This document shows, piece after piece, positions 1 through 64,000 of a DNA stretch of 64,000 nucleotides. Numbering within the stretch: position 1 is the first letter of the stretch; every line of letters starts with the position of its first letter. Where the stretch lies: positions 124,001 to 188,000 of the forward strand of contig JAJCZA010000023.1 in assembly GCA_029262635.1 (NCBI GenBank), given 5' to 3'. Position numbers and translations under genes: made by a program. Below the pieces are notes generated by a model that worked only from the letters and a program-made list of their open reading frames with translations, was not told the DNA's origin and searched no databases. Origin of the DNA: Vampirovibrionales bacterium (GTDB lineage Bacteria > Cyanobacteriota > Vampirovibrionia > Vampirovibrionales > Vampirovibrionaceae).

Positions 1-670
1 CCTGTTTGGAAATAACGGCAATCAGTTTTTCTTTGAGCTCTTTTTCACTATCATAGTGATTTACATAGGAAAGAGCCTGCTCATATTTTTCCATGGAATC
101 CAGATAATTTTCTTTTTTCTCCAGGTGGTTGCCCCAATCAAAATAGAGTTCGTACAATGCCTTATTCAGGTCGCGGTCATTGGGCAATTTTTTATAAGTT
201 AAAAGAAGCTGTTCCTCACCTTCTTGATATTGATGGCGAACAATGGCCAGTTTGCTGGAAGCAATTTCGGCTGAACTGTTATTCAGATTACGAGGCTTCA
301 ACTCGGCGGCTTTTCGGAAGTGGTATTCGGCTTTTTTCCGATAAGCAGACTCGTTTTTCTGATCACGGCCCAAATCTAGATAGACCTTGCCCAGTTCAAC
401 ATGACCCTGGTAACTGCTGTGATTAGCCACCAATGTTTCAAGGGTCTGGCGTGCCGCTTCAATCTTTTGCTCAATCACTTGACGCTGACCTCGGGCGAGC
501 AGGTCGTTTTCATCGGTATTCTGGTAGGTAATAACCCCACCAAAAATAAGGGCCGCAAAAAAAACAGCCAAACCAATGGTAAAGGTGTACTGTCCTCCGA
601 TCTTCATGAAAAGGTTGTTCAGAAAAAAATTCCGGCTATAGCGGCGGTTTCGATTTCCTTTAAATACCAT
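1..670 (-). CDS. Membrane-anchored TPR protein, partial (C-terminus beyond left edge)
   Basis: An open minus-strand frame runs from an ATG at 668-670 off the left edge of the window. The visible 223 residues begin MVFKGNRNRR, with one membrane segment at about residues 28-47 (FTIGLAVFFAALIFGGVIT). A soluble part follows, rich in helices with TPR-like repeats: a unit around VELGKVYLDLGRD, a unit ending HFRKAAELKPRNL, and one around YELYFDWGNHL with SMEKYEQALSYV. The layout (short basic cytoplasmic tail, one helix, TPR ectodomain) suggests a scaffold or envelope-assembly protein, but the partner cannot be read from sequence. It lies 39 bases downstream of the GT-C protein on the same strand and could be the last gene of the graspetide-region operon. 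Confidence 0.8.
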   Translation of the reverse strand, partial: MVFKGNRNRRYSRNFFLNNLFMKIGGQYTFTIGLAVFFAALIFGGVITYQNTDENDLLARGQRQVIEQKIEAARQTLETLVANHSSYQGHVELGKVYLDLGRDQKNESAYRKKAEYHFRKAAELKPRNLNNSSAEIASSKLAIVRHQYQEGEEQLLLTYKKLPNDRDLNKALYELYFDWGNHLEKKENYLDSMEKYEQALSYVNHYDSEKELKEKLIAVISKQ

Positions 671-709
671 GGTGCGTCCTGCTGTCTTCTCTTATTTTAT
701 GAATTAGCT

Positions 710-2227
710 TTATTTTACCCTAAATCTGGTCAGAGGACGGGCTAAAAGTGGGAAAATTCCGAGGCTCCAAAGGAAAGGAACTCCCGTGAGGAGGATATAA
801 TTCAGGATATGAATATTTTGAAGGGGTGTAAAGGCCAATAGCTGGAAGTAGCTAAGCAATAGGCCAAATCGTCGAGGCCAGGCGTTCTCTTCCAGTAAAA
901 ACAGGAGTGGAAAAAACATGGCGATGTACCAGGCATGGAACTTGGAGCTGGCGAAGGCAATCATAACAACCAGTACGAATGCCATGGGCAGAATGAGATT
1001 TTTATAAGCCCGGTAGGTTTGCTCAAAAGAGGAATGTCGCCAGAAGGTAATACCCTGCCAGAAAAAGAACAAGGCAAAACTTCCCCAAAGGAGAGGTTTG
1101 AAAAAATTCCGCAGGGCTTCAATAGAAAAAATTTCGGGGAAACCATTGGCACCCGGTAGCATTGGGGCGGTGTAATAGACCAGTCGACTGAGCATGGAAT
1201 TAAGTGAGTGTTGGGTCATACTAGCATTTTTCGCCATGGCCTCAAACGGCAGGTTTTGCCAATCTTGAAGATATGGCCAGCCCAGTGCCAGAATAATAAT
1301 ACTAGCCAGTGGGATACCAATGACTAGTGCTCGCCAATCTCTCCAGCGAGTGAGAGCCATCAGAAAGAAGGGAGCCGTTAAAATTGAGGCGTATTTAGTA
1401 AACACCGAAACGGTTAATAGCGGGAAAATCGTCCATCGCCACACAGGAAATTGAACCATCGCAATAGCCAAGAGAAGGCCAAAGGAAACCCAGAGGTCAT
1501 TATGGCCGTTACCAACGATTTGTAAGAGCATTAGCGGGTTCCACCCATAGAGAAGCGCACCGAATTCAGGCCGAGCCAAATTTAACCGATGACCCGTCAG
1601 GTAAATAAGATAGGTGATGGCCAAGTGGAGCAGGACGCTATTGAGCTTGAATAGAAAAAAGGCGAATAAAAAGTTCATGCCGCTAAATTCACAAAGCCGA
1701 TGAGCCAACCGGTTAAAAAAGAACCCGTAGGGAGACGGGTTGTCTACCCAATGCTCATGAAACATGGGATTCGCTTGCCAGTTTTCAATATCGCCAAGCG
1801 GGTGAAGGTAAGGGTTAATACCATAAAAGGCTTGTTGCGCCCCTCGGTTAATGTAGCCGTAAATATCCTTGGAATGAAAAGGAATGACGAACAGTAGAAG
1901 GATGCAAAATAGGCTGGTCCAAAAGAAAATTTGCTGAAATGAAGGAGAGGGCAGATTTTTATCCAAACGATTAGGGGCGCTGGCTTGATAATAAACCCAG
2001 GCAATGAGTGCGATCGTGGTAAACAAGAGTCCATGGACCAAAATTTTCCCCGTGGTGGGAGAAAGAGGGTTCAAAATAGGGAAAAAGGATGGATGCCAAG
2101 CCAAATCGATTTGGCGAGAGATTTCGGCATCAACGAAACCGGTACTGATGAAAAGGTGGGCGGTTGGAATCAGAAGCAGGGCGTATAGTCCGGCTGTGAT
2201 AAAGCCCCAAACTCTTAAACCTTGCAA
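710..2227 (-). CDS. Polytopic GT-C fold glycosyltransferase (MptB/DUF2029-like)
   Basis: This 505-residue protein is almost entirely hydrophobic, with roughly 11-13 predicted membrane helices. It resembles polyprenol-phosphate-mannose-dependent mannosyltransferases of the MptA/MptB and GT87 kind. Supporting signs are the acidic residue in the first outer loop (FHSKDIYGYINRG), the loop segment HWVDNPSPYGFFF, and NGHNDLWVSFGL inside a helix-rich core. Such enzymes add hexoses to lipid or glycan acceptors on the outer face of the cytoplasmic membrane. The start is TTG at 2225-2227, overlapping the end of the ATP-grasp gene by 13 bases; an AAGGA nine bases upstream supports it and implies translational coupling. 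Sugar donor and acceptor are unknown. A link to the neighbouring graspetide genes is suggested only by the overlap. Confidence 0.75.
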   Translation of the reverse strand: MQGLRVWGFITAGLYALLLIPTAHLFISTGFVDAEISRQIDLAWHPSFFPILNPLSPTTGKILVHGLLFTTIALIAWVYYQASAPNRLDKNLPSPSFQQIFFWTSLFCILLLFVIPFHSKDIYGYINRGAQQAFYGINPYLHPLGDIENWQANPMFHEHWVDNPSPYGFFFNRLAHRLCEFSGMNFLFAFFLFKLNSVLLHLAITYLIYLTGHRLNLARPEFGALLYGWNPLMLLQIVGNGHNDLWVSFGLLLAIAMVQFPVWRWTIFPLLTVSVFTKYASILTAPFFLMALTRWRDWRALVIGIPLASIIILALGWPYLQDWQNLPFEAMAKNASMTQHSLNSMLSRLVYYTAPMLPGANGFPEIFSIEALRNFFKPLLWGSFALFFFWQGITFWRHSSFEQTYRAYKNLILPMAFVLVVMIAFASSKFHAWYIAMFFPLLFLLEENAWPRRFGLLLSYFQLLAFTPLQNIHILNYILLTGVPFLWSLGIFPLLARPLTRFRVK

Positions 2228-3153
2228 GATAATCCGTCCTTACCGGCAATCAGGGTTTTAACCAGAGTTTCACTGATCGGATAGCCGGTGATATTTTCAA
2301 AATGAGTGAACATAGGACTGGGATTGCCTTCAATGAACACATATTCGTCTTCCGGCGTTTTGCGGACGTCAATGCCCGAGAAAACGAGTCCGAGGGTTTG
2401 GGCAAGCGTTCTGCAATCTTTTTGAACGGACTCTGGTAAGGATACCGGGACGATAGATGCTTTGGGATCATCTCGAAAATCCAGTGAACGGGCCTGAATC
2501 TCGGCAGGGAAAAGTTCGCCGTTGATGTAATAAATACGGATGTCGACTCCAGGGATCATTTCCTGAAATTGAACCGGCGACTGGGCCAGTTCTTTTAGTC
2601 GTTCGGGTTTTAGATCCTTGGGTTGGAGCCTCTGAGTGTGGGCACCACCCCGAACCGGCTTATAAATGACGTTACCATTCAGTCGTTCATAAAATTCGAT
2701 AACCTGTTGATCGCTATTGGTAACCAGCGTTTCCGGAATTCGGATGCCCGCTTTTTTCATAAGCTTGAGTTGATAACCCTTATATTTGTGTAAATCAATG
2801 GCTTGGGGCGAGTTAACCCAAAGGCAATCATCCAGACATCGGAAAAAACTGCCAAGAGCCGACTCCACTTCTCTGAAGGCCATGTAGGCGATATGCGGGT
2901 CGGAGGCGGGTTCAGGGTGAATCCCAAAGTGATAGCGCCAGTAAACGGATCGAATCTCCGAAAGAGGAGTAGCTCTGGTCTTATCGTTTTCTTGAAAGCT
3001 CCCGCCGGTAGGTGTGTTTGGGTCAAACGTAATTCGACTTTTCGAGGGGAACGTACGTGTGTCAACGTAACAGGCGGCTTCTCCCTGTTGCTTAAGCTTG
3101 TTTAAAATAAATGATGCATGGGCTTCATCGGGCCCGCCTAAAATGAGAATCAT
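2215..3153 (-). CDS. ATP-grasp ligase, graspetide (MvdC/MvdD-type) macrocyclase candidate
   Basis: A 312-residue ATP-grasp enzyme. The N-terminal pre-ATP-grasp part matches graspetide ligases: MILILGGPDEAH, then VDTRTFP, equivalent to the DTxxFP element, and IRSVYWRYHFG, equivalent to the SVWYRR element of MvdC/MvdD. The ATP-grasp core has the lysine strand NVIYKPVRGGAHT (about 159-172), the hinge QEMIPGVDIRIYYINGELF, and the metal-binding strand FIEGNPSPMFTHFE near residue 275. In the family these enzymes phosphorylate Asp/Glu side chains of a ribosomal precursor and join them to Thr/Ser (ester) or Lys (amide). The adjacent upstream gene encodes a protein with two TTxxxxEE motifs, the plesiocin-type substrate pattern. 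No close Shine-Dalgarno precedes the ATG. RimK-like or glutathione-synthetase-like chemistry is the alternative; the neighbour and the DTRTFP element favour a graspetide enzyme. Confidence 0.82.
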   Translation of the reverse strand: MILILGGPDEAHASFILNKLKQQGEAACYVDTRTFPSKSRITFDPNTPTGGSFQENDKTRATPLSEIRSVYWRYHFGIHPEPASDPHIAYMAFREVESALGSFFRCLDDCLWVNSPQAIDLHKYKGYQLKLMKKAGIRIPETLVTNSDQQVIEFYERLNGNVIYKPVRGGAHTQRLQPKDLKPERLKELAQSPVQFQEMIPGVDIRIYYINGELFPAEIQARSLDFRDDPKASIVPVSLPESVQKDCRTLAQTLGLVFSGIDVRKTPEDEYVFIEGNPSPMFTHFENITGYPISETLVKTLIAGKDGLSCKV

Positions 3154-3199
3154 GATGTTTCTTATTATAAACCGAAACCCTTGTGCCGTGCGCTGTATT

Positions 3200-3238
3200 G
3201 CAAAAAGCGCTTCAAAATTATTTTGAAGCGCTTTTTGC
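3200..3238 (-). terminator. Strong hairpin between precursor and ligase genes
   Basis: A perfect 18-bp inverted repeat with a TTA loop lies between the EF-hand protein gene and the ATP-grasp gene, both read on the minus strand. The stem contains the A5/T5 runs, so on the minus strand it ends GCTTTTTGC rather than in a long free U-tract. It is likely an attenuator or partial terminator that makes precursor transcripts more abundant than ligase transcripts, as often seen in RiPP clusters, or an mRNA 3'-end stabiliser. Confidence 0.75.
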
Positions 3239-3271
3239 TTTAATGTTAATAGTTTTTAAGGGTGTCTTGTT

Positions 3272-4240
3272 TTAAATACCGCCACCCTCTTCGCCTAAAG
3301 CCAGCGTGGTAAACTGCATGGGCGGTTCTACTGGAGGAATTTCAGCAGGATCCAGTTCAAAGATATTACCGTCCCGTGCGGCTGTAATCAGTAAATCAAA
3401 GATACTGATTTGATTTGCGATACCGCCTAGCGAGCTATCCGCCACCGCGAGCGGATCAAAGTTGTTCTGCATAAGCTTCATGCCATTCAGGTCGTTTTCA
3501 ACTTGTTGAATACGTGCCGCCAGCTGTGGATCAAAGACAAGGGTTTGAATTTGCTTTAATCGCTCCAGTTCGTCTGCCAGATACATTGCTGCATTATCCA
3601 CTTCGGGTCGGCTTAGTTGACGATTGCGATCAGTATCCCACTGTTGTTGTAGTCTCATCAGATCCAGCGTTCGCTGAGGAGCGTCTCCGCCACCGGGTCC
3701 GCCATCAACAGCGACGTCGGTTAAGCTTATATCGTCCGCATTACCATCATTAGCGGCGGTGGTTGTCACGTCATCCGCAGTCATGGTCTGAGCTTGTCCA
3801 TCGGCATCAGCAATGTTATTAAAATGAGTTCCCATAAATTGAGCCACTTCTAGCTTGCGTTCCATATCACTAATTACAGTACCCAGACCCATCCAAGGGA
3901 AATATTGGTCGAAAGATTTTAATACAGTAACTTGTCTGGAAAGCAAGTTTGAAAACTGACTTAGCTCCTGTTGAGATAGCTGTCCATCACCCTGCGGGTT
4001 AAAAGCAGGGCCTTGATCGGCATAATCAAGGATCGCCAGTACTTCACTGGTTTGGATGTTCCCTTCGCCACCGCCTTCTTCACCGATAGCCTGAGTGGTC
4101 ACACCGCCATCATCGGCGACCGTTTGCGCGGCCATGGGAGCGGTATTATTCTGTGATGTTCCACCACCGTAGCCGTAAAAATAAGAATTGCTTTGCGATT
4201 GGTAAGTATTCGATGCGGATGGATTAAATGATATAAACAT
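3272..4240 (-). CDS. EF-hand protein with two TTxxxxEE graspetide core motifs (candidate precursor)
   Basis: A 322-residue acidic, Gln/Asp-rich protein with no signal peptide. It holds TTQAIGEEGGG at residues 48-58 and TTLALGEEGGGI as its last 12 residues (311-322); both fit the plesiocin-type graspetide core TTxxxxEE. Two EF-hand-like loops are visible: NPQGDGQLSQQE (81-92) and the canonical DTDRNRQLSRPE (202-213). The protein looks internally duplicated: core-like motif, EF-hand, then a long helix. The motif heading the second copy has decayed to TDVAVDGGPGGG (174-185), and a shortened third copy ends in the C-terminal core. The ATG has a good Shine-Dalgarno (AGGAGAGAG). The ATP-grasp gene lies 118 bases downstream on the same strand. 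Most known graspetide precursors are short peptides, so an EF-hand protein as substrate would be unusual. Modification is inferred, not shown. Confidence 0.78.
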   Translation of the reverse strand: MFISFNPSASNTYQSQSNSYFYGYGGGTSQNNTAPMAAQTVADDGGVTTQAIGEEGGGEGNIQTSEVLAILDYADQGPAFNPQGDGQLSQQELSQFSNLLSRQVTVLKSFDQYFPWMGLGTVISDMERKLEVAQFMGTHFNNIADADGQAQTMTADDVTTTAANDGNADDISLTDVAVDGGPGGGDAPQRTLDLMRLQQQWDTDRNRQLSRPEVDNAAMYLADELERLKQIQTLVFDPQLAARIQQVENDLNGMKLMQNNFDPLAVADSSLGGIANQISIFDLLITAARDGNIFELDPAEIPPVEPPMQFTTLALGEEGGGI

Positions 4241-4444
4241 ATTGAACTCTCTCCTGTATGAGCTTCACAGGTAATAAGATTTTTGCAGGTTAGGGGGCAA
4301 AAATAAAACACAAAAGATGTATATTATTAAAAAAACATTAAAATAAGAATGATTGCTTATTTCAAAAGGAGTTGTTACAAAAGGACATAATATATCAAAG
4401 GGATATTGTGTTTATGAGGGTTGGAAACAAAGAGGGGAATGCTC

Positions 4445-5908
4445 TTATGAGTCCAGTTGCTTTTGAACTTGTTCTCCCAGGATTTGGATCGCCTGCTCGA
4501 TTTCCGGCGACCATGGGTTGCCACAATTCAGACGAATGCAATGTTTAAAATCCGGTTTAGCCGAACAAATAACGCCGGGTGTGATACTGATATTCTGAGC
4601 GAGGGTGTCCACATAAAGGCTTTGAGAGTCAACCGACCTTGGGAATTGAACCCAGAGGAGGTAGCCGCCCTGAGGTCGGGTCATTCGGGTGGACTCCGGA
4701 AAATAGTGGTGCCCTGCTTGAGTCATTTGGGTTATTTGTAACGAAAAAGCGTGCCTTAGGGTTGCTAGGTGTCGTTCATAAGCACCCGTTCTTAAAAATT
4801 CGGCAACCACTTGTTGAGAGAGCGTTGGCGTGGCCAATGACATCATAAACTTTAATCGCTTGACTCGATCTCGATATTTTCCGGGGACAATCCAGCCGAT
4901 TCGCAGGCCCGGCGCTAGTGACTTCGAGAAGGAGGAGCAAAGAAGAATATTACTGTTAGCCTCCTTATGCTCAAGATCAAATGTTTTGACAGGCTTAGGA
5001 CGATGGCTTCCAAAATAGAGATCCCCATAAATATCATTCTCAATAAGTGCCACATCATGTTTTTTGAGAAGATCAGCCAGGCGTTTCTTCTGTTGGTCAG
5101 GCATCAACGAGCCTAAAGGGTTGTTAAAGTTGGGGACGAACAGGCAAGCGCGGATGGGGTGGGTTTTCATGGCCTGCGCCAGTGCGTCAAGGTCTACGCC
5201 TGTGCGAGGGTGGGTCGGAATTTCTAGCGCCATCATGCCAAGGCTCTCAATAGCGGGTAAAAAGCCAAGGTAAGTGGGCGACTCAATGGCGATAATATCA
5301 CCGGGTTGGGCAACAGCTCTCAAACAGATATTAATAGCCTCGATAGCCCCATTGGTCATGACAATCTCTTCAGCAGAAAACTGGCACCCATAGCGAACCG
5401 AACGTTTGGCGATTTCCCGGCGAATTTCATAGTTGCCCGGCGGGTAGTCGTAGGTTAGGTTCGTCCCTCCCGAGTGACGGAGTTGGGATGAAAACAAGCG
5501 TTGCAACTGAGTAGTCGGATAGAGCGCCATTCCAGGTGTTGCCGCACCGAGTGGAACAACCTTCTGAGGGTTGCGTTTTTCGGAAACGACACTTTCAAGC
5601 AAGGTCGTAATAATGTCGTCCATCTGGATGTAAGACGCTTCACAGGGAGGTGTTGATGATTCCGGTTCGACAAAACGATTTTGAGGATTGTATAAAACGT
5701 AATAGCCGGATTGGGGACGGGATTCGATGAAATAATTATTTTCCAGCCACTGATAAGCTTTCAGTACCGAAGAAACACTCACGCCCTGTTGTTTACTGAG
5801 CTTTCTCACCGAGGGCAAGCGTTCGCCCGGCTTTAGGGTTCCGTCCTTCATCAGTTGAATCAGACTATTGGCAATGGTTTGGTATAAAAATTCCTTTTGA
5901 GAACGCAT
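4445..5908 (-). CDS. MocR/PdxR-family regulator (GntR HTH fused to PLP aminotransferase)
   Basis: A GntR-type winged helix occupies the first 75 residues (GERLPSVRKLSKQQGVSVSS), followed by a fold-type I aminotransferase domain. PLP-site motifs are visible: the aminotransferase substrate-binding region VPNFNNPLGS, the Asp strand ALIENDIYGDLYF, and the Schiff-base lysine in CSSFSKSLAPGLRIG. Proteins of this build use the PLP domain as an effector sensor to control vitamin B6, GABA or taurine genes. The ATG at 5908 is preferred because AAAAGGAG lies upstream; an in-frame TTG at 5938 would add ten residues but lacks a ribosome site. It is divergent from the membrane-protein gene at 6068, and the 130-150 bp between them probably hold both promoters, so that gene is a possible target. 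Confidence 0.88.
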   Translation of the reverse strand: MRSQKEFLYQTIANSLIQLMKDGTLKPGERLPSVRKLSKQQGVSVSSVLKAYQWLENNYFIESRPQSGYYVLYNPQNRFVEPESSTPPCEASYIQMDDIITTLLESVVSEKRNPQKVVPLGAATPGMALYPTTQLQRLFSSQLRHSGGTNLTYDYPPGNYEIRREIAKRSVRYGCQFSAEEIVMTNGAIEAINICLRAVAQPGDIIAIESPTYLGFLPAIESLGMMALEIPTHPRTGVDLDALAQAMKTHPIRACLFVPNFNNPLGSLMPDQQKKRLADLLKKHDVALIENDIYGDLYFGSHRPKPVKTFDLEHKEANSNILLCSSFSKSLAPGLRIGWIVPGKYRDRVKRLKFMMSLATPTLSQQVVAEFLRTGAYERHLATLRHAFSLQITQMTQAGHHYFPESTRMTRPQGGYLLWVQFPRSVDSQSLYVDTLAQNISITPGVICSAKPDFKHCIRLNCGNPWSPEIEQAIQILGEQVQKQLDS

Positions 5909-6067
5909 CGTGTTTTGAGGGCTCCTTTTGTCAGGCAAAAAGTCGTTTGAAATTAGAATCTAAGTATATCAACTGTTATGCTTTTTTTTCAATCAATTGC
6001 ATCTGTTATTGTTTTTGTTTTTCAGAAACACTGGGAAGACTGCCTCCTATTTACCCAACATGAATAA

Positions 6068-7348
6068 GTGACCCTCTCTTCCATGACAATGATAATGCCC
6101 ACATCGGTTGCCTTAACCCAGAAACTACAAGAATACTCACTCGTTAATCGAGGCGTTCTGGATACGCTAGGCGCTGCGGTTCCCATGGTGATGCTGGCTC
6201 GAAATGAGGAAGAGCGCCGGGAAAAGATGCTGGATCGAACGATTGTGATTGGTTCCGCTTTTGTATTGGCCCCGCTTCATGCCTGGCTTATTATGCGAGG
6301 CGTGGCACGGCGACATGGAATCGCTCCTGCTTTAATGAAGTTGTCTTACGCTGAGTTGCAGTCGGTTGAGGCCCTGAAAAAGGGGCTTCATCGGCTGAGG
6401 TCTCAGAAAATAAACGTGCCCGGTGTTCCGGCTATTGATGAAGCCTTGAGGCAAACGTTGGTCAAAGCAAAAACACAGATGCTGGTACCGGATTTGATTA
6501 TTGAATGTTTAATTTTTGCTAGCGTGGGCTGGATAACGAATTTTTTCACCCGAACCTTGACCGGAAAGCATCAATTTACGGGAGAAAAATCGGCTGTCTC
6601 TGAAGACGCACTGGATGAACTGTATGAGAACGAGGCGGCGTTTCAGCAAGACGAGCGATGGCGAAAACTCCTGACAACCGGCATGGCGTTGGTCGCACCC
6701 ATCGGGTTGGGCTGGTTACTGCAAAAGGCTCTGCTGACCCCTAAAAAGGTCCTGGGCATTTTGTTTCAGAAAATTCGTGAGAAAGCCCACTATTTTGACT
6801 ACAAAGATGGCATCTGGATGAGCATGCCGACGCTGGGCGTTGTGGTTTGTATGCAGTTTTTGGGGCAGGTCATGGCCGCGCGCAGTGAGCGGGAGCGACG
6901 AGAAAATTTAATCCGGGAAGGCATGCTCAATTTCGTCTTTTTCTGGGGGAATGCTCTCTGGATGCTATTGCTTTCAAAAATGTTGTTTAAGCCTTTAAAA
7001 ATACCGGTTGAAACCGCGATTCGAAAGGTCATTGACCGGGCACCGGCTGGCTTGAAACAAAAAGCCGGGAAAATTGCTTCGGCGGCTTATTTAACGAGTT
7101 TTCTGCTGAATACCCTGACTCTTTCTGGTGTTGTTGTTTTTAACAACCGACTGACGACTCGACAGGTTCGAGAGGATGCCGCAAAATTGTATGCCAAAAA
7201 ACTAACGCAACTTCACCAGACTGGAGGAGCGGTTAAACATAAAAAACCCTTTGAGCAATATGCTCAGAGAGGAAATAGGGTTTTTTCTCTTAACGAGCCC
7301 GCTGGACACATTGCCCAAGGCGCTCCCGATAACGTCCCTGAATCGTAA
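6068..7348 (+). CDS. Polytopic membrane protein of unknown family with internal duplication
   Basis: Not recognised. The 426 residues contain about six hydrophobic helices (around 58-80, 141-160, 202-222, 251-270, 286-306, 345-368). Residues 38-81 (ARNEEERREKML followed by a membrane helix) resemble residues 262-308 (ARSERERRENLI followed by a helix), which suggests two related halves. The start is uncertain: GTG 6068 opens the frame, but ATG 6083 or ATG 6095 are equally possible and none has a clear Shine-Dalgarno. The last 59 bases overlap the convergent gene ending at 7290, and an intrinsic terminator lies inside this coding region at 7241-7286. It is divergent from the MocR regulator, so regulation by it is conceivable. 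Confidence 0.7.
   Translation: MTLSSMTMIMPTSVALTQKLQEYSLVNRGVLDTLGAAVPMVMLARNEEERREKMLDRTIVIGSAFVLAPLHAWLIMRGVARRHGIAPALMKLSYAELQSVEALKKGLHRLRSQKINVPGVPAIDEALRQTLVKAKTQMLVPDLIIECLIFASVGWITNFFTRTLTGKHQFTGEKSAVSEDALDELYENEAAFQQDERWRKLLTTGMALVAPIGLGWLLQKALLTPKKVLGILFQKIREKAHYFDYKDGIWMSMPTLGVVVCMQFLGQVMAARSERERRENLIREGMLNFVFFWGNALWMLLLSKMLFKPLKIPVETAIRKVIDRAPAGLKQKAGKIASAAYLTSFLLNTLTLSGVVVFNNRLTTRQVREDAAKLYAKKLTQLHQTGGAVKHKKPFEQYAQRGNRVFSLNEPAGHIAQGAPDNVPES
7241..7286 (-). terminator. Intrinsic terminator of the convergent gene pair, inside a coding region
   Basis: AAAAAACCCT at 7241-7250 pairs with AGGGTTTTTT at 7277-7286, enclosing an inner palindrome TGAGCA/TGCTCA. On the minus strand it follows the stop of the secreted-protein gene (7290) by four bases and ends in T6. 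The symmetric A6/T6 flanks would let it act in both directions, although for the plus strand it lies before the stop codon of the membrane-protein gene. Confidence 0.75.
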
Positions 7349-8213
7349 AGGTGTATTCGACTTCAATCTCATAGGGTTCAAAATCCCCGGGAGGCTGATA
7401 ACCTTCGAATGGGTAGACAACAAGAGTATTGACCATATTTTCGGGGGTAATGGTAGTTCGGGCGCGGTGAGTTAGGCGATGTTCTCCCAAGGGAGACAGG
7501 GGAAGGGTTTGGGTTGGTTGACACTGACAGGCCTCGTTCCAGCATCCTGAAGAAAGGTGACGAAATTGGCGATTTTCTTGATCGTCAGGCCTTTCGGCAG
7601 AAACAGCCCCAAAAATAATATCCCGCGTTCGCATGATAATGGCCGGTAATCCAGGAAAGATATTGTTTTTGATATTGTTTACCATTTGTTCATCGGTTGT
7701 TTCTCCTGAATGATAACGGTACCGAACATTATTATCTCGACTGCCATCAGACTTAATTCGATAAATACGAATTTGATCAAGCTGATAACTTTCCGTGTCC
7801 GTTATCTCAATGGATAGTTGACGACACTCACCACCACAGGCCAATTCTTCTACCGGCTCCCCATCCTCATTCTGTTTCGGGGTGGGGTTACCGTCTTTGG
7901 GGTCGTCTTTAGGGCCTGGTGTTTTATTATCTTGTTTTGTTTTTAATGTTGTTCGTTTTGGAGAAAGGCGTTTACCCTGGTTTTTTTGTCCTTTTCTTTC
8001 CCGGTGCCATTGTCGCCAACTGGTCCAGAGATCCAATACTATAAAGCCTGTAATGCCAGAAAATAGGGAAATACCCACGGCTCGATTCGTAATAGCGTTA
8101 CCGGACTCTTGATTGGAAGCAGATTTTGGGTAAACAGCCCAACTGGCGGATAGAGGCAAAAACATAAGCTGAAGCACCAGAAATAAGCAGAGCAAAGGCC
8201 TTTTTAAGTTCAT
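7290..8213 (-). CDS. Secreted or membrane-anchored protein of unknown function
   Basis: Not recognised. An N-terminal signal peptide (MNLKRPLLCLFLVLQLMFLP, ending around ASWA) is followed by a possible membrane helix at about 48-64 (GISLFSGITGFIVLDLW), a basic and Lys/Pro/Asp-rich linker (70-125), and a C-terminal domain of about 180 residues. That domain has a pair CGGEC near residue 127 and CWNEACQC near residue 223, which may form disulfides or bind metal. The beta-rich tail YEIEVEYTFTIQGRYRERL closes the protein. The gene is alone on its strand, with a terminator right after its stop. The Shine-Dalgarno is weak. Confidence 0.7.
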   Translation of the reverse strand: MNLKRPLLCLFLVLQLMFLPLSASWAVYPKSASNQESGNAITNRAVGISLFSGITGFIVLDLWTSWRQWHRERKGQKNQGKRLSPKRTTLKTKQDNKTPGPKDDPKDGNPTPKQNEDGEPVEELACGGECRQLSIEITDTESYQLDQIRIYRIKSDGSRDNNVRYRYHSGETTDEQMVNNIKNNIFPGLPAIIMRTRDIIFGAVSAERPDDQENRQFRHLSSGCWNEACQCQPTQTLPLSPLGEHRLTHRARTTITPENMVNTLVVYPFEGYQPPGDFEPYEIEVEYTFTIQGRYRERLGQCVQRAR

Positions 8214-8284
8214 GGGGCAAATTCCATATTTCGTTAATTTTATCGTCGATTTCTCATGATTCTAGCAAAATCCATCACAAAAGA

Positions 8285-8318
8285 ATAACCCGGTTTCTTT
8301 AATTAGAAGCCGGGTTAT
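8285..8318 (-). terminator. Intrinsic terminator downstream of peroxiredoxin
   Basis: ATAACCCGG and CCGGGTTAT form a GC-rich stem, extended by TTCT/AGAA around an AT loop, 23 bases beyond the peroxiredoxin stop on the minus strand. The run after the stem is only weakly T-rich. Confidence 0.6.
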
Positions 8319-8340
8319 CGAGGAATTAGGCTTTTAGAGC

Positions 8341-8865
8341 CTAAGCTTTGCCAAGGGTTTTTTCACCGGGCTTCCAGCCTACAGGGCAAAGGTCGCCGGT
8401 TTGGAACGCTTGGACAAGACGCAGAATTTCGTCTACGTTTCGGCCAACGCTCAGGTCATTTACCACATAGCTTTTTAGGTTGCCCTCAGGGTCGATAATA
8501 AAGCAACCACGGAGGCTGATTCCTTTGTCTTCAAGCAGTACACCGTAGTCCCGGCTGATTCGGTGGCTGATGTCGGTGATGAGCGGGTAATCCAGCTTGC
8601 CCAAATCACCTTCACTCCATGCTTTATGAGAAAACACGCTATCAACACTAGCGCCGATGACTTGAGCGTTCATGGCTTTAAAGTCACCTAGTTTTTCGTT
8701 GAAGCCCTGAATTTCGGTCGGGCAAACAAAGGTGAAATCAAGCGGGTAGAAAAACAGGACGACCCATTTCCCTTTGTAGTCGCTAAGAGACAGATCCTTA
8801 ATTTCGCCATTTATATAAGCCTGAGTGGTGAAACCGGGAGCTGGTTTTCCAATTTGAGGTGCCAT
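8341..8865 (-). CDS. Typical 2-Cys peroxiredoxin (AhpC/Prx1 type)
   Basis: A thiol peroxidase that reduces hydrogen peroxide and alkyl hydroperoxides in the cytoplasm, with electrons from thioredoxin or AhpF-type reductases. Counting from the ATG at 8865 (174 residues), the peroxidatic cysteine is C48 in [13 protein letters not shown], the resolving cysteine is C160 in GDLCPVGW, and the conserved arginine is in GRNVDEILR. The start at 8865 has GGAG eight bases upstream; an upstream in-frame codon at 8934 would add 23 residues with no family counterpart. The gene has its own terminator and appears monocistronic. Confidence 0.95.
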
Positions 8866-9008
8866 AAGTAGACTCTCCTTTTCTTTCATGACCCCAATAG
8901 CGGATAGCCATCGGAGTCTTTTATTAACGGACAAATATAGCCATAGTTATAGAGGCAATATGATCTTTTTTCAACCCTACCCGAATGTTTGTCTTTTTTA
9001 TCCGGAGA

Positions 9009-9944
9009 CTATGCCATGGCGAAAGCGCGCGAATAAACAGATTCTCGGCGAGGTATAGCATCCAGTGTTCCCCGTTTTTGAACCCGAAGTCCGGCAGCGG
9101 TAACGCCAAGCCGACCGCAATCAATCAGACTTTTTTCTGCCAACATGCCGTGGAGAAAAGCGCCGTTAAAAGTATCGCCTGCGCCTACGGTGTCCAGCAC
9201 CCGATCCACTTTCATGGCGGGGATGTGTTCCATGTTTTTTCGATAACCAATAGAGCAACCGTTTTCGCCCATTTTACAGACGACCAATGGAACCCCTTTG
9301 AACCAGAAGTAGTCAATCACCTGATCCGGCCGACTCAACCCTACGGTAGGCACCGTGTCATCGGGGATGGTGGGCAGAATGACATCTACGTAAGGCAGGA
9401 GTTCGTCAAAAGCTTCTAATAGCTCCATGGGGTTTTTCCACAGACTACTTCGATAGTTCGGGTCGAAGGCGGTCATGACCCCTTGCTTACGAGCCATTTT
9501 GAAGGCCTTACAGACAGCAGAACGCATGGAGGGAGAAATGGCCAGAGTCACACCCGTGGCATAAACAAGTTTAGTGGAGGAAATCACCTGTTCAGTGATA
9601 TGGCTTTCATTAATTTTTGTAGCGGCGCTATCCTTCCGATAATAAGTGAACTCTCGCTCCCCCTCCTCATCCTGTGAAACAAAATAAAGGCCGGTATGAG
9701 TATTGAGGAAACGTTTGACATAACGAGTATCGATACCTTCAGTTAGAAAAGCCTGCTGAAGCCCATAAGAAAAAGGGTCTTCGGCAACACCGGTTAAAAA
9801 ACCGACATCCGTTCCCATTCGTCGGGCGGCAATGGCGGTATTAAACGCATCACCAGCGTAGGATTTTGTAAAATCTGAAGCAAAACGCAACTCTCCTCGC
9901 CCCGAGAGTTCGACCATGGCTTCTCCGATAGTTAGAATGTCGAT
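9009..9944 (-). CDS. kdgK: PfkB-family sugar kinase, probable 2-keto-3-deoxygluconate kinase, AUC start
   Basis: A ribokinase-fold kinase. It carries the C-terminal PfkB signature DTVGAGDTFNGAFLHG, with the catalytic Asp in GAGD, and the substrate segment SYAGDAFNTAIAARRMG near the N-terminus. Operon context with a KDPG aldolase and an Edd-type dehydratase makes 2-keto-3-deoxygluconate the likely substrate, giving KDPG. The first ATG (9917) would remove the first beta-strand of the fold. Reading upstream gives DILTIGEAMVELS, a typical PfkB N-terminus, bounded by an in-frame stop. The only well-placed codon is ATC at 9942-9944, seven bases after AAGGAG (complement of 9952-9957), so translation probably begins at AUC; ATT at 9936-9938 is the alternative. 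The gene overlaps the dehydratase stop by 13 bases. Confidence 0.85.
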   Translation of the reverse strand: MDILTIGEAMVELSGRGELRFASDFTKSYAGDAFNTAIAARRMGTDVGFLTGVAEDPFSYGLQQAFLTEGIDTRYVKRFLNTHTGLYFVSQDEEGEREFTYYRKDSAATKINESHITEQVISSTKLVYATGVTLAISPSMRSAVCKAFKMARKQGVMTAFDPNYRSSLWKNPMELLEAFDELLPYVDVILPTIPDDTVPTVGLSRPDQVIDYFWFKGVPLVVCKMGENGCSIGYRKNMEHIPAMKVDRVLDTVGAGDTFNGAFLHGMLAEKSLIDCGRLGVTAAGLRVQKRGTLDAIPRRESVYSRAFAMA

Positions 9945-11653
9945 AGCCCAGCTCCTTCTTTAGCAGACAGCGCATTTTTGGTGTACAAGGCCAATAGGCC
10001 TTTCGTATGTTTTGGCTTTGGATGAATCAGGGTTTTTTGCCGTTCATTTAATATGGATTGAACTGAATTGGGTTCCATTGGCCTACCCTTTATTCCTATT
10101 ATATTCAAAGAAGCGGTATTCAGGTCAAATTCGATCAAATCATTTTCCTCAACCAAAGCAATCACACCGCCACGAATAGCTTCTGGGGTAACATGGCCAA
10201 TGACTGGCCCCCGTGAGGCTCCAGAAAATCGACCGTCGGTAATTAGTGCGACAGAGGTGGCTAAAGTGGGGCTGGATGCGATGGCTTCGGTCACATAAAA
10301 TTGTTCTGGCATACCGGAAGCCGCCGGGCCTTCGTAACGAATGACAATGGCGTCGCCAGGCTGGATAGTTTCATTAAAAATAGCTTGCAGGGCGTCATCT
10401 GAGGCGTTAAATACTCGGGCCCGTCCGGTAAATTGAGTCATTTCCTCGGGCATGGCCGAGGTTTTCAGTACCGCGCCCTCAGTGGCCAGATTGCCATGGA
10501 GGATTTGAATGCCGCCATGGGGACGAAAGGGCTTATCGAGCGGAGCAATAATCTCTTCCACTTTGGCCTGATAGTTATTGAGAAACATGGGCATGCGTTC
10601 AAAATGACCGCTGACTTCTAGTGCTTCCAGATTTTCGCCCAGGGTTTTTCCAGTAACGGTAAGAACATTTAGATTGAGAAAGGGCTTGAGTTCTCGCATA
10701 ATACGAGGAAGGCCACCCGCATACCAGATCATGTTTGCATTCAGTCGGCCCGAAGGTTTAACGTTGAGAAGAAACGGGATTTTGGCGTTAATCTCATTCA
10801 CCTGATCATAGGAAAAAGTAATACCTGCCTCTCTTGCGATAGCTGCCAGATGAAGCAGGGCATTGGTAGAACCACCGGTGGCCGCATGGATAATTAAGGC
10901 GTTTTCCAGTGCTTTGGCGGTGACAATATCTCTCGGACAAATATTCTGTTGGATCAGAGGCAGGATTCGCTCGCCTGCTTTTCGGGCGGATTCTTTTAGG
11001 GCATTAAGATGGGCCGGGATTAAGGCGGCGGTGGGTAAAGCCAACCCAAGGGCTTCCGAGAGCATTTGCATGGTGCTGGCCGTTCCAAAAAAAGCACAGG
11101 AGCCGACGGAAGGGCAGGCCGACAGTTGCAAGAACTTAAAGGCTCGTTCGTCAATTTCGCCTCGTTTACGCTGAGCCGCGGCAGTGCCAACACCTTCTAG
11201 TGTTAAGCCATCTGGACCCGAGTCCATTAGACCACCGGGAACCAGAACCGACGGAATATTCAAACGAATTGCCGAAATCAGATGGGCTGGAACCGCTTTA
11301 TCCCCACTGGACAGAAACACAATGCCATCAAAATGCCCACCCTGAACGTGCATTTCGGTCGCCATGGCAATAACTTCCCGTGAAGCCAACGAATAGTCCA
11401 TGCCGGGAGTTCCTTGGGCGATGCCATCACAGATATCCGTACAACTGTAGGTTGCAGAAATACCGCCGGCAACCAAGGTTCCTCTTTCAACCGATTCGGC
11501 AAGGCCGGTCAGATGAACGGAGCTAGGATGGGAGTCGCCTTGCACGGATTCAATCAAAACCCAGGGTTTATCCGTATCGTCTGGACTCCATCCGCATCCA
11601 ATACGGAGGGCATCCGCTTCCGGGGCTTGGGCTCGGCGGGTTTGACTTTGCAT
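9932..11653 (-). CDS. IlvD/Edd-family dehydratase, probable sugar-acid dehydratase
   Basis: A 573-residue member of the dihydroxy-acid/phosphogluconate dehydratase family. Signature segments are TDICDGIAQGTPGMDYSLAS (72-91), SGDKAVP (116-122), SACPSVGSC (178-186), HAATGGSTNALLHL and TDGRFSGASRGPVIGHV. Context with KDPG aldolase and a KDG kinase points to gluconate or a related aldonate as substrate, yielding 2-keto-3-deoxygluconate, rather than a role in valine synthesis. Odd feature: the cluster-binding Cys of the usual CDKxxPG is Gly (G117), and the plant-type PCN position reads PSS, so the canonical iron-sulfur ligands are only partly kept. C71, C75, C180 and C186 remain. The start at 11653 abuts the aldolase stop. 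Exact substrate uncertain. Confidence 0.82.
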   Translation of the reverse strand: MQSQTRRAQAPEADALRIGCGWSPDDTDKPWVLIESVQGDSHPSSVHLTGLAESVERGTLVAGGISATYSCTDICDGIAQGTPGMDYSLASREVIAMATEMHVQGGHFDGIVFLSSGDKAVPAHLISAIRLNIPSVLVPGGLMDSGPDGLTLEGVGTAAAQRKRGEIDERAFKFLQLSACPSVGSCAFFGTASTMQMLSEALGLALPTAALIPAHLNALKESARKAGERILPLIQQNICPRDIVTAKALENALIIHAATGGSTNALLHLAAIAREAGITFSYDQVNEINAKIPFLLNVKPSGRLNANMIWYAGGLPRIMRELKPFLNLNVLTVTGKTLGENLEALEVSGHFERMPMFLNNYQAKVEEIIAPLDKPFRPHGGIQILHGNLATEGAVLKTSAMPEEMTQFTGRARVFNASDDALQAIFNETIQPGDAIVIRYEGPAASGMPEQFYVTEAIASSPTLATSVALITDGRFSGASRGPVIGHVTPEAIRGGVIALVEENDLIEFDLNTASLNIIGIKGRPMEPNSVQSILNERQKTLIHPKPKHTKGLLALYTKNALSAKEGAGLSTF

Positions 11654-12336
11654 TAACCGTGTTTCTCCTGATAGGTGTGTAACGTGCTTTGGAGTTTTTC
11701 CGCCCGTTTCCGGATCTCGTTTCGGTTGCGCTCGCTTAGCGCGGTGATTGGAATTAAATGCCCCCCAATGCCGACAGCCAATGCTCCATTTTTCAGATAT
11801 TCAGCAACGTCATCAAGCCTGACGCCACCGGTGGGGATAATGGGAAGATTACCCATTGGTTCAGTCAAGGCTTTAAGAAAAGAGGGCCCTCCAGCTTGAA
11901 CTGCGGGAAAAAGCTTAACAGCCGGTGCGCCTAGTTTTCGGGCACGATAAATCTCACTCGGGGTCATGACACCCGGAATAACAGGAACTTGTTGTTCGTT
12001 GCCCCATTGCACCATGGTATCGTCCAAAACGGGCGAAACCAGAAATTGAGCGCCAGCTGCCAATGCTTTGATGGCATCCCGCTGATTCATTACAGTGCCT
12101 GCGCCAAGAGTTACTTTTGGGTAACGATCGGCTAGCGTTTGGATGACCATTTCTGTTTGCGGCACCGTAAAGGTAATTTCGATCACGTTAAAACCGAGGT
12201 GAATAAGCTCCTCTGCTCCCCATAAAGCGTCATCAACAGTGTTTGCTCGAACAACAGCGATGACTCGTTCCAGTTTAAAAGTGTCAAGTAGGGCTTCGGT
12301 TGCTTCTGGCATTCGAATAGGCTGGCTACGATCCAT
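11653..12336 (-). CDS. eda: KDPG/KHG aldolase family (Eda-like)
   Basis: A 227-residue TIM-barrel aldolase that cleaves 2-keto-3-deoxy-6-phosphogluconate to pyruvate and glyceraldehyde-3-phosphate. Visible family sites are the catalytic Glu in NVIEITFTVP, GAGTV, the Schiff-base lysine in PAVKLFPAVQAGG, and the phosphate-binding IPTGGV and GIGGHLIP. The gene overlaps the cyclase gene by 11 bases and touches the dehydratase gene, so it belongs to a tightly coupled operon. A keto-acid other than KDPG is possible because the family is promiscuous. Confidence 0.92.
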   Translation of the reverse strand: MDRSQPIRMPEATEALLDTFKLERVIAVVRANTVDDALWGAEELIHLGFNVIEITFTVPQTEMVIQTLADRYPKVTLGAGTVMNQRDAIKALAAGAQFLVSPVLDDTMVQWGNEQQVPVIPGVMTPSEIYRARKLGAPAVKLFPAVQAGGPSFLKALTEPMGNLPIIPTGGVRLDDVAEYLKNGALAVGIGGHLIPITALSERNRNEIRKRAEKLQSTLHTYQEKHG

Positions 12337-12979
12337 TTGTCTGCTCCTGAAGTTCTCTTAAAACCACACGGGCAGGCGCACCGTCGCCATTGGTTATTTT
12401 AAGGGGAAGACAAATCAGTTCGTACCAGCCGGGCTGAACGTCTTTCAGGTACAGACCCTCTACAATATAAACCTGCGCTTCCATCAGGCGGTGATGACTG
12501 GGAGCATTTTCAATGTGGAAGCCTTCAACGGACAGGTAATCAATGCCGACAAGCTGGACCTTTTGTTCAATGAGAAATTCGGCGCTCTCTGGGGTCAGGT
12601 GAACGAAATTCTCGTTAAAGGGTTCGTGTAGCCAGTATTTTTTAGAGTTTTGAGTTTTGAAGAGAACCCGCTGCACCTGAGTCCAGTCTGTTTCCTTCAA
12701 CTCTTCAACCGTAATAAGCGCTGGATGGGCAATTTCAACAACGCGGGCGGTGCCAATATAGATGTTCAGATCCATTTGATCCATGGGCGTGCCCCCGGTC
12801 TGAAAATGGGAAAACGCATCGACATGAGTTCCCGTATGGCTGCCCAACGACAGGTGGGACACACTGGCCGGATCGCCATCAGCCGTATTTAGGACAGAGC
12901 GAATTTCGACCCCCGGATCGCCGGGCCACGAAACCATGTTGTTCTCAATGGGCATGGAGATATCGTAAAGGGCGGGCAT
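12326..12979 (-). CDS. Metal-dependent cyclase/amidohydrolase (kynurenine formamidase-like)
   Basis: A 217-residue protein of the putative cyclase family (KynB-like fold). It carries the diagnostic metal-binding motif HTGTHVDAFSHF (residues about 47-58), the N-terminal DISMPIENNMVSWPGDP, and the later VGIDYLSVEGF and ICLPLKITNGDGAPARVVL blocks. Family members hydrolyse N-formylkynurenine, isatin or cyclic amides. No other tryptophan-catabolism gene is present. As first gene of the sugar-acid operon it may act instead as a lactonase or hydrolase feeding the pathway, which is inference from position only. Confidence 0.85.
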   Translation of the reverse strand: MPALYDISMPIENNMVSWPGDPGVEIRSVLNTADGDPASVSHLSLGSHTGTHVDAFSHFQTGGTPMDQMDLNIYIGTARVVEIAHPALITVEELKETDWTQVQRVLFKTQNSKKYWLHEPFNENFVHLTPESAEFLIEQKVQLVGIDYLSVEGFHIENAPSHHRLMEAQVYIVEGLYLKDVQPGWYELICLPLKITNGDGAPARVVLRELQEQTNGS

Positions 12980-13052
12980 TTTGAACTCCGAGCAAATAGC
13001 TTGAGGTCATTTTAACGTAAAAACAGGCGAAACACACGATGCCATGAGCGAA

Positions 13053-14045
13053 TTATTCTGGCGAGTAGCCTAATTGTCGAACGTTTCGTTGTAGCCCTTC
13101 TCGCTTGGTGCGTTTAATAGGAGATTTTCGATAAGCTTCGGCAAAATCTTCCGGTGTCAAATTCAGTATCGTGCTGGCTCGGGGATGCTGATTCACAGCT
13201 CGAACCTGAAACGCCTCAACAGACGTGGGCTGGGCGAATTTAATATTCCACGGGCATACTTCCTGACAAATATCGCAACCAAACACCCAGTTGTTCAGGT
13301 TCTTCCGAATGGCAGGCGGAAAGTGAACGCCTCTAGACTCAATAGTCCAGTAAGCAATACACTTGTTGGCGTCGATAACCGAGGGTTCGACAAAAGCATC
13401 TGTTGGACAAGCGTCCAGACACCGGGTACAGCTTCCACAATGGTTGGGAACTTGGGCGGAATCGGCCGTCAGTTCAATATTTAATAAAAGTTCCGCTAAA
13501 AAGACGTAGGACCCTAATTGGGGATGAATTAGCATACCGCTTTTACCAATCCAGCCCAACCCGGCTTTGGCGGCTAATGTTCGCTCCATCATAGGAGCGC
13601 TATCCGTTAGTGGACGGCCTTGAACTCCAGGTACCCAGGATTGGATATCTTCGAGAAGCTGTTTGAGCTTCTTTTTAATAATGTCGTGGTAGTCTGTTCC
13701 TCTGGCGTAGCGAGCTATTTTGACGCCGTCTGCATATGGGTTGGGGGTTTCATCTGGGCAATAATAATTAATGGACAGACAGACGATGGAACGGGTGTTT
13801 TCCATTAGACTCGCCGGATTAACCCGTTTTTCCAGATGAGTCACCATCCAGTCCATATCAGCATGATACCCGGCATTGATCCAGGCGCTTAAACCAACCT
13901 CTTCTGAGAGAGTGTGATTTTGAACATTTAAGATTCCCACTTTCGCAAACCCGAGTTCCTGAGCACGATGTTTGATACGTAGGGAAAGTTCATCAGGAGT
14001 GAATTCGATGGGTGGTAATTTGGAATGTAATTCATGGTGGGCCAT
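13053..14045 (-). CDS. queG: Epoxyqueuosine reductase QueG
   Basis: The last enzyme of queuosine synthesis, reducing epoxyqueuosine in tRNA (Asn, Asp, His, Tyr) to queuosine with a cobalamin cofactor and two [4Fe-4S] clusters. Family blocks visible in the 330 residues are ARYARGTDYHDIIKKKLKQL, DSAPMMERTLAAKAGLGWIG, the first ferredoxin-like cluster CGSCTRCLDACPTDAF, and the second set CIAYWTIE with CDICQEVCPWN. Length is usual for short QueG proteins without the HEAT-repeat tail. It stands alone; the start ATG at 14045 has an ordinary leader. Confidence 0.96.
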   Translation of the reverse strand: MAHHELHSKLPPIEFTPDELSLRIKHRAQELGFAKVGILNVQNHTLSEEVGLSAWINAGYHADMDWMVTHLEKRVNPASLMENTRSIVCLSINYYCPDETPNPYADGVKIARYARGTDYHDIIKKKLKQLLEDIQSWVPGVQGRPLTDSAPMMERTLAAKAGLGWIGKSGMLIHPQLGSYVFLAELLLNIELTADSAQVPNHCGSCTRCLDACPTDAFVEPSVIDANKCIAYWTIESRGVHFPPAIRKNLNNWVFGCDICQEVCPWNIKFAQPTSVEAFQVRAVNQHPRASTILNLTPEDFAEAYRKSPIKRTKREGLQRNVRQLGYSPE

Positions 14046-14192
14046 GGAAAAACTTAAATACGATTAGGGTGATATTGTCAAATAAGACGAGCTGTTTCCT
14101 GAATCTCCCTCATTTGAATGGGGTTAAACGGTGCGATATTTGTTAAAATGACACTCTATATCAGGATGATGGGCTTTGTTTGGGACTGTTAA

Positions 14193-16451
14193 ATGGCAGA
14201 GGAAAATAAAACGCTTAAAGATAAACTGGCGAGCTTTGTCTCAGCTCATAAAAGGCGGAGTATTTCGCTTACTTTGCTGTTTTTTATTCTGCTGGTTCTT
14301 TATTTAGTTCGTGTACCACTGGTTTCCTTTCTAGAAGGATTGGAAGCCAATCACTTTAGTGATCGACAACGACAAATTCAGCTGGATCGACGTAATAGCG
14401 GAATTAAAATTATTCAAATTACGGGTGCGGATAATAACGAAGATTTTAATAAATTGTTTGGCAAGTATCCCTACACCCGAAATTTACACGGGTATATTAT
14501 CCGTTTTTTAAGTCGCACCACTCCCAAGTCGGTGGTTTATAACATTTCATTTGGATTGGGAAAAGATCAGAACCCGGAAAACGATCGGGCATTTACCAAC
14601 AGTGTTAAAAACGCTCATTATAAAGTGATTACGGGACTCAATATTCCGAAAAAACTGCCCACTCGTGTCAAAACATTAAAGAAAATCGATCGGTTTTTGG
14701 AGACGGTAAAATTAAATAATCAGGAAAACACCCTTCCAGAAGGACTTAATTTTTTCCCAACCGTGATCTTTCCGCTTCAGGCTCTGGTTACCGATAAGAC
14801 ATCTGGTTTTGGAATGCAACAAACCATGCGTTCGGACAGCACGACAAAAACCGTTCGCTATGCTCGACTCCTTTCGGGTTATATGGTTGACGGCAAGTTG
14901 TTGAAGGTACTAGGGCAATGTAGTAAAGAGTCTTGCCCGCCTAAACTATCTCTGCTGCCCACTTTGGCTCTGAGTCCTTTTTTAGATGAGTCAAAGAAAA
15001 TATCGGTCTTGCCCAACGGCAATTTACAGGTTGGCGATAAAAAAAACAAGGAAAAACAACATTTTATTGATCTAAAAGGGCAACCTCTGCCGATTATTCG
15101 ATGGTACGGCAATGCTCAAGAACGCTCAAAGAAACCCTATTCGACCTTTAATGAGTGGGATGTGATTAAAAGTCAAATCGCTTTTGAATGTCAAGAGGAT
15201 CCGACACGTCCCGTTTGTGCTCAGGTCGATTTGTCGGCTGAAAAAGATTTTTTGGCTCCAGAGATGTTTAAAGATCAGCATGTCTTGGTGGGGTTTGTGC
15301 TGGAGAATTTTGATGCCCATAAGACCATTTATGGCTCGAACTATCCGGGATTATTTGTGAACGCCAATATTATTGATAACGTACTGCATAATGACTTCAT
15401 TGAAAAAAAAGGAGCCCTCTGGACATTTATTATTTCAGTGGCTCTTCTTTTGGTGGTGGCGCCCATTTGCTTAAAGCGCTCTATTGTTTTGAGTCTGATT
15501 GTTTCCGGGCTTGTTGGTGCAACATATACCTTATTAACGTTTTACGTCTATAAAGAACTCAACATCTGGCTGAATTGGATTTATCCTGTTACAACAATTT
15601 TGGTGGCCACTTCCTTATCCTATGTCTATCGAATTTTAATTGTTGAAAAAGAAAAAGACGAATTAGCAGTACGGATTAATATCGATCCACTAACCAAGCT
15701 GTATAATAAAGGCTATTTTTTAGAAACTCTCTCGAATCAACTGGATGCGGTAAAAACGCTGAATTCTTATCTGGCCTTGATTTTCGTCGATTTAGACCAT
15801 TTCAAAAAGTTGAATGATACGTATGGTCATAACTTTGGGGATAAAGTCTTGATTGCCGCCGGTAAAAAGATGCAAGAAACAGCGGCTCGCCATGAAGAAT
15901 ACAATGTGTGTCGATATGGCGGCGAGGAAATAACCGTGATTGTGGCCGGAAAAACACCAGAACAGGTAGAGGTGCTGGCCGAAAACATGTGCGCAGACTT
16001 ACGAGCACTGGTTTTTGAAGAACATCCGGAGGTGGTTATTACAGCCAGCTTTGGGGTGAATACGGTGCATTTTACAGCCAATAAAAACCATCATGATAAA
16101 ACCCTTGATCAAATGATCGAGCTGGCGGATCAGGAAGTATACCGAGCTAAAATGAACGGTCGGAATCAGGTAAGCTGTAATGCCACAGGCGAAGTCCAAG
16201 GAGAAGTCCTGAAAGAACCGCCACGCTCAGGTGATGAACCAGTTGAATCTCCGGAAACTTCTACCATGGAAGAAAAAGCAATCAATATCCCTAAACAACA
16301 AAGCCATCAACGACTCAAATCGGCCCTTAAAAATCATTTAAAACATCAGAAAAATCAGACATTACCTGAAAATCATTACAAAGCCTTTAAAGAGGTCTCC
16401 CTTGAGGATAAAGCAACAGATGATGATACGACGAGTAATCAGAAACCCTAG
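14193..16451 (+). CDS. CHASE2-domain diguanylate cyclase (GGEEI)
   Basis: A 752-residue sensor. One N-terminal membrane helix (about 24-45) precedes a CHASE2-like extracytoplasmic domain (about 46-405, with IKIIQITGADNNEDF and PKSVVYNISF), then three membrane helices (about 408-480) and a GGDEF domain (about 490-650: DPLTKLYNKGYF, DLDHFKKLNDTYGHNFGD, RYGGEEI). The active-site loop is GGEEI rather than GG(D/E)EF. The inhibitory RxxD site is not intact (RHEE upstream), so if active it probably lacks feedback control. The last 100 residues are polar and low-complexity. It would make cyclic-di-GMP in response to an external signal. Its end overlaps the convergent apt gene by four bases. Confidence 0.88.
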   Translation: MAEENKTLKDKLASFVSAHKRRSISLTLLFFILLVLYLVRVPLVSFLEGLEANHFSDRQRQIQLDRRNSGIKIIQITGADNNEDFNKLFGKYPYTRNLHGYIIRFLSRTTPKSVVYNISFGLGKDQNPENDRAFTNSVKNAHYKVITGLNIPKKLPTRVKTLKKIDRFLETVKLNNQENTLPEGLNFFPTVIFPLQALVTDKTSGFGMQQTMRSDSTTKTVRYARLLSGYMVDGKLLKVLGQCSKESCPPKLSLLPTLALSPFLDESKKISVLPNGNLQVGDKKNKEKQHFIDLKGQPLPIIRWYGNAQERSKKPYSTFNEWDVIKSQIAFECQEDPTRPVCAQVDLSAEKDFLAPEMFKDQHVLVGFVLENFDAHKTIYGSNYPGLFVNANIIDNVLHNDFIEKKGALWTFIISVALLLVVAPICLKRSIVLSLIVSGLVGATYTLLTFYVYKELNIWLNWIYPVTTILVATSLSYVYRILIVEKEKDELAVRINIDPLTKLYNKGYFLETLSNQLDAVKTLNSYLALIFVDLDHFKKLNDTYGHNFGDKVLIAAGKKMQETAARHEEYNVCRYGGEEITVIVAGKTPEQVEVLAENMCADLRALVFEEHPEVVITASFGVNTVHFTANKNHHDKTLDQMIELADQEVYRAKMNGRNQVSCNATGEVQGEVLKEPPRSGDEPVESPETSTMEEKAINIPKQQSHQRLKSALKNHLKHQKNQTLPENHYKAFKEVSLEDKATDDDTTSNQKP

Positions 16452-17008
16452 TAGGTGATCATGGCATGGGTATTCACTTCTTTGGGTAGTTTTTCCATTC
16501 CGTTCAGGAAACCGAGTTCGATCATAAACAGAATGGACACCAAGTCCACGTCCAAGCGTTTAAGCAGGGTGGATGAAGCGGCCGCAGTCCCACCCGTGGC
16601 AAGCAAATCGTCAATTAATACCACCCGCGCGTTGGGCTCAATAGCATCCTTATGGATTTCAACAATGTCTGATCCATATTCTAAATCGTACTCATGGCGC
16701 TCCACCATGCCCGGCAGTTTTCCGGTTTTGCGAATGGGAACAAACCCGGCACCCAATCGATAGGCCAGCGGACACCCGAGAATAAATCCGCGGGATTCAA
16801 TACCAACAACATACTGGATGTTTTTATCCTTGAGGAGGTGGTAAAAATAGTCAGTCATGTGCTGAAAAAGAATCGGATCCCGCAAAACCGTGGTAATATC
16901 CTTAAACAAAATGCCAGGCTTGGGAAAATCGGGAATATCCCGGATAGCGGCTTTGATTTTTTCAACAGAAATTTGGTCCATCGGGGTTGGAGATTCGGTG
17001 ATCATCAT
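16448..17008 (-). CDS. apt: Adenine phosphoribosyltransferase
   Basis: Salvages adenine with PRPP to give AMP. The 186-residue protein has the APT N-terminal block IRDIPDFPKPGILFKDIT, the hood GIESRGFILGCPLAYRLGAGFVPIRK... with GKLPG, and the PRPP-binding signature VVLIDDLLATGGTAAA. The ATG at 17008 follows AAGGA with a seven-base spacer. It lies 36 bases after recJ on the same strand, an arrangement seen in many bacteria where recJ and apt are neighbours. Confidence 0.96.
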   Translation of the reverse strand: MMITESPTPMDQISVEKIKAAIRDIPDFPKPGILFKDITTVLRDPILFQHMTDYFYHLLKDKNIQYVVGIESRGFILGCPLAYRLGAGFVPIRKTGKLPGMVERHEYDLEYGSDIVEIHKDAIEPNARVVLIDDLLATGGTAAASSTLLKRLDVDLVSILFMIELGFLNGMEKLPKEVNTHAMITY

Positions 17009-17044
17009 TATGAATTCCTTTTTGCTTGTTATTATAAAATCAGA

Positions 17045-19669
17045 TTACGCTAGGGGAGAAGCCACAGCCTTTTCCGGACGGGGTAATAAGGCTTGGGATA
17101 AGTCTTTAGGAATGGGCAGAGGGGTTGTCAAGGCTTCACCAAAAAGATGCTCAAGCGCATGTTTTATTGTATCAAGCGGGGTGGTTAATAAAAAGTCTCG
17201 AAACGCCCCGACCACATTCAGACTTTTTTCAAATGCGATGAACTCCAAATAGTCATGGACATCCTGCTTTTTACCGTTAGGCGGATTAAGAGTGACTTCA
17301 ACCAAAGGGCCTTGCGTTTTTTCTTTTCCCTCGGGAAGACGCAAGGAGACCAGGCCCATGCGATTAAGAAGAATGAGCCCTGAGATAATCACATCCGGCG
17401 TGGTGGCCAGTGTCTTAGAAAATGACGTTACATCCAGTAATCGACTGTCCGGGGTTTCTTGCGTCTTGCGAAGCATCTGGTAGATTACTTTTAAAAAGTC
17501 ACGTCCGGGCGTGAATACAGGAACCTGCTGGTATTTTCCGCCAACCAGATGAAGGGTCCGGGGCTGGGCAATGGTCATCAATTTTTGAAAACTGACCGGA
17601 TCGGGTGGCAAATCCCATAAAATCAGTTCGTCAGTGGTCGCTAGCGTCTCTCGGGTACAAAGGATGGACGGATCGAGAAAGGCAATGTCCGGCGGGCGGC
17701 CTTCGTTATAAAGAGCAATAGAACGCCCTTCCTGAAGAGGGAGCATTAGCTGACCGATAAACGTGTCAACGCCTTCCCGGTTTCGGTGATCGATCCAAGT
17801 AATGGCGCTTGAATTAGAGGGAGAAAGACGGGCGGCGGAATCGGAAGGCTTCACACTAGTTGATTCCGCTCCTTTTCGTTCCGATTTCTTGGCGGCATTG
17901 CCGGAAAGAAGATAATCCTGAATGATGAGTTGGACTTTGCTCTGATTGCGAAACGTGTTGAGCTCAGGAACCACCACAAAGCTAACGGGAGAGGTCTGAT
18001 CCAGCTTTTCTTCACGGTTATAGTTCCAGATAAGGCCTTCAATGGGGCGAGGTACTTGTTTCTTTTTGTTTGGCGAATCATCGTACTCGTCGAGAATCAG
18101 CTTCAGATGTTTGCCGGAATCACCCAAAGCACGTTGAGCCGTAATGGCTACGTTTTCCAAAACAAACCGGGGCGATGGGTTCGCTTGACCCACGGGCTGA
18201 AGGCTTTCGACCATTTCAATTAAACCAGGGGTCAACTGCCCCCAGTTCAAACGAGCGTCTACATCCAGTATCGGACACATCTGCTCGTCAGTAATTTCTT
18301 GCTCAGCCAGTTTGTACAGAGCGGCTTTAAAGGCTTCCAACCGTTCCAGCTTGAGAGCGAAACCACCTGCACCGGCATGACCACCAAAATGGAGAAAGTA
18401 ATCGCTAAGTTTGTCCATTTGCTGGTGCAAATGGAACCCCTCGATACTTCGGGCCGAGCAACGGACTTCACCTTTTTCCTTGTCAACAAGCATCATGAAA
18501 ACAGGAACACCGTATTTTTCTTTCAGCCGAGTGGCGACCAAGCCAATAATCCCCGGGTGCCAGTCCGGGCTAGCGAGAATAATAACTCGATGGTTGTTCA
18601 GACCACCATGAGATGATAAATAGCGTTCAGCCTCTATCAGGGTTTGTTCGCACATGTCTTGTCGTCGGCGGTTCAGCGCCTCCAAATGAGCAGCAATAAT
18701 ACGAGCCCGCTCCGGGTCGTTAGTGGTAAGTAGTTCTACACCGTCATCGGCACGTTCAAGACGCCCCAAGGCGTTAAGACGAGGGCCAATGGTAAAGCCA
18801 AGAGTTTCGCTGGTTATTGGTTTTTCCGGTGGTGTACCTGCTTGCTCCAAAAGTGCTTTAATGCCTGGCCGCTTAACCTGATTCAGACGTTGACACCCTC
18901 GCCAGACGAGCCAGCGATTTTCTTTTACTAGAGGCATCATATCCACCACCGTACCAATGGCCGCAATATCCAGAAGCGTTTCGGCAAAGTCAAAATCACC
19001 CCGAAGCATCAACAGTTCTTCACAAAATTTAAAGGCCACTCCGGCACCACACATGCTATAAAGCGGATGTTCTGAGTCCTCGAGTATTTTCGGGTTGATA
19101 TTCGCGACAGCGGGGGGGAGATTCTCCGGCAGGTCGTGGTGGTCGGTCACAATGGTATCAACCCCTAACCCTTTGAGCAGACTCACCTCATTAAAATCGG
19201 TAATGCCTGTGTCGGTGGTGATGACCAGACGCAACTTTCTGGAACTGACCAGGCGGCACAAGGCCGTCGTGTTCAGGCCGTGGCCCTCCGTGGCACGATC
19301 TGGAATGTAATAACTAACCCTGGCGTTTAGGTGTTGGAGCGTGGCATATAAAATAGCCGTGCCGGTTTGACCGTCCACATCAAAATCGCCGTAGATAAGA
19401 ATGGGCTCATCGTTATCCAGTGCCTTGATGATGCGCTCCAACCCGGACTCTATGTCCGGCAGTTCTAGCCCAGACGTGGGTTGATAGCTTTTTAAATCAA
19501 GAAACTCCCGAACTTTTTCAGGTGTGGTTATTCCTCGATTATAGAGCAATCGTGCCAATAAGGCAGAGTTCTCAGCGGCTTGAAGCAGTTCAGAGGAAAG
19601 TTCCGGGTTCTCGACGCCCCGATAACGCCAGACGGTTTGTTTCTTATGTAAATTGGGCGGTAAATTCAT
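17045..19669 (-). CDS. recJ: Single-stranded-DNA-specific exonuclease RecJ
   Basis: A 5'-3' single-strand exonuclease for recombination and mismatch repair. The DHH phosphoesterase core is clear: DFDVDGQTGTAILY (motif I, about 98-111), VTDHHDLPENLP (motif III), ADDGVELL, and the DHHA1 part with HFGGHAGAGGFAL. At 874 residues it is longer than E. coli RecJ (577); a C-terminal extension after about residue 600 includes a Ser/Lys-rich linker and a helicase-like or RecJ-C region of unknown role, as in many cyanobacterial and Gram-positive RecJ proteins. Followed directly by apt. Confidence 0.96.
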   Translation of the reverse strand: MNLPPNLHKKQTVWRYRGVENPELSSELLQAAENSALLARLLYNRGITTPEKVREFLDLKSYQPTSGLELPDIESGLERIIKALDNDEPILIYGDFDVDGQTGTAILYATLQHLNARVSYYIPDRATEGHGLNTTALCRLVSSRKLRLVITTDTGITDFNEVSLLKGLGVDTIVTDHHDLPENLPPAVANINPKILEDSEHPLYSMCGAGVAFKFCEELLMLRGDFDFAETLLDIAAIGTVVDMMPLVKENRWLVWRGCQRLNQVKRPGIKALLEQAGTPPEKPITSETLGFTIGPRLNALGRLERADDGVELLTTNDPERARIIAAHLEALNRRRQDMCEQTLIEAERYLSSHGGLNNHRVIILASPDWHPGIIGLVATRLKEKYGVPVFMMLVDKEKGEVRCSARSIEGFHLHQQMDKLSDYFLHFGGHAGAGGFALKLERLEAFKAALYKLAEQEITDEQMCPILDVDARLNWGQLTPGLIEMVESLQPVGQANPSPRFVLENVAITAQRALGDSGKHLKLILDEYDDSPNKKKQVPRPIEGLIWNYNREEKLDQTSPVSFVVVPELNTFRNQSKVQLIIQDYLLSGNAAKKSERKGAESTSVKPSDSAARLSPSNSSAITWIDHRNREGVDTFIGQLMLPLQEGRSIALYNEGRPPDIAFLDPSILCTRETLATTDELILWDLPPDPVSFQKLMTIAQPRTLHLVGGKYQQVPVFTPGRDFLKVIYQMLRKTQETPDSRLLDVTSFSKTLATTPDVIISGLILLNRMGLVSLRLPEGKEKTQGPLVEVTLNPPNGKKQDVHDYLEFIAFEKSLNVVGAFRDFLLTTPLDTIKHALEHLFGEALTTPLPIPKDLSQALLPRPEKAVASPLA

Positions 19670-19835
19670 GACTACAAAAAATCCAATAAAAAGGCCGGCG
19701 TCCTAGTGAATACGATCCGCCGGACTCTGCTCTCTCATTTGCATACCCTGAACATTCAGGGCATTTCTCTCTTTATTATTTGCTATCTTCGTATATTTCT
19801 ACTGGTTTTTATTGTAAGCGGAAAGACGCTTTGTT

Positions 19836-19919
19836 ATGAAAATAGCAGTTACAGAAAAGAGTCAATTTGTTACATTCAATCGGGGTTTCAAGGGAAAAGG
19901 CCATTTGAACTCCCTATGA
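19836..19919 (+). CDS. Possible 27-residue small ORF with FKG motif
   Basis: A short frame from ATG 19836 with a weak GGAAAG upstream reads MKIAVTEKSQFVTFNRGFKG, then seven more residues to a stop at 19917-19919. The VTFNRGFKG segment resembles the short Phe-x-Gly N-terminal motifs of other proteins in this window (ClpP-like protein, 54323 gene). It could be a small protein, or the decayed first exon-like start of the gene at 19955, which is in another frame. Otherwise the 285 bases between recJ and 19955 show nothing firm. Confidence 0.22.
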   Translation: MKIAVTEKSQFVTFNRGFKGKGHLNSL

Positions 19920-19954
19920 TTCTGAGGTTAAATTGAAAGAGTAGCCGGTTTTAT

Positions 19955-20773
19955 TTGATTATTTTTTATTGTGAATGGAACCAATTCATCGTTGTGGAAG
20001 CATCATCTCAAGCCTTTCGTGTGTTTACGCAAAAACATGTCCCTTATTATGCGGAACGCAACCAGACGTTTTTAGCACCCGTATTGGCTTCCGAAGTCCC
20101 CCCCGTCACAAAGCCTTTCCCTGAAAAGAAAGGAAGACAAGGAGAAAAGTTTGTTGAAGCCGGATTGCTTTTTACGCTTGGAATGCTGACCCATCAACTT
20201 CCGGCACGGGTGCGCCCAGGGAAATCCTGGCTTCCCAGTGATTGGAAAACTTACTTCCGTATTGGCTTGGGCATTGTTATTGTGCAAAAAATCAACCAAG
20301 CCATGGACTGGAAACCACCCGCCTGGTTAGGTGCTTTGGAGGCCGTGACGGTGATTAACCCTCTGGCGTTAGGGGTTTCTAAAAAAAGTATGGCCCAGTA
20401 TGTGGTGATGGCACCTTTGGTTACGGGAGTTGTTCAATTGGCTAGCTTGATTAACAAAAAACTGGCACCCATGCTGGAGTTGGATTGGGCGGTTCCATCG
20501 TGGGTCACTCAGCTTGGCATTTCGATTGGCATGGGAGCTTTGGGAGTTATTGCTTACCCCAGGATATTTAAGGCCATTGCCAGCAAAGGACTTTTGGGGA
20601 AAGTCATTCAGTCGGAAGCCTTGAAAGGGGGAGCCTTAGCAACAGGAACAGCAATGGTGACCTGCGCAAGAGGGTGCTCACCCGGTAGTATTATCTGCTT
20701 GAGCGAAACCGCTGAAATGTTAGGCGGAATGGGCTCCTGGTTCTCTTCCAGCGAATTGGAGATTGGGGGATGA
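19955..20773 (+). CDS. Orphan membrane protein
   Basis: Not recognised. The frame opens at TTG 19955; GTG 19994 is an alternative and neither has a convincing ribosome site, so the true start is uncertain. The 272 residues contain hydrophobic stretches near 66-84 (VEAGLLFTLGMLTHQLP), 99-113, 125-170 and 183-210 (ISIGMGALGVIAY), so perhaps four or five membrane or amphipathic helices. A Cys pair near the C-terminus (VTCARGCSPGS, then IICLSE) may coordinate or crosslink. The stop overlaps the next gene's ATG by four bases (ATGA), so the two are translationally coupled. Confidence 0.6.
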   Translation: MIIFYCEWNQFIVVEASSQAFRVFTQKHVPYYAERNQTFLAPVLASEVPPVTKPFPEKKGRQGEKFVEAGLLFTLGMLTHQLPARVRPGKSWLPSDWKTYFRIGLGIVIVQKINQAMDWKPPAWLGALEAVTVINPLALGVSKKSMAQYVVMAPLVTGVVQLASLINKKLAPMLELDWAVPSWVTQLGISIGMGALGVIAYPRIFKAIASKGLLGKVIQSEALKGGALATGTAMVTCARGCSPGSIICLSETAEMLGGMGSWFSSSELEIGG

Positions 20774-21129
20774 CCTTAATAACCGGTATGATACCGACGA
20801 CTTATTACCCTATTAACCGAACCCCGTCTTCGGCTTTCGCCTTAACAACGTTTGGGATGGAAAGCGGATGCTGTGAAAAGCGAGCGGCGGGTAGCCATTA
20901 TGATTGCCCTGGATGCGAGCCGTTGTTCCCCGGACAATCTAACACCGGTAAATCAGCATCCTTCAATAATTCCTCTAAAATAACTTGGTCTCGTTGGCTC
21001 AAACCCTTACAGGCGGTTTTGGATTGGCTTAAACATTTGGTTTTAGGATTCTGGCAGGATCTAAAACAGATTTTTTCGGGCCAAGACCCTGAAAAACGAC
21101 CCGCTAAAGATAAACGCCCTGACTCATAG
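20770..21129 (+). CDS. Small Cys-containing protein coupled to the upstream membrane protein
   Basis: Not recognised. 119 residues; the ATG overlaps the previous stop (ATGA). The N-terminal half has four cysteines in SGCCEKRAAGSHYDCPGCEP, a possible metal site or disulfide cluster. The C-terminal half has one amphipathic/hydrophobic helix (LQAVLDWLKHLVLGFWQDL) and a charged tail. Followed by an intrinsic terminator that overlaps its stop codon. Confidence 0.62.
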   Translation: MTLITGMIPTTYYPINRTPSSAFALTTFGMESGCCEKRAAGSHYDCPGCEPLFPGQSNTGKSASFNNSSKITWSRWLKPLQAVLDWLKHLVLGFWQDLKQIFSGQDPEKRPAKDKRPDS

Positions 21130-21145
21130 AAAGTCCAGAGCGTTT
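21112..21145 (+). terminator. Hairpin at the convergent end of two orphan genes
   Basis: AAACGC at 21112-21117 pairs with GCGTTT at 21139-21144, with an imperfect inner stem (CTGACT against AGTCCAG). It straddles the stop codon of the plus-strand gene and lies 17 bases beyond the stop of the minus-strand Pro-rich gene, so it may serve both. No long U-tract. Confidence 0.5.
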
Positions 21146-21161
21146 GTTCCTTAAAGTAATA

Positions 21162-21566
21162 CTATGCGCCTGGGAATGGTTGTGGCGCAAAGGGATTAAA
21201 GGGCTGTTGCATCATTCCAGCACTATTCGCTGGTGATCCGGGTGGAAAGGCAAACGGATTAGGCTGTGTGTAAGCAGGGGAAGGAGGCATAGAGAATTGA
21301 GGCGGCAACATATTCGTTGGCGGCATCGAGAAAGGAATCGGCATTCCACCAGGAGTGGCCATAGCGTTAATTGGAGGAGGCATCATAAAATTCGGTGGTG
21401 GCGGGCCAAAATTCATATTAGGAGGCGCCGGTGGTGTGTTAAACGCCGGATCCATCGAAAAGTTAGAAGGGGGGTAACTAGGGCCTGATGGAGGCATCAT
21501 ATAGGGGCTGTTGCTAGGAGGAGAGAACGGTGAAATAGCCATAGGGGGTGAAAGCTCCTTCGACAT
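21162..21566 (-). CDS. Pro/Met/Asn-rich low-complexity protein
   Basis: Not recognised. 134 residues made almost only of Pro, Met, Phe, Asn, Ala, Ser and Gly, with repeated units such as PPSNSPY, PPPNFMMPPP, PFSMPP and NPFAPQPFPGA. There are almost no charged residues after the first four. No signal peptide or membrane helix. Composition resembles intrinsically disordered or phase-separating proteins. Start: ATG 21566 or ATG 21542; the second has GGAG eleven bases upstream. Single gene, facing the coupled pair at 19955-21129. Confidence 0.6.
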   Translation of the reverse strand: MSKELSPPMAISPFSPPSNSPYMMPPSGPSYPPSNFSMDPAFNTPPAPPNMNFGPPPPNFMMPPPINAMATPGGMPIPFSMPPTNMLPPQFSMPPSPAYTQPNPFAFPPGSPANSAGMMQQPFNPFAPQPFPGA

Positions 21567-21976
21567 TGATTACATTTTGATAAATAAGAGATTACTAATG
21601 AAAAACACATCAACCTAAAAAGTTGCGCCTTTCATTTGAAGAGTAATTTTATATGACCTGACAAGGCTTAGGTTATGACGAGAATAGTACCAAAAGCAGA
21701 AGGTCGCATGGGTCAAAAACTTGCAAAAATCATAAACCGTAAACAAATCTAACCGAGCGCCGCCACGATTTATTCTATAAAGAACACCGCCAAAAGCACT
21801 TTGAAAATCCCGTTCAGTCACCCAATCCGGTTTTCTGATTCAATCAGCGTGGCTCCATTTTTTGTTTGAAAGACAGCACAACACATTTCTAAACATTTTA
21901 TCGAAAATAGCCCTAAAACACCCCAACACATGGCACCCTGTTTTTGCAATCTGACTGAAAGGAGATGACTTAGAAC
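21567..21976. other. Gene-poor stretch between two minus-strand genes
   Basis: 410 bases without a convincing gene. A minus-strand frame of 68 residues (21615-21821, GTG start) has no ribosome site and a biased composition, so I do not call it. The region is likely the promoter and leader of the Pro-rich gene. No clear hairpin next to the stop at 21977. Confidence 0.4.
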
Positions 21977-22648
21977 TTATTCATCCGCCCACTGAGAAAG
22001 TTGCTCCTTCGAGTGATAAGGATCGATGGCCGACTCCTCTGTTTCCATAAATCCGGGCGACGTGTCGGATAAGCCGATATACCCTTTATTATCACGAACA
22101 AGCTGTTCCAAAGTTCTACCTGTATAAGCTTTTTCAAGTTCATTTAACCGGTCTACCAGCGGATACAAACCGGATGGAATGGAGTCCAATTGAGGATTTT
22201 GTATTTTTAGCTCCATCCAGACTTTCGCTTCTTGGTGCCAGGCCACAATTTCTTCATTCATAGAGTTATACGGATCGTTATGCACGGCTTCGTGGGCAAT
22301 GACAGCCGCAATGGCTTCGGGTGGGGCGCTTTTATGCTTTTTATTAATAAAAATGACCCATTCCCCTCGGGGGCTAATCCAACTAAGCGCATCATAATCT
22401 TTCACACGACGGTTAATCTCCCGGAGGTCTTTAAAGAAGACTCGGGTTTTCCGGGTCACAATGGTATCCAGAGCGCCTTCCGCACTATTCTTCTGCATTT
22501 GTCCAAACGCGTCGAGAACAGCCTGATCATGTGTGGACTGCATGAGGATCCCAAGGGTATATTTATTTTGAGCCATGGCGTAAAACGAAGGTAAAGAAAC
22601 CCAGCCGAGAAGGGCAAAAAGAAGGGTCAGTATGAAGGTTTTCTTCAA
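21977..22648 (-). CDS. Secreted HEAVH-motif metallopeptidase-like protein
   Basis: A 223-residue exported protein. The signal peptide is MKKTFILTLLFALLGWVSLP with a probable cut after YAMA. A zinc-protease helix motif is visible: AAVIAHEAVHNDPYNSMNEE (about residues 113-132), with HEAVH as the HExxH site and a downstream Glu in NEEIVAWHQEAKVW as a candidate third ligand. This fits small gluzincin-like or minigluzincin proteins, but no named family is recognised. The C-terminus is acidic. The role could be envelope processing; catalysis is inferred only from the motif. Confidence 0.72.
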   Translation of the reverse strand: MKKTFILTLLFALLGWVSLPSFYAMAQNKYTLGILMQSTHDQAVLDAFGQMQKNSAEGALDTIVTRKTRVFFKDLREINRRVKDYDALSWISPRGEWVIFINKKHKSAPPEAIAAVIAHEAVHNDPYNSMNEEIVAWHQEAKVWMELKIQNPQLDSIPSGLYPLVDRLNELEKAYTGRTLEQLVRDNKGYIGLSDTSPGFMETEESAIDPYHSKEQLSQWADE

Positions 22649-22903
22649 TGGTCAAATTCCTTCCTGTACTTAATTTAGCGATTTGTTTTTGTCGTGTGAT
22701 GACAGGGTGATCGTTTATTTAGTCGATATTTCTCCCTATATCTACACCTTTCGACCGATCTCACCAGATATTTAATAGTTTATTCAGCCCTCGTCCAAAT
22801 GCAGGACATCACCCATCAAACAGAATAGGCAATACCAATGAAACAAAACAGCCTCGCTAAAAAGAATGGACTTTCCATAGGGCAATCGCTATAGGCATTT
22901 ATT

Positions 22904-24064
22904 CTAGCCCATTGATAACCAGAGGCAGCCTTCCACACCGGGGAACACCCGAAAAAATTCCAGAAAATAGGGTTGGTGTCCAGTGTAATAGCGCTCAGTG
23001 AGTCGAATAGCCAGAGTGAGCTCTTCTTCTGTCACTTCATCTTTTTCCTGTACCAGCGCCAGCGTTCGAGCATACCATTGAACTAAAAAATAACCGGACA
23101 CCGCAATCAGCAAAACACTGGCCAACGAGTGTCCGAAAGCCAGCAGTGCTTTTCGTTGAAGTAAAATGTGTAAATAGCCGTTTAGTAAGGGGTTGAGTTG
23201 GTGTTCATCCCATTTTAACCGGCGGTGACCTTTCAGCGAAATACCGCCCATTCCTAAAATTTTAGGGTCACTGTACTCGCCTTCTGTCAGCACGGCCCAC
23301 TGATCCATGATTCCGTAGGGACGCCGTAAGAACCAGTAAAGGGAAAAATGCCGCCAAAAAGGCCAAAACTGGAACGACTTCACCTGTGTTTTTGGACGAT
23401 TTGGTAGCGACTGCAGGACTTGAGCAGTTCGTTTTAGTGCTAACTCTGGCGACCCTATCGGATCTTCGAAGATACGAACAAGTTCATCAAGGTAGAGTTG
23501 ATAGCCATCAAGAGCCACCGTCTTGAATCCACCGACACGAATCTTTTGAGGGAAGGCTTCTTCATGCACCATGGCCGCCAGATCATTCTGAAACTGGGTG
23601 GCGAAAGCCTTGTTGGGGACAATAGTTGCTTGCTGGGTTAACAGTTGGGTTGCCACGGTTTTACACGAAGCGGACACGTCATACCGAAGTGTGGGCGTTT
23701 CTTCCTCCGAATCCTTATCCAGACGCGGCATTCGAATGGCTGCAAACGGAAATCGAATACACTCCACAGGCTTTAGTGCTTCGCCCTCATGGCCATGGAT
23801 CATACATTTTTTGTCCTCGCCCAGAAACACGCAAACCCGGTTATCATCCAGCGGCATGGCGTAATGAGTATCATCTAGTTCTTCGAACACCCGATGGCTT
23901 TCTTTGAGTTGGGTTTTAACCCATGGTTTTTCCAATAGCCGGTGGGCTTTTTCTTTTTCAATGGGAACCGTGACACTGGTGCAACATTCGCCGCACATGG
24001 AACAATTAAAAACAGCCTGAGGAGGGGACGGTAACTTTTTATTTTTCTTTTCAGGCGGCAGCAT
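22904..24064 (-). CDS. YkgJ-type Cys-cluster protein with C-terminal membrane helix
   Basis: The N-terminal region has the cluster FNCSMCGECCTSVTVPIEK followed by CVFLGEDKKCMIHG and VECIRFPF, the Cx2CGxCC pattern of the YkgJ/UPF0153 family, which is thought to bind a metal or iron-sulfur cluster. A FliB-like lysine methylase shares a similar cluster, but the remaining sequence gives no support. A hydrophobic helix (LASVLLIAVSGYFLVQWYA) near the C-terminus makes it a membrane-tethered protein. ATG 24064 is used; TTG 24073 would add three residues. Divergent from lgt, with about 100 bases between them. Confidence 0.78.
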   Translation of the reverse strand: MLPPEKKNKKLPSPPQAVFNCSMCGECCTSVTVPIEKEKAHRLLEKPWVKTQLKESHRVFEELDDTHYAMPLDDNRVCVFLGEDKKCMIHGHEGEALKPVECIRFPFAAIRMPRLDKDSEEETPTLRYDVSASCKTVATQLLTQQATIVPNKAFATQFQNDLAAMVHEEAFPQKIRVGGFKTVALDGYQLYLDELVRIFEDPIGSPELALKRTAQVLQSLPNRPKTQVKSFQFWPFWRHFSLYWFLRRPYGIMDQWAVLTEGEYSDPKILGMGGISLKGHRRLKWDEHQLNPLLNGYLHILLQRKALLAFGHSLASVLLIAVSGYFLVQWYARTLALVQEKDEVTEEELTLAIRLTERYYTGHQPYFLEFFRVFPGVEGCLWLSMG

Positions 24065-24170
24065 TAGGGGCAAATATGTTTACGTTATGATGAGGGAAAT
24101 ACAATCAATGGGCTTCCTTGAATATTAATGGATATTCGGCACCCTCTCATTTTAAAACGTTTTTTCTATT

Positions 24171-24944
24171 ATGCACCCTATCCTTTTTAAACTGTTTGGC
24201 ATCGAAATCCCCAGCTTTGGGGTCATGATGGCTTTGGGCTTTCTAGCCGCTCTCTATTGGGTTGTCCGGCGGGCTAAAGCCATGGGAGAAGACCCGGAAA
24301 GTTTTTTAGGGGTTGCGCCATGGCTGATTATTGCGGCCGTGGTAGGGGCTCGATTGTGTTATTTTCTGTTCTTTCCCGATATTTTTTGGGCGGATCCCCT
24401 TTCGGCTATTCTGAGTCGAGGAGGCTTGGTTTGGTATGGTGGCATGATTGGCTGTATTTTGGCCCTCATTGCTTTTAGCCGAACCCAAAAAATTCCTTTT
24501 TTCAAAATTGGCGATATCATCGCCCCACCGGCGGCCTTGGGGCTGGCTTTTGGACGTATTGGTTGTTTTTTAGCGGGCTGTTGTTTTGGCGGCCCTTGTG
24601 CGTTGCCTTGGGCGGTGGTTTACCCGACGGGGCATGGAACCCATCCGCATGCAGTGCATCCGGCACCTCTGTATGAGTCTTTTTTGGCCCTTGTTCTGAT
24701 GAGCATCATGCTTCAACTGGGTAAACGCTGGCCTCAAACCGGCGTGATTTCCTGGAGTTTTGTGGCCGGATACGGTCTCATTCGCTTTTTTATCGAATAC
24801 ACCCGAGGCGATCGGCTCATTTGGTTAGACGCCCTGAATCTTAGTGCCTCTCAAACGATTAGTCTGGTGGGTGTGCTCATTGGGCTCATCATGCTCATTC
24901 GGATCAAAATAATCCGTCAGCCTGCCCAACATTCTTTACTTTAA
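24171..24944 (+). CDS. lgt: Prolipoprotein diacylglyceryl transferase
   Basis: The integral-membrane enzyme that moves diacylglycerol from phosphatidylglycerol to the lipobox cysteine of prolipoproteins. The 257 residues show the family pattern: RAKAMGEDPE after helix 1, GARLCYFLFF, the GGLVWYGGMIG block, the signature AFGRIGCFLAGCCFGGPC, HPAPLYES, and GLIRFFIEYTRGDR. About seven membrane helices. The next gene starts 13 bases downstream on the same strand. Confidence 0.96.
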   Translation: MHPILFKLFGIEIPSFGVMMALGFLAALYWVVRRAKAMGEDPESFLGVAPWLIIAAVVGARLCYFLFFPDIFWADPLSAILSRGGLVWYGGMIGCILALIAFSRTQKIPFFKIGDIIAPPAALGLAFGRIGCFLAGCCFGGPCALPWAVVYPTGHGTHPHAVHPAPLYESFLALVLMSIMLQLGKRWPQTGVISWSFVAGYGLIRFFIEYTRGDRLIWLDALNLSASQTISLVGVLIGLIMLIRIKIIRQPAQHSLL

Positions 24945-24956
24945 TCTCTTTTATTC

Positions 24957-25505
24957 ATGATGCTTATTCAACGCTTAACAACTTTCTCTCATTCTCCTTG
25001 CCCTTCTCAAGGGCAAACAATGGGCGATTTTCAGGAACAATTGCGCCTGAATTACCCTGATTACCCGATTCATGAGGCCGCTTTTCAGCACGACTTACTC
25101 GCCCATATTTTGGGTGGTGGACTTTTAACGCCGAAAGGAGAGGTTTTTGGTGGGCTAATGGCATTTCTTCTCAGTAAAAACCAAACAACGCCTTACACGC
25201 CATATTCGTTTGATGGTGTTTTAAATCGAAAACCCCACATTACGTTTCCTTCGCTTGACGAAACAAAAAAAATTTGCCGTCTGTTTGAAGATTATTATTT
25301 GGTTCAGAATCGACTCACCCCTGAGGAGCAACTTTCGGATTCAGCCATCAAAGAAATTTATGATTATGGCCATGGGTTGTTATCCTTTCTTATTCGCCAA
25401 TGGGGAGTAGAGAAAGGCAAAAATATTTTGGGGCTAAAGGGCTATAAAAGCGAAGAGCCAATACCTGCCTCAATCAAGAAAAGGACTCTGAACAAGGTTG
25501 GGTAG
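24957..25505 (+). CDS. Conserved-looking hypothetical protein following lgt
   Basis: Not recognised. 182 residues from ATG 24957; an internal ATG at 25021 (after AAGGGCAAAC) would give MGDFQEQLRLNYP and may be the real start, because the first 21 residues are polar and unstructured. The body looks globular and helical, with GGGLLTPKGEVFGGLMAFLL and RLFEDYYLVQNRLTPEEQ. No membrane helix or signal peptide. It is likely co-transcribed with lgt. Confidence 0.55.
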   Translation: MMLIQRLTTFSHSPCPSQGQTMGDFQEQLRLNYPDYPIHEAAFQHDLLAHILGGGLLTPKGEVFGGLMAFLLSKNQTTPYTPYSFDGVLNRKPHITFPSLDETKKICRLFEDYYLVQNRLTPEEQLSDSAIKEIYDYGHGLLSFLIRQWGVEKGKNILGLKGYKSEEPIPASIKKRTLNKVG

Positions 25506-25661
25506 TGTTTTGAATCCCTTAATCTGATTCGACAATCTTCTTGAACTGTAGATCGCTAATCGAAACCAATGTGCCTTTTGCGGCAAAGCGGGGTTGAGAG
25601 GATCGGGCGAATTCAGAGTAAACCGGCCCAAAATTAGATATCATAGAATAAAATATTCCTT

Positions 25662-26546
25662 TTATTGCTTAGAAGTTGTCTTTTTAAGGTGCTTGGTTAG
25701 ATCTCTATTGATGGAGGTCCTTAGTCCTAGGAAAGTGAACATACCGAGCAGACAAATCCCCATAGACAAATAGATCATCTTCCATGCCTTTTCTTCTTTT
25801 TGCAGTACTTCCGTGTCGATTTCATTGAAGAGCTGGTCGGAAGCGGTTTTTATGGCCTGAATCGTGTCCGGGTCGGCGTCGGGCAGAAATTCATCCAGCA
25901 TTTCGTGGAGTAGAGGTTTGAGTTCAACAGTGTTTTTAACTTTTTGAATGTCTTGTCCTCGGGACGTAAGCGCATCCTTTTTAACGTTTTGAGTGATTTT
26001 TTGAACATAGCGTTCCAACACTTCTGGACGGCTACCTGATACGAGGTAGAGTTGCTCAAACATCTTTCGTGAAACGTTGGTAAACGCTTTTTCATGAGAG
26101 CCATCATGGGTTTCCAAGGCTTTCTCATGAGCCGTCCATAGATCCCCGAGGTAAAGCATCAAAGCTGTCTTTTGAAAGGATTCCTGCTCTGACGAGGTTA
26201 ACGCAACGTTACCCATGGTTAAAAGCGTTTGGGATGAGTCATTGGCTTGTTTTACAAGAGGAAGCATCGCTCTAAGGGCAGGTTCCTCAAGCGTTGGAAG
26301 CTTACTCAAAGAGAACGGAACCCCCAGTGCTCCAACCCCTCCGACGGCAAGTGCAATCAATGCGAGTATGTTTTTTCGAAAAAAACTTTTTGCCTGTTTT
26401 GTCCTTTCTTTCGAGGGTGTTTGGGGTGTTTGTCCAAAAGATAGAGCAGGTTTCATCGGTCGAGTAATTTGTGGTGAACGATTCAGCCCAACAAGCGTTT
26501 GCCCAAAAACGGCAGACTTCTGGATAGGGGGATTTAGTGAAATCAT
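25662..26546 (-). CDS. Membrane protein with large helical domain and N-terminal FxG motifs
   Basis: Not recognised. 294 residues: a polar N-terminal tail with AVFGQTLVG and ALSFGQTPQT, a basic stretch, membrane helix 1 (about 59-82, ILALIALAVGGVGALGVPF), a helical domain of about 170 residues rich in Gln, Glu and Lys, then membrane helix 2 (about 263-281) and a basic end. Both termini would be cytoplasmic with the helical domain outside. The FxG-containing tail is like those of other window proteins. The true length of the tail depends on the ATG at 26546, which is not challenged by other starts. Confidence 0.65.
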   Translation of the reverse strand: MISLNPPIQKSAVFGQTLVGLNRSPQITRPMKPALSFGQTPQTPSKERTKQAKSFFRKNILALIALAVGGVGALGVPFSLSKLPTLEEPALRAMLPLVKQANDSSQTLLTMGNVALTSSEQESFQKTALMLYLGDLWTAHEKALETHDGSHEKAFTNVSRKMFEQLYLVSGSRPEVLERYVQKITQNVKKDALTSRGQDIQKVKNTVELKPLLHEMLDEFLPDADPDTIQAIKTASDQLFNEIDTEVLQKEEKAWKMIYLSMGICLLGMFTFLGLRTSINRDLTKHLKKTTSKQ

Positions 26547-26640
26547 AATAGAGATACTCCTTCAGATAGATAATCAAGCCATCTTTAAAATTTGAACCCG
26601 GCGGAGTATTAACTTACTACAATTAAAGTTTTAATTCAAT

Positions 26641-26662
26641 AAGCCCTTTTATAAGGGGGCTT
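26641..26662 (-). terminator. Hairpin over the rsmG stop codon
   Basis: AAGCCC at 26641-26646 pairs with GGGGGCTT at 26655-26662 through an AT-rich loop. It covers the stop codon of rsmG and is followed on the minus strand by an AT-rich run (TTATTGAATTAAAACTTT), consistent with an intrinsic terminator. Confidence 0.5.
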
Positions 26663-27419
26663 TCGCCGGTAAGCCGGCGTTTCGGGGGTAGGGTCGGGGG
26701 GTGGGTTCTTGTTTATCAATCATCAGAAGGACAAAGCCTTCAAACCGGGGATGATCAAAAAAGAAGGAACCGCTTAATTCGGCTTTAAGCACATGAAAAG
26801 CCTTTTTTGCCGCTTTAAGCTCCTCCTGATAGGTGTTGGTGCCTTTCATGGAAAGCACCATGCCATCGACTTTGGCCAGTGGCACGCAAAGCTCCAACAA
26901 CAAAGGCAGTTTTGCTAACCCTCGGGCGGTTACCACGTCAAACTGTTCTCGATAACGAGGATCTTGCCCCAAGGTTTCACTGCGTTCGTTCAGCACTCGA
27001 AACCGGTCGCCAAGTGCCAGTGTTTCGGCGACTTCTTCCATAAAGCGACATTTTTTACCCACCGACTCAATGGCGGTCACGGTCAAATCCGGTCGAGCCA
27101 TGGCCAGCGGTAATGCCGGAAACCCCGGCCCGCTCCCCACATCAGCGACCGATGCTCCTTCGGGAATCAGGGGCAGAAGGGTGAGGGAATCCAGAATATG
27201 ACGATACAAATAATCTTCCGGCTCCGTCAAACGGGTGAGGTTGACCTTTTCGTTATACGCCAGAAGTTCGTCATATAAACGGCTAAAAGACTTAAACAGC
27301 GTGTCTTTATCCTCAGGCAGGATCAGTTCCAGTTCTTGGCAGACGGTTTCCCAAGTCTCTCGGTATTTCAGTAGTTTGTCGGACGACTTCATCACAGGGG
27401 CAGTGTACAATAAAGACAC
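26649..27419 (-). CDS. rsmG: 16S rRNA (guanine-527-N7) methyltransferase RsmG
   Basis: The GidB/RsmG methyltransferase makes m7G527 in 16S rRNA with S-adenosylmethionine. Visible blocks: LLAYNEKVNLTRLTEPEDYL, HILDSLTLLPLI, the SAM-binding loop VADVGSGPGFPALPLAMARP, SVGKKCRFMEEVA, and VTARGLAKLPLLLEL. Length 256 is usual. ATG 27392 (MKSSDKLLKY) is a possible later start, since the first nine residues are not conserved in the family. Divergent from the STAND-like gene at 27504; the 84 bases between them are not enough for complex regulation. Confidence 0.95.
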   Translation of the reverse strand: MSLLYTAPVMKSSDKLLKYRETWETVCQELELILPEDKDTLFKSFSRLYDELLAYNEKVNLTRLTEPEDYLYRHILDSLTLLPLIPEGASVADVGSGPGFPALPLAMARPDLTVTAIESVGKKCRFMEEVAETLALGDRFRVLNERSETLGQDPRYREQFDVVTARGLAKLPLLLELCVPLAKVDGMVLSMKGTNTYQEELKAAKKAFHVLKAELSGSFFFDHPRFEGFVLLMIDKQEPTPRPYPRNAGLPAKAPL

Positions 27420-27503
27420 CCTTGAGAGGGTGAGTATTTTATGGGCATTTTTTAAGGAAGAGAAAAAGACACGGGCGATTTTTCTAATAACAACGGTTCA
27501 GGC

Positions 27504-30398
27504 ATGAGTGAAGTACTTCAATTCATTAGCGCATCGGTAATTCAGCGACTCAAAGACGGGTCGTTTGTTCCCCAGCGCCGGTCCAAGGCCGGGCCCATTA
27601 AAGACCGGCGGAATACGATTTCGCCCCTGGCTGTCACCAAGCGTTGTGTTCGATATGACCATCACGTTTTCCTGAACCGAAAGCCTCTCGTCATTGAAAT
27701 GGCCGAAAGCCTGAACAGCCCCAACAAAAAGTTGATTCTCATGGGCGGGGTTCAAGGGTGTGGCAAAACCAGCCTTGCTCGGGGGATTATTGAACTGATG
27801 GGCGGTGGCAAGGAGCAACTCCTCTGGTTTGATGTCAACACTCATACTGACTTTGATGAGATTATTGTCTTCTTCATGCAGTATATTACCTATATTTGCT
27901 CGGCTCTCAGTATCGAAAACAACGAGGCCGTTAACGGTGACTCGCCGACAGATCCGTTTCAAAAGCTAGAAGCCTTGATTTTAAAAGTTGCCCATATTCC
28001 TTTGCTCATCGTCATCGACAACGTGGAGCACATTGTGGATACCCAATACCAAATCCGCTCCTTTCCTTTGAAAGAAACCCTGAATTTTCTTCTGTCCTTC
28101 CCCAACATCAAAATGATTCTCTGTGGCGAACGCCTGCCTTATGCCGATATGAGCGCCAACGCCTCGGTTATTACCGATATCAAGCTGTCCGGGCTTAATG
28201 AGAAAGACGTCCTTAAACTCCTTCACCCGCATCCCAATGAGCTGGATCAGAACGTTCTCATTGACTTGTATCAAAAGACCCAGGGGTACCCCTGGCTGTT
28301 AAAAACGATTTTTCACTTGAATAAAAAGCACACCGGTGAACTCGATTCGCTGGTGGAGCTCAATCAGCTTCTCGCGACTCGAAAGGAAGAAAACCCATCA
28401 GACGCCATTATCCGGTTTATTTACAGCCACCTGACTCCGGAAGAGCAGGAAGTCGCCCAAGTGTTGGCGTTAATCCGGCACCCCGCGGATTTTGAAACCC
28501 TGCTGGCTATTAGTCGTTACTGCAAGCCGGGTCTGGCAATAAGTTCGCCAGACAGTTTTAAGACCACACTAGAAAAGTCTATTCTGAAGCCCTTAATGAA
28601 ACGAACTTTTCCTCCCCAAAGCGTTCTGGCGCATATTAAAGAGCGCCACGAATCTGTTTCTCAGTTCCAGCCTGCCTATGAGCTATATCGACAGGTCAAG
28701 CGAGTTTTTGCCATGGGTATTCCATCGGCAGAACGAGTCCGAATCCATCGCCTGCTTCAGGATTTTTATTTAAAGGAGAAAAACAAGCGCCCCGATGAGC
28801 GCGTTTACCCTGTGAAAAGCAAGCCCCTGATTGCTGAGGCGAAATACCACGGCAATGCTTCGCGCGAGCGTCGGAGTGTGTTTAATGATTCCAGCCCCAA
28901 AGTGGATTCTAAAGCCTATCTGTACGGGGGAATTAAGCCATTAGAAGCCCGGCCCCTCTCATCTTCTCAGGCCAAAACGCCGCCGGACGCTCTCCTTGAA
29001 GAATTGCCTGAAATGTCTGAGCCAGCCTCTATTGAACCCTTTTCGTCCGTTTCTCTGGAGGAATTGAACCTGACCGACGAAGAAAAAGCACTCTTGCGTC
29101 AGGGAGGTGCTTTTAAAGAGGTCCGACAGGAAGACACGGACACACCAGAGGAGTCGTTTGAAGAGACTCCAGGTGATGTTAACACCGAGCATCTTACCCC
29201 TAAAACAGAGTCCGACCCGCCTCTTACCTTCTTTGATCACCTTCGAGAGGTGGCTGAGGAAACATTACCCTCGGTGCGACCGGAGCCGGAACAAAAGATA
29301 CCGGTTTTCCCCGTTTCGACGCCAGAGCCAGCGCCTGTCTCTGAGGAAACCCGAAATCGAGTGTCCTCTAATTTGAACATTGAGGAAACCGATCCGGTGG
29401 AGAAACAGATTCTCCAGCATTTGGCTACTGCTGTGGCCAATCACAATCGCCCTCAGATGTTAACGCATTTGCTTCGGTTGGCACGTCATCGTGGCTCAAA
29501 AGGATTATTGCCCAAAGCCGAAGAGTGTCTTCACAAAGCATTGGAACTCCATAAAGATGCCCGTCCGGTCGAATTGGCTGACATTTACAGTCAGCTTGGC
29601 AGTATCCATAAAAAAACCTATCGGCATAACTCGGCGCTAGATTACCTGAAAAAATCGATAACCCAGTACGATCAACTCAATGAAAACACGGGTAAAACCC
29701 TTTACGAACAAGGCCAGCTCCATGAAAACCTTGGGGACATCTACGCCTTCCGTGGTCAGCATCATCAGGCTATTTCGTCCTATTACAAAGGCCTGGAGTT
29801 CTTTAGTCAGACACCCAGCACATCGGATGAACAAGCGGATCTCTATTTTAAACTGGCTCAGGTGTACGATGTGATGGGTGTTCCTGAAAATGCAATTAAT
29901 TATTACGAACAATCCCTTTCACTGGATAAACGCAATCAAAACGAGCTGTCTGCCGCCGCGACACTGGTCAACATGGCGAGCCTTCACCAGGAGGTCGGAC
30001 GACTGGACAAGGCGCTGGACTGTTTTAACGAATCGTTGACCTACGATCGCCGGAACGATTACCCGGAAGGTTTGTACAAGACGCTGGAAAAGGTCGCCAT
30101 GATTCATATCCAGAATCAATCATGGCAAAAAGCTGAGCAATGCTACCAACAGGCCATGGCGGTTGCCCTGAAAGAAAATAACACCACCTGGAAAGCCAAC
30201 ACCTATCTGAAGCTAGGTAATTTATACCAACGCTTGAATAACTGGAAAAAAGCATGGGATCAGTTTAAACTGGCGCAAGATATGGCTGAACTTGCGGATT
30301 TATCCGAGGAAAGCCAAATCTTGTTACGTCGTAAAGTTGAGGAAGCCGCCCGTGCCATCCACACTAACCCCGCCGATTTCTCCCGCCCAACACAGTAA
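27504..30398 (+). CDS. STAND-like NTPase with C-terminal TPR array
   Basis: A 964-residue protein. Residues 75-100 hold a P-loop, GGVQGCGKTSLARG (81-94), and residues 167-175 a Walker B strand, LLIVIDNVEHI. The NTPase module runs to about 430, with an NB-ARC-like helical and winged region (DALIRFIYSHLTPEEQEVAQ-type segment near 300-320). A long acidic, Pro/Glu-rich linker spans about 470-635. Five or more TPR units follow (about 640-950; examples ADIYSQLGSIHKKTYRH, LYFKLAQVYDVMG, AATLVNMASLHQEVG). This is the STAND layout of nucleotide switch plus repeat sensor, used in signalling, transcription or phage defence. No recognisable effector domain is present at the N-terminus. Its end overlaps pyrE by 47 bases. 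Confidence 0.82.
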   Translation: MSEVLQFISASVIQRLKDGSFVPQRRSKAGPIKDRRNTISPLAVTKRCVRYDHHVFLNRKPLVIEMAESLNSPNKKLILMGGVQGCGKTSLARGIIELMGGGKEQLLWFDVNTHTDFDEIIVFFMQYITYICSALSIENNEAVNGDSPTDPFQKLEALILKVAHIPLLIVIDNVEHIVDTQYQIRSFPLKETLNFLLSFPNIKMILCGERLPYADMSANASVITDIKLSGLNEKDVLKLLHPHPNELDQNVLIDLYQKTQGYPWLLKTIFHLNKKHTGELDSLVELNQLLATRKEENPSDAIIRFIYSHLTPEEQEVAQVLALIRHPADFETLLAISRYCKPGLAISSPDSFKTTLEKSILKPLMKRTFPPQSVLAHIKERHESVSQFQPAYELYRQVKRVFAMGIPSAERVRIHRLLQDFYLKEKNKRPDERVYPVKSKPLIAEAKYHGNASRERRSVFNDSSPKVDSKAYLYGGIKPLEARPLSSSQAKTPPDALLEELPEMSEPASIEPFSSVSLEELNLTDEEKALLRQGGAFKEVRQEDTDTPEESFEETPGDVNTEHLTPKTESDPPLTFFDHLREVAEETLPSVRPEPEQKIPVFPVSTPEPAPVSEETRNRVSSNLNIEETDPVEKQILQHLATAVANHNRPQMLTHLLRLARHRGSKGLLPKAEECLHKALELHKDARPVELADIYSQLGSIHKKTYRHNSALDYLKKSITQYDQLNENTGKTLYEQGQLHENLGDIYAFRGQHHQAISSYYKGLEFFSQTPSTSDEQADLYFKLAQVYDVMGVPENAINYYEQSLSLDKRNQNELSAAATLVNMASLHQEVGRLDKALDCFNESLTYDRRNDYPEGLYKTLEKVAMIHIQNQSWQKAEQCYQQAMAVALKENNTTWKANTYLKLGNLYQRLNNWKKAWDQFKLAQDMAELADLSEESQILLRRKVEEAARAIHTNPADFSRPTQ

Positions 30399-30945
30399 TG
30401 CTTATCGCCAAGAACTGTTTGAGATTATTAAAACACTGTCGTTTCGTCGAGGCCATTTTACTCTCGCTTCCGGCAAACAGGCGGACTATTATATTGACTG
30501 CCGAACCACAACTCTGTCTGGCCGAGGCGCTTACCTAATTGGGCGCCTGTTTTATGAGATGTTGGAACCCTTGAATGTGGATGCTGTGGGAGGGGTTGTC
30601 ATTGGCGCGGCACCCATGGTCACAGCCGTAACCATGCGCGGCGCTGAAACTGGACACCCATTAAACGGTTTCCTCATTCGTAAAGAAGCGAAGGGCCATG
30701 GGACAGGCAGACAGATCGAGGGTCATATTGCACCCTGGATGCGCGTAGCACTTGTAGAGGATGTGGTAACCACTGGTGGCTCCCTAACTAAAGGGGTTCA
30801 GGCTGTGCGAGCCGCTTACCCCAGCGCAACCATTGCCGGTATTTTATCCATTGTGGATCGAAAAGCCGGTGGACGAGAAGCTTTTGAGAAGCTGGCTATT
30901 CCGTATCATGCTCTGTATGACGTTGACGAATTTCTGGCGGAATAA
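30352..30945 (+). CDS. pyrE: Orotate phosphoribosyltransferase
   Basis: Converts orotate and PRPP to OMP in pyrimidine synthesis. Family blocks: ELFEIIKTLSFRRGHFTLAS, GKQADYYIDCRTTTL, GVVIGAAPMVTAV, RKEAKGHGTGRQIEG, and the PRPP site VALVEDVVTTGGSLTKGV. GTG at 30352 is chosen: GAGGAA lies seven bases upstream and the resulting protein has the normal length (197 residues). ATG 30292 would overlap the upstream gene by 107 bases and add non-homologous sequence. Translation is probably coupled to the end of the NTPase gene. Confidence 0.95.
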   Translation: MPSTLTPPISPAQHSNAYRQELFEIIKTLSFRRGHFTLASGKQADYYIDCRTTTLSGRGAYLIGRLFYEMLEPLNVDAVGGVVIGAAPMVTAVTMRGAETGHPLNGFLIRKEAKGHGTGRQIEGHIAPWMRVALVEDVVTTGGSLTKGVQAVRAAYPSATIAGILSIVDRKAGGREAFEKLAIPYHALYDVDEFLAE

Positions 30946-31363
30946 ATTTCATCCAGTCTCGATCCAGGTTTTGAATAAACGAATGGGCGTTTAGTACGTC
31001 TTCATCAGAAATGGGGTCGTAATCTTCCAGACGTCGAACATCGGCTTCGGTCAACTCCGGGTCAGGTCGGGGAGAGCGACGCATAATTTGCTGCCCAAAA
31101 GGCATGGTGGACAACTCTTCTGCAAACGCTTCCATGGCTTTTAATACTTCAGGATCCATCTCTCCAGTACCGTCTTCGCCAGCTGTTTCAACGCCTACAG
31201 CCGCATCGCCATTATGTTGGCCACAGTCATGACAGTGAATCCGAACCACAAAAAAGCCTTCGCCTTCTTCCAAAAGGGAAACATCATTGGGCGCAAATGA
31301 TACGCCACAATAGCGGCAGGCCATGCGTGTAAAAAAGTTCTGGATTATGTTAAAAGTATTCAT
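30896..31363 (-). CDS. Zinc-ribbon-type small protein
   Basis: Not assigned to a named family. The N-terminal part carries paired cysteines, MACRYCGVSF and RIHCHDCGQHNG, consistent with a zinc ribbon. The rest is acidic and helical (EAMEAFAEELSTMPFG, RRLEDYDPISDEDVLNAHSF). The ATG at 31363 (MNTFNIIQNFF) is preferred; an in-frame codon at 31441 would add 26 hydrophobic/basic residues without a ribosome site. The C-terminus overlaps the convergent pyrE by 50 bases. It could be a regulator or nucleic-acid-binding factor, but nothing fixes the role. Confidence 0.7.
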   Translation of the reverse strand: MNTFNIIQNFFTRMACRYCGVSFAPNDVSLLEEGEGFFVVRIHCHDCGQHNGDAAVGVETAGEDGTGEMDPEVLKAMEAFAEELSTMPFGQQIMRRSPRPDPELTEADVRRLEDYDPISDEDVLNAHSFIQNLDRDWMKFIPPEIRQRHTEHDTE

Positions 31364-31595
31364 ATTAACGATGCCTTTTGGTTTGGGTCTCTTTTGAATT
31401 TTGTTGGCAAAAAACAGGATTTGGAAAAGTGCGAAACACACCCTGTAATTAAGGTTTCTACATTCCTAACTCTATTATAGTCTAAATCATATCACTGGCC
31501 TGTCTATTTGACCGGATTTTAAGGATTTCATAAGAATATCCTGTTAAAAACAATCATTAAGTTTTTTATTTATCTTCAGGAAGAGAGTCCCTCGC

Positions 31596-32012
31596 ATGTC
31601 CGCTTCACACGAAATGGAACTCACCGTTCAAATCTTTGATACAGACTGCTTTGGTGTCATGTGGCATGGCGCTTACACCAAATGGCTGGAAATGGGGCGG
31701 GTGGAGTTGCTAAAAAGCAAGGGCATTACCCTATCCAAACCAGATGACCACCTGCGTGGCAAACCCGTTTATGTGTATCCCGTCACCGAACAACATTTTC
31801 GTTTCCGCTCGCCGGGACGCATGGACGATGTCTTAATCCTAACGAATCAAGTTGAAGTTGAAGGCTATAAACTTCGATTTCACCAGGAATTTACCCAGAA
31901 AGAAACAGGCAAAGTGGTGATGACGGCTGATACCACCTGTGTCGTGTTGAACGACCAATGGCACCCTCTGCGTCATTTGCCCGAATTTATCACGGAGAAA
32001 CTGGGCGTGTAA
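31596..32012 (+). CDS. Hotdog-fold acyl-CoA thioesterase (4HBT/YbgC type)
   Basis: A 138-residue hotdog protein. The active-site segment FDTDCFGVMWHGAYTKWLEMG (residues 14-34) contains the D-x-x-G-x-x-x-H-x-x-Y pattern with catalytic Asp. Later strands VYPVTEQHFRFRSPGRMDD and KVVMTADTTCVVLN complete the fold. Family members hydrolyse acyl-CoA or 4-hydroxybenzoyl-CoA; substrate here is unknown. The ATG has AGGAAGAGAG upstream. Followed by a strong terminator; monocistronic. Confidence 0.9.
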   Translation: MSASHEMELTVQIFDTDCFGVMWHGAYTKWLEMGRVELLKSKGITLSKPDDHLRGKPVYVYPVTEQHFRFRSPGRMDDVLILTNQVEVEGYKLRFHQEFTQKETGKVVMTADTTCVVLNDQWHPLRHLPEFITEKLGV

Positions 32013-32032
32013 CTCGCAATAAAACAAATTTT

Positions 32033-32065
32033 AAAAGAGCCTTTGGTATCAACAAAGGCTCTTTT
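32033..32065 (+). terminator. Intrinsic terminator after the thioesterase gene
   Basis: AAAAGAGCCTTTG (32033-32045) pairs perfectly with CAAAGGCTCTTTT (32053-32065) around a seven-base loop. It sits between the stop at 32012 and the convergent stop at 32088 and can act in both directions. Confidence 0.88.
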
Positions 32066-32087
32066 ATATTTATTTGATCTGATCGAG

Positions 32088-33341
32088 TTACGTCGTCGCG
32101 ATAATGGGTTGAGCCATCATCATACCGCCGCCAATACCAGCCCCCGCACTTGCGCCCGCACCCGCTACATTAAATCCACCGGCCATGGGAGCGCCTGCTG
32201 CCCCGCCGACTGATCCAAAGGGGTTATTTCCCATTGCAACCGTATTATTCGTACCTTGAGCGTTCGCTAGATTTGATGTATTGGATGTACCTTCGGTTTT
32301 GTTCCCGTCATTATTGGCTTTGTCATTTTGATTATTTTTATTGTCAGCCAGTTTGGTTTCTTCCGATTGGTTTTTCTTCAGTTTTTTCTTTTTGTTTTTG
32401 GCGATGTTGGCCTTTTTTATGGTGCCCCCATCTTTGCCTGAACGAAGGTCCGCTACCGTTTTTTCAGCGCCATCGAGTACTTTTCCAACTTGTTTGCCAC
32501 CCTTTTTCGCTGTTTTTAAAACTTTATCCGCCACTTTATTCGTTTTTAGCCCCTTCGTCACTTTAAGATCACCAGCCTTTTGCGTAAAGTCACCGGTTTG
32601 GATAAGGCCTTCCCCTGCGGCCACCATGCCCTCCCCTGCCGTAACCATCGCCGCACCCGCAGCAGCGGTAAAAGGATTGTTCATCATAGTGGTTCCTGCG
32701 GCGATTAGCCCGGTTCCCGCTTTAACGGTGGAATTTCCAGTTTTTGATATTTTTTTGCCTTTATCACCAATATTTTCGCCGATGTTCATCAAATTTTTAG
32801 CCTTCTTGGCTACTTTTTTGCCGGTCTTTTTTATTTTCTCGACATTTCCTACGGAAGAGCGAAGACTTCCAACGCTACCACTTAGGGCACTTGCACCATT
32901 GCTGACGGTTTTGTTTTGACTGCCTGAAAGTTCGCCAACCTCCTGGGTTAACGCCCGGAGTCGTTTTTCTTGAGGGTTATTGTTCTCGAAACTTTCAGCG
33001 ATATTACCGCCGCCACCGAGTTTTCCCGAAGCACCTGCGCCAAGCTCACCACCGGACTGTCCTCCTGCTGGGGCCTTTGAAGCCGTTGCTTGACCATTGC
33101 CAAAGGGCTGATTAAAGTTACCATGACCGTTTTGGGTACCTTGCCCACCCATGACCTGTCCCAGAGCCGCTACAGGATTTTGAGATGGGTCGTTTTGAGA
33201 TCCATTTCCATTACCATTCGGGCCGCCAGAAATATGTTGAGCAAGATTTGCCATCCATTGGTTATCTTGCTGACCTGTTCCCGCAGCCTTTCTCATTTGA
33301 GCGGCTTGAAAACCGTTTCGATTTTGAATATCTACTGCCAT
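32088..33341 (-). CDS. Gly/Asn/Gln/Lys-rich protein of unknown function
   Basis: Not recognised. 417 residues in distinct zones: an N-terminal Gly/Asn/Gln-rich zone (about 30-115), a heptad-like zone with VGNVEKIKKTGKKVAKKA (about 165-195), a hydrophobic Ala/Gly/Met zone of alternating AAG and AGEG units (about 205-255, e.g. AAGAAMVTAGEGMVAAGEGL), a very Lys-rich zone (about 265-330), and a Gly/Ala/Met C-terminus ending MMMAQPIIATT. No signal peptide. The hydrophobic hairpin flanked by cationic zones could insert into membranes. Secretion-system translocator and phage tail proteins share that composition, but there is no direct homology evidence. Facing the thioesterase gene. Confidence 0.62.
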   Translation of the reverse strand: MAVDIQNRNGFQAAQMRKAAGTGQQDNQWMANLAQHISGGPNGNGNGSQNDPSQNPVAALGQVMGGQGTQNGHGNFNQPFGNGQATASKAPAGGQSGGELGAGASGKLGGGGNIAESFENNNPQEKRLRALTQEVGELSGSQNKTVSNGASALSGSVGSLRSSVGNVEKIKKTGKKVAKKAKNLMNIGENIGDKGKKISKTGNSTVKAGTGLIAAGTTMMNNPFTAAAGAAMVTAGEGMVAAGEGLIQTGDFTQKAGDLKVTKGLKTNKVADKVLKTAKKGGKQVGKVLDGAEKTVADLRSGKDGGTIKKANIAKNKKKKLKKNQSEETKLADNKNNQNDKANNDGNKTEGTSNTSNLANAQGTNNTVAMGNNPFGSVGGAAGAPMAGGFNVAGAGASAGAGIGGGMMMAQPIIATT

Positions 33342-33598
33342 AGCCTATACCTAACCCCCAATATATACTTGTTCTTATCATTCGATGGAACACAACCCCC
33401 GTTGTGTCACTAATTCGCCTATTGATACCTAACCCTGTACTATGTCTTTTAGAACCCGCCTCAGCTTACATCCATTTGTTTCTAATAACCCCTGACGTGC
33501 CCCTATGTTTGTATGAAAACAATGAAAGCCGGTTTTGTGCTATTTTAAATTATTAAAACAATATTAAGGCTGTTTCCAATTCGCTTTTCAGAAACGGG

Positions 33599-34912
33599 TT
33601 ATTTGGCTGAAACCGCTCCCAGGTGTTCGGTTTTCCCCCAATTCATACTGCGCTGTTTTTGAAACAAAATTTTCCAGATAACCCAAATAGAGACGGGCAC
33701 CCAAACCCAAAGCAAATAAATGGAGGTCATCATGGCCCCAATCACCGCCTTGAATAGGGTCGGTCGGTTAAAGCGAATAATGGCAATGAGCAACATGGTG
33801 TAAAAGAATACGGATAAAAAAGGCAATAGTAGAAATGAGGACACCAGATGTCCGGTGGGCGCATCGCCAAACCAGGCCAGTAGCCCCAAATAGACAAAGT
33901 CTGACATCAGCCACAGGGGGAAGAGAAATTCGACAATATAAGCGATTAAGTCAGCTTTGGCCCGAAGGGATGTTTTGTCCGAGAAAAACGTTTCCGCCGC
34001 ATATTCCAGATATCGGGTCAGAGAGCCTTCTGCCCATCGACGGCGTTGACGCAAAAGGGGCATGAAGCGGACAATGGCTTCCTCAAACACGAATACTTTA
34101 TGAGCAAAGCGAATATCCCAACCCGCAATATGAAACCGGGTAGATAAGTCCAGATCGTCGGTAAGGGTGTAGTCATTCCATCCACCCACACTTTCAATAG
34201 CCGCTCGTTTTACCAATTGACCATTGCCTCGAAACTCTACGGCCCCTCGAATGGTATCCCGCCCGCACTGAAAGTAGGAGTCCATGGAATATTCAAAGTT
34301 CTGGCAACGGGTGAGTAAATTGTGCTTAAAATTGGCCATAATCTTTCGAGCCTGAACACCGCCTGTCCGCTCATCCGCCAAAAATGGAACAATCTCCTTC
34401 AGAAACTCTTTCTCGACCCAAGCATCGGCGTCAAAGACGGCAATCACCTCACCGTCGCTCAGGGTCAAGGCTTCATTTAAAACGGCTGATTTCCCCGGCA
34501 AACTTTCAGGTGAGCGCAAATGATAACGGTATCGCTTATCGTCTTTATAGTATTCGGCCAACTCAGCTAACTTTTGGGCCGTTGCATCACCACTACGATC
34601 ATCAATAACCAGGACTTCAAAGTCAGGATAGTCTAGGTTCATCAAGGTTTTTACAGTACCTTCGATGACAAACTCTTCGTTATGCGCCGGAATCAAGACT
34701 GTGACTTTCGGCTGATAGGAGGTGTCCATTTCCTGCGGTTTTTTCTTTTGTTTCCGCTTTTGGTGCACCATGGCAATGGTTACCATGATCATATACCCCA
34801 CCATAATGGCAAACAGAACAGCCAGTGCTGAGGCCCAAGGGATTAAGTGCCCAAACAGGATGATGACCACCCACGTCATTAAAATCAAGATTAAAAGAAC
34901 AATGCGTTCCAT
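33599..34912 (-). CDS. Membrane glycosyltransferase family 2 (processive type)
   Basis: A 437-residue inverting GT2 enzyme with two N-terminal membrane helices (residues 1-50) and about four near the C-terminus. Catalytic motifs: VTVLIPAHNEE, VLVIDDRSGDAT, VIAVFDADAWVEK (DxD), the acceptor TDDLDLSTR (TED-like), and the QRRRW signature of processive enzymes (LLRQRRRWAEGSL). It resembles poly-beta-1,6-GlcNAc or hyaluronan/cellulose synthases, so it may extend an exopolysaccharide. Neighbours are a second glycosyltransferase and an MFS exporter on the same strand. Substrate unknown. Confidence 0.9.
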   Translation of the reverse strand: MERIVLLILILMTWVVIILFGHLIPWASALAVLFAIMVGYMIMVTIAMVHQKRKQKKKPQEMDTSYQPKVTVLIPAHNEEFVIEGTVKTLMNLDYPDFEVLVIDDRSGDATAQKLAELAEYYKDDKRYRYHLRSPESLPGKSAVLNEALTLSDGEVIAVFDADAWVEKEFLKEIVPFLADERTGGVQARKIMANFKHNLLTRCQNFEYSMDSYFQCGRDTIRGAVEFRGNGQLVKRAAIESVGGWNDYTLTDDLDLSTRFHIAGWDIRFAHKVFVFEEAIVRFMPLLRQRRRWAEGSLTRYLEYAAETFFSDKTSLRAKADLIAYIVEFLFPLWLMSDFVYLGLLAWFGDAPTGHLVSSFLLLPFLSVFFYTMLLIAIIRFNRPTLFKAVIGAMMTSIYLLWVWVPVSIWVIWKILFQKQRSMNWGKTEHLGAVSAK

Positions 34913-34930
34913 TTATCCATTCAATACCTG

Positions 34931-36118
34931 TTAATAAGCTAACAATCGTTGAGAATACTCTCGAAGCACATTGGCGGCCACCTTGGCGCCATTAATCTCT
35001 TTTGCCTTATCCGCTAACAGCTTCGCTTGATGGCGATAGGTTGACTCTCTTAGCATCGCATCCATGGTGGTTTTGAGCAAGCCTTCTTTGAGTTCGTCGT
35101 AACGAAGTTTTTCGGAAACACCCAACTCCACCAAACGCTGAGCGTTGTTTTCCTGCTCAATTTGATTTGCGTCGGGCACAACAAGAGAGGGCGTGCCCAA
35201 TGTTAATAGCTCCATGGCCGTGCTATGACCACCTTGCGTTACCACTAAATCCGCCGCCTTAAAAAACGAGGGAGCATTTCGGGGTGAGGCATGGAGTCCA
35301 ACATTTTCGGGCAGGTTGTCCGTTTCAAACGAAGTCAACAGTTCAAAACGAATGTCAGGTCGTTCTCGTGCGACGTTAATCACCGCATCAAACAAGGGCC
35401 TTCGGTATAAATGACCACCCAATCCAGCCACAACCAATGGCCGATCCGGTTCCCGTTCGATGGGCTCAATTTCATGGGCCTGCCATGCGACTAAAGGCCC
35501 CACAAAACGGGTTCGCTTTTTGACCTGGAAGTTTTCGGATAAATTGGGTAAGCATACGGTATCTGGTGGCGGAAAATCAGGAATAAAAATTTCTTCCGCA
35601 CTAGAGAGCCAGAACTTCATGACCCACTCAAACGAGCGGCCAAACAATTGCACCAATGCTGAATCGCGCTCGAAGAATGGGTAAAACGCGCTTTGATTGG
35701 TCAATACCACGCAGGGAATATCCAGTCGGGATGCCGCGAGTACAGGAGCCATCCGGCCATCAGCCACCACCAGGGAGACACCATAATTCCGCATGACGTC
35801 CATCTCGTCCGATACAATCTGGTTAAAACCCAAGGCTCGGGCCTGATTATGAAACAGGGTTTTTCCAATATCAAACGAGCCTTCCGCGCCAATAAACTCT
35901 ACTTCCTGAGGCACTTCCACACAGGGGTAGCCAAAAGACTCCATACGCTCCAAGGCATAGCTGTAAGAGCCTACCAGAATCTCATCATCTTCAAATTGCC
36001 GAGCAATGGCCAATGCTCGGCTCGAGTGTCCGTACCCCTCGCTACTAAACGAGAGATATAGCCGATTCCTGAGTTCAGGAAACGCGCGTTTTCGTTTACC
36101 AATTTTTAGTAATGGCAT
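34931..36118 (-). CDS. GT-B glycosyltransferase (MurG/GT28-like)
   Basis: About 395 residues. N-terminal SFSSEGYGHSSRALAIARQF matches the GxGHxxR element of MurG-like and MGDG-synthase-like enzymes. The C-terminal nucleotide-sugar site reads VVAGLGGHLY, FFKAADLVVTQGGHSTAMEL and GTPSLVVPDANQIEQENNAQ. Likely acts on a lipid or glycan acceptor at the membrane. ATG 36118 (MPLLKIGKRKR) is used, overlapping the MFS gene by 23 bases; a TTG at 36160 would increase the overlap to 65. Together with the GT2 and MFS genes it forms an operon. Confidence 0.85.
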   Translation of the reverse strand: MPLLKIGKRKRAFPELRNRLYLSFSSEGYGHSSRALAIARQFEDDEILVGSYSYALERMESFGYPCVEVPQEVEFIGAEGSFDIGKTLFHNQARALGFNQIVSDEMDVMRNYGVSLVVADGRMAPVLAASRLDIPCVVLTNQSAFYPFFERDSALVQLFGRSFEWVMKFWLSSAEEIFIPDFPPPDTVCLPNLSENFQVKKRTRFVGPLVAWQAHEIEPIEREPDRPLVVAGLGGHLYRRPLFDAVINVARERPDIRFELLTSFETDNLPENVGLHASPRNAPSFFKAADLVVTQGGHSTAMELLTLGTPSLVVPDANQIEQENNAQRLVELGVSEKLRYDELKEGLLKTTMDAMLRESTYRHQAKLLADKAKEINGAKVAANVLREYSQRLLAY

Positions 36119-37523
36119 AGGGCGCAAATAACCTTCTATATAACCCGTACACTCCAACAATACCTAAGGGCACGCCAATCAGAATCAACATGAGGTAGGT
36201 TCCCACAAATTCGACACCCCAACCCGCGGCTAAGACCGGAAGGGTTGAACTGGTACTAAGAATTGTGAATTGAACCCCCATGATTTTTCCTCGTTTATCA
36301 TCGGGAATAATTTCATGAAGCAAAGCCTGTAAGGGAATGGCCACCGCCGCCGCTCCGCTTCCCATCAAAACAGCTAGACCATAGGCCACAACCATCCGAT
36401 AGGTGACCTGAAAGCGGTCCATAAAGAACTCGAACGAACCCCATTGAAATAGATGTTGAGGTAAGTCAATACCATTAAGTCCTTGAGGGATCTGGTCAAT
36501 AAAGGCCAAGGCACAGATACAGGCGCCCACCAGTAAAAATCCAGAGAATACCAGGTAACTTCGTCGAGCATCCCGGAAAAACCGGCCGACAATAAGAGCG
36601 CCCAGCGCCATGCCGACACCACTATAGGTTACAATATAGGCAAATTTTCGAGCAGCGACTTCCGGGTCCTCATAAAGGTAATCCCGGGCAAAACTGATAA
36701 AGAGAATACACATGGCGACCACAGCGGAAAACAGCATAGCCAACTTGAGCATGGCTTGCCAAATGAGCGGATCTTTTCGGATATAATCCACACCGTCATG
36801 AAGTTCCTCAAAAAAGGCTTTCAAACCGGTACCCATACCCGATGGAACGTTTTCATCCGGCTTCTCTCTTTCCATGCCATTCTCACCCGCTATAACCGGA
36901 GAAGGAGGCACTTTCACAAAACAAAGCATGATGCTGGCCAGAACAAACAAGGCGACAATAGCCCAATGCACGCTTTCCATGCCAAAAATATTAATTAATG
37001 GATCTCCCAGCGCAAACCCGAAAATGACCGAAGCCATCATGGTCGTCGTAAATAGCGAATTGGCGGCCATCAGTTGAGTGGTTCGCACGATCATGGGAAT
37101 GGTGGCGCCTTCGGCGGGCACAAAAAACTGGGTGGCCGCCGAAAGAAGAAAAGCCACGGCGTAGATGCCCATTAAACTGTGCTCAATCGCCCAAGGTAAA
37201 AAGGCCACAAAAACAGCCCGAAATACATTGGTTGAAACTAACACCACGCGTCGAGGCCATCGATCCACAAAAACCCCGGCAATGGCCGTGAGTAAAATAG
37301 CAGGAATGGTAAACGCCACGTAAAGGTAGCTGTTGTAACTATCGTTTGCCCCATAGTTGGCTGTAATAGCGGCGATAAAGACAACAAAGACAATGCGGTC
37401 GCCCAACTGGGAAAAAATTTGCCCAATCCATAACACCAGAAAGTTTTGGTTGCTCAGGACAGAACGATAGCCTTCATTTAGCGCGGGCAGGGTTTCTTCT
37501 TTTTCCAGAGTCGGGAGAGTCAT
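36096..37523 (-). CDS. MFS exporter (DHA3/EntS-like)
   Basis: A 475-residue major facilitator with about 12 membrane helices. Typical elements: NFLVLWIGQIFSQLGDRIVF at helix 1, GVFVDRWPRRVVLVST (the loop 2-3 motif A), ALIVGRFFRDARRSY (motif A-like in the second half) and PLQALLHEIIPDDKRGKIMG. Closest in pattern to multidrug or siderophore exporters of the EntS/DHA3 group. It is the first gene of the three-gene glycosyltransferase operon, so it may export a glycolipid or glycan precursor; that is an inference. Confidence 0.88.
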   Translation of the reverse strand: MTLPTLEKEETLPALNEGYRSVLSNQNFLVLWIGQIFSQLGDRIVFVVFIAAITANYGANDSYNSYLYVAFTIPAILLTAIAGVFVDRWPRRVVLVSTNVFRAVFVAFLPWAIEHSLMGIYAVAFLLSAATQFFVPAEGATIPMIVRTTQLMAANSLFTTTMMASVIFGFALGDPLINIFGMESVHWAIVALFVLASIMLCFVKVPPSPVIAGENGMEREKPDENVPSGMGTGLKAFFEELHDGVDYIRKDPLIWQAMLKLAMLFSAVVAMCILFISFARDYLYEDPEVAARKFAYIVTYSGVGMALGALIVGRFFRDARRSYLVFSGFLLVGACICALAFIDQIPQGLNGIDLPQHLFQWGSFEFFMDRFQVTYRMVVAYGLAVLMGSGAAAVAIPLQALLHEIIPDDKRGKIMGVQFTILSTSSTLPVLAAGWGVEFVGTYLMLILIGVPLGIVGVYGLYRRLFAPYAITKNW

Positions 37524-37618
37524 AAATCAGGAAAATCTCTCTTGTTTCGTCAAAAATAAAAGGCTTGATCAAGGGCATTGTACTTCAGTCTCTTCTTTGA
37601 AAAAAGGAGAAAACCCAT

Positions 37619-38449
37619 TCACGAGAGAAGCTGAAACACAAAATCATAGGCTTTAATCCGTCGCTCCAGTTTATAAGAAGTGTAATAGCGTAAAAATTTC
37701 AAGACTTTTATCGGATTCGCCTTATCCCACTGGGAACCTAGCGGCTCATTCAACGCCCGAAGCGTGGCTGTGGAAACATTAACCCGCTCTCCACTCTCTC
37801 CTGGGTCTAAGGTTTCCAGCACAATGCCTCCTAACTCGGCCGAAAACGGGTAGTATCGATGCGTCCAGTCTAATGGCTGATCGGACACCATACATCGATC
37901 CATCACCGGTGCGTACCCGGCAATCGCCAGCAAGCGCAAATGGAAGTCTGTGGCCAATACCACGGGCAGTTGTTCACCAAAACGCATTTGAAGTGACGTA
38001 TTTAAGGAAAAATCAGGAGAGTTGACGGAAGAACCCGTAGAACTATTGGCAATGTTGAAAGACGCTTCAGAATGCGCCAGTGTGCTTAATGTATTTTTAA
38101 GTAAGGCATAAATAGCTTCACAATCTCCGTCATGTTCTGTCGCCAGAGTGCAAACCAGCTCGGCAAATAACACGGCAAAGGCCAGCTTAATAACATCCAG
38201 TCGAATGTTATGAAAGGATTCCAGAGACTGATACTGACACAAGATATCTAGGTTGCTCTTATCGATCAACTGAAGCTCGCTTCGGTTAAGTAGCTCGCAT
38301 GCACCCGCCAGTTTACTTTTAGGACGCTTTGCCCCCTTGGCAATAGCCCGGATGAGTCCTCGTTCCGGCGAGTAAAAACTGAGAATCTTACTCGATTCGC
38401 TATAATCAAACGCTTTTAGACAAATCGCTTCCGTGGTATATGAGGTCAC
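37619..38449 (-). CDS. recO: DNA repair protein RecO
   Basis: The RecFOR recombination mediator that loads RecA onto SSB-coated DNA. The N-terminal OB-fold block is clear: MTSYTTEAICLKAFDYSESS, then SFYSPERGLIRAIAKGAKRP and LLNRSELQLI. The helical C-terminal part lacks an obvious zinc-finger Cys set, as in several RecO proteins. The start is GTG at 38449 with GGAG eleven bases upstream. Read after the rplT terminator. Confidence 0.92.
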   Translation of the reverse strand: MTSYTTEAICLKAFDYSESSKILSFYSPERGLIRAIAKGAKRPKSKLAGACELLNRSELQLIDKSNLDILCQYQSLESFHNIRLDVIKLAFAVLFAELVCTLATEHDGDCEAIYALLKNTLSTLAHSEASFNIANSSTGSSVNSPDFSLNTSLQMRFGEQLPVVLATDFHLRLLAIAGYAPVMDRCMVSDQPLDWTHRYYPFSAELGGIVLETLDPGESGERVNVSTATLRALNEPLGSQWDKANPIKVLKFLRYYTSYKLERRIKAYDFVFQLLS

Positions 38450-38499
38450 TAATAAAATATCTCCAAAGCCCTACGGTTCTATTCTAGCAACAAACCAAA

Positions 38500-38535
38500 A
38501 AAAAGCCCTGACCAGAAGTTGGGCCAGAGCTTTTT
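38500..38535 (-). terminator. Intrinsic terminator of the infC-rpmI-rplT operon
   Basis: On the minus strand AAAAAGCTCTGG pairs with CCAGGGC-type sequence (one mismatch) around GCCCAACTTCT, followed by a T8 run at 38504-38497. Placed 18 bases beyond the rplT stop and before recO. Confidence 0.85.
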
Positions 38536-38552
38536 AAATACTTTTTAATTTT

Positions 38553-38909
38553 TTAAGAAGCGGCGGCTTTCGCTTTTTGAGCGAGCTGCGCAAACGCTTC
38601 GGGCTGTCGGGCCGCTAAGTCAGCCAGAAATTTCCGGTTGAGTTCAATGCCAGCTAATTTTAGCCCATGAACCAGCCGACTGTAGGACAGGCCATGTTGG
38701 CGCGCCGCAGCGTTAATTCGAATAATCCACAATCGCTTGAGTTGACGGCGCTTGTTGCGTCGATCCCGGTAAGCGTATTTCAAGGACTTCATGACCGCTT
38801 GATTGGCGACTTTAAACAGTTTGCTTCGGGTACCCCGAAAACCTTTAGCCAGCTTCAGAATTTTCTTATGGCGCTGGCGGGAAACATTTCCTCTTTTTAC
38901 TCTGGACAT
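38553..38909 (-). CDS. rplT: Large ribosomal subunit protein bL20
   Basis: 118 residues with the bL20 pattern: [60 protein letters not shown], and [16 protein letters not shown]. It binds 23S rRNA early in 50S assembly and, in many bacteria, represses its own operon by binding the leader. Last gene of infC-rpmI-rplT; Shine-Dalgarno AAGGTG before ATG 38909. Confidence 0.98.
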
Positions 38910-38965
38910 AATCGTTCACCTTATTTTGTTTTGTGCTTTCGTGTGACTAAATAAAGTTGAGTGGC

Positions 38966-39175
38966 CTATCGGCAATACTTCAGGTAGGGCAGTTCCAGTC
39001 GGATTTTTTTCAGGTTGCTGGCATCGACCAGTACCTTACTGTCCAATCGACGTTTCTGTCGAGACGTCTTGTGCTTGTTCAAGTGACTTCTGCCCGCTTG
39101 CTTACGCACTATTTTGCCGGTAGCCGTGACTCGAAATCGCTTGGCAGCGGCTCTATGCGTTTTCTGTTTTGGCAT
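38966..39175 (-). CDS. rpmI: Large ribosomal subunit protein bL35
   Basis: 69 residues starting MPKQKTHRAAAKRFRVTATG, followed by HLNKHKTSRQKRRLD and the C-terminal LELPYLKY end typical of bL35. ATG 39175 overlaps the infC stop by 23 bases; AAGGAAG precedes it. Second gene of the operon. Confidence 0.98.
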   Translation of the reverse strand: MPKQKTHRAAAKRFRVTATGKIVRKQAGRSHLNKHKTSRQKRRLDSKVLVDASNLKKIRLELPYLKYCR

Positions 39176-39818
39176 GTTCGTCTTCCTTTTCTTCCTTTGG
39201 ATTGGCTTGATTGTCTGTTTGATTTGCTTTCGCTTGAATGGCTTTTTCCGGGTGGTCCTGCTTAACCACTTTCTTTACGCCTGATTTCTTTTCAGGGTTA
39301 AAGTTCATGGTGATGATTCGAAAACTCTCCTGACGAATTCGCCCTTCGAGTGTCCCGACTTCTTCTAAGTCTGCTACAAACCGTTTTCCCAAGTCAAACG
39401 CCAAATTCGCATGTTGGACTTCTCGGCCTTTAAGCCGGATGGTACACTTGACCTTGTTGCCTTCTTCGAGGAACCGATAAGCTCGATCCTTTTTGACCTC
39501 GTAATCGTGATCATCAATTCGAATCCCCATTTTGATTTCTTTTACCGAAACCACATGCTGCTTCTTCTTTGCTTCCCGTGCCTTTTTTTCAGCTTCAAAC
39601 TTGAACCGTCCATAATCCGTTAACTGAACGACAGGGGGATCAGAGGCCAGACTCATGACAACCAGATCCAAACCCGTCTCTTCGGACAATGCTTCCGCTT
39701 CTTCACGGGATAACACACGGTTCTCTTCGCCATCAATCAAACGCACTTCAGTACATTTAATCCGATGGGTTAATAGTTGTGGACCTTTCGGCTCTTGTTT
39801 GGGCGGGTATTTTCGAAT
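39153..39818 (-). CDS. infC: Translation initiation factor IF-3, AUU start
   Basis: IF-3 binds the 30S subunit, prevents 50S joining and proofreads start-codon choice. Starting at the first GTG (39746) would drop the conserved N-terminal helix. The frame is open upstream and gives RKYPPKQEPKGPQLLTHRIK before CTEVRLIDGEENRVL, matching the IF-3 N-domain. The only suitable codon is ATT at 39816-39818, with AAAAGGAG nine bases upstream, the classic AUU start through which IF-3 limits its own synthesis. C-domain motif VKEIKMGIRIDDHDYEVK present. The last 40 residues form a Lys/Asn/Glu-rich tail that is longer than usual. Protein length 221. Confidence 0.96.
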   Translation of the reverse strand: MRKYPPKQEPKGPQLLTHRIKCTEVRLIDGEENRVLSREEAEALSEETGLDLVVMSLASDPPVVQLTDYGRFKFEAEKKAREAKKKQHVVSVKEIKMGIRIDDHDYEVKKDRAYRFLEEGNKVKCTIRLKGREVQHANLAFDLGKRFVADLEEVGTLEGRIRQESFRIITMNFNPEKKSGVKKVVKQDHPEKAIQAKANQTDNQANPKEEKEDEHAKTENA

Positions 39819-39827
39819 GAGTTGGGA

Positions 39828-39835
39828 CTCCTTTT
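39828..39835 (-). promoter_or_regulatory. Shine-Dalgarno that fixes the infC AUU start
   Basis: AAAAGGAG on the minus strand, nine bases before the ATT codon. No ATG, GTG or TTG in the frame lies at a proper distance from it, so it supports AUU initiation. Confidence 0.8.
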
Positions 39836-39882
39836 ATTGCTTTTTATAAAAAAATTAAAAATTAAAGGGGGAAGAGGATAAA

Positions 39883-39966
39883 TGCGGAAGGGGGGACTCG
39901 AACCCCCACGACCTCGCGGCCACATGCACCTGAAGCATGCGTGTATACCAATTTCACCACTTCCGC
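39883..39966 (-). tRNA. tRNA-Leu (CAG)
   Basis: Full cloverleaf: acceptor GCGGAAG/CTTCCGC with discriminator A, anticodon stem CATGC/GCATG around loop TTCAGGT (anticodon CAG), a long class-II variable arm, and T-arm GGGGGTTCGAGTCCCCC. No encoded CCA. It lies 64 bases before the infC start codon on the same strand, so infC may be transcribed through the tRNA or from the short gap. Confidence 0.96.
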
Positions 39967-40472
39967 AAAAAAGGTTGTGCTTTACAGGGGGATAAATGGT
40001 GGCATTAATATAACCCTTAATCCAACCCAACGCAAGAAGTGAAAATCCTTGGTGGGTTCGCCTCTGTGGAAGCCTTACTCTTTAAGCTTCTATAGAGAAT
40101 ATGGAAATCCCTTGCTTTAACCCCTGTTTTAATTTCAGCCTCGTTTTTTGAGTTCAATCAAACAGAGGATTACAATTTTGATTGTTTATAAGATAACTGA
40201 TCTGGAAAAAGAGTCTTTCTCTCAATTTAAAAAATATTACCAAAAAGTTACAATCTATAACATTAGCGGTCTTTTGGATTTAAAACGGTTTCCACTCCGT
40301 TTATTTGAATAAAAGCAGAATGGGCTAATCTTTGGTGTGAACGACCTGGTTCTGTAAGGCCGATCAAATAAAAGGCAACAAAATAGGGTTTCCGGGTTTC
40401 ATGCAACTGAGTTTACTGCGGTTTTTTATTTTAAAAGTTTTAGGGTAATTATTAAAGAAAAAGGTTATAGGG
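39967..40472. other. 506-bp intergenic region upstream of tRNA-Leu/infC and the GAF-GGDEF gene
   Basis: It must hold the minus-strand promoter for tRNA-Leu and infC and the plus-strand promoter for the 40473 gene, since the two units diverge. It is AT-rich in 40140-40330. The only coding-like stretch is a 44-residue frame at 40178-40312, listed separately. I see no clear operator or riboswitch. Confidence 0.5.
40178..40312 (+). CDS. Possible 44-residue small protein
   Basis: TTG start preceded by AGAGGA with an eight-base spacer. It reads MIVYKITDLEKESFSQFKKY and continues with YQKVTIYNISGLLDLKRF to a TAA. Composition is protein-like (alternating beta and amphipathic helix), not low-complexity. 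No known family recognised. It may be a real small gene or chance; a conserved homologue would decide. Confidence 0.3.
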   Translation: MIVYKITDLEKESFSQFKKYYQKVTIYNISGLLDLKRFPLRLFE

Positions 40473-42167
40473 TTGATGGTCCGAAAGCAAAAGGACACAA
40501 AAACAGGCGCGTTAAGCTCCAAGGCACAAAAAGTCTTGGAGTCAGACCACAACAGTGAGCGACTCAAGCTGGCTTTAAAAACCTCTCTTAACGCAACGAG
40601 CGTTCGCCCGTCGGAGCTGACGCAAAGCGATTGGGAACTGACCCAGTCGTTTGATCTGATGAAAAAAGAAGTGGAATGTGCCCGGCTGTTCAATTTTGAA
40701 CTACCAGAGGACATTATTCTTGCCGTACAGCTTATGGAAAGTGCTGTAGAAGAATTCACCCAAACCCGAAAAAACTTGATTTTATATTTTGATGAAACCA
40801 CGGGCAGTTATAGCTGTTTAAATGATGAAAAGCACCCTGAGCAAAAGCCACGGGAAGTGACCCGAATTTCAGACGGCTTCCTTCAGGAATTGTTAGACAC
40901 AAATGAGGTTTTGCACACCTACCTATTCTCTCAGGATGCCCTCATCGGGATTATTGCCATTGCCGAGCGACATGATGGAGAAGCTTTAGGTGTTCGGGAT
41001 GAGATGATGCTAGAAATGGTGGCCAGCTATCTTTCCACTAAAATTCAAGGGTTTAAAAGCCTGAAACAATCGCTCATGTTGTCGGTGGTTCAACGAACCG
41101 TCCTGGAAATCTCAAGCCAGCTTATTACTGCCGTGGATCAGGAAGGGGTTCTTACCACCACACTGGAATCCTTTGGTCGCCAATTGGGCTTTGGTATTTG
41201 TCAGTATATTCAGGTGGATCCTGAACAAGGGTTGGGCGAAGTGCTACTGGAATATCAGAACGGTACGACCAAAAGCTTTGTTCACGCCGGACTCAAAAGC
41301 AAGCGAAAAACGATCCCTGAATTCTCGGCCATGATTAGCCTGTTTACGTCCGCTGCACGGTCTAATCCGTATTTGCATATTCCAGGGAATCAACTCGGCG
41401 ATCGTCATTTACAAGACGTCTTCGGCATCCGGCGGTTGGAGAAAAAACACTCGATCCATGCGGCGCTGATCTTACCGGTCATCGACCCAGCGAGCGGAAA
41501 AATCCGGGGAACATTTAATCTCTATCGAACCGAGCCCCATCACGTCGGCCCGGAAACTCTGGAGATGGCCAAGGAAATTATTAGTCTTGTTTCGCTGGCG
41601 TTAAGCCGGGTCATGGTTTTGGAAATGGCGTTGGAAATGGCCAGCACCGATGAGCTAACAGGCTTAACAAATCGCCGTGGGCTTTACGATCGCTTTGAGG
41701 CGGAAATCGAACGGGCTCGACGGAATCAGACGTCTCTTTCGGTGGCCATGATTGACGTCGACTTCTTCAAAAAATTCAACGATACCTACGGCCACCTTAA
41801 CGGCGATGTGGTACTCAAAGAACTGGCTCAAATTTTCCTCCACAGCTTGCGTAAAAGTGATCTGGTCTGTCGTTTTGGCGGTGAGGAGTTCTCTATTTTA
41901 TTACCGGATACCAGTTTTAAAGCTGCTACAGATTTATTGGAACGCATTCGGGAGAAAATAGGCGAAACCACCATCGCTGGCATTGACGGTGAAAAATTGA
42001 ACGCCTCCATTAGCGTGGGACTGGCGCAGGTCAATACCACTCAAAAACTGACTCAGGCCAGTAAAGAACTGATTTCAGAATCCCTTGCCCTTGCCGACGA
42101 GCAGTTGTACTTGGCCAAAGAACAAGGACGAAACAGAGTCTGCGCTACTTGTTCCCCTAAAAAATAA
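40473..42167 (+). CDS. GAF-domain diguanylate cyclase (GGEEF with I-site)
   Basis: A 564-residue cytoplasmic protein. The N-terminal 200 residues contain a helical part and a possible degenerate GAF (ISDGFLQELLDTNEVLHTYL). A second GAF-like domain spans about 205-375 (VLEISSQLITAVDQEGVLTT, RTVLEISSQ, AALILPVIDPASGKIRGTF). The GGDEF domain spans about 390-560: STDELTGLTNRRGLYDRFEA, MIDVDFFKKFNDTYGHLNGD, and RFGGEEFSILLP. The inhibitory site RKSD lies five residues before GGEEF, so product feedback is expected. Catalytic residues are intact, so it should make cyclic-di-GMP. It precedes the giant secreted repeat protein. Confidence 0.92.
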   Translation: MMVRKQKDTKTGALSSKAQKVLESDHNSERLKLALKTSLNATSVRPSELTQSDWELTQSFDLMKKEVECARLFNFELPEDIILAVQLMESAVEEFTQTRKNLILYFDETTGSYSCLNDEKHPEQKPREVTRISDGFLQELLDTNEVLHTYLFSQDALIGIIAIAERHDGEALGVRDEMMLEMVASYLSTKIQGFKSLKQSLMLSVVQRTVLEISSQLITAVDQEGVLTTTLESFGRQLGFGICQYIQVDPEQGLGEVLLEYQNGTTKSFVHAGLKSKRKTIPEFSAMISLFTSAARSNPYLHIPGNQLGDRHLQDVFGIRRLEKKHSIHAALILPVIDPASGKIRGTFNLYRTEPHHVGPETLEMAKEIISLVSLALSRVMVLEMALEMASTDELTGLTNRRGLYDRFEAEIERARRNQTSLSVAMIDVDFFKKFNDTYGHLNGDVVLKELAQIFLHSLRKSDLVCRFGGEEFSILLPDTSFKAATDLLERIREKIGETTIAGIDGEKLNASISVGLAQVNTTQKLTQASKELISESLALADEQLYLAKEQGRNRVCATCSPKK

Positions 42168-42571
42168 AAGAAGACCAAAAGCGGGGCCCGAAGGGTTGGT
42201 AAAAGTTCTTACTGTCAGATTGCGCTTGAGCTCGCTCTACCTCTTGTGAAGATATATCAATGATGCTTATGTGGTTCTAATTCTCTATCAAAAATCATTC
42301 TTTTTTGTATCTTCCCTTTCGTGTTTGTGGGGTGTTGAAAAAGGGAATAATCCTTTTTCCTAAAGGGATAGCTTGGCTTTTCTCTCGCCCTAAAATATGT
42401 CAATATGTTACGGCTTTTGTTCTTGTTTTATTAAAACAAACAATTCTGACTTTCTTTTGGTTTTATAAATAATAGATGACTATATTGTATATGAGCAAAA
42501 TATTTTTAATATATACAATCAGCCCATTCCGTTAACCCCATAGAAAAACCATTTAGAGAGGATTTTGCCCC
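42168..42571 (+). promoter_or_regulatory. Leader of the giant secreted protein, with inverted repeat
   Basis: 404 bases of AT-rich sequence. ATTGTATAT (42484-42492) and ATATACAAT (42511-42519) form a 9-bp inverted repeat with an 18-base AT-rich spacer, 53 bases before the ATG. It could be an operator or an mRNA hairpin. AGAGAGGA precedes the start by ten bases. No coding frame stands out. Confidence 0.5.
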
Positions 42572-45500
42572 ATGACTCGCCAACCCTATTCCTTCATATC
42601 TTTTGAATCCAGGTTTTGTAGACAGGTTTTAGCCGGATTGATGGCTGCATCCTTCTTTATTTCGACGATCCCAGCCTCATTTGCTCAAGCAATAGGCGAT
42701 GTGGTTGCCGGGCCGGTTAATACAACCAATAACGGCCAAGTTGTCCAGAGTGGGACCTACTATAATACGCCGGATGGCCGAACCGTGTTCATGAACTCTA
42801 ATGCTGGCGGTCTATGGTTAAAAAGCGGCTCCACGGTAACGGGTTTGGAAGTGGATGCGGGTAGCGCCCTTACCGGGAATGGCGGCTCATTGCTGTTTTA
42901 TGCGCCGGGAAGTGTGGTTCGACTGGACGGCAATATTAATGTTAATGGGTTGATGAATGGCGGCGCTTACGTGGGCAATGGCGGAAAAGTCTTTGTGGAT
43001 TCAGCCTTCTTGTATCAAAACGGTAACATTTTCGCGAACGGGAAAGCCGGTGGCATGGTTCAGTTCAATGTTAATAGCGCTGTACTTGGCCCTAACGCCA
43101 GAATAGAGGCTCGAGGCTTTACGAACGGTGGCGGTATTGTGGATATGAACGCCACAGATTTTGTCGATATCCAGCGTGGCGCCCTCGTTGATACCTCCGG
43201 TCGAGTCATTCCTGGGCTGGATAGTAATATTATTAACGTTGAAGCTTCGCTGATTAACGTTGAAGGTGTCTTAAAGGCCAACGGCACCGTTGTTTCATCG
43301 GACGGTGGAACCATTCGACTAATTGCTAACGGTGATACAAGTAACTGCTTTGGCTGTACGCTGGATAGCGTTCGAATGATTAACACCACTCAGGCAGGCT
43401 TACCTATTGCGGAAGACGTGTTTACCAATACGGAGTACACTGATCTTATTGCTCGACGTAACTTTTTACTTTCTGGAAGCACTCGAATCGCTGATGGAAG
43501 CGTCTATGTTAGCGGCTCAGGTCGCTTATACGCTAATGGCATAAGTGGAGTGAATGCGGGCAATGGTGGAAATATTTATCTGGCCGCTGCTAATGACATC
43601 TGGAATGATGGTGTCATCACCGCCAATGGTGGTAATGGCGCTTCTGGATTGACTCCTTCCGCCGGTGGCGATGGTGGTTTGGTTACCTTAACCGCCTTGG
43701 ATGACGTGGTTAATACCTGTCTGATCGAAGCTAATGGTGGTAACGGTGGTGATAACACCACTCATATTTCTCTTACCGATGCCAACAACACGACATTTGA
43801 TTACCTTTTCAATGATCCTCAAACTAACACTTGGAATAATCTAGGGCCGGTTGATGCCACCGTATCTGACGCAAGTACTGCGGCGGGTGCGAATGGTGGA
43901 AACGGCGGAACCATTGCCATCGGCTATGGCGGCGACATGCGAAATACAGATCGAATCCGAGCCAATGGCGGCCATGGCGGAAATGGTGGAAGTTCTTATG
44001 CAGAAGATACCGTTGTCGGTGTTGGTGCAGTCAGTTCTTTCGCTGGTGCTGTTGCCACGAGTGGCAAGGGTGGCGATGGTGGCAACGGTGGCTTAATCGT
44101 CTTCAGCGGATCAGGTAATCCGACCGGCGGTGGAACCATTGTAGCTAACGGTGGAAACGGAGGCCGAGGTGGTGACGCGGAAGCCTTTGCCGATGCCAGC
44201 TCTCGTAAACACGCTGGAGCCATTGCAAAAGCATATGCGGGACACGGCGGACAAGGTGGTGGCGCAGGAACTGTTGTTGCTCCAAATCCGGGAAGTTTTA
44301 CAGCCACTCAAAACTATAGTGCCAAAGCGGGCAACGAAGGTCATTCGGGTGACGCAACAGCAACCGCTATCGGTGGTGCGGCTAAAAATGTTCCAGGGAA
44401 AGCCTATACCTGGTTTGGTCACGCTATTGCCGATGCTAATACAGGTAATTACGGAACCGCCACGGCTAATGCGACAGCGTATGGTGTGGACGCCTCCCGT
44501 GCTGATGCCCGTGCTGTTTCCGGCGACCATGGCACCTCGATTGCTAATGCAGATGCTGACGGCAAATGGTACGTTTACGCTAATGGCTATGCCGAAGGCG
44601 GCGACTACAGCAATGCCACCTCGAATGCAGACGCTCGATCTGAGTGGACAAACCGATCTGACACAACTGCTTATGCTAAATCCAAAGCGAAAGTCGGTAT
44701 CGTTTCTGATGCTAATTCAACCGCCATCGCTTATTCTGAATATTCTGGTGCCGAGGCGGATTCTCATGCTTGGTCGGATGACTTCAGTAACGCCACCTCT
44801 TTTGCACAAGCTGAGGGTGAAGATTATGTTCACGCAAAATCCGTTGCGGATAGTGGGCTGGTTGGCAATTCGGATTCAACCGCCATTGCCATCCAACATG
44901 GTGATGTTAACATCGATCCTTATGCCGAGTCTTACGCCATTTCAGGCGATTACGGCACCTCAATTTCCAGAGCGAACGCACGAGGAAATTGGTATACGGA
45001 AGCCAAAGCTCATGCGGATTCCGGGCTAGCCGGAACCTCTGAAGCTTACTCAGATGCCGATTCGTTTATTGCTCAAGCCGTATCTGAAGCCAACGCAACC
45101 AGCGGTGATTATGGACAATCCAAAGCGGATGCGAAAGCCCGCTCCATGCATCGAAATAAATCAGCCGACGCAACGGCAATCGCTACTAGCGGAGATTACG
45201 GTATTTCCAACGCCAAATCTGAGGCAATCACTCAGATGGGATGGAATAAAATCGCGAATTCCAATGCGAAAGCCATTAGTGGTAACAACGGCGAGTCTAA
45301 TTCTGAAGCGCTTTCCTCCGGCTATAGTCGATGGAATTCAGGAAAAGCTTACTCTAACGCCAATTCGATCACTGGTCTGAATGGTAGTGCAACGGCAAAT
45401 GCTCAAGCCGATGGGAAAACCTTTGCAAGAGCCAATGCGGATGCGAACGGAAATTCAGATACCGCAAGCGGCCCAGGGTTACAAGTGGCTTCTGCTAGTG

Positions 45501-47734
45501 ACATTAATGTAATTCCTGGCTACGTTCGACCACCAGCACCTTTGGCTCCAACGGCTCCGGTTCCGACCAACAATGCCATCGAACAGACTCAGGATGATGA
45601 GCTGATTATCCATGGCAATAGTGCGGCTCTCCTTTCTAAAGGTGGAAGCGCCACGTCGTTAGATAGCCGACTCGGTAGTGCCATTGTTCGAGACGTCGCC
45701 AACCCCACCGGTGGAGCGACTCATAACGCAGGTAATACCACCGACCTCGTGGTTGCCAATAACTCTGGAACGGATCTAATACTGGATCAACAGGGTTATG
45801 GTCAACTCGATAACATGGCTGTATTAAATAAAGGCAATGTGACCAACCCACAGGCTTTGAATGTGGACAACAGCGTTAACTTGATTGCCACTGGCAGTTT
45901 TGATAACAATGATGTGATTCAGAGTGGCAGTGTCTATGTTCGAGTGGCCGGTGATGTGAATGTTAATGCCGACATCACCACGACAGATACGTACGGTGGC
46001 CACGGCGGCAGTGTCATTATCAAGTCTCACCGGTCGATCGTAAACAATGCCACCATTAGCTCTAACGGGTCTGATGTGGGTGGTCAGGTTCACCTGAGTG
46101 CTGACGATGACATTATCAACCTGGATACCATTACGGCTAATGCAAATCAACAGGCTGGTATCGTAGTAGCCAAAGCCGGAGAACTCAATATTAACGCCGG
46201 GCTTGTTGAGGCCAGCGCCGATCAGGGTCGAGGCGGTTATGTTCATCTCCATGCGGATAATGTGACAGCTAACTTCGACACGGTTCAGTCCAATGGCGGA
46301 AACCACGGCGGACGCGTCCTAATGACAGCCGGTGACAAAGATCAAAGCAACAATAACCGGGGTGTCAACAAAACGGGTGTCGTCAAAACCTTGTTTGATG
46401 CTGAGGGTGGCGATACGGTCTTTGGATTCAGCGTTCAGGAACTAACCCCTTATCTGGACCCCAACGAACAGACCTTACTTCAAACGTCCATTGATACAAC
46501 CCAAGCCGAATCGGTTTATAACTTCGGTGATGTGAACGCCCAAAGTCAGGCAGCTGGCGGTGACGGTAATGTATATCTTGCTGGTAACAACCAGTTCGGT
46601 ATTGCCAACGGGTCTCATTTCAACGGTGTTGAGGTGGATGTGGATGGTATTTTAGCTGCTCCTTCGCCTAACACAGCTCTCCAGACCACCATGAGACATG
46701 TTCAAGATAACGGTGGTGAGGTCTTCCTCGTTGCAGGACAAGAAATTCTGGATAGCCAGGGTAAAACCGTAACCGCTGTTCAAGCCGTTGCTTGTGATGC
46801 GGGCCCCAATAACATCGAGCCCGATGCGAACCGGGATAACAAAACTCGGCAAGGCTCCCAGTTCCCTAACGATTTCAAACTGTTAGATCCTAAAACTCCG
46901 GAAACCCCTGAAAGACCAGATAGCCCACAGTTCGGATTGTTCCAACAAGATCGTTTAGACCTTCCCGAAGTTCCCCATAAAGTTGTCATTACAATGAGTA
47001 GTTCAAATGCTAGTACGGCAAATGCTTTACTCGCAATAGTTGAAGGGGCTCCAGCATCGAATGCGATAATGGCAATGGCGCTTGAGGAAGTTCAGGCTCA
47101 GCTAGCACAAGGCCAGACTGTTGAAGAGTCGAAATCAGAAGCCCTGATCGCTCTGGCTGTCAATGGACTGGATTCAGAAACTGCTCTGGCTGTTGTTCAG
47201 CACATTGAAGAAGAGTTAGCGATTCTAGGCACACAAGATCAGTCAGGTGCTTCCACAGCGGTCCTCGCACTGGCACTGGTCGAATACCATAACCAACTGG
47301 GCAATGGAGCTGTTGCTGAACAAGCTATCGCCACCATGATCACCCAACTGGAAAGCACTGTAACGACGGAAGTCGCAACAGCTATCGCCAGCAATTTCCA
47401 AGCGGTAGAGTTAGACGGTTCTGAAGAACAGTCAGCGGCCCAAGTATTTATGGCCAGCACCTATCTGCCGGTAACCGAAGAGATTCTGGCTCTGGCTCTG
47501 GATGAGTACATCCGACAGCTCAGCAAAGGCGAAACCATTCAGGAAGCCTACCGACACACTAAGCTTTATCTTGATGAAGCGGGTGTAGACGTTGAAATCG
47601 CCAAGCTGATTACAGAACAGGTTGAGTCAGGCACGATTAAAGCTGACGGCGAAGTGATGAAAGTGATTGATAGCATTATCAGCGAAGCCGAAGTTGAAAC
47701 GCCGACACCTCAGGGTGATACCTTAACCCAGTAA
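42572..47734 (+). CDS. Giant secreted repeat protein (filamentous-haemagglutinin-like/adhesin candidate)
   Basis: 1720 residues. An N-terminal signal peptide (hydrophobic core LAGLMAASFFISTIPASFA, cut before QAIGDV) leads to a beta-helix-like region resembling filamentous haemagglutinin (about 40-330; PDGRTVFMNSNAGGLWLKSG). A Gly/Asn-rich zone with repeated ANGGNGG follows (about 330-586), then a zone of degenerate repeats with SGDYGTS and alternating Ala-x-Ala (about 587-967), a Pro-rich linker (about 980-1000), a second beta-helix-like region (about 1006-1396) and three helical repeats at the C-terminus (about 1480-1705). No autotransporter barrel or LPxTG anchor is seen, so export beyond the signal peptide is unexplained. 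Likely a cell-surface adhesin or matrix protein. Terminator follows. Confidence 0.85.
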   Translation: MTRQPYSFISFESRFCRQVLAGLMAASFFISTIPASFAQAIGDVVAGPVNTTNNGQVVQSGTYYNTPDGRTVFMNSNAGGLWLKSGSTVTGLEVDAGSALTGNGGSLLFYAPGSVVRLDGNINVNGLMNGGAYVGNGGKVFVDSAFLYQNGNIFANGKAGGMVQFNVNSAVLGPNARIEARGFTNGGGIVDMNATDFVDIQRGALVDTSGRVIPGLDSNIINVEASLINVEGVLKANGTVVSSDGGTIRLIANGDTSNCFGCTLDSVRMINTTQAGLPIAEDVFTNTEYTDLIARRNFLLSGSTRIADGSVYVSGSGRLYANGISGVNAGNGGNIYLAAANDIWNDGVITANGGNGASGLTPSAGGDGGLVTLTALDDVVNTCLIEANGGNGGDNTTHISLTDANNTTFDYLFNDPQTNTWNNLGPVDATVSDASTAAGANGGNGGTIAIGYGGDMRNTDRIRANGGHGGNGGSSYAEDTVVGVGAVSSFAGAVATSGKGGDGGNGGLIVFSGSGNPTGGGTIVANGGNGGRGGDAEAFADASSRKHAGAIAKAYAGHGGQGGGAGTVVAPNPGSFTATQNYSAKAGNEGHSGDATATAIGGAAKNVPGKAYTWFGHAIADANTGNYGTATANATAYGVDASRADARAVSGDHGTSIANADADGKWYVYANGYAEGGDYSNATSNADARSEWTNRSDTTAYAKSKAKVGIVSDANSTAIAYSEYSGAEADSHAWSDDFSNATSFAQAEGEDYVHAKSVADSGLVGNSDSTAIAIQHGDVNIDPYAESYAISGDYGTSISRANARGNWYTEAKAHADSGLAGTSEAYSDADSFIAQAVSEANATSGDYGQSKADAKARSMHRNKSADATAIATSGDYGISNAKSEAITQMGWNKIANSNAKAISGNNGESNSEALSSGYSRWNSGKAYSNANSITGLNGSATANAQADGKTFARANADANGNSDTASGPGLQVASASDINVIPGYVRPPAPLAPTAPVPTNNAIEQTQDDELIIHGNSAALLSKGGSATSLDSRLGSAIVRDVANPTGGATHNAGNTTDLVVANNSGTDLILDQQGYGQLDNMAVLNKGNVTNPQALNVDNSVNLIATGSFDNNDVIQSGSVYVRVAGDVNVNADITTTDTYGGHGGSVIIKSHRSIVNNATISSNGSDVGGQVHLSADDDIINLDTITANANQQAGIVVAKAGELNINAGLVEASADQGRGGYVHLHADNVTANFDTVQSNGGNHGGRVLMTAGDKDQSNNNRGVNKTGVVKTLFDAEGGDTVFGFSVQELTPYLDPNEQTLLQTSIDTTQAESVYNFGDVNAQSQAAGGDGNVYLAGNNQFGIANGSHFNGVEVDVDGILAAPSPNTALQTTMRHVQDNGGEVFLVAGQEILDSQGKTVTAVQAVACDAGPNNIEPDANRDNKTRQGSQFPNDFKLLDPKTPETPERPDSPQFGLFQQDRLDLPEVPHKVVITMSSSNASTANALLAIVEGAPASNAIMAMALEEVQAQLAQGQTVEESKSEALIALAVNGLDSETALAVVQHIEEELAILGTQDQSGASTAVLALALVEYHNQLGNGAVAEQAIATMITQLESTVTTEVATAIASNFQAVELDGSEEQSAAQVFMASTYLPVTEEILALALDEYIRQLSKGETIQEAYRHTKLYLDEAGVDVEIAKLITEQVESGTIKADGEVMKVIDSIISEAEVETPTPQGDTLTQ
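43550..44330 (+). repeat. Coding repeats for GGNGG-type units
   Basis: The codons for Gly-Gly-Asn-Gly-Gly recur at irregular spacing about ten times (e.g. GGTGGTAATGG, GGTGGAAACGG), producing ANGGNGG and GHGGNGG units inside the secreted protein. They mark a Gly-rich collar between the beta-helix and the Ala-rich repeats. Confidence 0.65.
44330..45470 (+). repeat. Degenerate SGDYGTS / Ala-x-Ala repeat tract
   Basis: Within the secreted protein, segments SGDHGTS, GGDYSNA, SGDYGTS, SGDYGQS, SGDYGIS and SGNNGES recur every roughly 20-90 residues, each followed by alternating small residues such as SKADAKARS. DNA copies are diverged (no long perfect repeats), so the array is old and held by protein-level selection rather than recent slippage. 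Confidence 0.7.
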
Positions 47735-47753
47735 TTCGGTAGCATCAAAAAGA

Positions 47754-47789
47754 AAAACGCCTTCTACCCATACGGGTAGAAGGCGTTTT
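47754..47789 (+). terminator. Strong bidirectional terminator
   Basis: A perfect 16-bp stem, AAAACGCCTTCTACCC with GGGTAGAAGGCGTTTT, loop ATAC. It lies between the stop of the giant secreted protein (47734) and the convergent stop of the peroxidase gene (47827), with A- and T-runs for both directions. Confidence 0.93.
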
Positions 47790-47826
47790 AAATGGTTAAT
47801 AAGAGTGAGACAAGCGTTTGGCTTGG

Positions 47827-49227
47827 TTACTGTGCTTCTGAACCCGCCAGCGGTTCACCCTGATATTCACCCGTTAAGGTGTTCAGAAATTCAACAATTA
47901 AGGTGGCATCTTCATCCGGCATGGTTTCATTCAGCTGATATTGGGCCATTATCTTCACCGCTTCGGCCAAATCATCGGTCGAAGCATCATGAAAGTAGGG
48001 GGCTGTCAGGGCAATGTTTCTTAGTACTGGCACTTTAAACATATGCCGATCCGCTTCGTTTTTTGTCACGTTATACCGACCGGCGTCCACTGCTTCCAAC
48101 GGACGGTTATGCTGTTTGGCTCGATCCGCAAAATAATCCCGCTTTTTACCCATTTTCTCAAAAGACTGACCACCCAAAGCCTTTCCTGCGTGACAAGATG
48201 TACAGCCATAGGATTTAAATAGGGCGTAACCTTTCTTCTCGTTTTCGGTCAATATGTTGGTTTTTCCCATCAAGTACTGATCAAATCGGGAATTTGGTGT
48301 CACCAGTGATTCCTCGAAGACACCAATGGCATTGGCAATGTTGTTTCCGGTTAGGCCATCGGTATAAATGGCTTTAAACTCCTGTGGATAAGTGGCGTCC
48401 TTGTTCAGCTTGGCCAAGACTTCTTCCCAGTTGGAGCCCATTTCAATGGGGTTATGAACCGGACCATGGGCTTGTTCCTCCAGACTATTTGCCCGGCCAT
48501 CCCAGAACTGCTTCAGGTTAAAAACGGCATTGTAGACCGTGGGCGAATTGATGGGGCCCTGTTGACCATTAATTCCAGTTGAGACGCTAACCTGATCGGT
48601 TCCGCCTCTTTTTAAGTCATGGCATGAAGCGCAAGACAGGGTGTTATCTCTGGACAGACGCGTATCATGGAATAATCGTTTACCCAGCTTGATCTTTTGC
48701 CCATCCAGTTCTTCAGGCACTGTGATCGGTTGAACCGGCTCGTTAATGAAAGCTTTGTCGACAATCGGTAACGCTTCTCTCGCTCGTTCGTGAGCAATCC
48801 AGTCTCGAATCGCTTGTTGATCATCCCCAGTCAATTGGGCATCCCAATGCAAAGCAATATAACGCTTTGGCGGCATTGTTCCTTTATTTAACGCCTGCTC
48901 GATACGAGTCAAATCCAAACCAGAGGCTTGGCCATCGGTTTGGAAGATAGGGACAAAATCCAGACGGGCAATACCCCGACGAATATCTTTCGCAATTAAA
49001 TCCTTAGCAACAGGAAAATTCGCATAAAAGGGCATCCGGGTCATTGAAGAGTGACAGTCAAAACATTTGCCTTGAAAAACCGTTGCCGCCGGTAAAAAGT
49101 GGGGAGATTTTACCTGAGTGAGCAAGGTATCTGTTTGTTTCGTTGTTTTAGGGGAAAGTGTATTGGAAAGAGGGAACGCCAAAATAACCCCTAAAGCAAC
49201 AAGTCCTCCCACCAGCCTTTTTTTCAT
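47827..49227 (-). CDS. Cytochrome c peroxidase (MauG/CcpA type) with extra N-terminal haem domain
   Basis: A 466-residue periplasmic haem protein. Signal sequence MKKRLVGGLVALGVILAFPL; then a haem-binding domain with CFDCH (55-59), and the di-haem peroxidase part with CASCH (199-203) and CTSCH (342-346). Conserved peroxidase segments: LGKRLFHDTRLSRDNTLSCA, NSPTVYNAVFNLKQFWDGR, and FKVPVLRNIALTAPYFHD. Reduces hydrogen peroxide with electrons from c-type cytochromes. The added N-terminal haem domain (HaemBd-like) may feed electrons directly. No cytochrome-maturation genes are in view. Single gene. Confidence 0.93.
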   Translation of the reverse strand: MKKRLVGGLVALGVILAFPLSNTLSPKTTKQTDTLLTQVKSPHFLPAATVFQGKCFDCHSSMTRMPFYANFPVAKDLIAKDIRRGIARLDFVPIFQTDGQASGLDLTRIEQALNKGTMPPKRYIALHWDAQLTGDDQQAIRDWIAHERAREALPIVDKAFINEPVQPITVPEELDGQKIKLGKRLFHDTRLSRDNTLSCASCHDLKRGGTDQVSVSTGINGQQGPINSPTVYNAVFNLKQFWDGRANSLEEQAHGPVHNPIEMGSNWEEVLAKLNKDATYPQEFKAIYTDGLTGNNIANAIGVFEESLVTPNSRFDQYLMGKTNILTENEKKGYALFKSYGCTSCHAGKALGGQSFEKMGKKRDYFADRAKQHNRPLEAVDAGRYNVTKNEADRHMFKVPVLRNIALTAPYFHDASTDDLAEAVKIMAQYQLNETMPDEDATLIVEFLNTLTGEYQGEPLAGSEAQ

Positions 49228-49251
49228 CTAACACTGTTCCTTCAAAAGTTA

Positions 49252-49303
49252 AAGTATTGTGGAGGTGACAGGAATCGAACCTGCGACCTTCTGCGTGCAA
49301 AGC
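49252..49303. repeat. 52-bp direct repeat, distal copy (attachment-site-like)
   Basis: Identical over 52 bases to 50881-50932, which covers the 3' 44 bases of the intact tRNA-Ala gene plus eight bases beyond it. The two copies flank a 1.6-kb islet. This is the mark left by site-specific integration into the 3' end of a tRNA gene. Confidence 0.88.
49260..49303 (-). pseudogene. Truncated tRNA-Ala 3' fragment
   Basis: Matches the last 44 bases (anticodon loop TTTGCA through discriminator) of tRNA-Ala(UGC) at 50889-50961. The 5' half is absent: sequence beyond 49303 diverges, so no acceptor or D-arm can form. Not a functional tRNA. Confidence 0.9.
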
Positions 49304-49382
49304 GGGCTCAAGAACGACCATACTCTGACTGTGAAACAGCGTCACTATACCATCAAAATAAAACAGGAACGCAAAATTAAAT

Positions 49383-50543
49383 CTAAAGAGGAGTTAATCC
49401 TTCTTGAAGTAAATTAAGGTATTGGTAATAGACAAATATTTTATGCCGTTTTTTTCCCGTAATTTCTTTTACTATTCCAAGCTCCTCTAAAGCGGATAGG
49501 CTCCTTAAAATCGTAGGGAGTGAAAGTTCAGAATCTTCTTTAAAAATTGTAGTTGTTAAAACAGGATGTTGTTGAAGGTAGGCATGGGTTGTTAAAATAG
49601 CTGCTGATTTACTTGACTGTTCTATCTTTTTTCGATCACTTTCACAAAGAGCAATAATTAATTGTGCTGTTCTTGTGGCTTGATTAGATGTCTCGATCAC
49701 ACCTTTTAAAAAAAACTGTACCCAGGCTTCCCAGTCGCCTGTTTCACGAACAGACTGTAGGTGATTATAGTAATCCTCTCGGTTAGATTTTAAATATAAA
49801 CTTAAATAAAGAAGGGGCTGATTTAATACACCTTCAGCACAAAGAATAAATGTTATAAGTAAACGACCTAACCGCCCATTTCCGTCAAGAAATGGATGGA
49901 TTGTCTCGAATTGAACATGTGCTAGAGCGACCTTAATTAAAATTGGAAGCTTAATTTCTTTATCATGAAGAAATTTTTCAAAATCACCTAAGCAACTCAT
50001 TATTTCTTCTGGCGGTGGAGGTACAAAACGAGCATTTCCAGGCCTAGAACCTCCAATCCAGTTTTGTGAAGTACGAAACTCTCCAGGTTGCTTGGTTCCT
50101 CCTCTTGCATTATTCATAAGCTGAGCATGGATTTCTTTTATAAGTCTCAAAGAGATTGGAAGTTCTTTAATTCTTCTCAAACCATAATTCATTGCAGAAA
50201 CATAACAAGAGACTTCTTTAACATCATCTATGGGGATGCCAAGTGTCTCAGAACGTTCAAACAAAAGAAGATCAGAAAGTGAGGATTGAGTCCCTTCAAT
50301 CTGAGAGGAAAGAACAGCTTCTTTTCTAATATACATATATATGAATAGCTGCGAATCAGGGAGAAACATACTCATACCATCTAGCCGACCTATTGCTGTA
50401 TTGGCTTCATCGACTAATGGGTAAAGAGTATCTAGGTTTAAAGGAGGATTTGGCGGTAAAGGCTTTGGGATATAGGTGTTATAGCTTTCACCACCTATAA
50501 CAGAACTCTTTATATACTTTCCAATTCGTTGTTTTTTATCCAT
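49383..50543 (-). CDS. Fic-family adenylyltransferase (class II, N-terminal inhibitory helix)
   Basis: A 386-residue Fic protein. The N-terminal Fic_N region (YNTYIPKPLPPNPPLNLDTL) includes the inhibitory motif SSQIEG (S79, E83, G84). The catalytic motif is HPFLDGNGRLGR (216-227), with all residues needed for AMP transfer. A C-terminal winged-helix-like part (LSLPTILRSLSALEELGIVK) follows. Such proteins move AMP from ATP to hydroxyl groups of target proteins and are held in check by the inhibitory helix. Much AT-richer than its neighbours and located between tRNA-Ala repeats, so acquired horizontally. Upstream lie two 48-bp repeats that look like operators. No integrase is nearby. Confidence 0.93.
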   Translation of the reverse strand: MDKKQRIGKYIKSSVIGGESYNTYIPKPLPPNPPLNLDTLYPLVDEANTAIGRLDGMSMFLPDSQLFIYMYIRKEAVLSSQIEGTQSSLSDLLLFERSETLGIPIDDVKEVSCYVSAMNYGLRRIKELPISLRLIKEIHAQLMNNARGGTKQPGEFRTSQNWIGGSRPGNARFVPPPPEEIMSCLGDFEKFLHDKEIKLPILIKVALAHVQFETIHPFLDGNGRLGRLLITFILCAEGVLNQPLLYLSLYLKSNREDYYNHLQSVRETGDWEAWVQFFLKGVIETSNQATRTAQLIIALCESDRKKIEQSSKSAAILTTHAYLQQHPVLTTTIFKEDSELSLPTILRSLSALEELGIVKEITGKKRHKIFVYYQYLNLLQEGLTPL

Positions 50544-50555
50544 TCCCTTATCCCT

Positions 50556-50603
50556 ACTAACAAAAAATGTAATTTATTTTAGTAGCTAAAGTTTAACTAA
50601 CAT
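50556..50603 (-). repeat. 48-bp direct repeat A upstream of fic
   Basis: Differs from 50625-50672 at only three of 48 positions; the two are spaced by 69 bases. Contains TTTAGTAGCTAAA, a small palindrome, and ends in TTTAACTAACAT. It ends 13 bases before the fic start, so it sits where a repressor would block transcription or translation. Confidence 0.82.
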
Positions 50604-50624
50604 AGACAGAATTAGCAAGGGTTA

Positions 50625-50672
50625 ACTAACAAAATATGCAATTTATTTTAGTAGCTAAAATTTAACTAACAT
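50625..50672 (-). repeat. 48-bp direct repeat B upstream of fic
   Basis: Second copy, same 48-base unit as at 50556-50603 with three substitutions, directly abutting the stop codon of the small ORF at 50673. Candidate paired operator for the Fic protein's own winged helix or for the small protein. Confidence 0.82.
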
Positions 50673-50828
50673 TTATAGCAGTGAACAGAGTCTACCAGCA
50701 AACGCTTCCCCCCATGGCACTTGTCGGCCTGTAATAGGGGAATCAGGTTGGTTAATCCGCTTCCTTAAATAGGGTTCGGATTTCTCAACCAGATGAGTCG
50801 CTTCCTCAAGGGAGATCCATTCGGTCAT
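50673..50828 (-). CDS. 51-residue excisionase-like HTH fragment
   Basis: ATG 50828 with AGGA eight bases upstream encodes MTEWISLEEATHLVEKSEPY, then LRKRINQPDSPITGRQVPWG and a short tail. The start resembles the first helices of excisionase/MerR-type HTH proteins (W-x-S/T-x-x-E-A-A). The expected recognition helix and wing are only partly present, so it may be a remnant cut when the islet formed, or a small regulator of fic. It lies inside the tRNA-Ala islet, on the same strand as fic. Confidence 0.5.
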   Translation of the reverse strand: MTEWISLEEATHLVEKSEPYLRKRINQPDSPITGRQVPWGEAFAGRLCSLL

Positions 50829-50880
50829 TTTGCGATCCTTTTTGCGATCTCCGTTCCTTTTTTTCTTACTTCAGGGTTTG

Positions 50881-50932
50881 AAGTATTGTGGAGGTGACAG
50901 GAATCGAACCTGCGACCTTCTGCGTGCAAAGC
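50881..50932. repeat. 52-bp direct repeat, tRNA-proximal copy (attachment-site-like)
   Basis: Second copy of the perfect 52-bp repeat; see 49252-49303. This copy contains the 3' end of the intact tRNA-Ala gene. The islet between the repeats is 1577 bases. Confidence 0.88.
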
Positions 50933-50961
50933 AGATGCTCTACCAATTGAGCTACACCCCC
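50889..50961 (-). tRNA. tRNA-Ala (UGC)
   Basis: Acceptor GGGGGTG/CACCTCC with the G3:U70 wobble pair that identifies alanine tRNAs, D-arm AGCTCAATTGGTAGAGC-like, anticodon loop with TGC, T-arm CGCAGGTTCGATTCCTGTC, discriminator A. No encoded CCA (continues CAATACTT). Its 3' 44 bases are repeated at 49260-49303. Confidence 0.97.
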
Positions 50962-51054
50962 ACAAAAAGAGGTTGATTATCGTATCGTACACGATAATCG
51001 CAACAGGGTGTTTGTAGTATGAGGGAAAACAAGTGGCAAAGATGCCTTACTTTG

Positions 51055-51510
51055 TTAATTGGCCTTAAAACGTCCTTCTTCAGCATCTAGCAGTTGAAAC
51101 CACGTTTCCACATAGGGGTTGTTCGGGCAGTTTTTCATGCGCATTTGCTCAAAATAAGCCTTTCGCTCGGGGGTGTCTGGCCGGGCGGTTCTGTTTTCGT
51201 AAGCCCAGGTCATGATTTCTTCCGGGGTGTGAGGCATTGATTGTTGTTGAACCCAGGTCAGCATCTCGTCATCCGTCTTTCCTGAAGCCACTGCCTCTTT
51301 GAACTTGTCGGTGTCAATGGCGACAAAATTAAAAAAACGACAATCCAGTGGGCAGTTAAAGTTATATTCACCTTGCGTACCGGCGAGTACGGCACGACAT
51401 TTATCTAAAATTCGAGAGAGCAAAATATAAGGTCCTAGCGTCTCGCCAGGACTTCTGGGGAACGAACGGGTTAAATCGAGGGCGTTTTGTTGGGTCATGG
51501 CTTTGCTCAC
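51055..51510 (-). CDS. DUF5069-type conserved protein
   Basis: About 151 residues with the DUF5069 opening LDLTRSFPRSPGETLGPYIL, then LSRILDKCRAVLAGTQGEY and CPLDCRFF. Function is unknown in the family. GTG 51510 has AAGGA with an eight-base spacer; TTG 51516 and ATG 51498 are alternatives. Second half is helical and acidic. Not linked to neighbours by any overlap. Confidence 0.82.
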   Translation of the reverse strand: MSKAMTQQNALDLTRSFPRSPGETLGPYILLSRILDKCRAVLAGTQGEYNFNCPLDCRFFNFVAIDTDKFKEAVASGKTDDEMLTWVQQQSMPHTPEEIMTWAYENRTARPDTPERKAYFEQMRMKNCPNNPYVETWFQLLDAEEGRFKAN

Positions 51511-51561
51511 AATCAATTTCCTTCTGGCAATTTCCTTCTTGGTTTTTACACAGGTTATATC

Positions 51562-51942
51562 TCAAAATTCTAGCGCACACTGATGGTGAATGTCATTGAG
51601 TGTTTTGGCGTATTGGTCATATCGAACCTGATCGGGTTTAGAGAGCCTGTTTTTTGCAGCTTCCTGACCTGAAAGAATATACATAATAAAAGGGACCGAT
51701 TTTACGATGCGCTGAACGGAACATTGAGCGGACTGTTCACACTCCCAATGATACTTAGGATCGGTCCATTGCTGACATTGGTGCTGGCTATGCTCTTTGT
51801 AAAGCTCAATTTTCCTGGATGACCAGTGGATGGCGTCAGGAAAAACAGATAAACGCTCTTGAGCTTGACTTTGAGCGTTTAAAAGCAATAAAGAAACCAC
51901 TAAAGCCCCGCTAAGAGTTCGGCTGGAATTAAAAAGCGTCAT
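51562..51942 (-). CDS. Small secreted Cys-containing protein
   Basis: 126 residues with a signal peptide (SGALVVSLLLLNAQSQAQ) and a mature part with five Cys residues (HQCQQWTD, WECEQSAQCS, HHQCALEF), which likely form disulfides in the periplasm. Not recognised. ATG 51942 has GGAG close upstream. It follows the same strand as the DUF5069 gene, with 46 bases between them. Confidence 0.72.
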   Translation of the reverse strand: MTLFNSSRTLSGALVVSLLLLNAQSQAQERLSVFPDAIHWSSRKIELYKEHSQHQCQQWTDPKYHWECEQSAQCSVQRIVKSVPFIMYILSGQEAAKNRLSKPDQVRYDQYAKTLNDIHHQCALEF

Positions 51943-52404
51943 GGTTCTCCAGAGAACATAGTCTGAGTCAGTTTATATTAATCGGAAATCTGAAACGACT
52001 CAAACCCAAAATACCCTGAAAAAGAAAAATCACCCCGAAATATGCGAGGTGAGGGAACAAACGAGGTGGTTGTTGTGGATTACTATTAGTATTGCCTTAT
52101 CTCGGGCATGAATCATCGTCTGATCACACGAACCCGAAAACTTAATTTTTTGTCTTCTGGTTTTCATGGAATGATTCCGGTGGAAGTCTCTCAAATCCGG
52201 TTATCTCCTTTCCGTTTTGAAAAGGAAGAAGGGTGTTTGAAAAAGACATTTAGATTGTTACGCCTGTAAAATATACACCCATCGGACGACATGAGATTGA
52301 TCTTCAGATGAATGAAACCCATGATAAAAATCGTCATAATAAAAGAGAAATCAGAGAAATATCAGAGCAAGCACAAAAAGAGAATCACGAGGTGACTAGC
52401 AAAA
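51943..52404. other. 462-bp region between divergent genes
   Basis: Holds the promoters of the secreted-protein gene (minus) and the FlgM-like gene (plus). Short frames at about 52109-52270 (54 codons) and 52308-52412 (34 codons, overlapping the FlgM-like start) lack ribosome sites. A weak hairpin, CACCCCG with CGAGGTG, lies near 52031-52051. Nothing decisive. Confidence 0.4.
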
Positions 52405-52764
52405 ATGGTTAATAGCATTAACGGGAATGGAAGCGACAGCACCCTAATTCAAAACAGTGAGCTTCTCCAGCGGACGGAAACAACCGAAGTGAACCGTCGG
52501 GCGGCGGATGAGTCTAAAAAAATCGAATCACTGGGCCTGTTTAACGATACAGCGACCGTTTCCAAAAACGCAAAACGGCTTTATGAGGCCGAAAAATTTG
52601 GGCGAATGGCCCAAAAGCTCGATGCCTCTTTTGATAGTGAAAAAGTAGCACGCTTGAGAGAGTTGGTTCAACACGGCAAGACCAGCGAAATCTTGAGAAA
52701 TTTTGACGATCTGGACTTGGCGGAAAACTTACTGAATAGTCCGGCAGGTACCTTTTTACGGTAG
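52405..52764 (+). CDS. FlgM-like anti-sigma factor
   Basis: 119 residues with the FlgM C-terminal layout: VSKNAKRLYEAEKFGRMAQK, then a linker, SFDSEKVARLRELVQHGKTS, and DLDLAENLLNSPAGTFL, corresponding to the helices that bind sigma-28 (the usual pattern being KVaxLkxaIxxGxY..AexLl). The N-terminal 50 residues are polar and likely unfolded, as in FlgM. No flagellar gene is present in the window, so its sigma factor is unknown. The best alternative is an unrelated helical regulator. Start ATG 52405, weak ribosome site GAGGTG. Confidence 0.65.
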   Translation: MVNSINGNGSDSTLIQNSELLQRTETTEVNRRAADESKKIESLGLFNDTATVSKNAKRLYEAEKFGRMAQKLDASFDSEKVARLRELVQHGKTSEILRNFDDLDLAENLLNSPAGTFLR

Positions 52765-52818
52765 GTATTAAATAAAGGAATGAAAACAACACAAATCTTG
52801 ATGGAGAGTGAGGTATCC

Positions 52819-52871
52819 AGAATCTTTCATAAAAAAGCCAAACGAGGCGTTTAAACCGTTAGAAAGATTCT
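52819..52871 (+). other. Inverted repeat downstream of the FlgM-like gene
   Basis: AGAATCTTTC (52819-52828) and GAAAGATTCT (52862-52871) form a 10-bp stem that encloses a smaller AAACG/CGTTT hairpin. It lies between the gene's stop and the intrinsic terminator, so it may be a 3'-UTR structure or a small RNA. Confidence 0.45.
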
Positions 52872-52913
52872 CTAACTAAAAACGACAAATGACACAATAG
52901 TATGCTTGCGAAA

Positions 52914-52959
52914 AACCCCCGGAACGTTTCATTTAATAAACGATCCGGGGTTATTTTTT
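52914..52959 (+). terminator. Intrinsic terminator after the FlgM-like gene
   Basis: AACCCCCGGAACGTTT (52914-52929) pairs with AAACGATCCGGGGTT (52938-52952) with one bulge, followed by ATTTTTT. It lies between convergent stops at 52764 and 52980. Confidence 0.88.
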
Positions 52960-52979
52960 AACGGTCTTTTAAAGGGAGA

Positions 52980-54038
52980 TCAAGCGTAAATCGAAAAGGC
53001 TCGAGGGTACGGATAAATATTGAATGCAGGCGGTTTTTCCGCTTGGATTTTAGATTCTTCTGTGGGCTTAACCGGCTTATTAACCCAGGGGGCGAAGAAT
53101 GGAAGGGAGAAAGACGGGTTTCTATCTTTAAAGGACGGTTGATCATCGGCGTCACCTCCAGGAATGTAACTATTGCTCGCTACGGTTTTCTTACCCTGCG
53201 CAGGTACGGCTCGTAAAATAGCTTGTTGGCTTGTTCCACGTTTGGACGGTAGGCTGGATAACATGGCATCAAAAGGGAAACGGGGTAAATCACTGTATTG
53301 TCCAGTGGTATCTCGCTTTTCAATTTCGGCATCAGATAAATGAGCGATGGACTTTTGACTGAGGGCCTTGTTGGTATCACCTACCAAAACCCAATCGGTT
53401 AGGCCAAGCTTTAGAGACTTTAAAGGGTAGATAATGGTGTCCTTGTCGGTCATTTTCTCAACGGTTTGAACCGGAATGTTAGAGCGGGCGCTAATGAGGT
53501 TATCAATGCGACGGCGCATACGTTCAATTTCTTTGACTGTTTCACTAATCTGGTTCTGTGTTCCGCCAATACCCGAAGCAGAAGGCCGATGAATCAGCAA
53601 TGACGCATTTTGACTCATAAACCGGCGCCCCTTACTGCCAGAGATAAAAATCAGCGCCCCCATGCTCGCCGTTTGCCCGCCTAAAATTAAAGTATCGACA
53701 GGGACGCTCAAATTGGCCATGGTATCCATAATATGAAACCCATGATAGACACTGCCACCGGGCGAGTTGCTAATCAACAGTTTAACACTGCCGCCGACCT
53801 GCTTTTTCATGTCGCCAAGCTGAACCAACGCATCACTCAGAAGAACAGAGCTTTCTGGGGTAACAGCCGTATTAAAACGGATCATTTGATCGGTCATCAG
53901 TTTGGCTCCTGAAAAATGGATGAAGTCGCCTGTCCCCTTGAATGTTCCCTTAAAGCGGGGAGCTTCCTGTAACGGGTAATGAGGCAACTTGAAATTTGCA
54001 GGGCTTACGGATGATGTTCGTGGAATGAACGTTTCCAT
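52980..54038 (-). CDS. ClpP-fold serine protease with long N- and C-terminal extensions
   Basis: 352 residues against about 200 for ClpP. The central part has the fold and triad: the oxyanion loop SPGGSVYHG, the nucleophile in GQTASMGALI, the His in SLLIHRPSA, and an Asp in MTDKDTII. The N-terminal 45 residues include a proline-rich stretch and RFKGTFKG; the C-terminal 110 residues (after about 240) are polar and Pro/Ser-rich with no homology I recognise. It could be a ClpP-like or SppA/phage-prohead-like protease working alone or with a ring ATPase. No clpX or clpA lies nearby. Start has GGGGAG upstream. Confidence 0.85.
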   Translation of the reverse strand: METFIPRTSSVSPANFKLPHYPLQEAPRFKGTFKGTGDFIHFSGAKLMTDQMIRFNTAVTPESSVLLSDALVQLGDMKKQVGGSVKLLISNSPGGSVYHGFHIMDTMANLSVPVDTLILGGQTASMGALIFISGSKGRRFMSQNASLLIHRPSASGIGGTQNQISETVKEIERMRRRIDNLISARSNIPVQTVEKMTDKDTIIYPLKSLKLGLTDWVLVGDTNKALSQKSIAHLSDAEIEKRDTTGQYSDLPRFPFDAMLSSLPSKRGTSQQAILRAVPAQGKKTVASNSYIPGGDADDQPSFKDRNPSFSLPFFAPWVNKPVKPTEESKIQAEKPPAFNIYPYPRAFSIYA

Positions 54039-54118
54039 GGACAGACTCCCCTAACTGGTTTTGCGGACTATCATTTTCTCTGCCTACAGCAGAGCCCTAA
54101 AGAGCCACAAGCGCTCTT

Positions 54119-54136
54119 CGGCTTACTTTTAAGCCG
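54119..54136. other. Short inverted repeat in the gap 54039-54322
   Basis: CGGCTT and AAGCCG form a six-base stem with loop ACTTTT. The 284-base gap upstream of the ClpP-like gene otherwise shows no gene and no strong hairpin. Confidence 0.35.
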
Positions 54137-54322
54137 TTCTTAACTCACTCAATACATTCCCAACCTAAAACATGGATCAACTTCTGAAAAAAGGCGACCC
54201 GTTAGAGGTCCCTTTCCCAAAGTAAACTTATAATAACAAACTTCTTTAAGTATTGCAAATTGTTTTTTGTATCATGCCGATTTTAAGGTTAAGGTCCTCT
54301 GGATTAATCGAATTGAAAATGT

Positions 54323-54805
54323 TCAATATGCAACTTTCGTTATTTTTTCTTTTATCAAAAATTCTAACTCAGAGTCTTTAAGCTCAGATAAATCCCAATC
54401 TCCCTTCGGATCTAATAACCCAATGATTTCGCCTAATGTTACTGGTTCTTCTCCAATATCTAGTTCTTCTCCAATATCTATCGGAAGCCCAGTAGCATTA
54501 TCTAAATGCTCTTCCATTGACTTCTGTAACCTAGCATTCAGTGACTCTATTGTCGTTGGAATGATTTTCTCAAACTGGACTGGAGATATGGTCGTGTCTT
54601 TTCTGTATTCTTTCTTTAATTCAGTTCTGAGGAGCTGAAGATACTGAGTCTTTAAATCTTTAGAATCTAGCACTTTGGCCAAGGCATCCCTATAAGCTCT
54701 TAAAACGGTCTCTCGATTGTTCTTTGGTAGAGAAGGAGCTCCTTGAAAGCGGATTGATTTATTAGGAAAATAATGATTACGACTGACCACACTCGATAAA
54801 TTCAT
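54323..54805 (-). CDS. Hypothetical protein with RFQG N-terminal motif
   Basis: Not recognised. 160 residues: N-terminal SIRFQGAPSLPKN, then helical segments (ETVLRAYRDALAKVLDSKDL, QLLRTELKKEYRKD) and an acidic stretch with the tandem DIGEELDIGEEP. The latter comes from an 18-bp duplication at about 54447-54483. No signal peptide or membrane helix. AAGGGG precedes ATG 54805. More AT-rich than its neighbours. Confidence 0.62.
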   Translation of the reverse strand: MNLSSVVSRNHYFPNKSIRFQGAPSLPKNNRETVLRAYRDALAKVLDSKDLKTQYLQLLRTELKKEYRKDTTISPVQFEKIIPTTIESLNARLQKSMEEHLDNATGLPIDIGEELDIGEEPVTLGEIIGLLDPKGDWDLSELKDSELEFLIKEKITKVAY

Positions 54806-54895
54806 TTTTATAGACCCCTTTATTATTTGAATGCAATTTAGATGGTGTATCTTATCACAAATGTATATTTTTAGAAAGAAGACACTATTAAAATT

Positions 54896-55543
54896 TTACT
54901 TTTTGATTTTCCGGGCTTTTACGTCTATTTTTAAGCACTCGGTAGCAATGGGGCACACATCGCATCGAGCGCCAATGGGTTTGCAAATTTCTTGTCCATG
55001 GCGCACCATAACCCGGTTTAAAATGGGCCAAAGAGCAATCGGCACCTTAGCACGCAAGGCGTCTTCGGTTTCATCCGGGGTTTTCGTTTGAATATAGCCC
55101 AGTCGATTGGAAATTCGATGGACATGAATATCTACACAAATAGCTGGCTTTTGATGCCCCAGTCCAACGACCAGATTGGCGGTTTTCCGGCCAACGCCCT
55201 TGAATTTTAGCAATTCGTCAATGGTATCGGGGACGGTGCTGTCGTAGTGATCAATTAACTGTTGAGAAATCGCCAAAAGTGTTTCTGACTTGGTGCGAAA
55301 AAACCCCACCGGAAACACCAGATCTTGAATCGCTTTGGCCGAGAGCTGAACCATTTTTTCGGGGGTGTCGGCCTGGGCAAAAAGACGCTTGCAAGCAGGT
55401 ATGGTGACATCGTCCTTAGTTCGAAGACTGAGCAGACAGCCCATCAATACTTTATAGGGATTATTCTCCGTCACATCATCCATGGGGTGATCCGGGTAAG
55501 TCTTATCCAGAACCATGAGTATTTTTTCAATGGGAAAAGCCAT
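54896..55543 (-). CDS. nth: Endonuclease III
   Basis: A DNA glycosylase/AP-lyase for oxidised pyrimidines. The helix-hairpin-helix LLKFKGVGRKTANLVVG includes the catalytic Lys; the catalytic Asp is in AICVDIHVHRISNRLG. The [4Fe-4S] loop is CKPIGARCDVCPIATEC. 215 residues is usual. ATG 55543. Its C-terminus faces no close neighbour; the TPR gene begins divergently upstream. Confidence 0.95.
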   Translation of the reverse strand: MAFPIEKILMVLDKTYPDHPMDDVTENNPYKVLMGCLLSLRTKDDVTIPACKRLFAQADTPEKMVQLSAKAIQDLVFPVGFFRTKSETLLAISQQLIDHYDSTVPDTIDELLKFKGVGRKTANLVVGLGHQKPAICVDIHVHRISNRLGYIQTKTPDETEDALRAKVPIALWPILNRVMVRHGQEICKPIGARCDVCPIATECLKIDVKARKIKK

Positions 55544-55629
55544 ATAAACGGCCCCTGTATTTTTCGGTTACTGCCCTTATAATTGAACTATAGTCCAGTA
55601 AAAATAGCCAGTACGAGGATGGCCGTCCA

Positions 55630-56931
55630 TTGTCTGAAGCCTTAAGTAAACAACAATTTGATAGCGCATTAAAACTGTACAAGCTGGAGTCTTTTGAGGA
55701 AGCCCGCAAGGCTTTTCTTCAACTGGTCAAAACATATCCCCAGCACAGCGAGATCTGGTTAAATCTGGGGAATGCGGAGTTCCAACTGAATGCTCTGCCC
55801 AATGCGGAAAAAAGCTGGAAGCGTTGCCTTGACACGAACCCGTTGGAACCCAATGCTTACCTCAACTTGGGAAACCTATATTTTAAGCAAAAACGTTACC
55901 AGAAAGCGTTAAATTATTGGCATCAGTTTGTGACACTCAAACCGAATCAGGCAACGGTTTGGTTGAATATGGGCCTGGCTTATGAAGAACGTCAGGATTT
56001 GGACCAGGCGTTTAAACACTACAAGCACTACATGCAATTAAACCCGTCATCGACTCAAAGTCGTCAGCTAAAACAACGAACAACCACGGCCCAGACGATC
56101 AGCTTGCGGAACGTAAACACAGCCGAACAAGCATTGGGCAAGGGGCATTTTAAAAAAGCACATGAGGCATTCCAAAAAGCGTTTAGCCAGTATCCGGGTA
56201 ATGCAAAAAGTTACAAGACTTTTGCCGCCTTGCTGTATAAGCAGAATAAACGGGATGAGGCCCTAAAATATTATTTGAAGTCCTACGCTTGCGCCGCCGA
56301 GGATACAGGTGTACTTGTCAATCTAGGGGTTATTTATGAAAAACAAAAGGAATATACCCACGCCATTTGGGCTTATCACCGAGCCATTGAGTGCAACACG
56401 GCGGATCGAGAAAAAGTCCAAAAGCGGCTGGATTTGTTAATGCAAAATCACGGCGACCATTTATCCAAAGTCCTAGAACAAGCGGAAAGTGAAATAAACA
56501 GGGGCCATTTTGAAGAAGCTGAAATCCTGCTAACTCGTCTTCAAGAAGTGGTGGTTTTACAACCTGAGCTAGGGCCCCCTCTCCAAAAGCAAATAGAGCG
56601 CCTTGGCCTGCAAACGAATCCCAAACGCCGTGCCGCGATAACTTATTATCAGGAAGGTGAAAAAGCCCGTGCTGAGGGTAAATATGATCAGGCTCTTGTG
56701 TTTTATCGGCAGTATCTGACAGCTTATCCTGAAGGGCCTAAAGCCGCCATTGTACTTGAGCATCAAAAAGAAGTAGAAGCTCAGATTGGTCAGGTCATTG
56801 CAACAATGATGACCATGGATAAACCTTTAAAAGAGCTCCAGGAACAAGGGGACAAAAAACGTTTGGAATCGACTAATCGGGATCAACCACCGTCTGAAGA
56901 ATCTAAGGGGGCCTCGGACAAAATCTCCTGA
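55630..56931 (+). CDS. TPR-repeat protein
   Basis: 433 residues, almost entirely tetratricopeptide repeats. Clear units: YKLESFEEARKAFLQLVKTY, IWLNLGNAEFQLNALPNAEK, AYLNLGNLYFKQKRYQKALN, VWLNMGLAYEERQDLDQAFK, and later VLVNLGVIYEKQKEYTHAIW. No signal peptide or membrane helix. The start is TTG 55630; no ATG is available before the first repeats. Likely a protein-protein scaffold. It is followed by ubiX, 60 bases downstream. Confidence 0.88.
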   Translation: MSEALSKQQFDSALKLYKLESFEEARKAFLQLVKTYPQHSEIWLNLGNAEFQLNALPNAEKSWKRCLDTNPLEPNAYLNLGNLYFKQKRYQKALNYWHQFVTLKPNQATVWLNMGLAYEERQDLDQAFKHYKHYMQLNPSSTQSRQLKQRTTTAQTISLRNVNTAEQALGKGHFKKAHEAFQKAFSQYPGNAKSYKTFAALLYKQNKRDEALKYYLKSYACAAEDTGVLVNLGVIYEKQKEYTHAIWAYHRAIECNTADREKVQKRLDLLMQNHGDHLSKVLEQAESEINRGHFEEAEILLTRLQEVVVLQPELGPPLQKQIERLGLQTNPKRRAAITYYQEGEKARAEGKYDQALVFYRQYLTAYPEGPKAAIVLEHQKEVEAQIGQVIATMMTMDKPLKELQEQGDKKRLESTNRDQPPSEESKGASDKIS

Positions 56932-56991
56932 CATGAATAAGGCATTTACGTTATAGTAATCGCGATTAAGCGAAAAGAGGCGTTTAAAGCG

Positions 56992-57717
56992 ATGAATCAC
57001 TCAACACATTCGAATCATCCGGTGGTCGTAGGCATTACCGGTGCCTCGGGTAGCGTGATTGGGTTTCAGATGGTGCGGATTCTCCTTCAAATGAACCGAC
57101 CCGTCGAACTAATTATGACGGAGAAATCACTTCAGGTTATTTTTCAGGAATTGGGCTATCAAGTGACCGGCCAAAGCGATGAGATGAAAAGCCGTAATCT
57201 GGTTGAACATTTAAAGCTGGATAGTCAAAAAGCCGAATTGCTCCGAATTTTTGGAAACAACCGCTTGGATGCTCCTTCCTCCAGCGGTACCCACCTGACC
57301 CGTGGTATGGCGATTATTCCTTGTTCCATGGGGACGCTGGGTAAAATCGCTGGCGGCATTGGAGATAATCTGGTCTGTCGCTCGGCGGATGTCACTCTAA
57401 AGGAGAACCGAAAACTCGTTCTCGTTCCTCGGGAAACACCGTTAAATCAGATTCATTTGAAAAACCTGCTGACCCTTTCACAGGCGGGGGCTTTGATTGT
57501 TCCGCCGGTTCTCAGCTTTTACCTTCCAGAGTTCAGCACATCGACGCCACAGAACCCGTTGGCCGGCCAGATTAATTACATTATTGGCAAGTGCCTTGAT
57601 CTCTTGGAAGTCGAACACCAACTGCACCCTCGCTGGGGTGATCCTGCGGACGTCAACGTATCAGAGTCTACGACCTCCAACACACCCATGGATACCTCTT
57701 TACCCTTCGCTCGTTAG
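56992..57717 (+). CDS. ubiX: Flavin prenyltransferase UbiX
   Basis: Makes prenylated FMN, the cofactor of UbiD-type decarboxylases. Visible blocks: GITGASGSVIGFQMVRIL, LIMTEKSLQVIFQ, MAIIPCSMGTLGKIAGGIGD, NLVCRSADVTLKENRKLVLV, and PRETPLNQIHLKNLL. No ubiD lies in the window, so the partner is elsewhere. It may be co-transcribed with the TPR gene. Confidence 0.95.
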   Translation: MNHSTHSNHPVVVGITGASGSVIGFQMVRILLQMNRPVELIMTEKSLQVIFQELGYQVTGQSDEMKSRNLVEHLKLDSQKAELLRIFGNNRLDAPSSSGTHLTRGMAIIPCSMGTLGKIAGGIGDNLVCRSADVTLKENRKLVLVPRETPLNQIHLKNLLTLSQAGALIVPPVLSFYLPEFSTSTPQNPLAGQINYIIGKCLDLLEVEHQLHPRWGDPADVNVSESTTSNTPMDTSLPFAR

Positions 57718-57785
57718 CTGTTTGGATTCATGAGAAACTGTAAATTTTACACGTAAATTCCCGCTTATAAGTTGGGATTACTGAT

Positions 57786-59567
57786 ATGATCAAACCAGCC
57801 CTTTACCGGGAGAGTCAGGCACAGGATGTTTACGTGAGAGAACTGGACTTAACTTTATCTGTAAAAGAGGCGCTGATTGAAGCCGGACAGGACGAACGCG
57901 TCTCGTTTCGAGATGCGGGCGAGGTGTTTGTGGTGTACCGCAGAGATCTCCAAAAAGCGGTTGCTATGGGGCTAGCCGATTTGCCCATCGAGAGTATTGC
58001 GGTCCAGGAAACCTCGCCGATTCTCCATACTCGCAATCTGGAATTGCGTCAAACACTGGATATTTCTAACCAATTGACCGACTACTTCCCCGGTTACCTC
58101 GTTGCCGCCCTGTATGAACTTCAATCATTGGTTAAGCGGGGCGGATTTTCTGCCTATGTAATTGGCGGAAACGTTCGAGACATCCTGCTTTATAAGGATC
58201 GCTTACTGGATATTCGAGACGTGGATTTAACCATTGAAGGCGATGCCATATCGTCGAGTCAGTTTATTGTGGCCAATTCCCGAAACTTTGTGGTGGACGG
58301 GTGTTTCCCTGAATTTGGTACGGTGAAGGTTCGTTATAAAGACAACATTCAGTTTGATCTGGCATCCACCCGAAAGGAAATTTACCGTTCGTGCAGTGCT
58401 CTGCCAGAAGTTGTTGAGTTGGGTGTGCCTTTGGCAGAGGATATTATTCGGCGAGACTTTACCTGCAATGCGCTGGCACTTTCGGTTCATGATTTGGGGA
58501 AAATTCTGGATCACTCCCACGGCATTGAGGATGTGGAGTCTCGAAAAATCCGAGTTCTACACCCCTTATCCTTTTTTGAAGACCCCAGCCGTATTCTACG
58601 GGCACTAAAATTTGCTTCCCGATTAGACTTCACCATGAGCCGGGCTACAGAGCGATTGATTCGGCAGTTTTTAAAACACGGGTATCCGGCTTACAATGGT
58701 GGCGGCGACCGAATTAAACAGGAACTGAAAGAGTTTCTATGGATTGAGGAAACCCCAATCAAACGGTATTGGAGCAACTTCTTCGTGGAACAAGGCGGGC
58801 TTCGACTGGTCAATATGACCATTCCTTTTTCTAAACCTTCCTCAGAACTGGCTCATCAGCAGGATCGGCTGTTGGAACAATATTCGATGATTGTCGAGCG
58901 GATGGCGGGGGTTATTGATGAGTCGATCCTGCTATGGGAATTGCATCTGTGCTTTCTCTTTCAACGACTGGAGCCAACGCTTTTTCAAGAAACCGCTCAC
59001 CGGTTGGGCTTGACCAAATCCGAGCGGGAACTGGTGGAAAAATACATCAAGATCATTGAGGAAAACCCTCTGGAGGCTATTCGAGAGTATTCCCAACCCG
59101 CAGAAATCTATGACATTTTTTCGGAACGTCCGCTTTCTTCCATTATTGCCGGAGCATTAACACTTTATTTGGAGGATCCAGAGCGGTTAAAAATTATTTT
59201 GCATGCCTTGAAAACGTTTAAGCGGAAATTTGAAGCCATCCGCCCGGAACTCAATGGAAACGATCTGCAAGAGCTGGGCGTACCCAAAGGAGAAGCCATT
59301 GGCTTGCTTCTTAAGGAGCTTCTCCATGCCAAGCTTTCGGGGCGCCTAAAGGATCGAATGGCCGAAGTGCGGTATATCCAAAGTAAGTTAGAACCAGCCG
59401 ATACTGAATCCGAAGCGGTTAACCTGTCGGTTGCTCTCTCTTCAGAAGCGACAGGACCAAAACCGGTGGGCCTGAAAGTTGTTTCGGAAAAGCAAGCTCT
59501 TTTAAAGGGCAAAACCAAGACGAAAGAGGAGGGGCCGTCAGATGACCCATTCCCTTCAGCCGATTAA
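57786..59567 (+). CDS. cca: CCA-adding/poly(A)-polymerase-type nucleotidyltransferase with N-terminal extension
   Basis: A class II tRNA nucleotidyltransferase. The head domain starts near residue 120: AYVIGGNVRDILL (GG-x-VRD) and the metal-binding DIRDVDLTIEGD; then FGTVKV, EDIIRRDFTCNALAL and the downstream EDPSRILRALKFASRLDF helix. The first 118 residues are an extension with CBS-like features (ERVSFRDAGEVFVVYRRDLQ) not typical of bacterial CCA enzymes. The end, after about 545, is a Lys/Glu/Ser-rich tail. It may add CCA, CC or A to tRNA 3' ends, which fits the tRNA genes here lacking encoded CCA. Overlaps the next gene by 26 bases. Confidence 0.88.
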   Translation: MIKPALYRESQAQDVYVRELDLTLSVKEALIEAGQDERVSFRDAGEVFVVYRRDLQKAVAMGLADLPIESIAVQETSPILHTRNLELRQTLDISNQLTDYFPGYLVAALYELQSLVKRGGFSAYVIGGNVRDILLYKDRLLDIRDVDLTIEGDAISSSQFIVANSRNFVVDGCFPEFGTVKVRYKDNIQFDLASTRKEIYRSCSALPEVVELGVPLAEDIIRRDFTCNALALSVHDLGKILDHSHGIEDVESRKIRVLHPLSFFEDPSRILRALKFASRLDFTMSRATERLIRQFLKHGYPAYNGGGDRIKQELKEFLWIEETPIKRYWSNFFVEQGGLRLVNMTIPFSKPSSELAHQQDRLLEQYSMIVERMAGVIDESILLWELHLCFLFQRLEPTLFQETAHRLGLTKSERELVEKYIKIIEENPLEAIREYSQPAEIYDIFSERPLSSIIAGALTLYLEDPERLKIILHALKTFKRKFEAIRPELNGNDLQELGVPKGEAIGLLLKELLHAKLSGRLKDRMAEVRYIQSKLEPADTESEAVNLSVALSSEATGPKPVGLKVVSEKQALLKGKTKTKEEGPSDDPFPSAD

Positions 59568-60279
59568 CGGTCAAATCATGACGGAAGGGGTTCTGATTGT
59601 GGGAACCCATGCGGAATGCGGAAAAACAATTGCCGCAACCGGATTAGCAGGCGCCATGGTTCAAAACGGCCTTCGGATGCAGGCGATTAAGCCTCTTGAG
59701 TTTGCCGCACCAGGTACTTTAAAACAGACGCTAGATCAGGACTACATGAATCGAGTCCTGCGCCCCTTACAGCGGCCGGAGAATTTGATTTTTGACACCT
59801 TCCATGCCGTGACGCCTGTCGATTGGAACCGTCTGATTCACTATGTCCAAGGCATGACGTACCCCTGCTTGATCGAATCACCCGGTTGTTACTCCACACC
59901 GCTTTTTTTGAAAAACGACGAATTACGAGACGGGGCTTTCTTAGCTCATGAGCTAGGCATCCCTATTTTACTAGTGACGGAAAAATCACCCCTGTTTCTC
60001 CAGCGACTTCGGGGGGCCATCCGCTATTTACGCTCCTGTGAAACCTCTTTAATCGGATGGGTTTCCGTTGAAACCCACCAACAGTCCAATGCGCCCTTTT
60101 GGGAAAAGGAGGTGAACTATATTATTCAGCAGGAGCAGTGTCCGTATCTTGGCAATATTGCTTATAGCCCGAGTATTGGTGTTACCCAAGGTCATCAGGG
60201 TAATTTAATTCATCGAACACAGGAAGGAGTGGATCTGTTGCCTATTCAAATGGGCGCTGGCATCGTATTAACCCGATAG
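59542..60279 (+). CDS. BioD-like (dethiobiotin-synthase-related) P-loop protein
   Basis: 245 residues. P-loop VGTHAECGKTIAATGLAGA (residues about 20-38) followed by IKPLEFAAPG, as in dethiobiotin synthase and related cobyrinate-type enzymes. Later VSVETHQ and YSPSIGVTQGHQGNL. No biotin genes are nearby, so the substrate may differ. Start ATG 59542 follows a strong AGGAGGGG ten bases upstream; the internal ATG 59578 has none. Overlap with the nucleotidyltransferase gene implies coupling. Confidence 0.75.
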   Translation: MTHSLQPINGQIMTEGVLIVGTHAECGKTIAATGLAGAMVQNGLRMQAIKPLEFAAPGTLKQTLDQDYMNRVLRPLQRPENLIFDTFHAVTPVDWNRLIHYVQGMTYPCLIESPGCYSTPLFLKNDELRDGAFLAHELGIPILLVTEKSPLFLQRLRGAIRYLRSCETSLIGWVSVETHQQSNAPFWEKEVNYIIQQEQCPYLGNIAYSPSIGVTQGHQGNLIHRTQEGVDLLPIQMGAGIVLTR

Positions 60280-60307
60280 CCGGATTGGAACAGAGCGAAA
60301 CCTTGTT

Positions 60308-61924
60308 ATGACCGCATCCTGTCGTCCGTCTAAAAAAACCCCCAGTCTGTTAAAAGCGGCCGGGTTAATCGCTATTGTGACCGTATTAGCAAAAGTCCTT
60401 GGTGCCGTGCGAGACTGGAGTATTTTTAATGCCTATGGCGCCTCGCTGGCAACAGACGCCTATTTTTCCGCCGTCCAGCTTCCGTGGTTTGCCATTGTGT
60501 TATTGGGTGGCCTGGGCGGACCGTTTCATACGGCCACCATTGCCATTTTCGCTAAATTAATTAAAAACGGAGAATACCCGGAAAAAAAAGCCCGTAAGCT
60601 AGCCAGTACGTTTATCACATTAACCGGCTTGACTTTTGCAGGGTTGGCTATTCTTGTCTACGGGTTCTCAGAACCCATCATGCGGTTTCTTCTGCCGGAC
60701 GCCAGTGGTGAGCTGTTGAACCGGGCAGCGGAACAGCTCCGAATTATGTCACCTGTGGTTCTATTTGGCGGGCTGATTGGTATTTTTTACGGCCTGTTAA
60801 ATGTCTACCATAGCTTTGTGTGGCCTTCGCTTTCGCCTGCGGCCATGAGTCTGGTGATTATTGGCGCTCTATTTTTAAACCCCGGCGACGGAACCGGTCA
60901 TGTATTGGCCTATGCCACCATGGCAGGGGCGTTATGTCAGTTGTTGCTGCAGTTGCCTGATTTTCTAAAATACAGATTTTCCCTTCGCCCCGCCCTTGAC
61001 CTTAATCACCCGGAAATTAGACAGCTTGGGGAGGTATTATTTCCCATTATTATTGGTACCACCATTGGGCAACTCATTGTGTACGTGGATATGTTTTTTG
61101 TGGCCCAACTTCAGGAAGGCGGTTGGTCAGCCATTGTGCTGAGTAATCGCCTGTTACAGCTGCCGATCGGGGTACTTCAAACTGCGCTATTGGTTCCTAT
61201 TTTTCCTCGATTTAGTCGTTATGTGGCCGAAAAAAATTGGGACGGGCTAAAAAAGGATTTTCGAATAGGCGTGGTGGCTCTTTGGTTTATCAGTATTCCC
61301 ATTTTAATTGTAATTTTATTTTATACGGAGCCGATTATTCGTACTGTGTTTGAACATGGACGGTTTGATGCCGGGGATACGGCTATGGTGACCGTGGCCC
61401 TGATTTTTCAGGCTTTCCAGATGTTGCCCTATTTTGCCCGCGATACCATGACTCGTGTTTTTTATGCATTTAATGATTCCATGGTTCCTATGCTTATCGG
61501 CTTTTTAGCACTTGGGATTAAATTTGGCCTGAATTATGTGCTGGTTCAGCATTATGGGATTGGCGGAATTACACTAGCCACCACACTCATTACCTTTTTT
61601 AATATGACGCTTCTGGCGATTTTTTTACGGCGCCATATTCGTCCGATGGGGTATAGCGCCCTGCTAATTCCGTTTGGGAAGCTGCTTTTTGCCGGTGCAG
61701 GCATGGGAAGTTTTCTCTTTCTGGCCGGATTTAGAATTCAGGAGAGTCTGATGGCCTTGTTTCAACCCATCATCTCTAATGCCACCTTGCTGGAAATTGT
61801 TCCCATTGGATTAACCAGCCTGATCGGTCTTGGCATTTACGGCGGAATAGCTTTGGCCCTGAAAGTGGACGAAGCGCAATACCTGTTTGATCGCTTGCGA
61901 GCGTACACGATTCGAAAAGCTTAA
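60308..61924 (+). CDS. murJ: Lipid II flippase MurJ
   Basis: 538 residues with about 14 membrane helices of the MATE/MviN type. Typical segments: TVLAKVLGAVRDWSIFNAYG, TDAYFSAVQLPWFAIVLLGG, FTEPIIRTVFEHGRFDAGDT-type loop (here YTEPIIRTVFEHGRFD), and the conserved RDTMTRVFYAFNDS. Moves lipid II across the membrane for peptidoglycan synthesis. Its end overlaps the convergent proline dehydrogenase gene by four bases. Confidence 0.94.
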   Translation: MTASCRPSKKTPSLLKAAGLIAIVTVLAKVLGAVRDWSIFNAYGASLATDAYFSAVQLPWFAIVLLGGLGGPFHTATIAIFAKLIKNGEYPEKKARKLASTFITLTGLTFAGLAILVYGFSEPIMRFLLPDASGELLNRAAEQLRIMSPVVLFGGLIGIFYGLLNVYHSFVWPSLSPAAMSLVIIGALFLNPGDGTGHVLAYATMAGALCQLLLQLPDFLKYRFSLRPALDLNHPEIRQLGEVLFPIIIGTTIGQLIVYVDMFFVAQLQEGGWSAIVLSNRLLQLPIGVLQTALLVPIFPRFSRYVAEKNWDGLKKDFRIGVVALWFISIPILIVILFYTEPIIRTVFEHGRFDAGDTAMVTVALIFQAFQMLPYFARDTMTRVFYAFNDSMVPMLIGFLALGIKFGLNYVLVQHYGIGGITLATTLITFFNMTLLAIFLRRHIRPMGYSALLIPFGKLLFAGAGMGSFLFLAGFRIQESLMALFQPIISNATLLEIVPIGLTSLIGLGIYGGIALALKVDEAQYLFDRLRAYTIRKA

Positions 61925-62877
61925 TTCTGTCTCGCCAGTTCTTTGAGTTTTGTTTCCCGGTGTTTTTCTTTTCCGAGTAGCCTGCGCCAAAAGCTTTGGA
62001 AGACATAGCCAGCAATGGTCGGGTTTTCTTTTAATCGACGCATGGAATACGCATACCATTGTTCGCCAAAAGGGACATAGACCCGGACTTTATGACCACC
62101 GGCTACAATTTGTTTTCGCATGGGCTCATCAACACCCAATAGCATCTGGAATTCGTAAGCGTCAGGTTCAAGTCCGTAAGCGTCAATGAGCCGAAAAGCT
62201 TCCCAAACCAGTTTCTCGTCATGGGTCGCAATGCCGACATAGGTTTTCCGCTTCAGCATCTCTTCTAAAACCAGTGTGTAATTCTTGTTAATGATCTCTG
62301 GATCAGGATAAGCCGCCTCACGAGGCTCAATATAAATCCCCTTACAGAGCCGGAAATCCCCGGCGCCCGCCTGAATAATCTGGCGGACGTCGCCCAGTGT
62401 TCGGCGAAGGTAGGCCTGAAGGACAATACCGACGTTCTGAAATTCATTCCGAAGCTTCAGGTAAATATCAAGGGTGCGGGAGGTACACTCGGAGTCTTCC
62501 ATATCAATCCGGACAAACATTTTCAGGGTATTGGCATAGGCGACCACGTCCCGAACCAACTCAAGGCAGGTTGGTTCATCAAGTAGAAGCCCTAATGCCG
62601 TTAGTTTAATAGAAACCCCCGATTGGACGTTCGCTTGATGCAGGGTGTCCAAAATCATTTTGTATCGAGCAGCCGTCGCATGGGCTTGCTGAATATCCGT
62701 AATAAACTCACCCAACAAATCCACGGTGCAGACGCACCCCTCTTGATTCAGGCGCTGAACGGTGCCAAGCATTTCGGCCAGAGTTTCTCCCGCAACATAC
62801 CGTCGGGAGATCAGGCGAACAATCGGCTTGGGAACCAATGGAAGCGTTAAAACGATGAGTCGGTTAAATAAGCTCAT
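61921..62877 (-). CDS. putA-like: Proline dehydrogenase (monofunctional PRODH)
   Basis: An FAD-dependent TIM barrel that oxidises proline to delta-1-pyrroline-5-carboxylate. Motifs: VSIKLTALGLLLDE, FVRIDMEDSECTSRTLDIYL, GIVLQAYLRRTLGDV, FRLCKGIYIEPREA, and the signature YSMRRLKENPTIAGY. About 318 residues, the size of the single-domain enzyme (not fused to P5C dehydrogenase). ATG 62877 is used; an upstream TTG at 62886 would add three residues. No P5C dehydrogenase gene is in view. Confidence 0.93.
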   Translation of the reverse strand: MSLFNRLIVLTLPLVPKPIVRLISRRYVAGETLAEMLGTVQRLNQEGCVCTVDLLGEFITDIQQAHATAARYKMILDTLHQANVQSGVSIKLTALGLLLDEPTCLELVRDVVAYANTLKMFVRIDMEDSECTSRTLDIYLKLRNEFQNVGIVLQAYLRRTLGDVRQIIQAGAGDFRLCKGIYIEPREAAYPDPEIINKNYTLVLEEMLKRKTYVGIATHDEKLVWEAFRLIDAYGLEPDAYEFQMLLGVDEPMRKQIVAGGHKVRVYVPFGEQWYAYSMRRLKENPTIAGYVFQSFWRRLLGKEKHRETKLKELARQN

Positions 62878-63152
62878 TTTGACCAATTGCCTATAAAAAA
62901 TAGTAGCTTTACAGGTGACCCTCCTATTTTACGCTGATAAAAGGTGGGAGTACAGTCGTTTTGTTTTTATAGGTGTGGATATGTGGCAAGAAGAATGAAA
63001 GGAACCTCTGACGCTGTGTTATTTGCTTCCCCGGCTTGTCTGCTGTGGGTCCATTAACTGAATGATTTTTACGTTATGTTGAATACAAACTTACACTTTT
63101 GGTTTAATCTAACGACAAGGTTAACTAGAGAGAAATAGGCTGGCAACAATTC

Positions 63153-64000
63153 GTGGATAATAGCGAGAAAGTCGTTTTAATTACGGGAGCCTCCACCGGT
63201 ATTGGTAAGGCTTGTGCTTTGCGACTGGATAAGCTCGGTTTCACGGTCTATGCGGGTGTACGGACTGAAGAAGACGCAGATAAATTGGACGAAGAGGGTT
63301 CTGACCGACTCATTCCGGTTTTTCTGGATATTACAGATTCGGATTCCATTCGTACCGCAGCTCTAGATTTGTTTGATGATTTAAAAAAACAAGGGTTGTA
63401 TGGGCTGGTGAATAATGCGGGCATTGTTGTTGCCGGTCCACTAGAATATTTGCCTCTCAAGGAATTAAAGCATCAGTTCAGCGTCAATGTGTTTGGGCAG
63501 ATGGCTGTTACGCAAGCGTTTCTGCCTTTGCTTCGTCGGGGACAGAAAACTTGGGGGACAGCCCGCATTGTGAATATGAGTTCGATTTCGGGACGAAGTG
63601 CCCTGCCTTTTGCGGGTGCTTACAGCGCCTCGAAACACGCCGTAGAGGCGCTAAGTGACTCTTTGCGCCTTGAGTTGGCACCCTGGGGTATTCAGTTAGC
63701 CTTGATTGAACCTGGGGCCATTGCCACCCCCCTCTGGGAAAAAGCAGAAGCTAAGGCGCGAAGTGTTTTTAAGACCATTTCAGAGCAGGCTGATGCCCAT
63801 TATGGGCCTGTAATGGAGAACGTTCGAAACTACGCAAAGCGTTCTGAGGAACGAGGAATCTCGCCGGTAGAGGTGGCTGATGTTGTTGTTCACGCTTTAA
63901 CAGCTCGGGTACCTAAAATCCGCTATATAGTAGGACAGGATGCTCAATGGCGCATTTTGTTTAACCGATTACCCGATCGATTTAAAGATAAAGTGATTCG
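63153..64000 (+). CDS. Short-chain dehydrogenase/reductase, partial (C-terminus beyond right edge)
   Basis: A GTG at 63153 opens a frame that runs off the window, giving MDNSEKVVLITGASTGIGKA, with the NAD(P)-binding TGASTGIG, then LVNNAGIVVAGPLEYLPL (NNAG), NMSSISGRSALPFAGAYSAS-K with the catalytic Ser, Tyr and Lys, and LIEPGAIATPLWEKAE. This is a classical SDR of the retinol/17-beta-hydroxysteroid-like group; substrate unknown. The ribosome site is weak. Divergent from the proline dehydrogenase gene. Confidence 0.92.
   Translation, partial: MDNSEKVVLITGASTGIGKACALRLDKLGFTVYAGVRTEEDADKLDEEGSDRLIPVFLDITDSDSIRTAALDLFDDLKKQGLYGLVNNAGIVVAGPLEYLPLKELKHQFSVNVFGQMAVTQAFLPLLRRGQKTWGTARIVNMSSISGRSALPFAGAYSASKHAVEALSDSLRLELAPWGIQLALIEPGAIATPLWEKAEAKARSVFKTISEQADAHYGPVMENVRNYAKRSEERGISPVEVADVVVHALTARVPKIRYIVGQDAQWRILFNRLPDRFKDKVI

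Follow-up and report, generated by a model that had tools for sequence, protein, structure and literature searches.

Two adjacent minus-strand genes of the window, by which we mean the whole 64,000-nucleotide stretch of DNA analysed here, most likely encode a plesiocin-type (TTxxxxEE) graspetide synthetase and its precursor, the latter the size of a whole protein (Table 1). The enzyme and the core are of a known kind, and long precursors as well as engineered protein cyclisation are already on record; the unusual part is the substrate, in which a predicted disordered tail carrying leader and core is followed by a folded EF-hand-like domain and then by a C-terminal tail that bears another core. 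Graspetides have been described as small peptides excised from short precursors.

Table 1. Coordinates of the predicted graspetide pair, its substrate elements and a neighbouring gene within the window.
Feature	Residues	Position	Strand	Basis
Membrane-anchored TPR-type protein gene		2-670	minus	Homologues adjoin ligase in relatives
Plesiocin-type graspetide synthetase (ATP-grasp ligase), predicted, 312 aa		2215-3153	minus	TIGR04187; PsnB sequence/fold match; tree
18-bp hairpin, terminator-like		3200-3238	.	Substrate-ligase gap; z = -7.9
Predicted graspetide precursor/substrate, 322-aa EF-hand-like protein		3272-4240	minus	ORF; cores; AF2 model; core-bearing homologues
Core 2, TTLALGEEGGG	311-321	3278-3310	minus	Motif; C-terminal tail
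Folded helical domain, predicted	60-300	3341-4063	minus	AF2 model; homologues above Pfam EF-hand cut-offs
EF-hand-like loop DTDRNRQLSRPE	202-213	3602-3637	minus	Within folded domain
EF-hand-like loop NPQGDGQLSQQE	81-92	3965-4000	minus	Within folded domain
Core 1, TTQAIGEEGGG	48-58	4067-4099	minus	Motif; AF2: predicted disordered N-terminal tail
Leader-like motif MFISFNPS	1-8	4217-4240	minus	[FY][IVL]x[FY] common to related precursors

The initial annotation had placed an MvdC/MvdD-type ATP-grasp ligase beside the substrate gene, citing the DTRTFP and SVYWRYH elements that are indeed present in the ORF, and had proposed comparison with graspetide family models; this assignment is borne out. TIGR04187 was the best NCBIfam match (3.2e-47), followed by MvdC (1.1e-41) and MvdD (3.2e-29), with rimK_fam far lower (1.1e-14); the TIGR04187 score of 161 bits lies below the curated cut-off of 350, so the ligase is a divergent member. 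PsnB (7drm) was the top match in a PDB sequence search (8.4e-37), with microviridin ligases next, and was also the best PDB match to the predicted fold (5.0e-28; AF2 model, mean pLDDT 91.9), where RimK reached only 7e-16. Residues invariant across the family include E275 and N277, an E-x-N pair close to the C-terminus. In a phylogenetic tree, the window ligase, PsnB and all tested ligases with TTxAxGEE neighbours formed a 100/100 group that left two microviridin ligases outside, the exact placement of PsnB being unsure because it is a long branch. Judged by sequence and modelled structure, the ligase is a plesiocin-type graspetide synthetase. We give almost no weight to the notion that the enzyme, as a RimK-like or different ligase, extends the neighbouring protein by further residues at its acidic C-terminus: a RimK domain does score above its Pfam cut-off (30.2 bits), and RimK modifies a ribosomal protein, but RimK-like function was rejected with RimK far behind both in NCBIfam and by fold, and the internal cores are conserved too, not the C-terminal ones only.

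The substrate gene has a good ribosome-binding sequence ahead of it and encodes an acidic protein (45 D/E vs 14 K/R) with no Cys. Both TTxxxxEE cores reported earlier, at residues 48-58 and at the C-terminus, were confirmed by ORF translation, residues 311-322 reading TTLALGEEGGGI, and by a genome-wide pattern count. In the 2.99-Mb genome, the DNA pattern of the core, ACNACNNNNGCNNTNGGNGARGARGG, has exactly two matches, both in the substrate gene (control, 0), and a looser TTxxxxEEG pattern adds two further matches, no more than its own control; genome search found one such substrate only. Nine of 11 residues are identical between the two cores, six of them encoded by different synonymous codons, which indicates that the motif is kept as protein and not as DNA.

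Core and ligase also travel together across genomes. Among 146 genomes of the class (Vampirovibrionia), 36 carry a ligase relative and 13 the exact core pattern, all 13 lying within the ligase-positive set (P = 1.8e-9). The initial annotation had suggested looking for TTxxxxEE proteins near similar ligases, and this search was positive: a scan of 80 loci in named genomes of Vampirovibrio and Gastranaerophilales, photosynthetic cyanobacteria and Planctomycetota found the TTxAxGEEGG core adjoining related ligases in 63, with 204 strict motifs against a single one in the reversed control. A chance motif was rejected on the exact-pattern count against its control together with this co-occurrence. 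Position 3 is hypervariable in a set of 233 cores (2.93 bits; L, M, Q, K, Y, F, E, R), and A4, G6 and G10 are nearly fixed, the search pattern having set or limited positions 1, 2 and 6-9.

The AF2 model of the substrate gives pLDDT below 50 for residues 1-58, mostly 75-97 for residues of about 60-300, and about 62 for the C-terminal tail, so that leader and core 1 are predicted to lie on one loose tail and core 2 on the other. The earlier view of cores at the two ends of a folded protein is in keeping with this model; its further claim, that they do not follow a short leader, does not stand, since residues 1-8 match a leader motif shared among related precursors and core 1 does follow a leader on the disordered tail. 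Of 22 Vampirovibrionia precursors, 20 have the motif [FY][IVL]x[FY] ahead of their first core (2000 shuffles: mean 1.05, maximum 6), a count that is descriptive and no independent proof because the motif was read from these same proteins, several of them related. In the window's order it sits at the extreme N-terminus (MFISFNPS in the window, and MAYVSFQQ, MGLFVNF, MNSYLNFNP and MGTFISF). The plesiocin leader is LFIEDL; elsewhere in the class, certain members of other families carry LFIRDL (L017), LFISEL (L020) or LFIKEL (L049), and the cyanobacterial and Planctomycetota precursors have an HPF-type leader. A PDB sequence search with the L020 precursor, aimed at the plesiocin precursor, returned nothing useful.

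The first proposal of an EF-hand protein as substrate finds support at the level of an EF-hand-like fold family. Its own EF-hand_6 match is sub-threshold (E = 0.04), whereas the homologues L003 and L034 exceed Pfam EF-hand cut-offs; a fold search gave no significant matches, EF-hand proteins making up most of the top ones, and a PDB sequence search with the protein returned nothing useful. Core-bearing EF-hand-like proteins occur in genome G005, beside a ligase, and in ligase-positive G014, there on a different contig from the ligase. The initial annotation had named homologues without TTxxxxEE as refuting evidence, and such proteins do exist, in the window's own genome (L003), in G005 (L041) and in ligase-free G010 (L036). 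None of them adjoins a ligase and one comes from a ligase-free genome, so they are no argument against the system; rather, comparison of these sequences suggests that an existing scaffold acquired cores and leader in ligase-bearing genomes. Calcium gating of the putative ester rings is possible. As a separate observation, the first EF-hand-like precursor of G005 (L073:4113-4720) has an in-frame TAG that splits it after 120 residues, and homology runs on past this codon.

The conservation of this domain bears on whether the protein is an ordinary multi-core precursor, with the EF-hand-like part a long spacer from which proteases free small bicyclic peptides, and no function of the large protein itself. 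Photosynthetic cyanobacterial relatives do have short precursors (about 100 aa) with several cores, and plesiocin itself is a multi-repeat peptide according to the main text of PMC13097080. However, the EF-hand-like domain is retained across genera, is predicted to fold and also exists alone and core-free, and no C39 peptidase was found in the genome (assembly 95.9% complete); we therefore consider the spacer reading unlikely.

For the preferred pair with a protein-sized precursor, we propose that the ligase would bind the N-terminal MFISF leader motif and phosphorylate Glu side chains in both TTxAxGEE cores; within each core, these Glu would then form esters with the two Thr. By analogy to plesiocin, this would give either flexible tail of the EF-hand-like domain a small hairpin with one ring inside another, with about four water losses in total over both cores. 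The modified protein would probably stay untrimmed and release no small peptide, its hairpins acting as protease-inhibitor-like loops on a putatively calcium-stabilised, plausibly extracellular scaffold. The ligase could in principle form bonds between cores, from the Thr of one to the Glu of the other, which would lock both protein ends into a cyclised protein; in engineered constructs, ThfB, a graspetide synthetase, can cyclise whole proteins inserted into them (PMC12291112). Each core is complete alone, however, and single chains of relatives hold between 1 and 14 complete cores of similar kind; this speaks for rings inside the individual cores and leaves the cross-core arrangement highly improbable.

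The 118-base gap between the two genes contains a terminator-like hairpin that would lower expression of the ligase relative to the substrate; an excess of substrate over enzyme is usual for such pairs. On its other side, the ligase stop overlaps the listed TTG start of an ORF at 710-2227 by 13 bases (2215-2227). This overlap had led to the suggestion that the encoded glycosyltransferase belongs to the system. The overlap itself is real, but membership was rejected: in the relatives examined, glycosyltransferase homologues lie on contigs other than that of the ligase, and they also occur in ligase-free genomes. In G005 and G002, homologues of the TPR-type protein do adjoin the ligase (L004, L005; 35-36% identity), in a different orientation. 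No exporter or protease gene is linked to the substrate/ligase pair.

Calcium-binding-type scaffolds may extend beyond the EF-hand. A second family of the class (L156, 2633-7633) encodes two divergent graspetide-type ligases and two core-bearing proteins, the larger of which (3565-5217) combines RTX/DUF3060 repeats with TTxAxGEE-like cores, and further core-bearing relatives are Gly-rich, Pro-rich or built of helices alternating with up to 14 cores. More tentatively, and at somewhat less than even confidence, natural graspetide enzymes may modify loops on folded calcium-binding-type carriers (EF-hand; RTX-like in L156), the end product then being no small peptide but a secreted protein, stabilised by calcium, with several ester-stapled loops that inhibit proteases. 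Planctomycetota precursors are large, with a twin-arginine-like stretch after the leader (by eye); at six of their loci (L106, L138, L143, L145, L147, L152) an RHPFDG-type leader and this stretch accompany several cores, and some of these precursors have long helical tails without a Pfam match. Separately, the ligases of L007, L011 and L158 form a subclade with KPVRGWAHT replacing KPVRGGAHT, and the ligase neighbour at L007:2462-2842 lacks TTxAxGEE but has repeats of KAPSDNESGNLPPKPPG-like units, which may be another type of core.

Those graspetides that had been characterised by 2022 are protease inhibitors (PMC8939145), and the main text of PMC13097080 has plesiocin potency rising with repeat number. 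By this analogy, the product here would probably inhibit proteases from a putatively calcium-stabilised scaffold, and the hypervariable core position 3 would fit the specificity (P1-like) residue of an inhibitory loop. Type I secretion HlyD proteins are present in the genome; together with the lack of a C39 peptidase and the acidic, Cys-free composition of the substrate, they would be compatible with export of an intact, putatively calcium-stabilised protein.

Relative to plesiocin (PsnA2/PsnB), the pair shares the ligase fold and subfamily, the repeated TTxxxxEE-type core and, in some class relatives (L017, L020, L049), a similar type of leader; it differs in that the substrate is a 322-residue EF-hand-like protein with the leader at its start and a core on either side of the fold. 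In cyanobacteria, TTxAxGEEGG precursors next to TIGR04187-like ligases have the same core and a closely related ligase (about 40% identity), but are short, with an (M/R)HPF-type leader and a GG motif. Long precursors with repeated motifs, comparable in that respect, are known from corallotide group 15 and from groups 34, 35 and 41 in the main text of PMC13097080, which makes no mention of an EF-hand or other calcium-binding fold in its precursors. ThfB cyclisation (PMC12291112) and leader repositioning in engineered graspetide systems (PMC13003496) likewise show whole proteins and altered leader/core arrangements to be tolerated; theirs are engineered, whereas the arrangement here is natural. 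A search for graspetide and EF-hand together found no paper in the literature collection covered, and the main texts consulted make no mention of a natural precursor on an EF-hand-like or RTX-like fold.

The host is a relative of Vampirovibrio, within the non-photosynthetic sister group of cyanobacteria, that apparently uses a stapling enzyme, of a kind known for producing small peptides that inhibit proteases, on the loose ends of a large calcium-binding-type protein; its relatives appear to put this motif on several further kinds of large protein. If the substrate is modified as predicted, this would be a natural case of loop stapling on whole proteins via one short N-terminal tag, which has so far been engineered. 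If true, stapling on several unrelated scaffolds would offer ready enzyme-substrate pairs for protein stapling, as well as a testable idea of how Vampirovibrio relatives and gut Gastranaerophilales may cope with host or prey proteases.
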